From a virus: a stretch of 34,669 nt of DNA. Where the stretch lies: the IMG/VR virus record IMGVR_UViG_3300001473_000068, positions 1 through 34,669 of that record; one strand, written 5' to 3'. Shown one piece after another: positions 1 through 34,669 of this stretch (position 1 is the first letter of the stretch; every line of letters begins with the position of its first letter). A model generated the notes under the pieces. That model made no database searches and was not told the origin of the DNA. It saw only the letters and a list, made by a program, of their open reading frames with translations. A program made the translations under genes and the position numbers.

Positions 1-357
1 TGTCGAGGCATTCGCATCATCGATCAATGTGCGGGCGAATGATGTCAAATCGGCAAGCGCCGCTGCCCCGGAGCCGGTGAAATAGGGAAGCTTGTCGGCG
101 GCACTTGTCAGTCCCGCTATGGCAGCAAGGTCCGCATCGTAGGCTTGGACAGCAGAGCCAATCGCAAGACCCAAATTCGTCCTTGCATCCGCTGCGTTTG
201 ATGCCCCGGTGCCGCCTGCGACAATCGGCCGATCCGTGTTGAGATCGGTCGCTATATCATCCATCAGCGTATTGAACTTGGCCGATTCGATAAGGTCATT
301 GGCCGATGGGGTTGTGTTCGCGGGTTTGGAATAAACGCCGCTTCCGTCTCTTGGCAT
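1..357 (-). CDS. Phage tail fibre / tail protein, N-terminal part (cut by window edge)
   Basis: The reading frame is open for 119 codons from an ATG at 357 to the window edge, so the C-terminus is missing. The start has a good ribosome site (GGGAGAACC just upstream). The N-terminus has the pattern of many phage tail-fibre proteins: a Ser/Pro-rich start, 'IVAGGTGASNAADART', then 'NLGL..' and 'YDADLAALAGL'. Such G-G-T-G-A-S-N repeats occur near the shaft of fibres and lower collars that contact the host. It is transcribed leftward with the virion genes, but is separated from them by a rightward cassette and by a terminator-like hairpin. The family is recognised from the repeat pattern only; receptor specificity cannot be judged because the tip is outside the window. 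Confidence 0.75.
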   Translation of the reverse strand, partial: MPRDGSGVYSKPANTTPSANDLIESAKFNTLMDDIATDLNTDRPIVAGGTGASNAADARTNLGLAIGSAVQAYDADLAAIAGLTSAADKLPYFTGSGAAALADLTSFARTLIDDANAST

Positions 358-370
358 GTGGTTCTCCCAT

Positions 371-394
371 AAAAAAGGCCCGCGTGGGCGGACC
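371..394 (-). terminator. Terminator-like hairpin just upstream of the tail-fibre start
   Basis: Read leftward, GGTCC or the inner GCCC pairs with GGGCC or GGGC and is followed directly by six T residues. The T run ends only a few bases before the ribosome site of the fibre gene. Transcripts entering from upstream would partly stop here, so the element may act as an attenuator that lowers fibre expression relative to other virion genes. Confidence 0.5.
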
Positions 395-429
395 GTCTGG
401 ACTCATAGCAAATGCGTGTTTAGGTTCAG

Positions 430-448
430 CCCACAGTTTCATTGTGGG
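430..448 (+). promoter_or_regulatory. Hairpin covering the ribosome site of the lipoprotein gene
   Basis: CCCACA at 430-435 pairs exactly with TGTGGG at 443-448 across a 7-base loop. The right arm overlaps the purine-rich ribosome site (GTGGGGA) of the gene starting at 454, so folding would hide it. The structure is seen directly; any role in translation control is inferred. Confidence 0.35.
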
Positions 449-453
449 GATAG

Positions 454-735
454 ATGATGCTTAGAATTGTATTGGTTTCGGCTGTGGCTTTGGTGTTGGC
501 GGGGTGCAATCAAACGTTCAGTGAAATGAGTCCTGAACAACAGCAAGAGTTTGTTCAGAAGCGAGGCGCTGAATGTCAGATCATTGGTTACAAGCCCGGA
601 ACGCGGGCATATACCGATTGCATTCAGACTGCTGTACGCGAAAATGACCGCGACACCAGCCGCCAACGTGCCGCAGCCGCCTCATCCGGTCCGACAACGT
701 GTAACAGAATCGGCAATACGGTCACCTGTTTCTAG
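454..735 (+). CDS. Small predicted outer-membrane or periplasmic lipoprotein
   Basis: This 93-residue protein starts with a short hydrophobic signal (MMLRIVLVSAVALVLAGC) ending in a classic lipobox, L-A-G-C, so Cys18 should be lipidated and the mature protein anchored outside the inner membrane. The mature part is polar and Gln/Arg-rich, with four further cysteines (in 'AECQ', 'TDCIQ', 'TTCNR' and 'VTCF') that could form disulfides. It is the first gene of a rightward cassette lying between leftward virion genes, the usual arrangement for a lysogenic-conversion (moron) gene. Superinfection exclusion or envelope change is a reasonable guess, but no specific family is recognised. Confidence 0.75.
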   Translation: MMLRIVLVSAVALVLAGCNQTFSEMSPEQQQEFVQKRGAECQIIGYKPGTRAYTDCIQTAVRENDRDTSRQRAAAASSGPTTCNRIGNTVTCF

Positions 736-799
736 GGCCTGATTGACTCTCATTTCCGGGTTGTGTGACGGTATCCCTCTATCTTTGAGGGAGGCTATT

Positions 800-1048
800 T
801 TGGATGATTATCCGACCGAAACGGATGCTCAAGCGGTTTTTACTGTCTTGCTGGCTGTCCTCGAAGAGTCGATAAAACAAGGTGCCGTAGACCGTGAAAA
901 AATGATCGACCGGCTTTCGGAGCACGTCGCCTACTTGCCTCCAGAGCGGAGGAACGAGGGTCGAGGCCGCTATCTAGATATGGCAATCCGTTTTCTGGAA
1001 GCGTACCAGTTTGATGACAAATCAGAAGGCGGTCGCAAAGATCGTTGA
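800..1048 (+). CDS. Hypothetical protein of the rightward cassette
   Basis: The frame is open from a TTG at 743, but the TTG at 800 is preferred because it follows a strong ribosome site (GAGGGAGG at 787-794, 5-base spacer). This gives an 82-residue acidic, mostly helical protein ('DDYPTETDAQAVFTVLLAVLEESIKQGAV...'). No domain is recognised. It follows the lipoprotein gene in the same direction. Against it, a leftward frame on the other strand also has a strong ribosome site (see rejected items); the regular amphipathic composition of this protein makes the rightward reading more convincing. Confidence 0.5.
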   Translation: MDDYPTETDAQAVFTVLLAVLEESIKQGAVDREKMIDRLSEHVAYLPPERRNEGRGRYLDMAIRFLEAYQFDDKSEGGRKDR

Positions 1049-1086
1049 ATTGTTTGCTGGCGTTGTCCTTTGGCTTATTTTTGGAC

Positions 1087-1182
1087 ATGCGGTTCTCCTT
1101 TTTCGAAAACCCGCAGGATATCGAATCGGTATTCCAGGTCACAGGTCATGGCTATCTGGACACCAAAGCATCCGACGATTAA
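1087..1182 (+). CDS. Possible 31-residue micro-protein
   Basis: A short ATG frame (MRFSFFENPQDIESVFQ..., ending in TKASDD) lies between two cassette genes, ten bases before the next start. Its composition is protein-like (aromatic N-terminus, acidic end), but there is no good ribosome site and no recognised family. It could be the tail of a decayed gene. Confidence 0.25.
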   Translation: MRFSFFENPQDIESVFQVTGHGYLDTKASDD

Positions 1183-1191
1183 GTACGGTGC

Positions 1192-1791
1192 ATGGATGAT
1201 GACAAGCTTGAATACGTGGATAGCGCCTTAGCGCGGCTGATCCATGTTCTGGTTTTCGTGTTTGTGTTTTCGACGTTCGGTTTCACAAACCCAACTCTTG
1301 CGGGGCCTGACAGCACAACTAGTTACTTCACTCGAACGCCCGCCTCGATGTTTGATGTCGGGATGCTGCGGTTGGATTTGCGCCTAAAGACTATAAAAGA
1401 CAGTTCCGATTACCCCTCGAAATATCCCACGGCATACGCTAACTATAGCTTTAAAGATGACGAAATTATCATCGCGATATCTAGCTTCTCGTTCAAGGGA
1501 ACCAACTCCGAAGCTGAGACTTACTGTTCTGAGTGGGTTCGCATAATCCGCCTTTTCGCTGGCATTGACACCAATACCGGCAAACCCGTCTACGCTCATT
1601 CACACTTCACTGAACTGTTCTCCCACGATGGATACACAAACGAACCAACCGACAACGCTTTAGCGAAGCTGGATCCCAAATTTCTTCTTTCGTGCTATTT
1701 GCTCGGAATGGGTATGGATGGGAAGGCCGTGAGCATCACCGCCCCGCTTCTTGGCACCTCTTATTCCATTGAGAAAGAACAGTCTCAATGA
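1192..1791 (+). CDS. Hypothetical exported or signal-anchored protein of the cassette
   Basis: This 199-residue protein has a hydrophobic segment at about residues 16-32 (LIHVLVFVFVFSTFGF) followed by Ala-Gly, so it is either a long signal peptide or an N-terminal membrane anchor; the rest would lie in the periplasm. The remainder is a mixed alpha/beta domain with two cysteines ('ETYCSEW', 'LLSCYLL'). No family is recognised. The stop overlaps the next start by ATGA, so the two are probably translated together. The gene is visibly richer in A/T than the virion genes around it, consistent with separate acquisition. Confidence 0.6.
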   Translation: MDDDKLEYVDSALARLIHVLVFVFVFSTFGFTNPTLAGPDSTTSYFTRTPASMFDVGMLRLDLRLKTIKDSSDYPSKYPTAYANYSFKDDEIIIAISSFSFKGTNSEAETYCSEWVRIIRLFAGIDTNTGKPVYAHSHFTELFSHDGYTNEPTDNALAKLDPKFLLSCYLLGMGMDGKAVSITAPLLGTSYSIEKEQSQ

Positions 1792-1976
1792 CGGACGAAC
1801 AACAACCCAAAGGGTTTTGGGGCCGCAACGCTAAAGCGTTCGCTATTCAGGCCGTCGTGGTTGTCGTTGTTGCACTGACTGTCGGGCGATTTGCTGGCGC
1901 GTCGGTCAGTAAATTTATGTGTGACTCACTCAACATTTGCTCTAAGGAGCAGCGACAACTCCTGAACGAACCATAG
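1788..1976 (+). CDS. Small single-TM membrane protein of the cassette
   Basis: The 62-residue protein has a charged N-terminus, one strongly hydrophobic helix at about residues 18-35 (FAIQAVVVVVVALTVGRF), and a short tail with two cysteines ('FMCDSLNIC'). The start overlaps the preceding stop (ATGA), indicating coupled translation and perhaps a complex with the exported protein upstream. Its 3' end overlaps the convergent structural gene by 35 bases. Function is unknown; a holin is unlikely because there is only one helix and the lysis partners are absent. Confidence 0.6.
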   Translation: MTDEQQPKGFWGRNAKAFAIQAVVVVVVALTVGRFAGASVSKFMCDSLNICSKEQRQLLNEP

Positions 1977-3348
1977 CGTCAACCAGCGCTTTCCGCGAGC
2001 CGCTGAGTTGCGGCGCTGCCACCCTACCGCCAGACCGCACCATCGCCTCAAGCAATTCACGGTTGGCCCGACTGCCCCGAGTTGCAATGGTTTTCGCGGC
2101 GTAGCCCGCTGCCGGAACCATTGCAAGTAGTGGGTTCGCAACAGTGCCTCCGATACTAAGCGCGGCCATCAAACCGTTGCCGTGCGGCGAAAGCCGCCCG
2201 ATCTGCCGGGCTAGCTTTTGCCCGTTAACATATTGCTCCATTGCGGACTTCTCCGCTGGCGTAAATCCACGAGACCTAGATGGACTTTTCAAAATTTGTT
2301 TGATGCCTTGTCGCGCTGTATTCTCCAAATTGCCGCCAGACGCCGAAGCTGCGGCATCAAGGCGTGCGTTTTCAAAGGTTGTCTCAATGGTCTTTGCTTT
2401 GCTGGCCCGGTGCCAAAGCGCCCTGGCTCTTTTCAGGGCTTCGCCACCATGTTGAGCGTTGCCAACAAGCACTTCACCCGGTTGTGTGTTCAGAACGAAG
2501 TTGTCAAGAGCGTCGATAATTTCTCCGCCAATCATCCGCTCTGAGGAATCGTTGCTTATACGCGCGTTGTTGGCAATCTTTCGAAACTGCTCAAGTCCTT
2601 TGAGCGTCACATTGCCCGTTGATATCCGTTCCAATTCATCCAACGCAGTCGCGATCCGCGGTTGCAATTTAGGATGATATCCAAACTCAGCCAGATTGGC
2701 TGTTATGTCCCGCGATATACGTCGTAACCCATGCGGTCGGAACATCACACCGGCATCGTCCGCCTGTTGGTAGGCCCGGTTGGCGGCGGATTTCAATTGC
2801 TCGACAGTTGGTGCCTGACTGACAGAGACGCGACCTGCACCGACACGCGCAAGTGCGCCACCTGCGGCCCCGGCTGTAGCACCCGTAGCAGCGCCGTATC
2901 CCGCCCGATTGAGCCGATCCTCCATACCCTCGCCATCGCCCAACCCATACAGCGCGCCATACGTTGCCCCTTCGCCTGCGCCCCGGCCCATCAGGCTCAT
3001 GAGTGTAGGTTTCGCACCTTTCAGCAGCGACAGTCCACCTTTGACCGCAGCGCCGCCAAGACCAAGACCGCCCGCAATCTCGCCAATGGTGAATGCAATA
3101 GGGCTCTCCTTTCGAAGCGCTTCCTTTTCCGCGTTCGTTGACAGCCCCAATTCGTCATCAAAATTGAAGGACGCGCCGGATTGAATGCCACGCGCTCCGG
3201 CGTCCAGAGTGCGAGCTATCGGCCCAAGCGGGTTGTTCTCGCCCGCATAGATGCCCGATGAATAGTATCTGTCCCGGTCGGTCTTGGGTTTCCCCGCCAA
3301 CAGGTCGCGCGGCGCACGCTTCTTTTCGGTTAACAGATCACGGGGCAT
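1942..3348 (-). CDS. Predicted internal virion / DNA-ejection protein
   Basis: This protein of about 468 residues starts at the ATG that overlaps the upstream stop (TGATG). A GTG one codon earlier is also possible. Residues about 85-175 are very rich in Gly and Ala ('GEIAGGLGLGGAAVKGGLSL', 'AGYGAATGATAGAAGGALA'), which suggests membrane insertion. The middle is helical. The C-terminal third again has a small-residue hydrophobic stretch ('GLMAALSIGGTVANPLLAMV'). This is the usual look of podovirus ejection proteins that leave the capsid and form a channel through the cell envelope, and the gene follows the tail and lysozyme-domain genes where such proteins are normally encoded. The role is inferred from composition and position. 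Confidence 0.6.
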   Translation of the reverse strand: MPRDLLTEKKRAPRDLLAGKPKTDRDRYYSSGIYAGENNPLGPIARTLDAGARGIQSGASFNFDDELGLSTNAEKEALRKESPIAFTIGEIAGGLGLGGAAVKGGLSLLKGAKPTLMSLMGRGAGEGATYGALYGLGDGEGMEDRLNRAGYGAATGATAGAAGGALARVGAGRVSVSQAPTVEQLKSAANRAYQQADDAGVMFRPHGLRRISRDITANLAEFGYHPKLQPRIATALDELERISTGNVTLKGLEQFRKIANNARISNDSSERMIGGEIIDALDNFVLNTQPGEVLVGNAQHGGEALKRARALWHRASKAKTIETTFENARLDAAASASGGNLENTARQGIKQILKSPSRSRGFTPAEKSAMEQYVNGQKLARQIGRLSPHGNGLMAALSIGGTVANPLLAMVPAAGYAAKTIATRGSRANRELLEAMVRSGGRVAAPQLSGSRKALVDAMVRSGVVAAP

Positions 3349-5990
3349 CACTTGAGCCTTTCAAGGACTTCTTCACGGGTCAGACCGTGGACTTCCATGG
3401 TGTGCGTAATGTCCTCTTCGGTGACACCCTCTGGTAGCGGAGAGACATACGCGCCGGGCTCTGGAATGGACAAAACTTCCTCAAGATTGCCTTTCATAAT
3501 TTCCGGAATCCGTTCTTCCCAAGACCTTATTCGTGCTCTCGCCATTTTCTCGGTGACATCGAAGATTCTTCGAATTGCCGCCTCGTTAAGATTGACATCA
3601 CCAGCGGCCATCTTTTTTGCGTATTCACGGTCCGCGTCACTAAGTCCCGTACCGGCACCAAACTGCTTGATAATCTTCGCGACGGCCTGTGCCATGACCG
3701 ATTGGAACGCTTCCGCGTTATTAGCCATTGAAGGATCGACGGGGATGCCGACAAGTTGAGCATATTTGGTTGCTGCAACGCGCCAATCAGCCGTTGCGCC
3801 AGTCAAAATCCCCTCATCCAGCAAGGCACGTCCCTCATTAATGGTTCCAATAAGGCTGGCCGCGTCCCGGGTTGATTCGTACTGCTCCATGACAGTCTTG
3901 GCGGCCTCCTCACCTAGTTTACCGGCAAACTTGCCGCCACCGACATTAACGGTGACACCGCCGCCGCCGGCTTTGTAGATTCTGTTGTCGCGACCAATCT
4001 GCCATGCGCTATTGGGATCTAGGCGGCGCACCTTGATCTCTTCGGGTGTCAGGTCTCTATATTCCGGTTCGACCTCAAGGTCTGGAAACGCCAGTTCGCC
4101 GGTATCGATGTAGCGCAATCTCCCATTGGCATCTTTGGCCGTCTCGCGCTTCGGCGGCGTATTCAACTCCCGGCGCGCCTTTTCTAACTGCAATTGCTGC
4201 AGGGGCGTCATCTGCCGTGCCTGATGCTGTTGCAGATAGTATTGCGCGGTAGCCCTGTCGCCGGGTGACGAAGCCGGGTTGTTCATGATTCGAATCAGAT
4301 CACGGACATCCTGCGGCGTAAGCTGCCGTGCCTGCGCCGTCTGTACGGGCTGTGCGTCGTTCGCAGGCGTGGGCGGTGTGGGGATACCCTGCAAGACTCC
4401 CGCGCCCTGTGGCTGCGCAAGGGCTGTGCGGAAATCATTGGCCGGGTCAAGACTGGCGAATTGCATTGGCGCGCGCTGGCCTGTCATAGCAGACGCCAAC
4501 TGCTGGACGTTGGCGCTAGGCTGTGAGCCGCCGCGTGTGTTCAGCATCGCTTCGGCAACGCGCTTTTTGCCGTCCGACACATAGGGATTATCATTGATGG
4601 AAGCCACCGCCGCATTTTCTGCGGTCAACTGACCTGCACCGGGACGCGGCGGGAATCCGGGCCGCCAGCCGGGCTTTGCCATGCCGGTCAGGACGCCAAG
4701 CAGCCCTTTGGTCGGGTCTGCGCTTGCCAGTTGCTTGGAACCTGACTTTCTGACGAATTCATTGAACCGGTCGAGTTTCGGATTGCCCGTGCTTTCGACA
4801 CCAGCAACCGTGCGGCCTTCGATAGTGCGCGGCGCTTCAAGCGGCGGTGCGCCCTGCATACGTTCGTCCATGCTCGGGCTGATCGTCGGGGGCAAAGCGC
4901 CACCACGGGCAACGGGCGCTTGTGGAGCGGCCTGTGCGGGTGCTGGCGGCGTCGGGGTAATCGGACGGGCTGGTTGGGCTGTCTGAGGCTGTGCCGGTGC
5001 GATGCCGGGAATTGGTGCCGCGTCAGCCGGGACTTCCATCCCCTGTAGCTCATAGGCGCGCTTGCGGGCCGCATCGACCTCTTGAGCAGTCATGGTGGAC
5101 TGATTGCGCCGGACCAAATCTTGCAACTGATTCATATCGGACGTTTGAATGCGCTTCATCAGGCCAGACGCATCCGCGACCTGCACACCTTCCATTTCGT
5201 CCGCTGCCCTGAGCGCATCGGCCACACCTGCGTCACCAAGGCTGGCCACCATGTTTCGGGGAACATCCCGGTCTAGGCTCGCGCCTTGGTCGCTTGGCGC
5301 GCGCAGACCATCCCATCGGCCCACACCGACCTTTGCTGCACCGTACCACGGACCCCATCCGCCTTTTTTAGCTTGGTCCAGCGCAAAATCGATTGCGGCT
5401 TTGACGTTTTTGGGGTCTCGAGGGTCCAAGCCAGTCGCCTTGATGAAGTCATTGCCCATGCCAGTCGGAAATCCAGTACCAGGACCACCCACAAGCAATT
5501 GAAACGGGGTGTAGGAGGGTTCGCGTCCGCGTTCATCAACTATTGTGCTTTGCCACGCTTCTGCGGGGTCTGCTGTCAGCCCCTCTGAATAGGCCACCTT
5601 GAGGGCTATATCCGGGTCAACGTCGCGCTGTGTCGCGGATTCACGAATGTAGGCGACAAGGTCAGGGTCTGCGCCCGCCCCGCCCGATGACGGCGCGTCA
5701 ACTGCCCCCGGCGCATCCGGCACAGGTGGAAAGTCACCGCCAGCCCCATCAATACGGCCAAACGTGCCAAGCGCAAAATCACTGGCCGAATCCCGAAGCC
5801 CTTCGGTGCCTTTTCGTGCAGATCGTGCCTGGAGCCCGGATCCGATATCGGATAGCGCCGAATAGATGCCTTCTGCAGTGTTGCGCGGCGCGCGGCGGCG
5901 ACCGAACAGCATGGCCTCGGCCAGCGCTTGCCGTCGCTTCATGCTCTCATAGGAGCCGGGATCACCCGCATTGAATGCAAATGTTTGCAT
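3348..5990 (-). CDS. Large virion protein with an N-terminal lysozyme/transglycosylase-like domain
   Basis: The frame is open to 6116, but residues before the ATG at 5990 are low-quality and cross a perfect hairpin, so 5990 is chosen (880 residues; ribosome site weak). Residues about 110-228 look like a phage muralytic domain: 'DPDIALKVAYSEGL' with a candidate catalytic Glu at about 136, 'SYTPFQLL', then 'GGWGPWYGAAKVGVGRWDGL'. A long Pro/Ala/Gln-rich linker follows, then a helical C-terminal part ('GAGTGLSDADREYAKKMAAG'). It is most likely an internal protein ejected with the DNA that cuts peptidoglycan at the infection site. The C-terminal part resembles the end of podovirus ejection proteins. 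The enzyme type (transglycosylase or other) is not settled by sequence alone. Confidence 0.65.
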   Translation of the reverse strand: MQTFAFNAGDPGSYESMKRRQALAEAMLFGRRRAPRNTAEGIYSALSDIGSGLQARSARKGTEGLRDSASDFALGTFGRIDGAGGDFPPVPDAPGAVDAPSSGGAGADPDLVAYIRESATQRDVDPDIALKVAYSEGLTADPAEAWQSTIVDERGREPSYTPFQLLVGGPGTGFPTGMGNDFIKATGLDPRDPKNVKAAIDFALDQAKKGGWGPWYGAAKVGVGRWDGLRAPSDQGASLDRDVPRNMVASLGDAGVADALRAADEMEGVQVADASGLMKRIQTSDMNQLQDLVRRNQSTMTAQEVDAARKRAYELQGMEVPADAAPIPGIAPAQPQTAQPARPITPTPPAPAQAAPQAPVARGGALPPTISPSMDERMQGAPPLEAPRTIEGRTVAGVESTGNPKLDRFNEFVRKSGSKQLASADPTKGLLGVLTGMAKPGWRPGFPPRPGAGQLTAENAAVASINDNPYVSDGKKRVAEAMLNTRGGSQPSANVQQLASAMTGQRAPMQFASLDPANDFRTALAQPQGAGVLQGIPTPPTPANDAQPVQTAQARQLTPQDVRDLIRIMNNPASSPGDRATAQYYLQQHQARQMTPLQQLQLEKARRELNTPPKRETAKDANGRLRYIDTGELAFPDLEVEPEYRDLTPEEIKVRRLDPNSAWQIGRDNRIYKAGGGGVTVNVGGGKFAGKLGEEAAKTVMEQYESTRDAASLIGTINEGRALLDEGILTGATADWRVAATKYAQLVGIPVDPSMANNAEAFQSVMAQAVAKIIKQFGAGTGLSDADREYAKKMAAGDVNLNEAAIRRIFDVTEKMARARIRSWEERIPEIMKGNLEEVLSIPEPGAYVSPLPEGVTEEDITHTMEVHGLTREEVLERLK

Positions 5991-6040
5991 GTTCGTGTCC
6001 AATGTTAATATTGAATTGGGCCAGTAGAATTGATATATTA

Positions 6041-6059
6041 ATGGGAGCCCCGCTCCCAT
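6041..6059 (-). promoter_or_regulatory. Perfect hairpin in the leader of the lysozyme-domain gene
   Basis: ATGGGAGC (6041-6048) pairs exactly with GCTCCCAT (6052-6059) around a 3-base loop. It lies in the 130-base stretch between the nuclease gene and the preferred start at 5990, and no T run follows in either direction, so it is not an intrinsic terminator. It could stabilise or process the mRNA. Its presence argues against a translation start at 6116. Confidence 0.4.
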
Positions 6060-6123
6060 CGACGCTATCCCATATGGGGGATTCGTCGGTGCGTAGGACA
6101 GACGGTGTTGATGCACCCCTGTT

Positions 6124-6867
6124 TCACCGGGGCGTCTCTTTTTTCTTGAAACTGGTTACCACCCAAGTTTCCCGTTGCCCGTGTCGGTCGAGCCGGAGAT
6201 TTGCCACATAGTCCCCGAGATCTAGAACCGCGCTACGGCGGCCCCTGGGAGTTACTTGATAGCTCAACCTACCTCTATGCAGTATCTGCGGTAGGATATC
6301 CCTCACAAAGCGATCTCCATCCAACGCATCGGTGGAAGCGCGCTTGTCCCGTATGTGACTAAGGCCCCAGCCACCCCTGTATTTCTTTGTCGGGTCACCC
6401 GGTGTACCAAAATCAATCGTGATTTCACCTAAGTCTTCACGAAACAGTTTGCCCTTGGATGACACACCAGAGTCCAGAACACTGGCTATTTCACTTGAAA
6501 ACTCATCAAGTCCCGACGTTGACCGGCGATGTAATGGTATACGCCTATTCGGCACCGTTGATGCAGGGGGACGGGGCACAACCCGCATACCCGGTGATGG
6601 CAGCGTACCGGGCATTGCTATCGTACCAAGCCCCAACAATCGCCCCATGAATTCATCCGAACTGGGGTCCACCTTCGTTTCGCCGCGATAGACCTCACCG
6701 GGGATTTTCATTGCTGAAATCAAATCATCTATGACACGCGGTCTCTTTCCCCACGTGGTTTCGCCCGTTAGCAGGTTCTTCTCGTAAGGCACATATTGTC
6801 CGCGATATATATGCGGCAATTGTTTCCGTACCATCGCATCGGCGATTTGCTGGCGACTGTCCGGCAC
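6124..6867 (-). CDS. Predicted PBECR-type (Barnase/EndoU/ColicinE5-D/RelE-fold) nuclease carried in the virion module
   Basis: A 247-residue protein with a GTG start 3 bases after the upstream stop and a G-rich ribosome site. Residues about 140-247 match the pattern of phage 'PBECR' nucleases: 'LGEITIDFGTPGD', 'GGWGLSHIRDKR' with His171, a helix, then paired strands ending in 'RETWVVTSFKKK' (the terminal V-T-[AS]-F strand is typical). In known polyvalent or MuF-linked phage proteins this fold is an RNase-like effector delivered with the phage DNA. Here it is a separate small protein between ejection-type and tail genes, so co-injection into the host is plausible. The fold call is from motif memory; catalytic residues and targets are unproven. 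No immunity gene is seen beside it. Confidence 0.55.
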   Translation of the reverse strand: MPDSRQQIADAMVRKQLPHIYRGQYVPYEKNLLTGETTWGKRPRVIDDLISAMKIPGEVYRGETKVDPSSDEFMGRLLGLGTIAMPGTLPSPGMRVVPRPPASTVPNRRIPLHRRSTSGLDEFSSEIASVLDSGVSSKGKLFREDLGEITIDFGTPGDPTKKYRGGWGLSHIRDKRASTDALDGDRFVRDILPQILHRGRLSYQVTPRGRRSAVLDLGDYVANLRLDRHGQRETWVVTSFKKKETPR

Positions 6868-6870
6868 TTG

Positions 6871-7890
6871 TCAGCCCCCCATTCCGAACAGAGAGCCGTA
6901 GTTGACCCGCTTCACGCCGTCGCCAAGGTCTGCCACTGCGTCCGGGCGCTTTTTCTCTGCCTCTTGGGCCATGACGCCGACATGTTTCGGCGCGTTGCCC
7001 GGCTCGTCCTTGTACCGGTAGCGGTAGAGGTTGTGCCCATCCAGCTTGCCGACCTTTTCGACGTCTTTCTTGACCCGCTCATCTGATGCCAGCCAGCCAC
7101 CGGCCAGCTTTCCGACGCCGCCAAGAATAGACCCGAACAACCCTCCACTGCTGGCCGCATTCTGCTGCCACACGTTCAAGCGCTGATCGTAATTCTTGTT
7201 GATCAGCCCGGCATTGTCCGTCGTTGGGATTGTCGGCATTGAAGTTGGCAAAAAGTTCGGCTGTGACACCTGAGAGCCCGACAGGAGCGCGGTGATTTCG
7301 TTGATCGGCTGGTTTCGTTCGGCAAGCTGCTCTTGAACCGATTGCGCCCGCCCGCCAAGGACCAATTGATTGTAGGCGTCGTTTTTGGACTGCCGGAACG
7401 ACTCTAACTCACGGTCGAACGCTTCCGAACCCTCGACAATGCCACGATTGGAAAGTTGCGTGCGAAGTGCTGCTTCTTCGCGTTCAAACCTTGGATCAAG
7501 GCGTTTGCTGCCGAGTTCATACAGTCGCGCTTCGGTTTCTTCATTGTTGAGATCGGCTGGCGTGCCGAGATAGTCTTTGAAGAAACCGCTTTGCTGGTTC
7601 GCCGTTTCCGCCAGATTCAGCGCCGTGGCGTCGTTTTCGTCCTTGAGCCTTTGCTGCGCTTCCGACAGTGTTTGAGTGGCTGTGAACTGCGGGATGTCGT
7701 AGCGCTCGCCCGTATAGGGGTCGGTATGAACATACGTCCCGGTCTGGTCATATGTCAGCGTGCCGTCCGGCGTCACCTGATTCACGTTCCCAAGCATCGC
7801 ATTGGCAATGGCCGTTGAAACACTCGTACCGGTCTGTGCGGCGCTCGTTTCTTGCGGGTCCGGTGGTGCGGGCGGGTCAGGTGCACACAT
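6871..7890 (-). CDS. Virion protein with C-terminal S74 intramolecular chaperone domain
   Basis: A 339-residue protein. Residues about 269-339 ('SDERVKKDVEKVGKLDGHNL', 'YRYRYKDEPG', 'HVGVMAQEAEKKRPDAV') are a clear Peptidase_S74/endosialidase-chaperone domain, which helps trimeric fibres fold and then cuts itself off. The N-terminal part is unusual for a fibre: Pro-rich start, then a long helical region (residues 75-200, many Glu/Gln/Arg), and a Gly-rich linker 'GGLFGSILGGVGKLAGGW'. Many alphaproteobacterial podoviruses carry this architecture at this position, probably as an internal or tail protein. The start overlaps the GNAT gene by 14 bases. Confidence 0.75.
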   Translation of the reverse strand: MCAPDPPAPPDPQETSAAQTGTSVSTAIANAMLGNVNQVTPDGTLTYDQTGTYVHTDPYTGERYDIPQFTATQTLSEAQQRLKDENDATALNLAETANQQSGFFKDYLGTPADLNNEETEARLYELGSKRLDPRFEREEAALRTQLSNRGIVEGSEAFDRELESFRQSKNDAYNQLVLGGRAQSVQEQLAERNQPINEITALLSGSQVSQPNFLPTSMPTIPTTDNAGLINKNYDQRLNVWQQNAASSGGLFGSILGGVGKLAGGWLASDERVKKDVEKVGKLDGHNLYRYRYKDEPGNAPKHVGVMAQEAEKKRPDAVADLGDGVKRVNYGSLFGMGG

Positions 7891-8365
7891 GTTCGGTTTC
7901 CTTGAATTCGTAGATCATGAGTTCCGCGGCCGGTTTGAAGCCCATCCGTTTCCATATCTTGCCGACGCGCAGATCCGTTGCCGGCGTGATAAGCAGGCGT
8001 TTGACACCGCGTCCGGCCAGATCGTCCAGGATGAATTTGACGAGCCGTTTGCCGACACCCTTTCGGTGCGGCTTGGCGACAAACACCGTGTCTTCTCGAG
8101 CGATGAAATCGCCGTTGTGCATGTCACTTGTCAGCCAAATGAATGAATACCCGACCACCGCGCGCTCGTGGATTACAATGTAGGTGAGTAGGTTTCCGGC
8201 ATTCATGGCCTGCATGTAGACATCAACGCGCGGATTGAAGTCCGATACGGCTATTCCGTCCGCCTCCAAGCGCTCCCGCATCTCCGCATAGTGGTCGCGG
8301 CAGAGCGTCATAAGGTGATCGTGAAACTCTACCCCATTGACCTGATGAAACGTATATTCACTCAC
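7877..8365 (-). CDS. GNAT-family N-acetyltransferase
   Basis: A 162-residue protein, about the usual length of a GNAT domain. The acetyl-CoA pyrophosphate loop is visible at residues about 101-106 (R-K-G-V-G-K, the R/Q-x-x-G-x-G/A pattern), preceded by strand 'EDTVFVAKP' and followed by helix 'RLVKFILDDLAGRG'. The next strand-helix 'RLLITPATDLRVGKIWKRMG' also fits. The GTG start overlaps the tail-hub stop (GTGA). GNAT genes inside podovirus head/tail clusters are known but of uncertain purpose. It may modify a virion or host protein; the substrate cannot be read from sequence. Confidence 0.85.
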   Translation of the reverse strand: MSEYTFHQVNGVEFHDHLMTLCRDHYAEMRERLEADGIAVSDFNPRVDVYMQAMNAGNLLTYIVIHERAVVGYSFIWLTSDMHNGDFIAREDTVFVAKPHRKGVGKRLVKFILDDLAGRGVKRLLITPATDLRVGKIWKRMGFKPAAELMIYEFKETEHVCT

Positions 8366-9960
8366 ACCATCACCCCACCGATTTCAAAGATCAGATCGAT
8401 CGCCACAAGCTCCACTTTCGGTGTCGGTGAGATACCCATGGTCATCTGCAATTGAGGCGCAACAGCAAAACCGCTCTGACCGATCGAATGCCATTGCGTC
8501 TTGGTGGTCAGGCTGATGCCCGAATCCCATAAAGCCACGTCCCAAAGGCCGACATCCCATTCTGAAACAGTGAAGTCGTCTATCGAATTAGGTGGCGATG
8601 GCAGGCTGACCGCGTAGTTTTTCGAGATTGATATTTGCGGCTCGATCTCAGAGGCCGCATTGAAGATGGTCCGCGCCGAATGGACAGTTTTCACCGCGCC
8701 GGGCGCGCCAAGATGGTCGAACAGCCCGACATAGGACGCAACGTATGGCATGCCGTCATCACTGCCACCGGCCTCCATCTGCATGACCTTGCCGTCGCTT
8801 GTGCCGAAATACCCAACCGAGTTGAACAGCCCCAAACATTCGGTGTCCCAACCTGTGTAGCGGCACCATGCGCCGGTTTCCATGTTGACGACAAAACAGT
8901 ACGCCTCGGTTGTGCTGTTGACGACTGGTAACGCCACCACGGCCATGTTGTTCGACGGCCATTTCAGCACGTCCCATGACTTTGACCGTCTGGCGCTCAC
9001 CTCTGTTGTCCATTCCGGCTCAATAGCGCGCGTGATGGCCGCAAGCGAAAGAGCCGCTGTGTCCTTCTGGACCGCCTCACTGATCGGCACCATGCCGTTT
9101 TCTGTTGCGAGAATGAGGTCACCGCCGGCGCGCAGCGTGGCATTGAAGCCCAAAGGCGGGGTGATGTCATAGGTGCCAACCAGCCCCCATGTTGACGCGC
9201 TGCTTGGGTCGGTGCCCTCGTAAACGGCAACCTCGCCGGTTGATGAGACGAACACACACTTGTCGTCCAGTCCGCTACCGCTGTCGAGCGACCATGTGCC
9301 GCCGAACAGCAGTTCCCCGCCATTCTCGAAGACGCCATTGAATGATATGCTAGTCGCAGCCCCGCCAACGCTATCAACCGGCAAATACCACGCCTTCATG
9401 GTGCCTTTCTCGACAAAGAACAGCCGGTTTGCGAACACCCAGACAAATGACAGATTGGACGTTGTGACACCGGTGATGGCTGGAGTAGACACAGCGGTGA
9501 TCGCTGTCCATGTTGTGCCATCGAACAATTGCGGGCTGTCATCTCCATTCACTGCATAGAGATAATCACCACCTGACGTGCCCATCTGCACCGTGGAGTA
9601 ATAGCCGCTGGTCTGGCTGCTCACCGCCGCTGTCGGGATGACATCTGCATCTGCCACGCTAGTGATGTCGAATATCTTGGTTTCGTCTGCTGCGAAAAAC
9701 TTCTCGGTTGTGCCGACCTTATAGGTAAAGAGGCCAGTGCAGGCCCCTGACGAAACGGTTGCGTGCTTCCTAGAACCGGCCCGCATGCGAATACCGGTTT
9801 GTGTCGGGAACCAGTTGTCCAGTACATACGCGCCCTGCGGTCTGGATGCGGCAAGGTTTTCATTCCTGATCCAGCCTCGAACAGGTGGTGGAAACGTGGT
9901 TGTGCGCGACTTTGCCTTGGCTTGGGACTGAACCGCCACACGGCGCAAGCCGCGTCTCAT
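8362..9960 (-). CDS. Tail hub / gp10-like beta-rich tail protein
   Basis: This 532-residue protein is almost entirely predicted beta strands with repeating 'GDYLYAVNGDDSPQLFDG', 'FVWVFANRLFFVEKG', 'GDLILATENGM' blocks, suggesting a propeller. N-terminal 'GWIRNENLAASRPQGAYVLD' followed by 'NWFPT..GIRMR.G' is typical of the beta-rich tail proteins encoded next to the portal adaptor in podoviruses, the functional equivalent of P22 gp10 that plugs the portal and holds the DNA. A WDVGLWDVALWD motif lies at about residues 467-479 and also occurs in the gene at 14519-15283. The basic N-terminus (MRRGLRRVAVQSQAKAKSR) is unusual. Start and stop overlap the neighbouring genes. Confidence 0.7.
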   Translation of the reverse strand: MRRGLRRVAVQSQAKAKSRTTTFPPPVRGWIRNENLAASRPQGAYVLDNWFPTQTGIRMRAGSRKHATVSSGACTGLFTYKVGTTEKFFAADETKIFDITSVADADVIPTAAVSSQTSGYYSTVQMGTSGGDYLYAVNGDDSPQLFDGTTWTAITAVSTPAITGVTTSNLSFVWVFANRLFFVEKGTMKAWYLPVDSVGGAATSISFNGVFENGGELLFGGTWSLDSGSGLDDKCVFVSSTGEVAVYEGTDPSSASTWGLVGTYDITPPLGFNATLRAGGDLILATENGMVPISEAVQKDTAALSLAAITRAIEPEWTTEVSARRSKSWDVLKWPSNNMAVVALPVVNSTTEAYCFVVNMETGAWCRYTGWDTECLGLFNSVGYFGTSDGKVMQMEAGGSDDGMPYVASYVGLFDHLGAPGAVKTVHSARTIFNAASEIEPQISISKNYAVSLPSPPNSIDDFTVSEWDVGLWDVALWDSGISLTTKTQWHSIGQSGFAVAPQLQMTMGISPTPKVELVAIDLIFEIGGVMV

Positions 9961-10652
9961 GGGGTGATGCTCTGCGGATAGGAGGTCGTGAGATCACCCG
10001 GAAGCCGGACTTTGCCGAGCCGCACCATACGCGAGCCCTTATCATCGCTAATCAGCGTCTCTTTCAACGCTTCGAAGGTCTCCATGTCCTCCTGGTAGGG
10101 AAGCCCCTTGTGCGCCCGCCATTGCCAGATCATGCCAAGCGTCAGCAGACGTTCGGAAAGCCGGAATGTGTCGTCGTCCGCGGTGAACGTCGTTTTCGTG
10201 CTGCTGTCGCTGGCGGTGACAATCTGGTTCGTGACATAGAAATATTTCGCCGTCACCGCCGACGCCAGCGCCGGCTTGATATGGATCTGGTCGCCGTAAA
10301 TAGTCCACGCATTGATGACGAAATCGAACGCCTGGATATCCAGCCCCAACCATTCGTCTGTGTCAGAGATCGGTGTCAGCGGCGTTTCCAGCGACGATGA
10401 CCAGACTTGCGCCTTTTTCAGCATGCGGATGTAGTCAGACGGCAATGAATGGCTTTCGGTCGAGCCGTCGCCGGTGATCGTCGCCAAGACCTTCAAACTC
10501 TGCCAGTCGTGGCCTTGAGCGATCCTGTCCGCCATTTCATTGGCGAGTGCGACAAGCTCCACATGCGCTCGCTCAGTGGACGCAAGCGCCTCTGTTGGCA
10601 CAGTGAGCCCGACGACCTTGCACACGCCCTGTATGGTGGACAGGATCGTCAT
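9957..10652 (-). CDS. Head-tail adaptor (SU10/P22 gp4-type)
   Basis: This 231-residue protein matches the phage adaptor pattern: an N-terminal helix set 'ELVALANEMADRIAQGHDWQ' followed by a strand 'ATITGDGSTESHSLPSDYIR' and a C-terminal helix set 'LTLGMIWQWRAHKGLPYQED' followed by 'METFEALKETL'. In SU10 and P22-like phages this protein forms a ring below the portal and links it to the tail hub, which is encoded directly downstream here with a 4-base ATGA overlap. Its stop is immediately followed, leftward, by the hub start. Confidence 0.75.
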   Translation of the reverse strand: MTILSTIQGVCKVVGLTVPTEALASTERAHVELVALANEMADRIAQGHDWQSLKVLATITGDGSTESHSLPSDYIRMLKKAQVWSSSLETPLTPISDTDEWLGLDIQAFDFVINAWTIYGDQIHIKPALASAVTAKYFYVTNQIVTASDSSTKTTFTADDDTFRLSERLLTLGMIWQWRAHKGLPYQEDMETFEALKETLISDDKGSRMVRLGKVRLPGDLTTSYPQSITP

Positions 10653-11378
10653 TTACGCGGCCTCTGACTGCTTTTCGAGTTTAGCATTCAGTTCGTCGGC
10701 CAGCCGGACAATCGTTTCATGCTTGCTCGCCGGATGGGGCTTTTTGCCACCGCAGGCAACAATCCAGTTGATGATGTCCTCATCGGCCCATGACTGGAAC
10801 GGTGATTCCGGGCGGCCAGGCTCCGGTGTCGGTTCGGCTTTCCCGCCCTGCAAGACCTCCATTTGCGCCTGCAACGCTGCCATCTGCTCTTTCAATTCGG
10901 CGTTCTCGCCAGCCAGCTTGGTGACATCCGCAGATCCTGCGGCTTTTGCCAGATAGGCTTCGGCCTGCTCTTTGAATTGGCGCGCGTGCATGCCGAGCTT
11001 TTGAAGGTTCTGGCCGTCCAGCCCTGCCAGCGCTTCGGCTGTGTGAACGTTCATCCGCTTGAATTCTTCGGCCTTGGCCTTGGTCAGAAACGGCAATTCG
11101 GCAAGCGGCGTGCCGCTGCCGATATATTCCACTCCATCCTTGAACGCCTTGTACGGCTCTGCGTGGAGTTGGGCATAGGTCAGGCGCTGATTGGTGTTCG
11201 GGTCACGCACCGAACTTCCCTCATTGGCCGGCGCGACGTGAATTGTCTTCGGGTCACCCGCAATGCGGATGCGGACCATCTCAACATCCTCAAAGATCGG
11301 TCGGCCTTCCGTGGCGGATGCGCTCTTGTTCTCCTTTGCGTCCATGAAGAATTCGACATGAAGGTGTGAAAAGTCCAT
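10653..11378 (-). CDS. Structural-cluster protein with helical-hairpin and coiled-coil segments
   Basis: A 241-residue protein with a good start (AAGGATAAATC before ATG). An N-terminal mixed region includes 'VRIRIAGDPKTIHVAPAN'. Residues about 92-147 look like a helix-hairpin-helix or SAM-like pair ('FLTKAKAEEFKRMNVHTAEA', 'LGMHARQFKEQAEAYLAKA'). A short coiled coil at about 153-177 (LAGENAELKEQMAALQAQME) follows, and then a Pro-rich linker and a helical tail. It sits between the decoration protein and the adaptor, directly after an intrinsic terminator, so it is probably made in lower amount than capsid. No confident family; a minor head protein or assembly factor is likely. Confidence 0.55.
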   Translation of the reverse strand: MDFSHLHVEFFMDAKENKSASATEGRPIFEDVEMVRIRIAGDPKTIHVAPANEGSSVRDPNTNQRLTYAQLHAEPYKAFKDGVEYIGSGTPLAELPFLTKAKAEEFKRMNVHTAEALAGLDGQNLQKLGMHARQFKEQAEAYLAKAAGSADVTKLAGENAELKEQMAALQAQMEVLQGGKAEPTPEPGRPESPFQSWADEDIINWIVACGGKKPHPASKHETIVRLADELNAKLEKQSEAA

Positions 11379-11399
11379 TTGATTTATCCTTGCTGATTC

Positions 11400-11426
11400 A
11401 AAAAGGGGCCAGCATGAGCCAGCCCC
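11400..11426 (-). terminator. Intrinsic terminator after the capsid/decoration genes
   Basis: Read leftward, GGGGCTGGC pairs with GCTGGCCCC (nine pairs, two of them G-U) around a TCAT loop and is followed by TTTTT. It lies between the decoration-protein stop (11448) and the next start (11378). Partial termination here would keep capsid and decoration products abundant relative to the downstream adaptor and tail genes. Confidence 0.7.
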
Positions 11427-11447
11427 CCGGTTTGGTGTTGGTGAACG

Positions 11448-11939
11448 TTACGCGGCGAGTGCGTCGTCCATGAACGGACGGGCAATCTCAAACTCGGCAA
11501 GCCCTGCAGACGGAGTGCCAACCGCAGATGCGCCCTTTGCGAGCTTCACCCGGTCACCGGCAACAACGGCATCGTCAACGCTGCCTGCCGTGGCAGTCGC
11601 ATAGACATTCGCGTTGTCAGCGAAGCTTGCGAGAGCCTTGCCGACAGCCTTGCCGGCGATCTGATACCAACCGTAGTTGTTGGCAACACTGGCCGACATC
11701 GCCACAGCCACCGGTCCAATGGCGTTGGCCGCAAGCAGCGCCGTTGAGTTGTCGTCCTGATTGTAGGTCACCCAAGAGCCTACCTCAGTGCTTGCGACAC
11801 CCTGCAGGTAAATGAACTCGCCAACCCCATAGGTCGGATCTTTCGCCCGAACAATGAGGCCAAGCGTGTGCTGCCGAGTGGTTGAGGTTTCATCGAAGTT
11901 TTGCCCAACGAGGGCATTTTCAGCAATAGAATATGCCAT
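11448..11939 (-). CDS. Probable head decoration / capsid-stabilising protein
   Basis: A 163-residue beta-rich, small-residue-rich protein ('GLIVRAKDPTYGVGEFIYLQ', 'VGSWVTYNQDDNSTALLAAN', 'GWYQIAGKAVGKAL'), typical of phage capsid decoration or cement proteins encoded immediately after the major capsid gene. No transmembrane segment or enzyme motif is present. It is separated from the capsid gene by only 14 bases and is followed by a terminator. The assignment rests on composition and position rather than on a diagnostic motif. Confidence 0.6.
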   Translation of the reverse strand: MAYSIAENALVGQNFDETSTTRQHTLGLIVRAKDPTYGVGEFIYLQGVASTEVGSWVTYNQDDNSTALLAANAIGPVAVAMSASVANNYGWYQIAGKAVGKALASFADNANVYATATAGSVDDAVVAGDRVKLAKGASAVGTPSAGLAEFEIARPFMDDALAA

Positions 11940-11953
11940 GTGATCAGCCCTCC

Positions 11954-12961
11954 TTAAGAGCCAGTATCGCTGTCGTAGAGCTTCGCGACATGGAGCGGGT
12001 TGTTCAGCGTAAAGTTCCCGTAGAAACCTATGTGCTGGACAATCGCGTCCTGGTTCACCGGCGTTTGCTTGCCGCCGAACTTCACGAAGTTACGATCAGG
12101 GTGGTAGCGGAACCGCATGGCCTTGCTGTCGATGAAGTATGTGGTATCGGCAGGCATTGCCGAACCAATTCCACCTTCAAGAACAACATCCACCGACTTG
12201 CCGGCGCCGTAATATTTCAGGTTGGTGAAGCCAAGCTTTCCAAGCTCGTTTTCATCCTGAATGCGCTGGATAGCCGTGGTTGCTGCGGTGTACGCGATGT
12301 AGTGTTCCTGCGAACACATGATACAGTCCGGCCCCTTGGTGCCCCGGCTGCGCTCGATCATCACATTGTCGAAAATCGTCTTGATGGTCGAAGACGAAAC
12401 CTGCGTGATGCCGGTGAACGCACTATGCGCGTCATACGACGTGGTGCGCCAGATGGCATTGTCTGCCCTGGAGATCCCGCCATAGGTGCCCGAATTCACA
12501 GTCGTTGGAATCGCAAGCTGCAACCCGCCGATCTGATTTTCCGCAGTGCCGTCGCCGTGGAGATCTTCAACGAACCGGTCAACAAGCTCTTGTTCGGCCG
12601 CGCTGATATGTTCCTCCATGACATCCTTCAACTGGTTTTTGCCAGAGTTCTTCAGGATATCTTCACCGGACAAAGTGACGGAAACAGCGGCGAGTTTGGC
12701 CGTAAATTCCGCGTCGTTGAACAGTTCGGCAGGCTTGGGGTTGAGGTACTGGTAACCCGAGTAGCGGGTGTACGTACCGGACTCATTGTAAAGAAGACGT
12801 TCGCGGATCGTCGGACCGGAGAAGGTCTTGAACCCGCCTTTCTTCTTCATCAGGTAGAGGATGGCGTTTGAGTTCGAAACGAGGTCTTGATAACCCTTTG
12901 AGCGATCCTCAAGCGCCAACGAGAACGCCTCTTGGAGGCGCTCATTCGTATTGATAGCCAT
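11954..12961 (-). CDS. Major capsid protein
   Basis: A 335-residue protein of the expected size, placed directly after the scaffold gene. It contains typical HK97-fold capsid stretches: 'TIRERLLYNESGTYTRYSGY', 'AEFTAKLAAVSVTLSGEDIL', 'AAEQELVDRFVEDLHGDGTA' followed by 'IGGLQ', 'DCIMCSQEHYIAYTAATTAI', and the C-terminal 'NQDAIVQHIGFYGNFTLNNP'. It should assemble with the scaffold into the procapsid. The family is recognised with good confidence from overall pattern and gene order. Confidence 0.85.
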   Translation of the reverse strand: MAINTNERLQEAFSLALEDRSKGYQDLVSNSNAILYLMKKKGGFKTFSGPTIRERLLYNESGTYTRYSGYQYLNPKPAELFNDAEFTAKLAAVSVTLSGEDILKNSGKNQLKDVMEEHISAAEQELVDRFVEDLHGDGTAENQIGGLQLAIPTTVNSGTYGGISRADNAIWRTTSYDAHSAFTGITQVSSSTIKTIFDNVMIERSRGTKGPDCIMCSQEHYIAYTAATTAIQRIQDENELGKLGFTNLKYYGAGKSVDVVLEGGIGSAMPADTTYFIDSKAMRFRYHPDRNFVKFGGKQTPVNQDAIVQHIGFYGNFTLNNPLHVAKLYDSDTGS

Positions 12962-12985
12962 GATTGGCTCCTATGCTTGAATGGT

Positions 12986-14149
12986 TTACCCGATGCCGAC
13001 TTGGTCAAATGCCATGTCGATGGCGTCACGGGCGGTTGCAGGTGGCTTGCGGGTCGATGGGTTTGAGCCATCACCGGGAGCGCCTGTTACGGAAAGTTGG
13101 CCTTTACGGGTTTGAGCCGTTTCGGTCTCTTTGTCGCGGGTCTGAGCCGCTGCTGTGTTGGTTTCGGTCGAGGGCGCTGCGGGCGCGGGGTTGAGCCGCC
13201 CTGCCAAATCGTAGGCTTCTTGCAAGCCGGACGCTCGCCCGCTCTGCATGAGCAACGCCATATCGGCCGATAATTCGTCAAAGCGCGGATTGTTGGCGCT
13301 GAATTCATCAATCTGATTCATCGCCGCTTGTTTGCGTTCATCGGCGATTGTCGTCGTCACACCACCAAGCTGTTTTTTCAGATCCGCGATTTCATTATGA
13401 AGCGACGTGATCTGCGAATTATGAGCCTGAGACACTTCGTCCGGCGCACGATTGAGATACTCTGCCGCGATGGTCTGGAAATCGGTGCCCAAATTCCGGG
13501 CAATCAGTTCAAAACCGGCGATCCGATCTCGCGCCAACAGGCTTTCGATCCCGGTGTAGTGGTTCAGTACGCTCTCAAACGTCTGTCCGGTGGTTTTCAG
13601 ATGCTCCGCAAATTCCTTGTATTCGCCGAAAGCCTCGGCATCGCCACGGTACTTTTCGATCCCCGCTTCGAACTCGCGCTCCATCCGGCGAATTTCTGCC
13701 CGGACAGGCAACGGCGCATCTTTCCAAGCTGTCTTGGCGTCGGCTGAAAAGCGGTTCGGTGCTTCATTGAAGCTGTCTGTCTTGTCCTTGTCGGGCTCCG
13801 TTTTGCCATCGACAGCTTTTTCGGACTTATCCGTGTCGTCAGCGTCTTTGGCCTTGAACGTGCCATCAGGGTTACGCTCGCGCTCACCGGCTGGCTTACC
13901 ATCAGCTTCCGGTTTGTCCGTTCCGGGCTTGTCGGCCTTTGCCTTTGCGTCTGGTTCGGCTTCGGCTTTTGTCGCATCGGGCTTTTGACCTGCCCCCTCA
14001 TCATCCATCGCGTCAACGGCTTCGAAGGCGCGGTCGATTGCGCCGCGTGGAGTTTCTTCAACCGCATTCGTTTCGGTTGCCGGAACGTCCGCTTCGGGCG
14101 CGTTGAAAGGTTCAGCCGCAGCGGGTGCCGCGTCAGCTTCGTTGGTCAT
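12986..14149 (-). CDS. Scaffolding protein
   Basis: A 387-residue, highly charged protein. Residues 1-125 are low-complexity Asp/Glu/Lys/Ala/Pro. A helical centre ('VRAEIRRMEREFEAGIEKYR') is followed by a coiled coil at about residues 240-275 ('NSQITSLHNEIADLKKQLGG'), and the C-terminus is another disordered, basic region. This is the normal appearance of phage scaffolding proteins, and it is encoded immediately before the capsid gene. A short motif repeats at both ends: 'RGAIDRAFEAV' near residue 36 and 'RDAIDMAFDQV' at the C-terminus, possibly two copies of a capsid-binding helix. Confidence 0.75.
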   Translation of the reverse strand: MTNEADAAPAAAEPFNAPEADVPATETNAVEETPRGAIDRAFEAVDAMDDEGAGQKPDATKAEAEPDAKAKADKPGTDKPEADGKPAGERERNPDGTFKAKDADDTDKSEKAVDGKTEPDKDKTDSFNEAPNRFSADAKTAWKDAPLPVRAEIRRMEREFEAGIEKYRGDAEAFGEYKEFAEHLKTTGQTFESVLNHYTGIESLLARDRIAGFELIARNLGTDFQTIAAEYLNRAPDEVSQAHNSQITSLHNEIADLKKQLGGVTTTIADERKQAAMNQIDEFSANNPRFDELSADMALLMQSGRASGLQEAYDLAGRLNPAPAAPSTETNTAAAQTRDKETETAQTRKGQLSVTGAPGDGSNPSTRKPPATARDAIDMAFDQVGIG

Positions 14150-14176
14150 GTTTTCACCTGTCTGAGAGGTTGCGGA

Positions 14177-14506
14177 TTAAGCCCCAAGCCCGGCTTGGGA
14201 AAATGCCTTTGCCACGGACGCCTTGACGCCCTGACGGTCGATTTCTGGTTTCTTTCGTTTCGGTGCTGTCACGCTGCTGTCATTGCCGACCTCGACAACA
14301 CCGGCCTGCCGGTATGTGCTCCGCAACCTCGATTTACTGTCGTAAAGTCGTCCATCCAGTTGGGATTGAACGGGCTCCATTGTGTCACTCATGATCTGTG
14401 GCGCGGGCAGATGGGACGCCGCGTCGTCCTGTGTTGGCAGGCAGTTTTGGGGCCATGCATCCAACTCATGCCAGCCACGGCAGACACGACAAAAGCGTTG
14501 TCTCAT
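14177..14506 (-). CDS. Small zinc-ribbon-like phage protein
   Basis: A 109-residue protein with an N-terminal cluster of possible metal ligands: Cys6, Cys9, His13 and Cys22 ('FCRVCRGWHELDAWPQNC'). A conserved-looking core follows, 'APQIMSDTMEPVQSQLDGRL' then 'YDSKSRLRSTYRQAGVVEVG' and 'ND', which is commonly seen in small podovirus genes just before the scaffold gene, sometimes annotated FmdB-like. The function is unknown. It lies in the virion operon between a repeat protein and the scaffold gene. Confidence 0.6.
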   Translation of the reverse strand: MRQRFCRVCRGWHELDAWPQNCLPTQDDAASHLPAPQIMSDTMEPVQSQLDGRLYDSKSRLRSTYRQAGVVEVGNDSSVTAPKRKKPEIDRQGVKASVAKAFSQAGLGA

Positions 14507-14518
14507 GTTGTCCTCAGT

Positions 14519-15283
14519 TCAAGCGACCAAAAGAAGCAATTCGAGCGCCTGTTGGTCATTGAGCGCCGTTTGTTCGGCTTCATAGGCCGCAAACTCCATT
14601 TCGAGCCTTTCGCGCTCAAGCTTTTCCCTTGCTGCACGCGCTGCAGCCGCATGGTGCAGTATCCGAACCGCTTGCGATTCTGCCGGTGCCTCTGGGATCT
14701 GCTTCCTGCCCGCTTCAACCGTCGTCAGCTTCGGGCCGGGCCTCGCCTCCGGTTGTGCAGTTCGTGACTCTTTCGGTTCTGGCGGCTCAGGATCGGGCTC
14801 GTCTTTCGGCTCATCATCGAACGCGCGTTCAATGATCCGGGTCAGATCATCCGCCGACCGGCGCTCCCGCTCATGCTGCGCCTTGCGGTTCTTTTCTTCG
14901 CCGCGAAAATCCGCAACCGCACCGATGCCGGTCGGGTTAATCTCAGGTTCGCCCGCAATGACATGGACCAAAGCCGGGCTTGAGACCTCACCTTGCGCCT
15001 CGACATCACCTGGTGTGAGGTCGTGTACCTGCCCGACCGCTGGCGCGCTGACCGTCGAAACACTTTCAATGTCATTGGCCGCTAGCGCGTGCACTTGCGT
15101 GAGTGTCGGACTTGATACCTCTGAAACGGCCTCAACATTGTTGGCCGTGAGTGCGTGCTCCTGACCAACAGCAGGGCTACTGACCTCTGTCTCCGCCTCT
15201 GCGTCATTGGCCGTCAGATCATGGGCAAATTCATCCCATTTCGCCACGTCCCATAGCGAAACATCCCAACGACTAGTCGGCAT
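14519..15283 (-). CDS. Repeat-containing virion-cluster protein (WD-motif N-terminus, four 22-residue repeats)
   Basis: A 254-residue protein in three parts. Residues 1-20 contain SRWDVSLWDVAKWDE, like a motif in the tail hub (8362-9960). Residues 21-108 are four tandem 22-residue repeats of the type 'H-A-L-T-A-N-D-V-E-A..S-E-V-S-S-P-x-V-G-Q-V'. Residues about 125-254 are charged and helical with a Pro/Glu-rich linker ('DEPKDEPDPEPPEPKE') and a final helix rich in Glu/Arg/Ala. The start overlaps the upstream stop by one base. The repeat type is familiar from alphaproteobacterial prophages but of unknown function; a minor structural or capsid-surface protein is the best guess. Confidence 0.6.
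   Translation of the reverse strand: MPTSRWDVSLWDVAKWDEFAHDLTANDAEAETEVSSPAVGQEHALTANNVEAVSEVSSPTLTQVHALAANDIESVSTVSAPAVGQVHDLTPGDVEAQGEVSSPALVHVIAGEPEINPTGIGAVADFRGEEKNRKAQHERERRSADDLTRIIERAFDDEPKDEPDPEPPEPKESRTAQPEARPGPKLTTVEAGRKQIPEAPAESQAVRILHHAAAARAAREKLERERLEMEFAAYEAEQTALNDQQALELLLLVA
14960..15223 (-). repeat. Four tandem 66-bp coding repeats
   Basis: Four consecutive 66-base units encode the 22-residue repeats at residues 21-108 of the gene at 14519-15283. Unit sequences have diverged in DNA but keep the protein pattern H-x-L-x-x-x-D/N-x-E-x-x-x-x-V-S-x-P-x-x-x-x-V/E, so selection acts on the protein. Copy number could vary between related phages. Confidence 0.75.
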
Positions 15284-15651
15284 CAGGCGGCGTCTCGAAT
15301 GGTGATGCTGATGGCGTCCAGCGTGAAGCTGTTTCCGCTGGTCACGGCCTGTGACGCCGAAAGCGCGCCTGTGGCCAACAACTCACTTGTCCCATCAGTC
15401 AGCGCCCAGTGTGTCGCCGTACCTGTCGCTGTGACTGATCCGTCCGTAATGGCCGGGACAATGACACGCCGGCCATCTGTTGCACCGTTCTGTGTCGCAC
15501 CCGTGTTCAAGCCGGTTTTGTTGCCAAGCGTATTGGTGCTCGTGGCCTGTGTGTAAGTCGTCGGCTCTGATGAACAGATGTCAATGCGCGTGCCGTTGGT
15601 ATCCGCGTAATCAAGGCCCTGGTCGAAAATCTCGTCTGAGATGAATGGCAT
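15283..15651 (-). CDS. Small beta-rich virion protein
   Basis: A 122-residue protein; the ATG at 15651 overlaps the portal stop (TGATG), with a GTG one codon earlier as alternative. The sequence pattern 'GLDYADTNGTRIDICSSEPT', 'TYTQATSTNTLGNKTGLNTG' and 'ITDGSVTATGTATHWALTDG' is common in small structural proteins that follow the portal gene in short-tailed phages. It lacks enzyme motifs and membrane segments. A head or tail surface protein is likely, without a firm family name. Confidence 0.6.
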   Translation of the reverse strand: MPFISDEIFDQGLDYADTNGTRIDICSSEPTTYTQATSTNTLGNKTGLNTGATQNGATDGRRVIVPAITDGSVTATGTATHWALTDGTSELLATGALSASQAVTSGNSFTLDAISITIRDAA

Positions 15652-17876
15652 CACAATTCTCCTTCTTGGACCGTCTCGACGCCAATCGGTGAGCCGTTTT
15701 CATCCTTGATCACACGTTTCGGCGCGGTGAGCGCCTGCGCCATCATCGCCATGAACTGAGCCTGCATCTCGCGTGATTCCCGAAGCTCTTCAATCAGCGC
15801 CTTTGTCTGGTCTTGGTCCGATTTGCTGTCCCCGCCCTTTTGGCCTTCCTTGGCCGGGGCCTTCTGCGTCTGGATCTTGATCCGTTCCATTTCCATCTGC
15901 TTGTCGAGCTTTTCACGCTCCAGCGCCACTTTGCTCTGCTCGGTCTGGCTCTTGATGTCGATCTCTTTGGCTTTAAGGGCAGTGTCAGCTTTCGATCGTT
16001 CGGTTTCTGCCTTCAATTTCTCCATCTCTGGATTTGGCTTCGGCTGCCCGGCGACCTGCTTCATTTGGTCGGCAAACTCATCAATCGACGCTTCCAACGG
16101 ACGGCCTGCCCGGAAAGGAGCGATGGCAAATTTCAGAACCTCTGCCGCAAATGGCGCTGCCTGTGGCTGTTGCTCAACCAGCGGGCCAAGCTGCGCGATG
16201 GTCGTTGCGAGCGCACCCAAGAATTCAGTGACGCTTTTCTTGGCCTTTTCCTCGTCCGGCTGAATGGTTGAATCGGTCTCGATCTCCAATACAAACGGCC
16301 GCATGCGTTCGTTTTTGATAAACTCGAACACCTGTTCAAGCGTCACGGTTTGCTTGAGCTTTTGAACCTGCGCCTCTGCCTGCTGCACCATCTGTTGGGC
16401 TTTTTGCATGGCCTGCGGGTTGCCCTGCAGTTGCGCCATGGCCTGCGGGTCGGATTGTACCTGCTGTGCCGCCTGCGCAATGCGCGACTCGATCTGCTGG
16501 ATTTGCTCCTGAATCTTGGCCTGTGGTGGCGCTTCCTCGTATTGGCTCATGGCCATGATGGTTTGCGGATCGAAGTTCTCCGCGATGATCTCGCCGGCCA
16601 GCCTCGTGACATCCCGCGCCAGCCTGACAAGTTCCTCCTGCCTGTCCTTGACCCTGATCGAGCCGTACTGGCTCTTGAGTTCTTGCGCGCCAAGCGTTTC
16701 ATTCGGGTCCGTCGCACCACGCATGATGTCGGACAGGCCGGTGATCTGGTACACGTCGTCAATCAGTTGCTTGCGCAGCGCGATAAGCTGGACAATGACT
16801 TCCGCGACTTCGCGAACCGGTAGCCAGACGATGCTATCCTTGAGAGCCGCGCCGCCCAGAACCGCCGTATTCGGCACCGGGATCATGATCGCATTGTTGT
16901 CAGTCTTTTTCAGCGCCGCCTCAAGAGCATCACTCAGTTCCTCGACGCCAGCCGAATAAAAACCCTTCATGCGCAGCGCCTCAGCCAGAGCCGATATGCG
17001 CGCGGTCAGTTCGTTGATTTCCTCAACCTGATCCTTGTAGTAGACGAAATCAGGAACAGGCTTGAGTGTGGACCGCTCCAGAGTGCCATAAGCTGGCCGT
17101 GGGCAGGGAAAGAAGCCATCCAGCGACAGGAACGGCTCTTGAATGTCAAGCACGTCTTCCATGCCCGGCGATACCCACACGACAACGCCCTGAGCTTTGG
17201 ACCAGATTTCCCACACTGGCGCTTTCTGCACCGTCATGCGGTCGTCCTGATCGTTATCCTTGTCTTTTTTGTCGGTGAAGGTGGCCTGTAGCCATGCATC
17301 CCCAAACCTGTCCAGACCCTTCTTGCGCGTCAACCAGGAGCGGCGCGCTACCCATCCAACCTCTTTCCACTTGCGGGCGACTTCATGAGCGAAGTCCTTA
17401 CGGTCGATATGGTCGAAACAAACCGCTTCGCCTGCGCTGTCCTGCTTGTACCTGAGCCAGACCACACCGCGTGCGTTCGTCGCCAGATCATCCCGGACCA
17501 GTTTCATTGTCGCGTCGATGTCTTCGCGGTCGAATGACGTGGTGAGCGTGCGTTCCAGTATCTCGGAAGCGTGGCGGTTCAATTCCTTTCGATCCTTGAA
17601 CCGACTGGCGACGACAGGGACAGGCGGGCGGGAATAAATCGCTGGTTTCAATACCTCAAGATTGGCCCAGAAGATTTGAAACTCGCGTTCACCGCCCGTG
17701 TTTGCGCTCTTTTCCAGATCCGCATAAAGCTTATCGATCCGGTCACAGCTATCATTGTATTTCGCAAAGGCGGTTTCATACGATTTGATATCGTCCAGCC
17801 ATGTCTTGGCCGCGCGCATGTCTCCATACGGATCTTCTTGCTGGTCCCCTGTCGCCAAGCCTGTTTCATCATTCAT
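15651..17876 (-). CDS. Portal protein (P22-like)
   Basis: A 741-residue protein, within the usual size of P22-type portals. Typical stretches are visible: 'REFQIFWANLEVLKPAIYSR' (N-terminal wing), 'AVCFDHIDRKDFAHEVARKW', 'FPCPRPAYGTLERSTLKPVP' then 'DFVYYKDQVEEINELT', and 'QITGLSDIMRGATDPNETLG' followed by 'AQELKSQYGSIRVKDRQEEL'. The C-terminus is a long Gln/Lys/Glu-rich coiled coil (residues about 470-700), matching the barrel region of podovirus portals. It forms the dodecameric vertex ring for DNA entry and exit. The start overlaps the TerL stop (ATGA). Confidence 0.85.
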   Translation of the reverse strand: MNDETGLATGDQQEDPYGDMRAAKTWLDDIKSYETAFAKYNDSCDRIDKLYADLEKSANTGGEREFQIFWANLEVLKPAIYSRPPVPVVASRFKDRKELNRHASEILERTLTTSFDREDIDATMKLVRDDLATNARGVVWLRYKQDSAGEAVCFDHIDRKDFAHEVARKWKEVGWVARRSWLTRKKGLDRFGDAWLQATFTDKKDKDNDQDDRMTVQKAPVWEIWSKAQGVVVWVSPGMEDVLDIQEPFLSLDGFFPCPRPAYGTLERSTLKPVPDFVYYKDQVEEINELTARISALAEALRMKGFYSAGVEELSDALEAALKKTDNNAIMIPVPNTAVLGGAALKDSIVWLPVREVAEVIVQLIALRKQLIDDVYQITGLSDIMRGATDPNETLGAQELKSQYGSIRVKDRQEELVRLARDVTRLAGEIIAENFDPQTIMAMSQYEEAPPQAKIQEQIQQIESRIAQAAQQVQSDPQAMAQLQGNPQAMQKAQQMVQQAEAQVQKLKQTVTLEQVFEFIKNERMRPFVLEIETDSTIQPDEEKAKKSVTEFLGALATTIAQLGPLVEQQPQAAPFAAEVLKFAIAPFRAGRPLEASIDEFADQMKQVAGQPKPNPEMEKLKAETERSKADTALKAKEIDIKSQTEQSKVALEREKLDKQMEMERIKIQTQKAPAKEGQKGGDSKSDQDQTKALIEELRESREMQAQFMAMMAQALTAPKRVIKDENGSPIGVETVQEGEL

Positions 17877-19267
17877 AGCTGAATTCTCGTTTTACTGGCT
17901 GGCTCTGGCGGGCCTTCAAGGACAACTGCCCCAATGGGCTGTGCGGGCTCTGGCGTTGGTTCAGGCTTGGCCGGGATAATTCCGCAGTTCACCGCAAACT
18001 CTCCGAAGGCGTCGGCCCCGTGGCTGTTCTCATCGTGGAGCGGCGTTGTGTAGGTCTGCATGCTGTCGTTCCACTTGCGCGAAAAGCGCCGCAGCCGTGT
18101 CAATCCGACCTGCACCCGGCCCGTGTTGTTGAAGTGCACGATCGGTAGAAGCTTCCTGACGGCGTTGATCCTGTCAGATGGGTTTGCAGCCACGCCGATG
18201 CGCAAAGGCTTCACACCAAAGCCCATGAGCGTGAGAGAGCGTTGTTTCGCGCCCTGCCCCCACTCTCTGACCTTGATGTCATGCGGAACAAAGTGATCGC
18301 CATAGAGATATGGTTCTGTGCGCCCGATCTCGATGAGTTGCGCCGCCGCTTCCATGGTGTCCGGGTTCAACTCCGGCAACGCCTGCCTTACGATCTGCTC
18401 CGCGCCTTCGTTGCTGACTTCGTAATAATCGATTGCAAAGACCTGCCGTCCATTCTCCTGCAAAAACCAGATGGCTGTGTAATCGTCCACCCCCAGATCC
18501 CAAGCCGTGACGACTGGCAGACGCGGATTGTATGGGAAGTGCCCAATGCGCCCTGCTTTCTCCGCTGCATGGATCAGCTTGGCGTAATAGGCTCCCTCGG
18601 TAATGATTTCATAGCCGCCGCCCCAGACATGCTCTGCCTGTTCGGGATCTGCGGTGTAGTCATCGTCCTTCTCCTGCTCGAGAATGGCAGGGAAGAATGG
18701 ATTATCGTTCCAGTTGACCTCTATGTGTGTTGAGTTGGCACGCTTGAAGCCACCGCGAAAGAATTTGTCCACCGCGTCACTGTCATGGCGTGGGTTCCAA
18801 CTGAACCAAAGCTCTGAATCTTCCTTACGAATGGTTGGACGCAAGAGCTTGAGCGAGTGAGCCGATAGCGTTTGTGCTTCCTCAACCCATGCGATGTCGA
18901 AACCCTCAAGCGACTTGATGTTCTCTGCGTTGTAGGACTGCATGCCCTTGAAAATAATGAGGCTGCCGTTCTGGCCGCGTATCTCACCGTCCAGGACGTC
19001 GAAGAAATATCCCAGCCCCATTTTCTGGATCTTGTCGACCAGCAGTTGTCGGACCGAATCCTTGATTGAGTTCTGTACCTCGCGAATGCATGCGGCTCGT
19101 GTCTGGCTGGTAAAGCACTGGACAATGAGCATTTCTGCGAAGAAGTGTGACTTGCCCCCGCCGCGCCCGCCGTATGCGCCCTTGTACCTGCATGGCTGCC
19201 ACAAAGGCTTAAACTTGATGGGCGCTTGAATGCGGACCGTATCAGCGCTTGGGGCCAACGAATTCAA
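17873..19267 (-). CDS. terL: Terminase large subunit
   Basis: A 464-residue packaging motor. The ATPase domain shows Walker A 'GGRGGGKS' at about residues 33-40 and Walker B 'IAWVEEA' at about 125-131. The RNase-H-like nuclease begins at 'VVTAWDLGVDDYTAIWFLQ' with Asp257 as the first metal ligand. The pattern is of the Terminase_3 (PBSX-like) group. The start is a TTG at 19267 after AAGG, inside the end of the small-subunit gene (26-base overlap). The enzyme cuts concatemeric DNA and pumps it through the portal encoded next. Confidence 0.9.
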   Translation of the reverse strand: MNSLAPSADTVRIQAPIKFKPLWQPCRYKGAYGGRGGGKSHFFAEMLIVQCFTSQTRAACIREVQNSIKDSVRQLLVDKIQKMGLGYFFDVLDGEIRGQNGSLIIFKGMQSYNAENIKSLEGFDIAWVEEAQTLSAHSLKLLRPTIRKEDSELWFSWNPRHDSDAVDKFFRGGFKRANSTHIEVNWNDNPFFPAILEQEKDDDYTADPEQAEHVWGGGYEIITEGAYYAKLIHAAEKAGRIGHFPYNPRLPVVTAWDLGVDDYTAIWFLQENGRQVFAIDYYEVSNEGAEQIVRQALPELNPDTMEAAAQLIEIGRTEPYLYGDHFVPHDIKVREWGQGAKQRSLTLMGFGVKPLRIGVAANPSDRINAVRKLLPIVHFNNTGRVQVGLTRLRRFSRKWNDSMQTYTTPLHDENSHGADAFGEFAVNCGIIPAKPEPTPEPAQPIGAVVLEGPPEPASKTRIQL

Positions 19268-19529
19268 TTTCTACCTTATGCTTGATCGCGTCACCGTCCG
19301 GCCCGGTAACCTGCATGGGAAGCACCTTGCCAAGCAATGAAATGAATGGGCCGGGGTTTTTGGTGGCCTGCTCTTTCAAGTAGCCGATAAGTCCCTCTTG
19401 CCCCCCGGCCTGTTCAGCAGCTTTGAGTATAGCGTCCTTGAGCAAGGCAGTTGTCTTGTTGGGTGAACCCTTTGGCCTGCCCGGTGAGACAGGCATCACC
19501 TTTTTTTTCCTTTGTATATTGTCTGCCAT
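19242..19529 (-). CDS. terS: Probable terminase small subunit
   Basis: A 95-residue protein with the common short phage pattern 'GRPKGSPNKTTALLKDAILK' followed by 'GYLKEQATKNPGPFISLLGK' and 'VLP'. It sits directly before the large subunit and overlaps it by 26 bases. The basic N-terminus and helix pair fit DNA recognition at the packaging site. Such proteins are often annotated DUF5681-like or TerS, so the role is supported by context more than by a strict motif. No promoter is obvious in the 90 bases before it on this strand, which overlap the toxin promoter running the other way. Confidence 0.75.
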   Translation of the reverse strand: MADNIQRKKKVMPVSPGRPKGSPNKTTALLKDAILKAAEQAGGQEGLIGYLKEQATKNPGPFISLLGKVLPMQVTGPDGDAIKHKVEIEFVGPKR

Positions 19530-19574
19530 AGGTCATCGCACGCGGGTTGAGCGCTGTACGTCCCTTTTTTTGGT

Positions 19575-19611
19575 TGTAGTTATTGACTACACTGTAGTGA
19601 AATGCTACATA
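19575..19611 (+). promoter_or_regulatory. Promoter and twin operator of the toxin-antitoxin operon
   Basis: TTGACT (19583-19588) and TACATA (19606-19611) are spaced by exactly 17 bases. Two 17-bp inverted repeats of the same family cover them: TGTAGT-TATTG-ACTACA at 19575-19591 over the -35 box and TGTAGT-GAAAT-GCTACA at 19593-19609 over the -10 box, centres 18 bases apart. This is a typical site for autorepression by the antitoxin. The predicted start of transcription falls on the toxin ATG. Confidence 0.75.
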
Positions 19612-19617
19612 TAGCTC

Positions 19618-19863
19618 ATGAAAGAGATCACCTTCCAATCAGCCGCATCCAAAGCCCTTCGCAAAATGCCAGCCAATACGGCAAAACGGATCATCGGCAA
19701 GATCAAGGCTTATGCTGCAGATCCCGCCAGTCAGGCCAATAACGTCAAAGCCATGAAGGGCACGGATGCAATCAGATTGCGGGTCGGTGATTGGCGCGTC
19801 ATCATGATGGATGGTGACGTTATCGATGTAATCAAGATTGCCTCTAGGGGCAGCGTGTACTGA
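19618..19863 (+). CDS. RelE/ParE-superfamily toxin (HigB-type order)
   Basis: An 81-residue protein of the usual toxin size. 'DAIRLRVGDWRVIMMDGDVI' at residues 50-69 is the RelE/ParE core strand pair, with Arg53, Arg55, Arg60 and Arg77 as candidate RNA-contacting basic residues. The toxin gene comes first and an XRE antitoxin second, as in HigBA. There is no ribosome site before ATG 19618 and the promoter spacing predicts a leaderless mRNA. The module lies on the opposite strand between TerS and the structured RNA region, as an independently expressed prophage module. RNA cleavage is expected from the family but not shown. Confidence 0.85.
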   Translation: MKEITFQSAASKALRKMPANTAKRIIGKIKAYAADPASQANNVKAMKGTDAIRLRVGDWRVIMMDGDVIDVIKIASRGSVY

Positions 19864-19873
19864 GGATGAGACC

Positions 19874-20203
19874 ATGAATGAAATGATCAGTATCCCGAAA
19901 GACGAATACGAGCGGCTGATGCGGGCTGCAGAAGACCTTGAGGACTTGGAAGCCATCAAGGCTTATCTGGCAGATCCGAAAGAGGGCATCCCGCTTGTCT
20001 TCATGGAGCGTATGATAGACGGCGAAAGCCCGCTTAGCGTTTATCGTGAGTGGCGCGGCTTCAATCAATCGTCTTTGTCAAAGGCTTCCGGTGTGAACCG
20101 AGTACAGATTGCCGATATTGAAGCAGGCAGAAGCAGTGGATCGATTGCAACGCTTAAAAAGCTAGCGGACGCACTCGACGTTTCCATTGACGATTTGGTG
20201 TGA
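19874..20203 (+). CDS. XRE-family antitoxin
   Basis: A 109-residue protein. Its N-terminal helices (residues 1-50, 'DEYERLMRAAEDLEDLEAIK') probably bind the toxin, and a helix-turn-helix at residues about 55-109 ('SLSKASGVNRVQIADIEAGR') binds DNA. ATG 19874 has a good ribosome site (GAGGATGAG) 10 bases after the toxin stop. It should neutralise the toxin and repress the promoter at 19575-19611. Confidence 0.85.
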   Translation: MNEMISIPKDEYERLMRAAEDLEDLEAIKAYLADPKEGIPLVFMERMIDGESPLSVYREWRGFNQSSLSKASGVNRVQIADIEAGRSSGSIATLKKLADALDVSIDDLV

Positions 20204-20225
20204 GAAACGGCCCCTCTCGGAGCCG
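20202..20225 (-). terminator. Terminator-like hairpin closing the leftward structured RNA
   Basis: Read leftward, CGGCTCC pairs with GGGGCCG (seven pairs, one G-U) around a GAGA tetraloop (GNRA type) and is followed by TTTCTC. Read rightward, the same stem has a C/A mismatch and no T run, so the element is asymmetric and favours leftward transcripts. It abuts the antitoxin stop. Confidence 0.5.
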
Positions 20226-21312
20226 CTGTCCAAAGGCACGTAGCCTATGAGTGGATTAAATTCCGGTTGTGTCCTTTGATTCGCACCGGCTGCAAACCTT
20301 GTAACGCTTGTGACACGAAGCTTCCCGGCCTGTCAGGGCTCTGGTTACGGGGCGGGTTCAAGCAAGCCCGATGAACGGGATACTTCACTTTTCTTTCAAT
20401 GTGACTGGCGATCTGTAAAGATTTCGCCGATTTCTTTACAGGTCGAATATCTCGTCATGCTCCCGCCATTTCTGACAGGTGGGGCAATCAAATTCAAAAC
20501 CCAAACCTTTTGAGAAAGAACAAATCCTGACCGCGCGAACACCGATGAATGAACTTATCTTTCAACAGCACCCCGATTGGGTTGCGCCAGTCCAGCGCAG
20601 CGTGAATGAGGACCTTTCGAAACGACCATTTCCTCATCCGTCTTACCCTCTATATGATCCATGGCGGGCCGGGCGCTGATCTCCGGCTTCGAATTCACCA
20701 CTTGTTTAGTCCCACACGGAGCCGTGACAATCACGGGACAACAGGTTGTTCATGCCTGTCCGGGCCTTCTACACAAGGGGCACGAAGCTTACGTGCTTCC
20801 GCCATGGATTACGGTGCCCTGTTGGGCTGTTGAATGGAGCGGACTGGGGGAATTGAACCCCTGCGGCAGCTACCCCGCCGGCCCTACGCCGTCTCTCAAC
20901 TGAATGAGAGTGCCTATCGTTGCAGGCTGGTTAGGCCCGCTATTGTCGGCATGGCGACCGCGAAACTGTGTCCACTGGACCAACAGCAACTACAATCTCG
21001 TGTCTTTCCTCTCTCTACTCTTTGCCAGTATTATCTGGCTGAATGAAGCGAGGGCCTTCCACCCTCTCGGTTACCCTATCCGGGCGCGCCCGGCGTTTCG
21101 CACTGAGTTCGGGGCTTTCGGGTAACTCCCCCCTTGTATTTCGTGCCGGTCTCTCCCGGCTGTCGCGTCCATTCCTCAGACGTTGCATCCATTGCTTCGA
21201 CCAATGGCAGCCCTACTAAGGGGCCTCCAGCGCTACGGCTTTCTGGTTTTCACCGCTCGCAATCAACAGCCCCGTTCGCTGGGAATCATGTTGCCGGAGT
21301 TACCCGGCGAAT
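20226..21312 (-). ncRNA. Candidate large structured non-coding RNA (about 1.1 kb)
   Basis: No convincing gene exists in this stretch; frames are short and lack recognisable protein features or ribosome sites. It is instead packed with inverted repeats. Examples (plus-strand positions): GCCGG/CCGGC 21293-21308 and 21145-21160; CCATTG/CAATGG 21189-21207; GTTACCC/GGGTAAC 21070-21126 enclosing CCGGGCGCGCCCGG at 21080-21093; GAGGG/CCCTC 21050-21066; GCCAG/CTGGC 21024-21039; GTCCC/GGGAC 20709-20739; CTGTAAAGA/TCTTTACAG 20413-20441. A tRNA-like unit lies inside (20835-20940). The leftward orientation is favoured by the GNRA-looped terminator at its end and the tRNA-like T-loop. Size, phage context and embedded tRNA-like unit recall GOLLD and ROOL RNAs, but no sequence match is claimed. 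Confidence 0.6.
20835..20940 (-). ncRNA. tRNA-like element with T-arm and encoded CCA
   Basis: Read leftward from 20940, GCGGGCC can pair with AGTCCGC (six of seven pairs, one G-T) to form an acceptor stem followed by T and CCA. Inside are hairpins GCCT/AGGC, CTCTC/GAGAG (loop ATTCAGTT), CGGC/GCCG and GCGG/CCGC, then a near-perfect T-arm GGGG-TTCAATT-CCCC with the canonical TTC-A loop. Total length is 106 nt, far above a normal tRNA, with one hairpin too many and no convincing D-loop or anticodon (a possible TCA lies in the CTCTC loop). It is best called tRNA-like. Confidence 0.5.
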
Positions 21313-21882
21313 TCATTGTGGAGCCTGTTGACTCCGCCTGCTCTCGCGAACTTCTGGCGTAACAATTGGCTTTGCGCCCGGTGCCATCCAGTAAAGCTGA
21401 TTCGGTTGAACAGAAATCTTCGATTTTAACTGATTTGCATGCATTTTCCGGTCAAAATCGGCCATTGTCAAGTTCGGTGCGTGAACATTGTTCAGTTTTT
21501 CCGCAATCTGTGAACATATTTTCCGCGTCACGCGGTAGAGTGTCCGCACCGAATAGTGGTTTTCGCGGGCAAAGCGGCCCAATGAGCGGCGTTTGTGCTT
21601 CTTGGCATAGGACCATCCATAAACCACGTGCCGGTCAGCCTCGCTTAGATATGAATTGATCCAGCCCCATGTTTCTTCCATGCGCGCGATTGCAGATCGA
21701 TCAATATTGCGCCGGTACTTCGGTTTGTTCGATCCGTATGCCTCTATCTGGCGGCGGACCGGCTCCGGCATGTTGTTGCCGTATATCTGCGGCCCCTTAA
21801 CTGGCGGAAGGCGCAAACAAGTCTCAGCGGCTTCGAGTATACGAAGCTCCACCTGTTTGGCTGTCCATGCTTGGTAGGTCAC
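21313..21882 (-). CDS. DUF6362-family protein
   Basis: A 189-residue protein with a GTG start. The central region 'RMEETWGWINSYLSEADRHV' followed by 'VYGWSYAKKHKRRSLGRFAR' and 'ENHYSVRTLYRVTRKICSQI' is the DUF6362 pattern, with a helix-turn-helix-like end. This family is common in alphaproteobacterial phages near the early-to-late junction, and a DNA-binding regulator (possibly a late-gene activator) is plausible. Here it is the last protein gene before the structured RNA and the packaging genes, which fits such a role, though no function is established. Confidence 0.65.
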   Translation of the reverse strand: MTYQAWTAKQVELRILEAAETCLRLPPVKGPQIYGNNMPEPVRRQIEAYGSNKPKYRRNIDRSAIARMEETWGWINSYLSEADRHVVYGWSYAKKHKRRSLGRFARENHYSVRTLYRVTRKICSQIAEKLNNVHAPNLTMADFDRKMHANQLKSKISVQPNQLYWMAPGAKPIVTPEVRESRRSQQAPQ

Positions 21883-21888
21883 AATCGG

Positions 21889-22266
21889 TTATTCCTCGTT
21901 TGGTGGTTGGGGGAGAGGCGAGTGTTTTGGCTTCGCTGCCTGCTTCGCACGGATCTGATCGATCTTTCGCCACACCCGACGCAATTCTACTTCGCCCGAC
22001 TGCTTCATATCCACACCAACGGCTGAGCAGAGTGCGGCAAGGGTGACCATCACGCCGCCGACTTCTTGATTGATATCGCCCTGATCCCGACGATAGACGT
22101 AATCCACCAATTGGTGCGCCTCACTTGCCGTGCAGCCATTCGCTTGAACCAGCTCCAATGCTTCTTCAATGAACCGGTGATTACGTTCTTGAATGTCCGC
22201 TGAAATCTCCGGGCCAAAGCAAGCATTCATCCAACTCTCAACCTTGTCTTGAAATTGGTCCGTCAC
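21889..22266 (-). CDS. MazG-like nucleotide pyrophosphohydrolase-type protein
   Basis: A 125-residue protein, length typical for single-domain phage MazG-like proteins. 'RNHRFIEEALELVQANGCTA' carries the helix with the paired Glu residues (E-E-A-x-E) that bind metal and NTP, and 'EVGGVMVTLAALCSAVGVDM' supplies the second helix. The GTG start overlaps the HNH stop (GTGA). Such enzymes trim nucleotide pools or alarmones during infection; the substrate cannot be inferred. Confidence 0.75.
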   Translation of the reverse strand: MTDQFQDKVESWMNACFGPEISADIQERNHRFIEEALELVQANGCTASEAHQLVDYVYRRDQGDINQEVGGVMVTLAALCSAVGVDMKQSGEVELRRVWRKIDQIRAKQAAKPKHSPLPQPPNEE

Positions 22267-22640
22267 AGCCTTGCTCCTTGTGTGGTGTGGTCGATGTAGT
22301 CTTCAATGTCGATCTGGGGCAATTTCTTGCGCCGCGTGATCGCGGCATTTTTCTGCCGTTGCGGCGCGTCCCACGAGTTGTGGCACCGCTGACAAAGAGC
22401 CCGGCACCGGTCCGGGTCTGCATGGCTTTCGTCCCAATCCATATGCGCGATGGTAAGGACAACTTTGCTGCCGGTTTTCGGGTGCGGCTTGTAGTTTTCG
22501 GCCCGACAATCTGGATATTGCGGTGTGCCCTCGCACTTGTGACCGGCTCGCTCCAAAATCTCGGCGCGAAACGCTTTCCATTCCTTTGAATGGATTGAGC
22601 CTCCTGGATAGAGTTTCATGCGCTCTGCCGATATTGGCAT
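22263..22640 (-). CDS. HNH endonuclease
   Basis: A 125-residue protein with the HNH layout: Cys36 and Cys45 (wide first pair), 'VVLTIAHMDWDESH' with His66 as the catalytic candidate, then 'RCRALCQRCHNSWD' with Cys83, Cys86 and His87. It is the short phage type seen in replication and packaging regions. It probably nicks or cuts phage DNA. It is tightly coupled to the MazG-like gene after it. Confidence 0.85.
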   Translation of the reverse strand: MPISAERMKLYPGGSIHSKEWKAFRAEILERAGHKCEGTPQYPDCRAENYKPHPKTGSKVVLTIAHMDWDESHADPDRCRALCQRCHNSWDAPQRQKNAAITRRKKLPQIDIEDYIDHTTQGARL

Positions 22641-22643
22641 TAC

Positions 22644-23186
22644 TCACCCCCTGCCCTGCTGACGTTCGACCAACTTGCGAGCCCACCGGTCTTTGGCGTC
22701 CGCTCGCTCCTGGTTGTACTTTTCAGCCTTGGCCTTTCGTTCTTCGATAGAACCGGTTTTGAGATTGGGTACGCCGGAGCCCATGCCGTGAACCTTCTCG
22801 ACCATGGCGGCTACGCGGGCCTTGGATTCCGATGATTTCTCAGTCTGGTGAGAGATCCGGTTTGTTTTAACCAGCGACTTCAGATAGCGGGTTCGCTGTT
22901 CTTCGACCGACTTTCTTTCCAATCCGTTGTACAGTTCGTTCACGCGGCACACCTCGTCCGCAAACGCTGCCGGCGTCGGCGCGAAGTCCCTGGATTGGCC
23001 CTCTATTCGACCTTTCATGAATTGCCGCGCGGTCTCGATAACAGCGCCCGGCTGGTATGCGTCACAGGCCATGCGGTATCCGTGCATCATCGCGTCAAAA
23101 TTCGTTTTGTGCGACTGTGGGAAGCAGTTCAACATTACCAAAATCTCGTCTTCCGCATCCGGGTGAAGCTTCGGCATTTTGTCCAT
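22644..23186 (-). CDS. Hypothetical early protein next to the replication gene
   Basis: A 180-residue, mostly helical, basic protein. The N-terminal half ('DEILVMLNCFPQSHKTNFDA', 'MACDAYQPGAVIETARQFMK' then 'GRIEGQSRDFAPTPAAFADE') has the look of phage replication-helper proteins. The C-terminal half is Lys/Glu/Arg-rich with a possible coiled coil. It overlaps the preceding gene by 92 bases in another frame, an unusually long overlap that suggests the last part of one of the two proteins is dispensable. The start has a modest ribosome site (GCAGGA). No domain name is claimed. Confidence 0.6.
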   Translation of the reverse strand: MDKMPKLHPDAEDEILVMLNCFPQSHKTNFDAMMHGYRMACDAYQPGAVIETARQFMKGRIEGQSRDFAPTPAAFADEVCRVNELYNGLERKSVEEQRTRYLKSLVKTNRISHQTEKSSESKARVAAMVEKVHGMGSGVPNLKTGSIEERKAKAEKYNQERADAKDRWARKLVERQQGRG

Positions 23187-23949
23187 TTGCTGTATTCCTG
23201 CGTCGGTTCATGATCCGCTGCGTTGCGGCGGCTAGGCTGTGATCGTTCGGATCGGGATTGCGGTTTGCCGGAGAACCGCGCGGCATACGGCTTTGAGCGT
23301 TGAGTACCCAATTGCGCCACGTCGCAGACCAATCCAGCTTGGTTGCGCCGGCCCCAGATTTCGCCAGCCAGTAGTTTCGAAACTTTTCTTCTTCGAGGGC
23401 GATAGCCTGAGCGCTGAATCCATGATCGGCCGCGTATCGCCGTTCTTGTTCGGAAGCTTGCCAGTTTTCAGGGATGCGAGATCCCTTCTTCGCCTTCTTT
23501 TTGGAACTACCGTTAGGTAGTTCTTTTTCTTTCTTCTCTTCTCTTCTCTTCTCTGCTTCGGTTTTGCTTGAACCAATTGCTTCCGCTATCTTGTTGTTTT
23601 TCCTCACTTCACCCGATTTTTCACCACCCTTTCGACCTTGTGTCGCTCTCGTTTCGGACACGTCTCGGCGCAGTTTCGCCTCCCTTTTTGCGCGTGAGTT
23701 GGTGATGAAACCATCATGAAATTCAAGCTTCCCGCACTCTATGAGCGCGTCTGTGAGGGTCTGTGCCTTCCGCATTGAACAGCCCATGAGTCCGCTTAAA
23801 TGACGGTCGTCCCGGCGTGTTTCTCCACCGCGTGCGTAGACCAGATCCAATATGGTCGCATATGCGCCAATCAAATCGGGGCCGAGGCCCTGGATTGCGT
23901 CTAGGAAAGCAATAGGTTCGCGTTTGTACCAGTCTTGGCCCCGGTTCAT
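23095..23949 (-). CDS. DUF1376-like replication protein
   Basis: A 284-residue protein from the ATG at 23949, which overlaps the preceding stop (ATGA). Residues 8-75 ('WYKREPIAFLDAIQGLGPDL', 'LSGLMGCSMRKAQTLTDALI') form the winged-helix-like DUF1376 domain found in phage primosome components. A Lys/Glu/Arg/Ser-rich linker follows, and then a C-terminal helix block 'KLDWSATWRNWVLNAQSRMP' typical of DnaT- or O-like proteins. It probably opens the phage origin and loads host helicase. The linker is encoded by a run of four perfect pentanucleotides, a possible slippage site. Confidence 0.7.
   Translation of the reverse strand: MNRGQDWYKREPIAFLDAIQGLGPDLIGAYATILDLVYARGGETRRDDRHLSGLMGCSMRKAQTLTDALIECGKLEFHDGFITNSRAKREAKLRRDVSETRATQGRKGGEKSGEVRKNNKIAEAIGSSKTEAEKRREEKKEKELPNGSSKKKAKKGSRIPENWQASEQERRYAADHGFSAQAIALEEEKFRNYWLAKSGAGATKLDWSATWRNWVLNAQSRMPRGSPANRNPDPNDHSLAAATQRIMNRRRNTANGQNAEASPGCGRRDFGNVELLPTVAQNEF
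23534..23553 (-). repeat. Pentanucleotide microsatellite in the DUF1376-like gene
   Basis: Four perfect TTCTC units (GAGAA on the coding strand) lie within a longer pyrimidine tract at about 23513-23560. Gain or loss of one unit would shift the reading frame of the replication gene, since five is not a multiple of three. It encodes the Arg/Glu/Lys linker. Confidence 0.7.
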
Positions 23950-24509
23950 GTCATCCACCAAATGGTTTTTCCGGGGTCTGTCTTACGAATGGTTGCGCGC
24001 TTCTTGTGCCGGTTTTCCTCATACACCCGAGCACCATGAATGACCGTCGTATGGTCCTTGCCGATAAAGTCCCCGATCTGCGGGAATGAACACGGAGTGA
24101 GTTGCTTTGACCAGTAGAAGAAAGCCTGTCTGGCATGAGCTAATCGGGCCGTTCGTCTCTCTGATCTCAACTCCATTCGTGAAACACCGAAAACAGTGCA
24201 GATCCATTTGCAGATGTATTCCAGCCGGTGCTTGTTTCTCAGCTGCCGGTCGATGCGAGCCGAAATTTGCCTTGGCATGTCTCTTAAGATTTCGCGCTCG
24301 GCAATGTACCTTTCGATATGTTCCCTACGCTGCATTTCAGCGCGTTCCATCTTTGCCCTTAGCTCGGCTTCTTCCCGTTCTTTAAGTGTCTGCCGCCACT
24401 TGAATTGTTCGGTCTCTCGTTTTGATTGCTCCCGTTTCCTGCGCTGAGTGGCGATTGCCTGTTGTGTGACAGGATTGCGGTCTACATGGCTGTGGCGGGC
24501 TACAAACAT
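23946..24509 (-). CDS. Protein with a DnaA domain-IV-like DNA-binding C-terminus
   Basis: A 187-residue protein; the ATG at 24509 overlaps the VRR-NUC stop (TAATG) behind GGAGG. Residues about 25-75 form a charged coiled coil ('KREQSKRETEQFKWRQTLKE', 'ELRAKMERAEMQRREHIERY'). Residues about 98-165 match the DnaA helix-turn-helix, 'TVFGVSRMELRSERRTARLA' with 'IGDFIGKDHTTVIHGARVYE', including the D-H-T-T-V signature that reads DnaA boxes. The AAA+ motor of DnaA is absent. It probably marks the phage origin or competes with host DnaA, next to the replication protein. Confidence 0.85.
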   Translation of the reverse strand: MFVARHSHVDRNPVTQQAIATQRRKREQSKRETEQFKWRQTLKEREEAELRAKMERAEMQRREHIERYIAEREILRDMPRQISARIDRQLRNKHRLEYICKWICTVFGVSRMELRSERRTARLAHARQAFFYWSKQLTPCSFPQIGDFIGKDHTTVIHGARVYEENRHKKRATIRKTDPGKTIWWMT

Positions 24510-24832
24510 TATGCCGCTTGCCTCCTGACGATATTCCAACCCTCAAGAATTCTGATTGGCTCATCCCGGCCATACGAAGCCCGTGAAGGGATACGGTTGC
24601 GGGCGCATAGCTCATGGATATTGCGCTGTGCTGCCGACAATTTGCCGGTTGTCGGCTTGAGCTCTAAAAGCCCCAAGAAGTCCGGCCCGAACACAATCAA
24701 GTCGTGAAGCCCCGGTGTGAGTCCGTGCTGGCCGAATGCGCGGGCATTGGGAATTGTGGCAACCAATGTGTCTGGTCGGCCAAAGGCTTTCCAATGATCA
24801 ATGACGGCTTTGTGGATTTGGGCCTCCGTCAT
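24509..24832 (-). CDS. VRR-NUC domain nuclease
   Basis: A 107-residue protein from the ATG at 24832 that overlaps the upstream micro-gene stop (ATGA); the frame is open further, but that would read through the micro-gene. The fold shows 'TLVATIPNARAFGQHGLTPG', then 'LHDLIVFGPDFLGLLELKPT' with Asp44, Glu57 and Lys59 as the D...E-x-K nuclease core, then Gln69. Single-domain phage VRR-NUC proteins are thought to act as Holliday-junction or flap nucleases. It fits with the ERF and NinB recombination genes of the rightward operon. Confidence 0.85.
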   Translation of the reverse strand: MTEAQIHKAVIDHWKAFGRPDTLVATIPNARAFGQHGLTPGLHDLIVFGPDFLGLLELKPTTGKLSAAQRNIHELCARNRIPSRASYGRDEPIRILEGWNIVRRQAA

Positions 24833-24966
24833 ACGAACCGCACCCACAGCAGCAGGAAACCAATAGCCAGGATCAATGACAGCCAGCCTGTGAAGGTCCA
24901 CGCATCAGCAACGCCCTTTGCATGAACCAATTCCATCGGCGGCATGTCTTCGTCTGTATCGGTCAT
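24829..24966 (-). CDS. 45-residue single-TM micro-protein
   Basis: The frame from ATG 24966 to TGA at 24829 encodes an acidic N-terminus (MTDTDEDMPPMELVHAKG) and a hydrophobic helix at about residues 26-42 (GWLSLILAIGFLLLWVR). It begins 3 bases after the upstream stop and its stop overlaps the VRR-NUC start by ATGA, which strongly supports translation. The helix predicts N-outside or N-inside anchoring in the inner membrane. No function is recognised. Confidence 0.7.
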   Translation of the reverse strand: MTDTDEDMPPMELVHAKGVADAWTFTGWLSLILAIGFLLLWVRFV

Positions 24967-24969
24967 TGG

Positions 24970-25221
24970 CTATTCCACGCGCCAGATGCGCAAGCCGCCC
25001 TCGACATTCCGCGCCGAATATTTCCAGCCCGAACGCTGGCCATATGAGCGCGCATAGGCAGCGACGTTCCCAGCGCTATTTTCGCCTGGGAGGAATAGGC
25101 TGTCTCCAACCTCCATTTCGCTAAATGGGTATTTCTTCGCGGTTACGCTCGCCGGTAGGGGCACACCTTTTTCGATAACGTGATGCGTGACGGCTGCCAG
25201 TTTTGGTTGCGATTTAGCCAT
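24970..25221 (-). CDS. Small conserved phage protein (DUF7303-like)
   Basis: An 83-residue protein; ATG 25221 follows AAGGAGAATGATC. The pattern 'KYPFSEMEVGDSLFLPGENS', then 'AYARSYGQRSGWKYSARNVE' and 'GGLRIWRVE', is widespread in phage early regions and has no assigned role. The final strand W-R-V resembles small DNA-mimic or nucleic-acid binding folds, but that is only an impression. Confidence 0.7.
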   Translation of the reverse strand: MAKSQPKLAAVTHHVIEKGVPLPASVTAKKYPFSEMEVGDSLFLPGENSAGNVAAYARSYGQRSGWKYSARNVEGGLRIWRVE

Positions 25222-25252
25222 GATCATTCTCCTTGTTGAAATATGCGCTCAC

Positions 25253-25660
25253 TCAATCTCCGCTATCTCTGGTGCGATCCACTCCGCCAGTGACGCCGCG
25301 TATTCCCTCAATCGAAGGGCGATGGAAATCCGGGTCTTGGCGCTCAAGAAACGCAGCAATGCGGGCGGTCTTTTCGATGTATTCAGCATGGGCACGTCTG
25401 GCCTCCTTGAGTTGCGCCTGCTTCAAAGCCGCCATTTGATGGGCGCGGATCAGCGATGTTTCGCCGTACCAGACCTTTTTTGCTTTCGACCAAGACCAGC
25501 CAAGGTGGCGCGCCGCCGCCGTAATCCTTTGCTGGACCCTGCCGTGGGATTCAGGAAAAGCCTCCTGAATGAGTTCCGATGCCCGCGCTATGTCTGTTGC
25601 GTCTGTCATCTTTTCCTTGCCTGAATGACTTTCTCGTTTTGGGGACAAAAATTCCCGCAT
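25253..25660 (-). CDS. Small early protein with a predicted DNA-binding helix pair
   Basis: Two starts are possible: ATG 25660 (after AGGAG) gives 135 residues, ATG 25609 (after AAGGA) gives 118. The shorter form starts 'MTDATDIARASELIQEAFPE', which looks like a natural N-terminus. 'RITAAARHLGWSWSKAKKVW' resembles a helix-turn-helix common in alphaproteobacterial phage proteins. The middle is a coiled coil ('ALKQAQLKEARRAHAEYIEK'). It could be a regulator of the leftward operon. Confidence 0.6.
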   Translation of the reverse strand: MREFLSPKRESHSGKEKMTDATDIARASELIQEAFPESHGRVQQRITAAARHLGWSWSKAKKVWYGETSLIRAHQMAALKQAQLKEARRAHAEYIEKTARIAAFLERQDPDFHRPSIEGIRGVTGGVDRTRDSGD

Positions 25661-25723
25661 ATGTGAATTCTCCTGACCTATGTTGCTCTCAACGAACAAC
25701 ACAGGAAGGCACAGGAGATTTGG

Positions 25724-25987
25724 TTATGGGTCGGTATTCGGGAAGCTATGCTTGGTCGGCGCGCCTCCCCGGTACAATGCGAGATTTGGTGAAGCGGATT
25801 GCCGTCCGCTGGAAACCTCGAATGAATTAGATTGAGTTGAAAGAACCCCACCCCGCCGTTTGTCTGTGGCGTCCGCATGGGTGAGGCTGGCCCCGCAGTG
25901 CGTTTTCCTCGTTCGCACTGCGGGGCCAATTTTGTCTGCGGAGGGGCTATCGACCGTCCAAGGTCCGGGTGTGGGTGCCTTGGTCAT
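25724..25987 (-). CDS. Short protein with a TPGPW N-terminus, possibly decayed
   Basis: ATG 25987 overlaps the Cro-like stop (ATGA), giving 87 residues. The first residues, MTKAPTPGPWTVDSPSADK, match the 'TPGPW' module found in small phage Ead-type proteins and also in the 385-residue gene at 32315-33472. The rest is Ser/Thr/Arg-rich and unlike a folded domain, and is partly encoded by a 14-bp perfect hairpin. It may be a remnant, or a short N-terminal product whose downstream part was replaced by the antisense micro-gene and its terminator. Confidence 0.4.
   Translation of the reverse strand: MTKAPTPGPWTVDSPSADKIGPAVRTRKTHCGASLTHADATDKRRGGVLSTQSNSFEVSSGRQSASPNLALYRGGAPTKHSFPNTDP
25726..25830 (+). 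CDS. 34-residue basic micro-protein, antisense to the early operon
   Basis: ATG 25726 follows a clear ribosome site (ACAGGAG, 9-base spacer) and encodes MGRYSGSYAWSARLPGTM followed by an amphipathic basic helix, RDLVKRIAVRWKPRMN. It runs against the leftward operon and is followed 58 bases later by a strong hairpin with a T run in the same direction. A rightward promoter is not obvious. It could be a small regulator or host-acting peptide, but this is unproven. Confidence 0.4.
   Translation: MGRYSGSYAWSARLPGTMRDLVKRIAVRWKPRMN
25889..25933 (+). terminator. Strong rightward terminator, 14-bp perfect stem
   Basis: A perfect 14-bp inverted repeat (25889-25902 with 25914-25927, 11-base loop) is followed rightward by AATTTTG. 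Leftward there is no T run. It fits termination of the antisense micro-gene transcript before it reaches the Cro-like gene, and it lies inside the weak frame at 25724-25987. Confidence 0.65.
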
Positions 25988-26217
25988 TCTGCGGCCTCGG
26001 TTGGTGCTTTCTGGCCCCACACTTCCGGAGATACGGACACTCCGTCACGCTCCAAGATTGCCGTGTGCTGCAGATAGTATCGTGGGGGAATTTCCTTTCG
26101 CCGGATCCAGCTATTCACGTTCCCTACGGTTTGCCCGAACCGTTCTGCGACATCGCGCGCCCTACCGTAGTGCCGCACAATTTCTGCCACTGTTTTGAGT
26201 TCAATCGCTTTGGTCAT
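25984..26217 (-). CDS. Cro-like small DNA-binding regulator
   Basis: A 77-residue protein from ATG 26217. 'AEIVRHYGRARDVAERFGQT' followed by 'VGNVNSWIRRKEIPPRYY' is a small helix-turn-helix of the Cro/YdaS type, and 'SPEVWGQKAP' near the end is typical of phage Cro-like proteins. It is the first gene of the leftward operon, divergent from the XRE repressor, with operators between. The promoter (TTGACA-17-TATAAA) predicts a transcript beginning at the ATG itself, so the mRNA is probably leaderless. The frame is open to 26268, but the extra residues would cover the promoter. Confidence 0.8.
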   Translation of the reverse strand: MTKAIELKTVAEIVRHYGRARDVAERFGQTVGNVNSWIRRKEIPPRYYLQHTAILERDGVSVSPEVWGQKAPTEAAE

Positions 26218-26223
26218 GCCAAT

Positions 26224-26274
26224 TTTATAAGCAATATGCTTATTATTGTCAATAAGCAAAACGCTCATGGATAG
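26224..26274. promoter_or_regulatory. Immunity control region: divergent promoters with operators O1 and O2
   Basis: Leftward: TTGACA (26252-26247), 17-base spacer, TATAAA (26229-26224). The spacer holds operator O1, ATAAGCAATATGCTTAT (26227-26243), a perfect 6+6 palindrome. Rightward: TTGTCA (26246-26251), 17 bases, GGATAG (26269-26274, weak). The spacer is exactly O2, ATAAGCAAAACGCTCAT (26252-26268), an imperfect copy. The same 17-bp site occurs twice more at 27241-27289. O1 should shut the early leftward promoter and O2 should set repressor level. Confidence 0.8.
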
Positions 26275-26305
26275 CTAGCTGGGAAAATTGCAGTATTTGG
26301 CTACC

Positions 26306-26602
26306 ATGATTCCGACCGGAAACAGCGCCGATGACATCAGGCAGCGACTTGTGTTGCTCCGCATCGCGTGCGTGGGCAACGAGCGCGGCGATCAAGCAAA
26401 ATTCGCTGCGGCCTCAGGCATTACTCCAAGCGAGTGGGGCAACCACGAGCACGGCAAGTCGCTTTCAGTTAGAAAGGCGATGATTCTCAGAAACCGGTGG
26501 AGGGTTACCCTTGACTGGATTTACTGTGGAGACCAGAGTTCGTTGCCGTTTGAACTCCAGACTCGTTTGGTCGAAGTTTCGGAGCAGATGAAAACGGCGT
26601 GA
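26306..26602 (+). CDS. XRE-family repressor candidate (CI-like, short)
   Basis: A 98-residue protein with an XRE-type helix-turn-helix ('IRQRLVLLRIACVGNERGDQ', 'KFAAASGITPSEWGNHEHGK', 'SLSVRKAMILRNRWRVTLDW'). It is divergent from the Cro-like gene with operators between, the position of a CI gene. It lacks the C-terminal LexA/S24 peptidase domain, so it would not be self-cleaved in an SOS response. The ATG at 26306 has no ribosome site; a TTG at 26288 after GGGA is an alternative. Its 3' end overlaps a convergent gene by 98 bases. Confidence 0.7.
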   Translation: MIPTGNSADDIRQRLVLLRIACVGNERGDQAKFAAASGITPSEWGNHEHGKSLSVRKAMILRNRWRVTLDWIYCGDQSSLPFELQTRLVEVSEQMKTA

Positions 26603-26798
26603 TATTGCTGACTTCGTTTGGCTGCTTGATATCCGTGGGCTTGTAAATGCCCATAATACTGTGAGCCAGATTTAGTACGCGGATCGCATCTTCTCGATCC
26701 TCTGGAAGCATACCAACGACGCCGCACGCAATTCTATTTATGATTATGTCACTGGTTTTATTATCTAACGGAGAATGTCTCAAAACGCACTCCTGCAT
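26505..26798 (-). CDS. Hypothetical protein convergent with the repressor gene
   Basis: ATG 26798 (97 residues) is preferred over an upstream TTG at 26858. The core 'DNKTSDIIINRIACGVVGML', then 'PEDREDAIRVLNLAHSIMGI', is clearly protein-like and helical; the C-terminal third is Ser/Asn/Pro-rich and overlaps the repressor gene on the other strand for 98 bases. Leftward transcription of it would produce RNA antisense to the end of the repressor mRNA, which could lower repressor synthesis. No family is recognised. Confidence 0.5.
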   Translation of the reverse strand: MQECVLRHSPLDNKTSDIIINRIACGVVGMLPEDREDAIRVLNLAHSIMGIYKPTDIKQPNEVSNITPFSSAPKLRPNESGVQTATNSGLHSKSSQG

Positions 26799-26879
26799 AT
26801 CCTGGTGAGCCCTACCCAAGAAGAAGTGTACGGTTTGACAATACCGCTTACAACCCAAAACAGTTAACCCAAGAGCGGG

Positions 26880-27235
26880 TTTTCTGTATTCTCAATGCGT
26901 TCAATCCTTAGGCAACGACGCAGTAATCCCTAGCCAACCAGAAGTGATCTGGCTGCCGGATTACTGCGCGGTATTCTCAATTGCGACGCACCTTGAGGTT
27001 TCCGCATGCATCCACGCTGGACCATATGACGGTCCATAGCACCACGCGCTTCATGATGTGACTTCTATTGGCCGGTGAAGCCTCAGGCGTCGGGATCACA
27101 CTCCCGTATCGGTTACGCCTTCCCTCTGGTTATCTTGCGGTCCAGCCCGCGATGCGCTCCCAGTCTCCCGATACAAACCGCCAATGCGACCACCAGCGCA
27201 CCCGGACATTGACGCGGTTTTGGTATCACAAAACA
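26880..27235. other. Gene-poor structured stretch between the immunity genes and the rightward operon
   Basis: No credible gene is present in these 356 bases. Several strong inverted repeats are: CGCAGTAATCC/GGATTACTGCG (11 bp) with AGCCA/TGGCT nested inside (about 26919-26968); TGGACC/GGTCCA near 27018-27036; CGGGA/TCCCG near 27090-27106; GTATCGG/CCGATAC spanning about 27106-27175 around GCGG/CCGC. A 13-14-base direct repeat (TATTCTCAATGCG and TATTCTCAATTGCG) begins near 26887 and 26972. It could be a small RNA, a structured leader of the leftward gene at 26798, or an origin. Strand is not settled. Confidence 0.45.
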
Positions 27236-27240
27236 TTTTT

Positions 27241-27294
27241 ATAAGCAATATGCTCATTTTTAGTGTTGTAAACTAAGCAATTTGCTTATATATT
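27241..27294 (+). promoter_or_regulatory. Rightward early promoter with operators O3 and O4
   Basis: TTGTAA (27266-27271), 17 bases, TATATT (27289-27294) form a good promoter for the operon starting at 27318. Operator O4, CTAAGCAATTTGCTTAT (27273-27289), fills the spacer. O3, ATAAGCAATATGCTCAT, lies at 27241-27257. Leftward over O3 a TATAAA box (27243-27238) is placed exactly as in the 26224 promoter, but its -35 (ACACTA) is poor, so leftward activity would be weak. Confidence 0.8.
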
Positions 27295-27317
27295 AACCTC
27301 ACAAGACGGAGGTTGAT

Positions 27318-27656
27318 ATGCACACCATCAAGACAAAAGTCCCATACATCGGCGAAGACGAAGTGCTGCAGATCATCGTGAGCAACACGGGTGATCGCTA
27401 CATTGAAGAGTCCGACTTTCTGGCCAAGACCTACGCCACGAAAGCCGACGTGCTGCCGCTCCTGAATGACGAAGCGCAGCGGGTTATCCGGTTCGATTTC
27501 CAGACCTTGAAAGGCGAGGACATCACCGAAGAGTTGGCCCAAGCCTATCTGGACGGTCAACAGCCCTACACATGGGATGAAAGCACCCTCCCCGATTACG
27601 TGAAGAAATCGCAGGCATGGGAAGACCACTGCGAAGACCATGGGGTGGCGGCATGA
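27318..27656 (+). CDS. First gene of the rightward operon, hypothetical
   Basis: A 112-residue acidic protein with an excellent start (CGGAGGTTGAT before ATG) directly downstream of the operator-controlled promoter. Visible stretches are 'DEVLQIIVSNTGDRYIEESD' and 'LNDEAQRVIRFDFQTLKGED'. Its composition (many Asp/Glu) and first position suggest a strongly expressed early phage protein such as a host-directed inhibitor, but no family is recognised. Confidence 0.75.
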   Translation: MHTIKTKVPYIGEDEVLQIIVSNTGDRYIEESDFLAKTYATKADVLPLLNDEAQRVIRFDFQTLKGEDITEELAQAYLDGQQPYTWDESTLPDYVKKSQAWEDHCEDHGVAA

Positions 27657-27835
27657 TGGACCACACAGCCCGCAACAATCCCGACCTTCGTGGCCGTGAA
27701 GCCTATGAAGCAGATTGCGCCATCCAACCAAACTATCACGACGGAACACCACGCAAGACATGGGACGAACTGGATTCGCTTTGTCAGTGGTCCTGGGGCC
27801 GTCCGCCCCACAACTCAAACACAGGGGGAAAGTAG
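27653..27835 (+). CDS. Hypothetical 60-residue early protein
   Basis: The ATG at 27653 overlaps the preceding stop (ATGATGG), with the next codon also ATG. The product is polar and Trp/Asp-rich ('MMDHTARNNPDLRGREAYEA', 'TPRKTWDELDSLCQWSWGRP'). No domain is recognised. Coupled translation and compact spacing support it. Confidence 0.6.
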   Translation: MMDHTARNNPDLRGREAYEADCAIQPNYHDGTPRKTWDELDSLCQWSWGRPPHNSNTGGK

Positions 27836-28117
27836 ATGTTGAAGAGTCACAAACGACACAGCGCGGCCACCAAGCATGCTGGCGGGTTGCCGATTCTGCA
27901 AATCTCCACCCGCAGCGGCACCCTGTACGTAACCGGCTTTGGTGACGATGTTGACACTCAATTGACCCGCCTGACGGTGTTGACTGGTGATGGTCGGAAG
28001 CACGCGGGGACGATCACTCTCGGCCACCTGAATCGCCTTGGAAATGCAAATCACGCAACCCCTGCTCAGGGGTGGACGATGGATCATGCAGACGCGTTCC
28101 CTAGGTCATCGTCATGA
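27836..28117 (+). CDS. Hypothetical early protein
   Basis: A 93-residue protein starting one base after the previous stop, with a G-rich ribosome site (GGGGGAAAG). It is basic and beta-rich at the start ('GGLPILQISTRSGTLYVTGF') and Ser-rich at the end. No family is recognised. Confidence 0.6.
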   Translation: MLKSHKRHSAATKHAGGLPILQISTRSGTLYVTGFGDDVDTQLTRLTVLTGDGRKHAGTITLGHLNRLGNANHATPAQGWTMDHADAFPRSSS

Positions 28118-28302
28118 AAAAAAGGGCCGTCGGAGAATACCAGATTGAGGGAACGGTGGAAATCGAAGTCCCGAAAGGTTGGTCGGATAATCAAATCGAA
28201 CGGCAGATGCGTCGAGAGGTTCAAAAACATGCTGGCGCATATTCAGCCGACATCACCTTTGTTCGGGTGACCGCAATTGAAAACAACAACGGTGGGTTCT
28301 GA
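28114..28302 (+). CDS. Hypothetical 62-residue early protein
   Basis: ATG 28114 overlaps the preceding stop (ATGA). The sequence alternates strand-helix-strand: 'GEYQIEGTVEIEVPKGWSDN', 'QIERQMRREVQKHAG', 'DITFVRVTAIE', like a small RNA- or protein-binding alpha/beta fold. The function is unknown. The next start overlaps its stop by one base (TGATG). Confidence 0.65.
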   Translation: MKKRAVGEYQIEGTVEIEVPKGWSDNQIERQMRREVQKHAGAYSADITFVRVTAIENNNGGF

Positions 28303-28508
28303 TGACACAAGCAAGTATTTGGATGCAGACGGCCATCCGCTTGGGGTGGAGGTATTCGGCTGCGCACGACGGATTCATCAGCGAAAATCACCGAAACGGG
28401 CCCGAGTGGGCTGACTACGTTGTGCGGCGGACGGCAGAAGATGCTTGTTTTCTTGATGGCGTCGAAACTGTGGCCGACGCCCTCCTTTCCGAGCGGGAGG
28501 GGAAGTGA
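28302..28508 (+). CDS. Hypothetical 68-residue early protein ending in ALLSEREGK
   Basis: A helical protein ('IWMQTAIRLGWRYSAAHDGF'). Its last residues, D-A-L-L-S-E-R-E-G-K, and the DNA encoding them are identical to the end of the gene at 28837-29013, through a 33-bp direct repeat. The stop overlaps the next start (TGATG). No family is recognised. Confidence 0.65.
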   Translation: MTQASIWMQTAIRLGWRYSAAHDGFISENHRNGPEWADYVVRRTAEDACFLDGVETVADALLSEREGK

Positions 28509-28510
28509 TG
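28478..28510 (+). repeat. 33-bp direct repeat, copy 1, at a gene junction
   Basis: Identical to 28983-29015. The repeat covers the last codons of one gene, a hairpin (CCCTCC/GGAGGG), the ribosome site of the next gene and its overlapping TGATG. The ribosome site is the 3' arm of the hairpin, so folding would limit re-initiation. Confidence 0.85.
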
Positions 28511-28840
28511 GTGGCCCCGCTTGAAGATGTTGAAGCCCTGTTTGAGGCAGTGAAGCTCCTACGCACGGAGCGTCGGAAAATGGCGAAGCTTTCGGAGCGA
28601 GCAAGGAACGCCGATCACAGTAAAGCGCAAAAGACCACCGTTGACCTGAATTGGCAGGCGTTTCACGTCAATCGGCTTGAACATGCCGCCCATGCGGCGG
28701 CGGTCAATTGTGGCTTGGCTAATCTCCGTGAACCGGCGGATTACCGCCCCTACAGCGTAAAGCTGACTGGATTTCATGAATACGAGGTCGTGCCGCCAAA
28801 ACCCCGCGCCCTCATCGACGAGAGGGAGGTGACAACATGA
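28508..28840 (+). CDS. Hypothetical early protein with helical N-terminus
   Basis: A 110-residue protein; ATG 28508 overlaps the preceding stop (TGATG). The N-terminal part is a charged helix ('DVEALFEAVKLLRTERRKMA'). A His/Ala-rich helix ('NRLEHAAHAAAVNCGLANLR') and a short Pro-rich end follow. No family is recognised; its stop overlaps the next start by ATGA. Confidence 0.65.
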   Translation: MVAPLEDVEALFEAVKLLRTERRKMAKLSERARNADHSKAQKTTVDLNWQAFHVNRLEHAAHAAAVNCGLANLREPADYRPYSVKLTGFHEYEVVPPKPRALIDEREVTT

Positions 28841-29013
28841 CCGAAAAAGCAATCGAAATCTGCGACCGCCTCATAGCTGAGGCACAAAGCAAAATAGACG
28901 AAAATGCTAGGGACGTGCTCCCCAGCAAAACGGCAGAAGACATCTGGCTTGGCCGACGAATTGGGGTTGAGACTGTGCGTGCCGCCCTCCTTTCCGAGCG
29001 GGAGGGGAAGTGA
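28837..29013 (+). CDS. 58-residue early micro-protein
   Basis: ATG 28837 overlaps the upstream stop (ATGA) and follows GGGAGGTGAC. The product is a helical acidic protein ('MTEKAIEICDRLIAEAQSKI', 'TAEDIWLGRRIGVETVRAAL') ending in L-S-E-R-E-G-K like the gene at 28302-28508. The shared end lies in a 33-bp DNA repeat. The overlaps on both sides support expression. Confidence 0.7.
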   Translation: MTEKAIEICDRLIAEAQSKIDENARDVLPSKTAEDIWLGRRIGVETVRAALLSEREGK

Positions 29014-29015
29014 TG
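28983..29015 (+). repeat. 33-bp direct repeat, copy 2, at a gene junction
   Basis: Second copy of the repeat at 28478-28510. Recombination between copies would delete 505 bp and fuse the flanking genes in frame at the shared end, removing the genes at 28508-28840 and 28837-29013. Confidence 0.85.
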
Positions 29016-29231
29016 CAAAGCTCAGGCATATTCGCTGGTATGACCTACCGGAATCCAATGGGTCACCGGATCAAGGTATTCGAAGTGCAACCCTTTGGAA
29101 TGTTGTGGGTCGGCTTCCCGGACGGCACTCGGCAGTGGGCAAAGCACAAGCGAGCGCTGGTGGCAGAGTTTAAAGCTGGAGAGAGTATTGTCTGCGCTCA
29201 GCCCTCAGCAGAGCAGAGCAACGGACAATGA
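29013..29231 (+). CDS. Hypothetical 72-residue early protein
   Basis: ATG 29013 overlaps the preceding stop (TGATG). A beta-rich, KOW/Tudor-like composition is visible ('GMTYRNPMGHRIKVFEVQPF', 'GMLWVGFPDGTRQWAKHKRA'), a pattern common in small phage proteins of unknown role. The stop overlaps the next start by ATGA. Confidence 0.65.
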   Translation: MQSSGIFAGMTYRNPMGHRIKVFEVQPFGMLWVGFPDGTRQWAKHKRALVAEFKAGESIVCAQPSAEQSNGQ

Positions 29232-29308
29232 CTTCCCCTGACCTCAACACAATAGCCTCTGCATCCGTCTCGCTGCTTATCATCGTTGTAACGCTGGTGG
29301 CGCTATGA
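29228..29308 (+). CDS. 26-residue single-TM micro-protein
   Basis: MTSPDLNTIASASVSLLI followed by IVVTLVAL: a short polar start and one hydrophobic helix to the end. The ATG overlaps the preceding stop (ATGA) and its stop overlaps the next start (ATGA), so it lies in a continuous coupled chain with no untranslated gap. This placement makes real translation likely despite the size. A membrane regulator role is possible; none is known. Confidence 0.55.
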   Translation: MTSPDLNTIASASVSLLIIVVTLVAL

Positions 29309-29706
29309 GTGATTATGGCGACTTTTGCCGCGAACAACGCAGACGCCGCCAGAGGCTTCGAATGCATTGGCACGAGTGTCCGTTCTGCGCAATTCGATAT
29401 GGAACCGGTACCAGTGTAGCCCCTGGCCGAACCTGTCGCAATTGTGGTTGGGAAGCGCCGGGTAAAAGCGGAGAAGATCAGCGTGCCGTCGCCAAAATGG
29501 AACGAGACGACGTATTTAAAGAAATCGAGCGGCAGGCAAAGAAGCGCCGGGCACAGGTTCTTCACACTTGCCGTGTCTGCGGCAAGAGACTGAAAAACGA
29601 GCATGGCCGCGTCCAACATGAGCGCCAAGCGCACACCCCGGAAAAGCTCGCCGCTGTGAAGCCAATTCGAGAGCTTCTAGACACTCTCAAGGAACCAAAG
29701 CCATGA
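29305..29706 (+). CDS. Protein with two zinc-binding motifs
   Basis: A 133-residue basic protein. A zinc ribbon is formed by Cys25/Cys28 and Cys44/Cys47 ('CPFC...CRNC'). A C2H2-like finger is formed by Cys89/Cys92 with His105/His110 ('CRVCGKRLKNEHGRVQHERQ' then AH). Such pairs bind DNA or protein; the protein is likely a regulator or recombination accessory. The ATG overlaps the upstream stop. Confidence 0.7.
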   Translation: MSDYGDFCREQRRRRQRLRMHWHECPFCAIRYGTGTSVAPGRTCRNCGWEAPGKSGEDQRAVAKMERDDVFKEIERQAKKRRAQVLHTCRVCGKRLKNEHGRVQHERQAHTPEKLAAVKPIRELLDTLKEPKP

Positions 29707-29987
29707 GTGATTGGAGACCAATAGAGACAGCGCCGAAGGATGGGACGAGCATACAGGCTCGAATCCCCGGCCGCGGCGATGACAATGTGATTGCTTGGTT
29801 TGGCGGGTTGTTGGATTCGGATGGGGAAGGCTGTGGCGGTTGGCACTTCATGGAAGGACAAGACCCCCCGGACTGGACGGACGGGATTTGTTGGGAGGTA
29901 AACGAGGACGGCGTCAGATCGACACCGCCAACCGAATGGAAAGACCTCCCCGAACCTCCCACTCTCAAGGAGCCTTCCAATGACTGA
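29703..29987 (+). CDS. DUF551-like small phage protein
   Basis: A 94-residue protein beginning 'MSDWRPIETAPKDGTSIQAR', the hallmark of DUF551-like proteins (W-x-P-I-x-x-A-P-K-D-G-T) that are frequent in phages, with conserved Trp residues through the rest ('IAWFGGLL', 'GGWHFMEG', 'PTEWKDLPEPP'). The function is unknown. Start and stop overlap neighbouring genes. Confidence 0.8.
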   Translation: MSDWRPIETAPKDGTSIQARIPGRGDDNVIAWFGGLLDSDGEGCGGWHFMEGQDPPDWTDGICWEVNEDGVRSTPPTEWKDLPEPPTLKEPSND

Positions 29988-30807
29988 CACAGACGCAACC
30001 GTGAAGGAAGAACAGACAGAGCCGACAACGCTTTATGAGGCTCTTGCCGCCGCTCAGGCGGATCTGGAAAACCCGAAAAAGAACAAAACCGCGACCGTGA
30101 AAGGCACATCCAGGAAAACGGGCAAATCCTATGAAATGACCTACAAGTACGCGGATATTGGCGACGTGCTCAAAACCGTACTGCCGGTGTTGTCCAGACA
30201 TGGTCTGAGTGTCAGCCAGCCCACCAAAATCCTAGAGAACAACTCTGTCATTTTGGTGACGCGGATCGCCCACAAGAGCGGCGAATTCATGGAATCAGAA
30301 TACCCTGTGAGTGGGCCGAACAACGACCACCAAGCGATGGGCGCGGCGCTGACCTATGCCCGACGCTACGCGTTGACATCCTTGATTGGCGTGTCTGCCG
30401 TGGACGACAATGACGGCTCAGATGCCGCGCAGGTTGGCGACGGTGGTGCGCGCAAAATGTCCATCGCAGAAGCGAAAAAGGAAGTGAATTGGGACGAGGT
30501 CGAAAACGCTATCAACGGCGCGCAGACCTTTGAGGAGGTCAATAAATTTGAATTGCGAATTGAGGAGCGAAAGAGTGTTTGGCCCGACTCCTTCTATTCC
30601 AGCGCGAAAGACCTGATTTACAACCGCCGCCTTGAGATAGCAGGTGAACGGCTGGGCGCAAAGACCGACGAAAACGAACTGACAGACGAGTTTTCGGATA
30701 TCGAAGCGCTGTTGGGCAAAAAGGTAAGAGGCAAAGACCTTTCCGATCTTTACGGCGAACACCGGGACCGCCTGTTTATTGGCCAATCCCCACTGAGTGC
30801 AGGGTGA
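29980..30807 (+). CDS. erf: ERF-family single-strand annealing protein
   Basis: A 275-residue protein. Residues about 12-160 match ERF: 'LYEALAAAQADLENPKKNKT', 'YKYADIGDVLKTVLPVLSRH', 'GLSVSQPTKILENNSVILVT', 'DHQAMGAALTYARRYALTSL', 'IGV...DDNDG'. The C-terminal part is variable and acidic, as usual. It anneals complementary single strands during phage recombination and genome circularisation. NinB follows directly, and VRR-NUC and HNH nucleases are encoded elsewhere in the phage. Confidence 0.9.
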   Translation: MTDTDATVKEEQTEPTTLYEALAAAQADLENPKKNKTATVKGTSRKTGKSYEMTYKYADIGDVLKTVLPVLSRHGLSVSQPTKILENNSVILVTRIAHKSGEFMESEYPVSGPNNDHQAMGAALTYARRYALTSLIGVSAVDDNDGSDAAQVGDGGARKMSIAEAKKEVNWDEVENAINGAQTFEEVNKFELRIEERKSVWPDSFYSSAKDLIYNRRLEIAGERLGAKTDENELTDEFSDIEALLGKKVRGKDLSDLYGEHRDRLFIGQSPLSAG

Positions 30808-30811
30808 CGAC

Positions 30812-31306
30812 ATGAGCCGCGCAATGATCGTCCTCAGTAACGACGCACAACGGGCCAAGGCAATCGGACTGGCCCGCAAGGCACCTGTTGGCACCCGTGT
30901 CGAATTCAAGGCTGCCCAGCGGAGCCTTTCTCAGAACAGCCATATGTGGGCACTCCTGACGGACGTGGCGCAACAGGCAACCCATCGCGGCCAGAAATAC
31001 ACCGCAGATCAATGGAAGGTCATTTTCCTTCACGCTCTTGGCCGGGAAATCCAATTTCTTCCCGCGTTGGAAGGCTCAGAATTCGTCCCTTACGGCCAGT
31101 CGTCTTCGGATCTGTCCAAACACGAGATGTCCGACCTGATTGATCTGATCATGGCTTGGGGCGCTCAGAACAATATCGATTTCAACCCCGGTGCAAGTCC
31201 CGCACCGGATGCAGGCGGCGAAAGGTCCACCTCCCACCTTCGCACCCCTGCAGCGGGCGGCGTAGCGCGTTCGCCGTCCGCCTCTTACCCGGAGATAAGA
31301 CAGTGA
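30812..31306 (+). CDS. ninB: NinB-like recombination protein
   Basis: A 164-residue protein from ATG 30812 (ribosome site AGGGTGACGAC). The NinB/Orf pattern is clear: 'PVGTRVEFKAAQRSLSQNSH', 'MWALLTDVAQQATHRGQKYT', 'ADQWKVIFLHALGREIQFLP', 'SKHEMSDLIDLIMAWGAQNN'. In lambda, Orf acts as a recombination mediator with the annealase; here it follows ERF. The last 30 residues are Ser/Pro/Gly-rich. The next gene starts with a GTG overlapping its stop. Confidence 0.9.
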   Translation: MSRAMIVLSNDAQRAKAIGLARKAPVGTRVEFKAAQRSLSQNSHMWALLTDVAQQATHRGQKYTADQWKVIFLHALGREIQFLPALEGSEFVPYGQSSSDLSKHEMSDLIDLIMAWGAQNNIDFNPGASPAPDAGGERSTSHLRTPAAGGVARSPSASYPEIRQ

Positions 31307-31593
31307 CCGTTGAACTGACAAGGCACGCAGTAAAACGCATCCGTCAGCGCCTTGGTCTACCCAAGAAGGCGGTTGAAAAGCTTGCCAACGAAGCGTGGGC
31401 CAATGGGCACAACCAGGGCGAATACTCCGGTGCAATGCGCCGTTATCTCGATTGGGTAATTCTCCACCGGGAAGAAGCCCACAAGGCAACGCTGCGAGTG
31501 CATGACCGATATTTGTTCGTCTTTAGGGATGACACTTTGATTACGGCGTGGCTGCTGCCCAACCACCTGAAAAACAGGAAGGCAGCACAATGA
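31303..31593 (+). CDS. Small DUF4258-like protein
   Basis: A 96-residue protein with a GTG start overlapping the NinB stop (GTGA). 'LTRHAVKRIRQRLGLPKKAV' near the start and 'RVHDRYLFVFRDDTLITAWL' near the end give an alpha/beta pattern like DUF4258 or RelE-like small proteins that often accompany phage recombination genes. Toxin activity is not implied, because no antitoxin neighbour or catalytic set is evident. Confidence 0.55.
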   Translation: MTVELTRHAVKRIRQRLGLPKKAVEKLANEAWANGHNQGEYSGAMRRYLDWVILHREEAHKATLRVHDRYLFVFRDDTLITAWLLPNHLKNRKAAQ

Positions 31594-31757
31594 CCACCCG
31601 CGCCGCTCTCATCACTCAATCAAAGCAATATCCTCCCGGATCAAGGGCAAGGAAGGCTGTGATCATCCAGCATGAGTTGAGGAAAAAGACACTGGCAGAA
31701 CTGGCAGCATACCGCCGTGTGAGGCGCGTTGCAGGACGAAGGGAGTGGAAGCAGTGA
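31590..31757 (+). CDS. Hypothetical 55-residue basic protein
   Basis: ATG 31590 overlaps the preceding stop (ATGA). The product is very basic and helical ('SKQYPPGSRARKAVIIQHEL', 'RKKTLAELAAYRRVRRVAGR'), which suggests nucleic-acid binding. The next gene starts with a GTG overlapping its stop. Confidence 0.6.
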   Translation: MTTRAALITQSKQYPPGSRARKAVIIQHELRKKTLAELAAYRRVRRVAGRREWKQ

Positions 31758-31939
31758 AGAGTAGGTCATTATCAGAAGGGCTGGACGATCCATATATGGC
31801 CTTGGCCATTGTGAAGAGTCTGCGAAGCTATTTGTCGGCCACAGAGTCCTCCGGGAAGATAGAGCGGGACTATTTGAAGCAGATCGCGTGGGGTGAGGAC
31901 AACGCGACCAAGTCGTTCTTCCGAGCGGAGAAGCTCTAA
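31754..31939 (+). CDS. Hypothetical 61-residue protein
   Basis: A GTG start overlaps the preceding stop (GTGA); another GTG three codons earlier is possible. The product is helical and acidic ('DDPYMALAIVKSLRSYLSAT', 'DYLKQIAWGEDNATKSFF'). No family is recognised. Confidence 0.55.
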   Translation: MKSRSLSEGLDDPYMALAIVKSLRSYLSATESSGKIERDYLKQIAWGEDNATKSFFRAEKL

Positions 31940-31941
31940 CG

Positions 31942-32310
31942 ATGCCTCGTAGAGAATTCACCCGCACTGTCAAAGCCCAGATCGTCCACAGGGCCATGAA
32001 CGAAGCCGGTCAGGTGGTTTGTGAGAGCTGCGATCTGGTGCTGGCTGGAAAGCGCTACGAAATCCACCACACGACGCCTGACGCAATGGAGATAGACAAG
32101 AGCCGAAAGCTCACAGCGGAAGACGGGCAGCTATTGGGTGTGGAGTGCTGTCATAGGCCAAAGACCAAAATCGACGTGAAGAACATTGCCAAAGCAAAAA
32201 GGCGGGAAAGTAAACATTTGGGGTTCAAACGCTCCACGTCACGCCCCCTGCCTGGCACGAAAGCATCAGGCATTCGGAAAAGAATGAATGGTCAGGTGGA
32301 AAGGTGGTGA
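31942..32310 (+). CDS. HNH-type endonuclease
   Basis: A 122-residue protein with Cys27/Cys30 ('CESC'), 'YEIHHTTPDAMEIDKSRKLT' with His42/His43 as HNH residues, then 'GQLLGVECCHRPKTKIDVKN' (Cys70, His71) and 'IAKAKRRESKHLGF', the basic tail typical of short phage HNH enzymes. It starts 2 bases after the previous stop. It probably resolves or nicks DNA during replication or recombination, as a second HNH enzyme besides the one at 22263-22640. Confidence 0.8.
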   Translation: MPRREFTRTVKAQIVHRAMNEAGQVVCESCDLVLAGKRYEIHHTTPDAMEIDKSRKLTAEDGQLLGVECCHRPKTKIDVKNIAKAKRRESKHLGFKRSTSRPLPGTKASGIRKRMNGQVERW

Positions 32311-32314
32311 ACTG

Positions 32315-33472
32315 ATGGCATGGAAAGTTGAAGCGAGAGACGCAATTACCCGCGATGGACGCAAAGCCTTTTACTTGGGGCGAAATGATTCCTGTTGGCC
32401 CTGTCCATGGATATTCAAAATCAAAGGCGAGACTAAGACGCGGCACTATTCCATCGGTGGCTTCTGCAATAACCACCAGATGGAAAGTCACGAAACGGAT
32501 TTGGTGGGGCCATTTACACTTTCTATAGCCACCCACCCAGGCAGCAAAGCATTGAATGAGATCGTGGAAGGGCTGGAAGGCGTGACGCCGGGTCCTTGGA
32601 AAACGGGACGATTGGGTGATGTCGACCGAAGCCATGTTGTTGATTTTGGTGAGCCGCCATCTGCGCCATTTATGGTGGTGCGTAAGGGCCATCCAGCGAC
32701 TGGCGTCATTCATTCAGATAATGGCTCATCTGTAGCAAATGCATCCCACATTGCTCGCTGTCACCCCGACGCCATACGCTCAATAGCCGCTTTGGTTGCT
32801 GATCAGGACGCCGAACTAAAAGACACCAGATTAGAAAGACAAATGCTGTCGGACAGTCTCGGTGACCAGCAGCAGCGAGAATTAGACCTCAATGCCGAGA
32901 TCGAACGGCTGCGAGGTGGCGGTGATAATTCGCCAGACAAGGAAAGCCCTGACATTCCTACTCAACTGCGGGCTCTGGCTGCTGATCAAGTCGCCAGTAC
33001 ATATGCATATGGCAGAGATTTGCGCAAAGCCGCCACTGAGATAGAGCGGCTGACTGAACACAATCAGGAACTCATAGACGCAAGCGGCCAAGAATGCGGC
33101 TGCGGCTACGATGACCCGAACGATGTGTGCCTTGGTCACCTGCCGAAATTCAAGCGTCTTGAAGCGGAGAACACACGTCTCCGGGCAGCCCTCGCCAATT
33201 CAGACCAACCATGTGCTTATTGCTCCCTGCCAGCAGATGAATGGAACAAATGTGAAAGTGGCTTTCCCGGCTGTGACCGTGCGGATGATGCGATGGGATG
33301 CCCCCATTTGGGGTCCGGTCTTGAGAATGCACGGTTGCGGGAGGCGTTGGAATTAATAGCCGACGGACACATTGACACAGGCGAAATGTCTTTCAAACGG
33401 AAAATGATCGCCCGCACAGCCCTTCAACACAATTATGTGGGCCGTGCATGGGCCAAGACGGAAGAACGATGA
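32315..33472 (+). CDS. Mosaic Ead/Ea22-like protein built from several small phage modules
   Basis: A 385-residue protein from ATG 32315. It reads as modules that in other phages are separate or differently combined. Residues 1-85 are a W-x-V-E-x-R-D start with a possible metal site (Cys27, Cys30). Residues 90-160 begin 'TPGPWKTGRLG' and end 'NASHIARCHPDAIRSIAALV'. Residues 165-255 are a coiled coil including 'IPTQLRALAADQVASTYAYG'. Residues 258-335 hold eleven cysteines in C-x-C and C-x-x-C spacing ('CGCGYDDPNDVC', 'CAYCSLP'). Residues 335-385 are a helix 'LREALELIADGH...RTALQ'. This is the usual patchwork of lambdoid accessory proteins; biochemical function is unknown. Confidence 0.65.
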   Translation: MAWKVEARDAITRDGRKAFYLGRNDSCWPCPWIFKIKGETKTRHYSIGGFCNNHQMESHETDLVGPFTLSIATHPGSKALNEIVEGLEGVTPGPWKTGRLGDVDRSHVVDFGEPPSAPFMVVRKGHPATGVIHSDNGSSVANASHIARCHPDAIRSIAALVADQDAELKDTRLERQMLSDSLGDQQQRELDLNAEIERLRGGGDNSPDKESPDIPTQLRALAADQVASTYAYGRDLRKAATEIERLTEHNQELIDASGQECGCGYDDPNDVCLGHLPKFKRLEAENTRLRAALANSDQPCAYCSLPADEWNKCESGFPGCDRADDAMGCPHLGSGLENARLREALELIADGHIDTGEMSFKRKMIARTALQHNYVGRAWAKTEER

Positions 33473-33687
33473 CCAATCGCCCGACATTCACCAAAGCTGA
33501 ACTGCGCAGAGCCGCTGATGTAGCTCTTGCAAAGGGCGTTGGCGTTCGGCTGGAATCCGATCGATCGATAACGATTATCCCCGGTATTCAATCCATCCAC
33601 ATTGACAACACCGATCAGGATGGCGGTTCATCTCTCCGCAAATGGAGAGAGTCGCGCCGTGCAAATAAAGCTCATGGGCATTCATAA
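33469..33687 (+). CDS. Small pre-integrase protein, possible excision factor
   Basis: A 72-residue basic protein; ATG 33469 overlaps the upstream stop (ATGA). 'FTKAELRRAADVALAKGVGV' followed by 'RLESDRSITIIPGI' is a short helix-strand pattern very common immediately before integrase genes in alphaproteobacterial prophages. By position it could be a recombination directionality factor, but no winged-helix Xis motif is obvious. It overlaps the integrase start. Confidence 0.6.
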   Translation: MTNRPTFTKAELRRAADVALAKGVGVRLESDRSITIIPGIQSIHIDNTDQDGGSSLRKWRESRRANKAHGHS

Positions 33688-34669
33688 GGTCCGAAAGAAA
33701 CTCGCTGATGGATCCGTGCGCTTCTATTACTATGCGTGGCGTGGCGGGCCGCGGATCGATGCGGAGCCTCACACTGACGCCTTTGTCTCTGAATATGTCC
33801 GACTGACCCGAGATCGAGCCGACGCGCCCTATCAAGGCTGCATGGCTGAACTGGTCAGAGCCTATCTAGATTCCCCTGCCTATCTGAATTTGAAGCCGTC
33901 CACCCGGGAAGGCTACGACCTGGCTATCAAGGCAATCGAGACCGAATATTACGACATGCCATTGACCGCTCTGGCCGAACACGGCGCCCGCAGCGATTTC
34001 CTGCAATGGCGTGATGGCATCGCGAAGACGCATCCGCGCAAGGCCGATCTCTACATGGCTGTGCTGCGGCGCATACTGTCCTATGGCTATGATCGGGAAT
34101 TCATCGCTCGCCATCCGCTCGAGCGTGTCGAAAAGATCAGCGATGGCAGCCGGCGCGATGTCATTTGGAGCGACAGTGAAATCAAACGGTTCATGGACAC
34201 AGCATCCCAACCGCTTTGCGAGGCCATGACGCTTGCCCTATGGACCGGGCAACGCCAAGGTGACCTGTTGCGCCTCACCTGGTCGGCTTATGATGGGCGG
34301 GTGATAGCACTCAAGCAGGAGAAGACGGGCAAACAAGTCCGGATCAAGGTTTCCGCGGATCTGAAAGCCATGCTGGACAGAATGGAGCAGAAAGCCGTCA
34401 CCATTCTTACCAATCAGCGCGGCCGCCCATGGAAGTCCGGTTTCAAATCATCGTGGAGGAAGGCTGCGGCGAAAGCCGGCATCAATGATCGAACCTTCCA
34501 TGACCTTCGAGGAACATTCTGCACATGGGCCTATCGGGAAGGTGCTTCATTCAAGGAAATCGCGGAGGCATCGGGCCACAGCGAGATCGAAGCAGAGACC
34601 ATAATTCGCAAGCATTATCTGGTTGCAGAGGCCGTGATTGAGCGGATCGAAGGCAGAACAAAGCTGTAA
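33674..34669 (+). CDS. int: Tyrosine-recombinase integrase
   Basis: A 331-residue protein if ATG 33674 is used; an upstream ATG at 33602 would overlap the preceding gene more, and neither has a strong ribosome site. The N-terminal arm and core-binding domains (residues 1-160) precede the catalytic domain with Arg194 ('WTGQRQGD'), Lys217 or Lys220 ('KQEKTGKQV'), His276-x-x-Arg279 ('FHDLRGTF'), His302 ('SGHSEIE') and the nucleophile Tyr315 in 'IIRKHYL'. All active-site positions are present, so it should be functional. It ends the rightward operon at the window edge, so attP or attR should lie just beyond. Confidence 0.92.
   Translation: MGIHKVRKKLADGSVRFYYYAWRGGPRIDAEPHTDAFVSEYVRLTRDRADAPYQGCMAELVRAYLDSPAYLNLKPSTREGYDLAIKAIETEYYDMPLTALAEHGARSDFLQWRDGIAKTHPRKADLYMAVLRRILSYGYDREFIARHPLERVEKISDGSRRDVIWSDSEIKRFMDTASQPLCEAMTLALWTGQRQGDLLRLTWSAYDGRVIALKQEKTGKQVRIKVSADLKAMLDRMEQKAVTILTNQRGRPWKSGFKSSWRKAAAKAGINDRTFHDLRGTFCTWAYREGASFKEIAEASGHSEIEAETIIRKHYLVAEAVIERIEGRTKL

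Follow-up and report, generated by a model that had tools for sequence, protein, structure and literature searches.

A T-arm-like end and two conserved modules in a long structured RNA near the terminase genes of an IMG/VR phage

Related RNAs and the locus

GOLLD and ROOL are phage-encoded RNAs that occur near tRNAs and form an RNA nanocage. The linker regions of GOLLD hold tRNAs in some cases (PMC12286853), and the put RNA of HK022, ca. 70 nt in length with two stem-loops, acts in RNA-only antitermination at early promoters (PMC9378689). The RNA described here resembles GOLLD and ROOL in being a large phage RNA with kinship to tRNA arrays and a tRNA piece inside, but it has no sequence or covariance match to them and is made of small modules that are also found separately. 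Its likeness to HK022 put would lie in the proposed role alone, that of a phage leader RNA aiding early or late transcription; the GARAGA hairpin described below was not found in the HK022 region read. With bacterial tRNAs (RF00005), tRNA-Gly especially, it shares the T-loop TTCAATT, G53-C61, U73-CCA and the pairs G1-C72, C2-G71 and G3-C70. However, this tRNA-likeness is confined to the 3' quarter, without a D-arm, an anticodon arm, a conserved acceptor stem or a model match. The T-arm letters are also shared with tmRNA (RF00023), whereas the tag reading frame, acceptor and remaining molecule of tmRNA are missing.

The window analysed here is the whole of IMG/VR record IMGVR_UViG_3300001473_000068 (34,669 nt), a 34.7-kb phage with an integrase (33602-34669) at one end. 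A gap of 1109 bp (20204-21312) contains no ORF of at least 100 aa and includes the 106-nt element considered below (Table 1); none of its small ORFs reached a Pfam family at that family's own cut-off. Since one small reading frame in the gap resembles an ORF at another locus (L160), the untranslated RNA probably stops near 20560, although the gap without long ORFs continues to 20205. The RNA, a mosaic of modules 0.75-1.1 kb in total length, is flanked by a late-type gene (DUF6362) on one side and the terminase genes on the other. Its minimum free energy corresponded to a z of -2.8 on the minus strand and -2.6 on the opposite strand. On the RNA strand, two promoter-like sites were found against 1.1 expected, neither of them convincing, and a terminator search returned none. 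The RNA was absent at the corresponding place in close TerL relatives (L003-L006; 76-77%). The toxin-antitoxin pair is inserted against the late-gene direction. A link between DUF6362 and the RNA was considered and dropped, because DUF6362 relatives exist and yet L137 lacks the RNA. Matches of parts of the RNA to L182/L183, L156-L159 and L161 span long ORFs and were judged to be chance.

Two further observations concern tRNAs near such loci. The minus-strand sequence of window 20355-20280, CCGTAACCAGAGCCCTGACAGGCCGGGAAGCTTCG, is similar to the sequence just 5' of a tRNA-Met in another contig (L155:1501-1577). In L002 (4779-4856), an initiator-tRNA-like 3' part lies right behind a DUF6362 homologue and overlaps a short ORF.

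Table 1. Coordinates of the features of the window and of members of the second RNA family
Feature	Position	Strand	Remark
DUF6362 gene	21313-21882	-	Pfam PF19889, 39.7 bits; immediately upstream of RNA
Long structured untranslated RNA	20560-21312	-	extent estimated; from DUF6362 gene to terminase side
Module A: AGUAGG-hairpin-UGCAACGUCUGA..GGACGCGACAG-[GCCGG GAGAGA CCGGC]	21142-21217	-	covarying first helix
Module B hairpin: CCGACAAUA-GCGGGC[CUAACCA]GCCUGC-AACGAUAG	20914-20949	-	four-lineage conservation
Reported interval	20835-20940	-	106 nt; composite rather than conserved unit
T-arm-like hairpin GGGG-TTCAATT-CCCC	20847-20861	-	
CAGUCCGC-U-CCA	20835-20846	-	acceptor-3'-like strand, U73, CCA
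Small reading frame ending ...GFEFDCPTCQKWREHDEIFDL	20436-20561	-	resembles L160 ORF
ParE/RelE-type toxin and HTH antitoxin pair	19618-20203	+	between RNA and terminase genes
phrog_11043 gene	19242-19529	-	probable small terminase subunit, by position
Terminase large subunit	17873-19267	-	PF04466, 120 bits
Second family, L141	3823-3944		
Second family, L142	1581-1696		
Second family, L143	8824-8937		
Second family, L144	4557-4676		
Second family, L145	5553-5674		
Second family, L146	3653-3763		
Second family, L147	5928-6040		
Second family, L148	8672-8784		
Second family, L149	5341-5473		

The 106-nt interval and its tRNA-like end

The first-pass annotation described the interval as a tRNA-like element with a canonical T-arm, a T-CCA end and an acceptor stem closing around five hairpins. 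All of the reported letters were found on the minus strand, with T54 at 20857, U73 at 20838 and CCA at 20837-20835 in tRNA numbering. The six-pair closing stem and the five hairpins were likewise reproduced when a 107-nt piece was folded in isolation (-46.9 kcal/mol); this fold had a z of only -2.1, and 8 of 200 shuffles were equally good. The pairs of the six-of-seven acceptor stem exist in the isolated fold but are weak as evidence, and their pairing probability was 0-0.01 in fold contexts of at least 290 nt. Among random sequences matched for composition, 43% contained a 6/7 partner within the allowed offsets. Two equally good partners, GCGGGCC at 20940 and GUGGACA at 20975, are available, both leaving position 7-66 unpaired; the latter overlaps AGUGGAC (20976-20970), an alternative partner of the acceptor-3'-like strand. 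Given this frequency of random partners and the second partner at 20975, the acceptor pairing is nearly uninformative.

Models of known RNAs did not recognise the element. ARAGORN found neither tRNA nor tmRNA in the window, and Rfam covariance models, including RF00005, gave no gathering-level match. Below that level, Rfam returned a 15-nt fragment of the tmRNA T-loop at 12.9 bits, against a gathering threshold of 47. The element contains neither G18G19 nor a 7-nt anticodon loop, and the continuous acceptor/T stack of a tRNA is missing.

The 3' end is another matter of frequency. It has the TTCRANY loop and N73-CCA at the fixed spacing, with a mismatch at 49-65 of the stem. At this composition, chance alone would produce a T-arm with CCA at the exact tRNA offset 0.0075 times per window and 0.00025 times on the 1.1-kb strand. 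In 1.47 Mb of fetched DNA there were 28 other matches, most of them in tRNAs called by ARAGORN or Rfam and the rest belonging to tRNA-like elements not called by ARAGORN. Because the combination is rare by chance and its other matches are all tRNA or tRNA-like, the end very probably belongs to the tRNA type. The same figures weigh against a chance origin of the T-arm hairpin and UCCA, unrelated to tRNA, within a structured RNA rich in GC, whereas the expectation for a T-arm without the CCA condition (0.56 per window) speaks for that view; the relatives described in the next section also bear on it. The exact T-arm stretch had no match in IMG/VR. Three T-arm/U73-CCA ends were observed in the tRNA array of Microcystis phage Mwe-JY26 (L169: 1088, 1792 and 2746); they have 7/7 acceptor partners, span 72-92 nt, are unannotated and are missed by ARAGORN, and Rfam gives a tRNA-Sec match, below threshold, that overlaps the end at 1792.

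Cores of phage attachment sites are often copies of tRNA 3' ends. The phage might then carry, in its T-arm/CCA end, the 3' terminus of a host tRNA gene; an integrase is indeed present, but it lies 13 kb away at the record end. G002 is a Rhizobiaceae-group prophage host that is close by TerL; across 200 genomes from its family, the 27-nt stretch matched no tRNA end with up to 3 mismatches. An attachment site is thus largely refuted and hardly conceivable as an explanation.

Conserved modules of the long RNA

The 5' third of the interval belongs to a separate conserved hairpin, module B, which takes in the proposed 5' acceptor strand (20940-20934) together with the larger part of the proposed D-arm. 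A search of 398 family genomes of G002 identified a prophage copy (L150; 61 nt, 85% identity to the window), and an exact-pattern scan of IMG/VR added the lineages L184/L190 and L187. The shared core is GACAAUA-GCGGGC[CUARYCA]GCCUGC-AACGAUAG, and the four lineages are identical at 33 of 41 columns. The loop is variable and the 6-bp stem invariant; hence, there are no compensatory changes. In folds of at least 400 nt, the GCGGGC/GCCUGC hairpin formed with a probability of 0.98-0.99, and this local hairpin uses up the acceptor strand; folding in context thus favours module B over the tRNA-like fold. Both L184 (AGCC) and L187 (AGCG) disrupt the GCCU/AGGC pairs of the reported D-arm. No T-arm was present within 300 nt of module B in any of the three relatives, and the acceptor pairing is not conserved, since the module B hairpin takes its strand there. 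The first-pass annotation had given just such an outcome as one that would refute its proposal.

The proposal of an expanded phage tRNA with five arms was therefore rejected, because the acceptor strand and D-arm belong to module B. The element is not an expanded tRNA; it is composite, joining a conserved phage hairpin to a T-arm-like end inside a long structured RNA. A second proposal, a tRNA mimic within a larger RNA, held in part: the larger structured RNA and a tRNA-3'-half-like end are present, but a five-armed mimic is not. As for processing by RNase P, the CCA-adding enzyme or EF-Tu, the T-arm is the one feature that would point to it. A functional mimic would require an RNase P cut at 20940 and a CCA-ended 106-nt product engaging EF-Tu or a synthetase. 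The glycine-like letters (U73, G1-C72, C2-G71, G3-C70), the T-arm, U73-CCA, the six acceptor pairs and the stable isolated fold are consistent with such a product, as are the tRNA-like domains at the same position in another RNA family (L059, L141; see below). The non-conserved acceptor and D-arm pairings, the mismatches at 7-66 and 49-65, the missing G18G19 and 7-nt anticodon loop and the unmatched ARAGORN and Rfam tRNA models argue against it, making a functional mimic improbable.

The relatives of module B also provide points in favour of coincidence. They all lack the T-arm, and CGCUC (L150, L184) or CGCU (L187) follows close behind module B, so that the module may be the source of part of the 'CGCUCCA'. 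CGCU lies within 31-35 nt of AGCGGG in the three relatives, whereas the first CGCU after module B in the window is 100 nt off and falls in the acceptor strand of the T-arm. Either a T-arm-bearing insertion in this phage or a loss of the T-arm from the others could account for the difference in spacing. Set against the rarity of a T-arm with CCA at the exact offset, coincidence, which would leave the rest of the favoured reading unchanged, was considered unlikely.

The gene neighbourhoods of module B vary. In L184/L190, an antiterminator-like gene lies on one side and a short ORF and the large terminase gene on the other. This neighbour matched phrog_6386 'transcription antiterminator' weakly (E 1.3e-7), and its best match, phrog_23142, is of unknown function. 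In L150, module B adjoins an integrase and a DUF1441 gene, and the RNA ends in an intrinsic terminator. The L187 copy is on the strand opposite to the flanking lysis-region genes.

Module A lies ca. 200 nt upstream of the 106-nt element. Querying the gap against 398 genomes of the family of G002 revealed homologues of 21217-21143, and further homologues came from IMG/VR and a second genome sample (L151-L154, L162-L164 and L171-L174 in all). In nine sequences, the two arms of the first helix paired at 6.1 of 7 positions when both came from one sequence and at 4.0 when they came from different ones. The helix reads CCAUUG/CAAUGG in this phage and GCCGGG/CCCGGC or GAUGCC/GGCAUC elsewhere. A covariance model scored 81 bits in this phage and 69 bits in L171, which had been left out of training. 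Copies of module A lie between phage genes, in some phages far from the terminase; in L154 (1061-1846, minus), the module is in frame within a Mu gp35-like (FluMu_N) ORF right after gpT. Its last hairpin, GACAG-[GARAGA loop], recurs in gaps of CS01 (upstream of the terminase), P7641, Medea1 and mEp390; in Pokken it has tRNAs as neighbours, and in Mwe-JY26 it lies within the tRNA array. Taken one by one, these 20-nt matches are weak (E 0.1-6; 13-18 bits with the model). Module A matched no Rfam family at the loci scanned and is absent from Rfam 15. A search of the open literature, in which RNA-motif papers are thinly covered, found no description of module A or B.

The size of the RNA, its phage location and the modules common to tRNA-array RNAs could also indicate that the whole region is a giant ornate RNA, divergent but of the GOLLD/ROOL (nanocage) type, whose variable part would contain a degenerate tRNA. 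However, no match was obtained at the gathering or E <= 5 level, and modules A and B stand alone in short RNAs elsewhere. This affiliation is highly improbable.

A second RNA family and the proposed role

A phage RNA family of the form TTTGGAATG-N(90-110)-CATTCCAAAGCCA, often with GTGATTTGCG before and ATCGGGAAGGC...GCCTTCCCGA modules after, recurs among TerL relatives and is unrelated to the window RNA: no significant alignment to L059 or L050 was obtained, and homology was rejected. The two RNAs are alike in their position upstream of the terminase (in at least L050 and L059) and, in some members, in a tRNA-like T-arm and U73-CCA; they differ in that the T-arm of the second family sits on an uninterrupted extended stem. 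In L059/L144 and L141/L145, a class-II-like tRNA domain has a T-arm, U73-CCA and, in L059, the D-loop AGCGGTTTGAA, and its acceptor stem extends into a longer helix. The T-arm is degenerate in five other members, and both ARAGORN and Rfam miss the family. tRNA-like domains are thus real and decaying in other terminase-proximal RNAs, which supports, but does not prove, a remnant or co-opted T-arm in the present RNA.

The favoured reading, to which we assign a probability of roughly 0.55, is a structured RNA of leader type that belongs to the packaging region and encloses a remnant of a tRNA 3' half or a co-opted T-arm. The interval would be a slice through a long untranslated minus-strand RNA running from ca. 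21300 towards the terminase genes. This RNA is a mosaic of the covarying module A and the conserved hairpin of module B, modules common to other phages; the T-arm/CCA end would be a remnant or re-used piece of a tRNA 3' half that now forms a hairpin of the long RNA. A leader-type RNA of the packaging or late region could aid RNA polymerase or the transcript across the long untranslated stretch, by an antitermination- or stabilisation-like action. Such modules are located in tRNA arrays and between terminase genes and late regulators or antiterminators; judged from position only, they would most likely serve late transcription or protect the transcript. The opposite-strand toxin-antitoxin pair separates the RNA from the terminase genes and thus makes a simple leader uncertain.

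A false tRNA is thereby struck off and replaced by two conserved phage RNA modules without an Rfam match, one of them covarying, located where phages turn on packaging genes and within phage tRNA arrays. Being long and untranslated, those stretches are vulnerable to RNA decay and to termination by Rho. Should the modules act on transcription, they would represent a second type of RNA-based late control beside the known antitermination systems. More tentatively, phages might combine undescribed modules (A, B and the GARAGA hairpin) into long RNAs before packaging genes or in tRNA arrays, with built-in tRNA pieces that decay; such RNAs would have part of their origin in tRNA arrays and would serve late transcription or protect the transcript. 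In two other phages, a non-coding element of ca. 150 nt upstream of the terminase is 92% identical between them (approximately L064:3180-3330 and L070:3290-3440).

Follow-up and report, generated by a model that had tools for sequence, protein, structure and literature searches.

A probable lambda-type immunity region in a new phage, with candidate operators in both early promoters and a cro mRNA predicted to be leaderless

Introduction

In phage lambda, leaderless cI mRNA is made from its maintenance promoter. For region immB of the telomere phages N15, phiKO2 and PY54, the published account gives N15 and phiKO2 three OR sites and two OL sites, and PY54 a single OR3. PY54 also provides a precedent for leaderless transcripts at such a switch, as its cI and cro mRNAs were both found by RACE to be leaderless (PMC4488713). 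The authors of the report on Brucella phage BiPBO1 state that they could not predict its operator sites (PMC4729917).

Here we analysed an IMG/VR virus contig over its whole length of 34,669 bases, referred to as the window. In it, a repressor gene is flanked by two clusters of one palindrome family, whose members O1 and O4 overlap the early promoters of the two arms. This is very probably a temperate-phage immunity region of the lambda type, arranged as the mirror image of lambda's, with Cro and repressor acting on a shared palindrome. As such it is a known kind of immunity region in a new phage, an ordinary lambda-type switch. Its strongest new point is a sequence-based prediction of a leaderless cro, set in an operator-promoter geometry that recurs; the original prediction for this DNA had missed this trait of cro.

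Results

The 98-aa product of the repressor gene (26306..26602, plus strand) was recognized as an XRE/434-type HTH protein by profile and predicted-fold matches. Profile A4 matches the 434 repressor (1.3e-7) and P22 C2 (3.4e-6), and the predicted model of the window protein is an all-helical HTH (pLDDT 90.9) close to 434 Cro and the 434 repressor, though with weak Foldseek E-values; 434 Cro is its second match, at probability 1.00 but E 0.24. Judged by profile and model, the repressor is an XRE/lambda-repressor-like HTH protein with a 434/P22 C2-like helical DNA-binding domain. The predicted 98-aa model shows no distinct oligomerisation domain at its C terminus. On the opposite strand, the gene for a 77-aa Cro-like protein (25984..26217, minus strand), whose ATG lies 6 nt after the −10 box, heads the leftward genes, which continue with a DnaT/primosomal-like gene and then structural genes. 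The rightward genes run from a first early gene of 112 aa (27318..27656, plus strand; GGAGG upstream) through to an ERF recombinase and an integrase.

For the model of the Cro-like protein (pLDDT 84.3), the four best Foldseek matches are all N15 Cro, at probability 1.00 but E 0.012–0.016. Its best Pfam match is YdaS_toxin, below the cutoff (E 0.0016, 18.6 bits versus 30), which would suit a toxin-antitoxin-like XRE/YdaS pair with autoregulatory sites rather than a lysogeny switch. Such a pair is quite improbable, as the nearest predicted fold is that of N15 Cro, replication genes lie downstream of cro, and the far operator pair sits on the promoter of the recombination and integration genes. 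The cut-off of 38 bits for the NCBIfam entry carph-isopro (NF046037), a name for which a literature search found no paper, is passed in the related loci L140 (41.5), L142 (39.3) and L143 (39.6); the window Cro fails it at 19.3 bits.

The original prediction listed four copies of one 17-bp palindrome at 26227, 26252, 27241 and 27273, and these proved real and beyond chance. Two lie between the regulator genes: O1 (26227..26243, ATAAGCAATATGCTTAT), inside the spacer of the cro promoter, matches ATAAGCANNNTGCTTAT without mismatch, and O2 (26252..26268, ATAAGCAAAACGCTCAT), 25 bp from O1 and over a weak repressor promoter, has two mismatches. The other two, with one mismatch each, lie upstream of the early gene at 27318: O4 (27273..27289, CTAAGCAATTTGCTTAT) between the −35 and −10 boxes of the rightward early promoter, and O3 (27241..27257, ATAAGCAATATGCTCAT) 32 bp upstream of O4. 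We refer to O1 and O2 as OR1- and OR2-like, to O4 as OL1-like and to O3 as OL2-like auxiliary candidate operators. Across the whole virus record, matches with at most two mismatches number four forward and none on the reversed control; with at most three, there are five versus 0.68 expected, a count reached by 0 of 100 shuffles. The two intergenic stretches are rich in AT (64% and 76%), which could produce palindromes near promoters by chance, but given the shuffles, the reversed control and a second, independent sample of relatives in which the layout recurs (see below), this explanation deserves virtually no credence.

Other features were observed between the repressor gene and the far pair O3-O4. 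A leftward ORF (26505-26858, minus strand) contains LPEDREDAIRVLN, resembling LPEDTADAIKILE in an ORF of the related locus L141 (4269-4460, minus strand); the two match by blastp at E 0.009 without composition correction and may represent a small conserved gene convergent to the repressor. Most conserved minus-strand ORFs in this interval, lying antisense to the last part of the repressor gene (its 3′ end), may be artefacts. A perfect 11-bp inverted repeat (26919-26968; CGCAGTAATCC / GGATTACTGCG, 28 bp apart) is a possible structured RNA or terminator-like element.

O1, O2 and O4 had each been placed within a −35/−10 pair at 17-bp spacing, which agrees with our analysis of O1 and O4. The leftward cro promoter (26224..26252, minus strand) consists of −35 TTGACA (26252-26247), 17 bp and −10 TATAAA (26229-26224), and scores 11/12, equalled by 0.3% of shuffled flanks. 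The rightward early promoter at O4 (27266..27294, plus strand; −35 TTGTAA, 17 bp, −10 TATATT) scores 9/12, which alone is not beyond chance (15.9% of shuffles) and is supported by the relatives. At O2, 17-bp spacing from TTGTCA gives GGATAG as the −10, only 1/6; the best fit for a weak rightward repressor promoter (26246..26275, plus strand) is −35 TTGTCA (26246-26251), 18 bp and GATAGC (3/6), no better than chance (64.9% of shuffles). O3 does overlap a TATAAA box (27238-27243, minus strand) at the same offset as O1, as had been noted; 17 bp further upstream stands the hexamer ACACTA (1/6), and a leftward promoter at O3 was dropped, as there is no −35 in the window and none recurs in relatives. 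The proposed match between palindrome length and spacer length therefore applies to O1, O4 and the homologous sites of relatives, and not to O2 and O3. Between the regulator genes, the −35 boxes of the divergent promoters overlap on opposite strands (TTGTCAA), so the cro and repressor promoters should exclude each other; O1 and O2 flank this shared box, hence the 25 bp between them.

Tblastn against phage records matched the repressor and Cro each to one record only, MW202785, in the same divergent order. No close relative was confirmed in IMG/VR by degenerate-peptide scans with the window repressor and Cro or by a search with a two-row repressor alignment, and no DNA similarity to phage and plasmid records was found. 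A genome scan with the two-row alignment yielded six loci, and a wider repressor alignment, run on 397 genomes of the order to which a Rhodomicrobium locus belongs, gave matches in 22; these diverged relatives sit mainly in Hyphomicrobiales genomes. For a first sample of 32 repressor-homologue loci, repeated palindromes were sought without promoter information, with 40 shuffles each. A palindrome family unmatched by any shuffle was present at 21 loci, and an OR/OL-like layout, with sites upstream of and beyond the repressor gene, at 20 of the 32 (19 by rule and L143 by hand, as a GC-rich tandem repeat outscored its operators). L156, whose palindrome family does not flank the repressor gene, was excluded, and L157 only tied the best shuffle when retested with other random shuffles. 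A clear flanking family was absent at 12 of the 32 loci. L144, a partial locus, was left out of later analyses, and L151 and other refetched copies were not recounted.

A second sample of 17 new loci contained 11 with a palindrome family beating every shuffle and 10 with a far pair at 30–31 bp. A divergent Cro was present at 11 of the 17, and nine of these have a −35 of at least 4/6 at 34–37 nt before the ATG, the exceptions being L214 (−35 only 3/6) and L212 (no ATG). A class-level sample of 12 loci gave a significant palindrome family in none and a divergent Cro at a convincing E-value in three, which indicates, at the level of sequence, that the layout goes with repressors that have a divergent Cro as partner, not with every homologue.

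At the 20 layout loci the leftmost site is preceded by a TTGAC-like box. Anchoring the loci on their operators places such a box upstream of both OR1 and OL1 at near-constant offset, and the cro ATG downstream at a nearly fixed offset. The distance between OL1 and OL2 is 29–32 bp in 19 of the 20 (25 in L108). That between OR1 and OR2 is 25 bp in the window and L108, 34 in L140 and 42–44 in most others with a clear OR2 (41–44 across these others), so the shared −35 box explains the spacing of the 25-bp group only. The common design is one operator in the cro promoter, an early-promoter pair 29–32 bp apart and the repressor gene between them. Among phages, Pan4 has OR sites 25 bp and OL sites 31 bp apart, and EBPR podovirus 2 has OR spacings of 25 and 26 bp and an OL spacing of 31 bp; judged by the same rule, two Bradyrhizobium phages showed no clear flanking palindrome family. 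In each of the four phages a −35 scoring 4/6 or better lies 35–37 nt before the ATG of a Cro-like gene. In EBPR podovirus 2 (L224) the three operators spaced by 25 and 26 bp lie upstream of gp65, between divergent regulators, and a fourth similar site is found about 225 bp further upstream.

If the sites were operators, they had been expected to be conserved wherever the regulators are. This is true of their position and not of their sequence, as the operators of relatives diverge widely (ATACCG...CGGTAT, TCTCACC...GGTGAGA, TTCCAT...ATGGAA, GTACAT...ATGTAC). The half-site doublet pattern itself occurs at 55 loci in IMG/VR, and at four of them (L018, L032, L044 and L057) it lies 105–209 bp upstream of a weak repressor-HMM match. 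In L018, L032 and L044 a different XRE gene is preceded by five TAAGCA...TGCTTA-like sites, and in L057 by four. With a different repressor and this number of sites, the four loci were rejected as switch homologues, and we read their doublets as an apparently separate use of similar sequence by another repressor type.

The cro mRNA of the window is predicted to be leaderless because the start codon lies where transcription should begin. For a promoter-blind profile, the ATG nearest the Cro HMM start was taken and the region 20–69 nt upstream was scanned for TTGACA; 37 loci were given, 36 used (L212 having no ATG) and 30 were non-redundant. Matches of at least 5/6 fell at 34, 35 and 36 nt before the cro ATG in 4, 8 and 4 of the non-redundant loci, 16 in total, and elsewhere numbered at most two per distance among the distances listed (those where at least three matches scored 4/6 or better). 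A Shine-Dalgarno-like motif precedes cro in only one of the 30. The HMM identified a divergent Cro at seven further loci, five of which carry a −35 of 4/6 or better at 34–37 nt before the ATG; in L142 the −35 is 3/6, and L180 has no −35 but does have a Shine-Dalgarno motif. These patterns predict that almost every relative with a divergent Cro makes a leaderless cro mRNA. A literature search covering titles and abstract openings found no description of leaderless cro in alphaproteobacteria or rhizobia.

To relate operators to their readers, we used 16 of the 20 layout loci, omitting L168, L169 and L178 as near-duplicates and L108 for its repressor of a different type; recognition-helix boundaries were set by us from the alignment. 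Half-site distance correlated with distance in the repressor recognition helix (r 0.44, p 0.0002) and in the Cro HTH (r 0.47, p 0.0002). The helix NTYNQYE, for instance, is shared by L140, L143 and L155, all of which use the half-site ATTCA. This covariation fits binding by both the repressor and Cro and singles out neither; since it involves both HTHs, the two cannot be told apart as binders. That only one of them reads the sites, the other using different DNA or a protein contact, would agree with the similar coupling of both HTHs at n=16 and with PY54, whose Cro is described as binding a single operator (PMC4488713), but in partial tests the signal for each HTH persists with the other held constant (p 0.0002–0.0036), and we consider a sole reader unlikely. 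Binding by both proteins remains our preferred reading. It revises the original proposal that a single repressor controls the leftward, rightward and its own promoters: one site family is indeed found there, by position and recurrence of the layout, but with both HTHs covarying, 'single' is too narrow. The palindromes might also serve as operators for a host regulator that the phage has recruited, and the record, being viral only, offers no host genome for a regulon search. However, operator sequence in relatives changes with the phage regulators and all four sites of the record surround the phage regulators, which makes a host regulator highly improbable.

Discussion

Building on the observed sites, gene order, promoter match at O1 and recurrence of the layout, we infer binding, affinities, cooperativity and leaderless transcription in the following switch. 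The divergently transcribed 98-aa repressor and 77-aa Cro-like protein would both read the 17-bp palindrome as dimers. Occupancy of O1, inside the spacer of the cro promoter, should keep RNA polymerase off the leftward replication genes. O2 would overlap the repressor's own weak promoter, and O4 would occupy the spacer of the early promoter that serves the genes for recombination and integrase. O3 lies three helical turns upstream of O4 and probably makes binding there stronger. The mRNA from which Cro is translated is probably leaderless. Looping between distant sites, as originally suggested, may occur: in relatives, too, the repressor gene has sites on both sides, but the model of the 98-aa repressor shows no separate domain for oligomerisation at the C terminus.

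Tentatively, and with more doubt than confidence, the relatives may represent a widespread switch lineage, mainly of alphaproteobacteria, with fixed geometry and leaderless cro, in which operators and both recognition helices co-diversify to give many immunity specificities on one chassis. If this were true, a leaderless cro would link the decision for lysis to the condition of the host's ribosomes. Because operator sequences differ so much, a single motif cannot find the operators of these prophages, whereas geometry works: an operator in the cro spacer, a −35 at 34–37 nt before the leaderless ATG and a far pair at 29–32 bp. The paired recognition helices and operators form a set for testing how immunity specificity diversifies.

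Compared with the OL-cI-OR region of lambda, the window likewise has a repressor gene between operator clusters, a divergent cro and operators in early promoters, and one arm leads to replication and the other to recombination and integrase genes. It differs in having two sites per cluster where lambda has three, in its 98-aa repressor, predicted to lack a separate C-terminal domain, and in a cro predicted to be leaderless where in lambda it is cI. Region immB of N15, phiKO2 and PY54 similarly has a divergent repressor and cro (PMC4488713), and, by predicted fold, the window Cro is matched best by N15 Cro. The divergent pair of BiPBO1, a temperate phage of a Rhizobiales host, is described as reminiscent of cI and cro (PMC4729917). 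Pseudanabaena phage Pan4 and EBPR podovirus 2 share OR sites 25–26 bp apart, OL sites 31 bp apart and the leaderless cro geometry, but have other operator sequences and, in EBPR podovirus 2, a third OR site. Both proteins have their nearest phage relative in Podoviridae sp. ct2G2228 (MW202785, Manatee Spring), at 37% and 26% identity. It differs in its operator, ATTCATG...CATGAAT, and its OR spacing of 34 bp, and shares the gene order, including the ERF and integrase genes on the right, as well as a far pair 31 bp apart.
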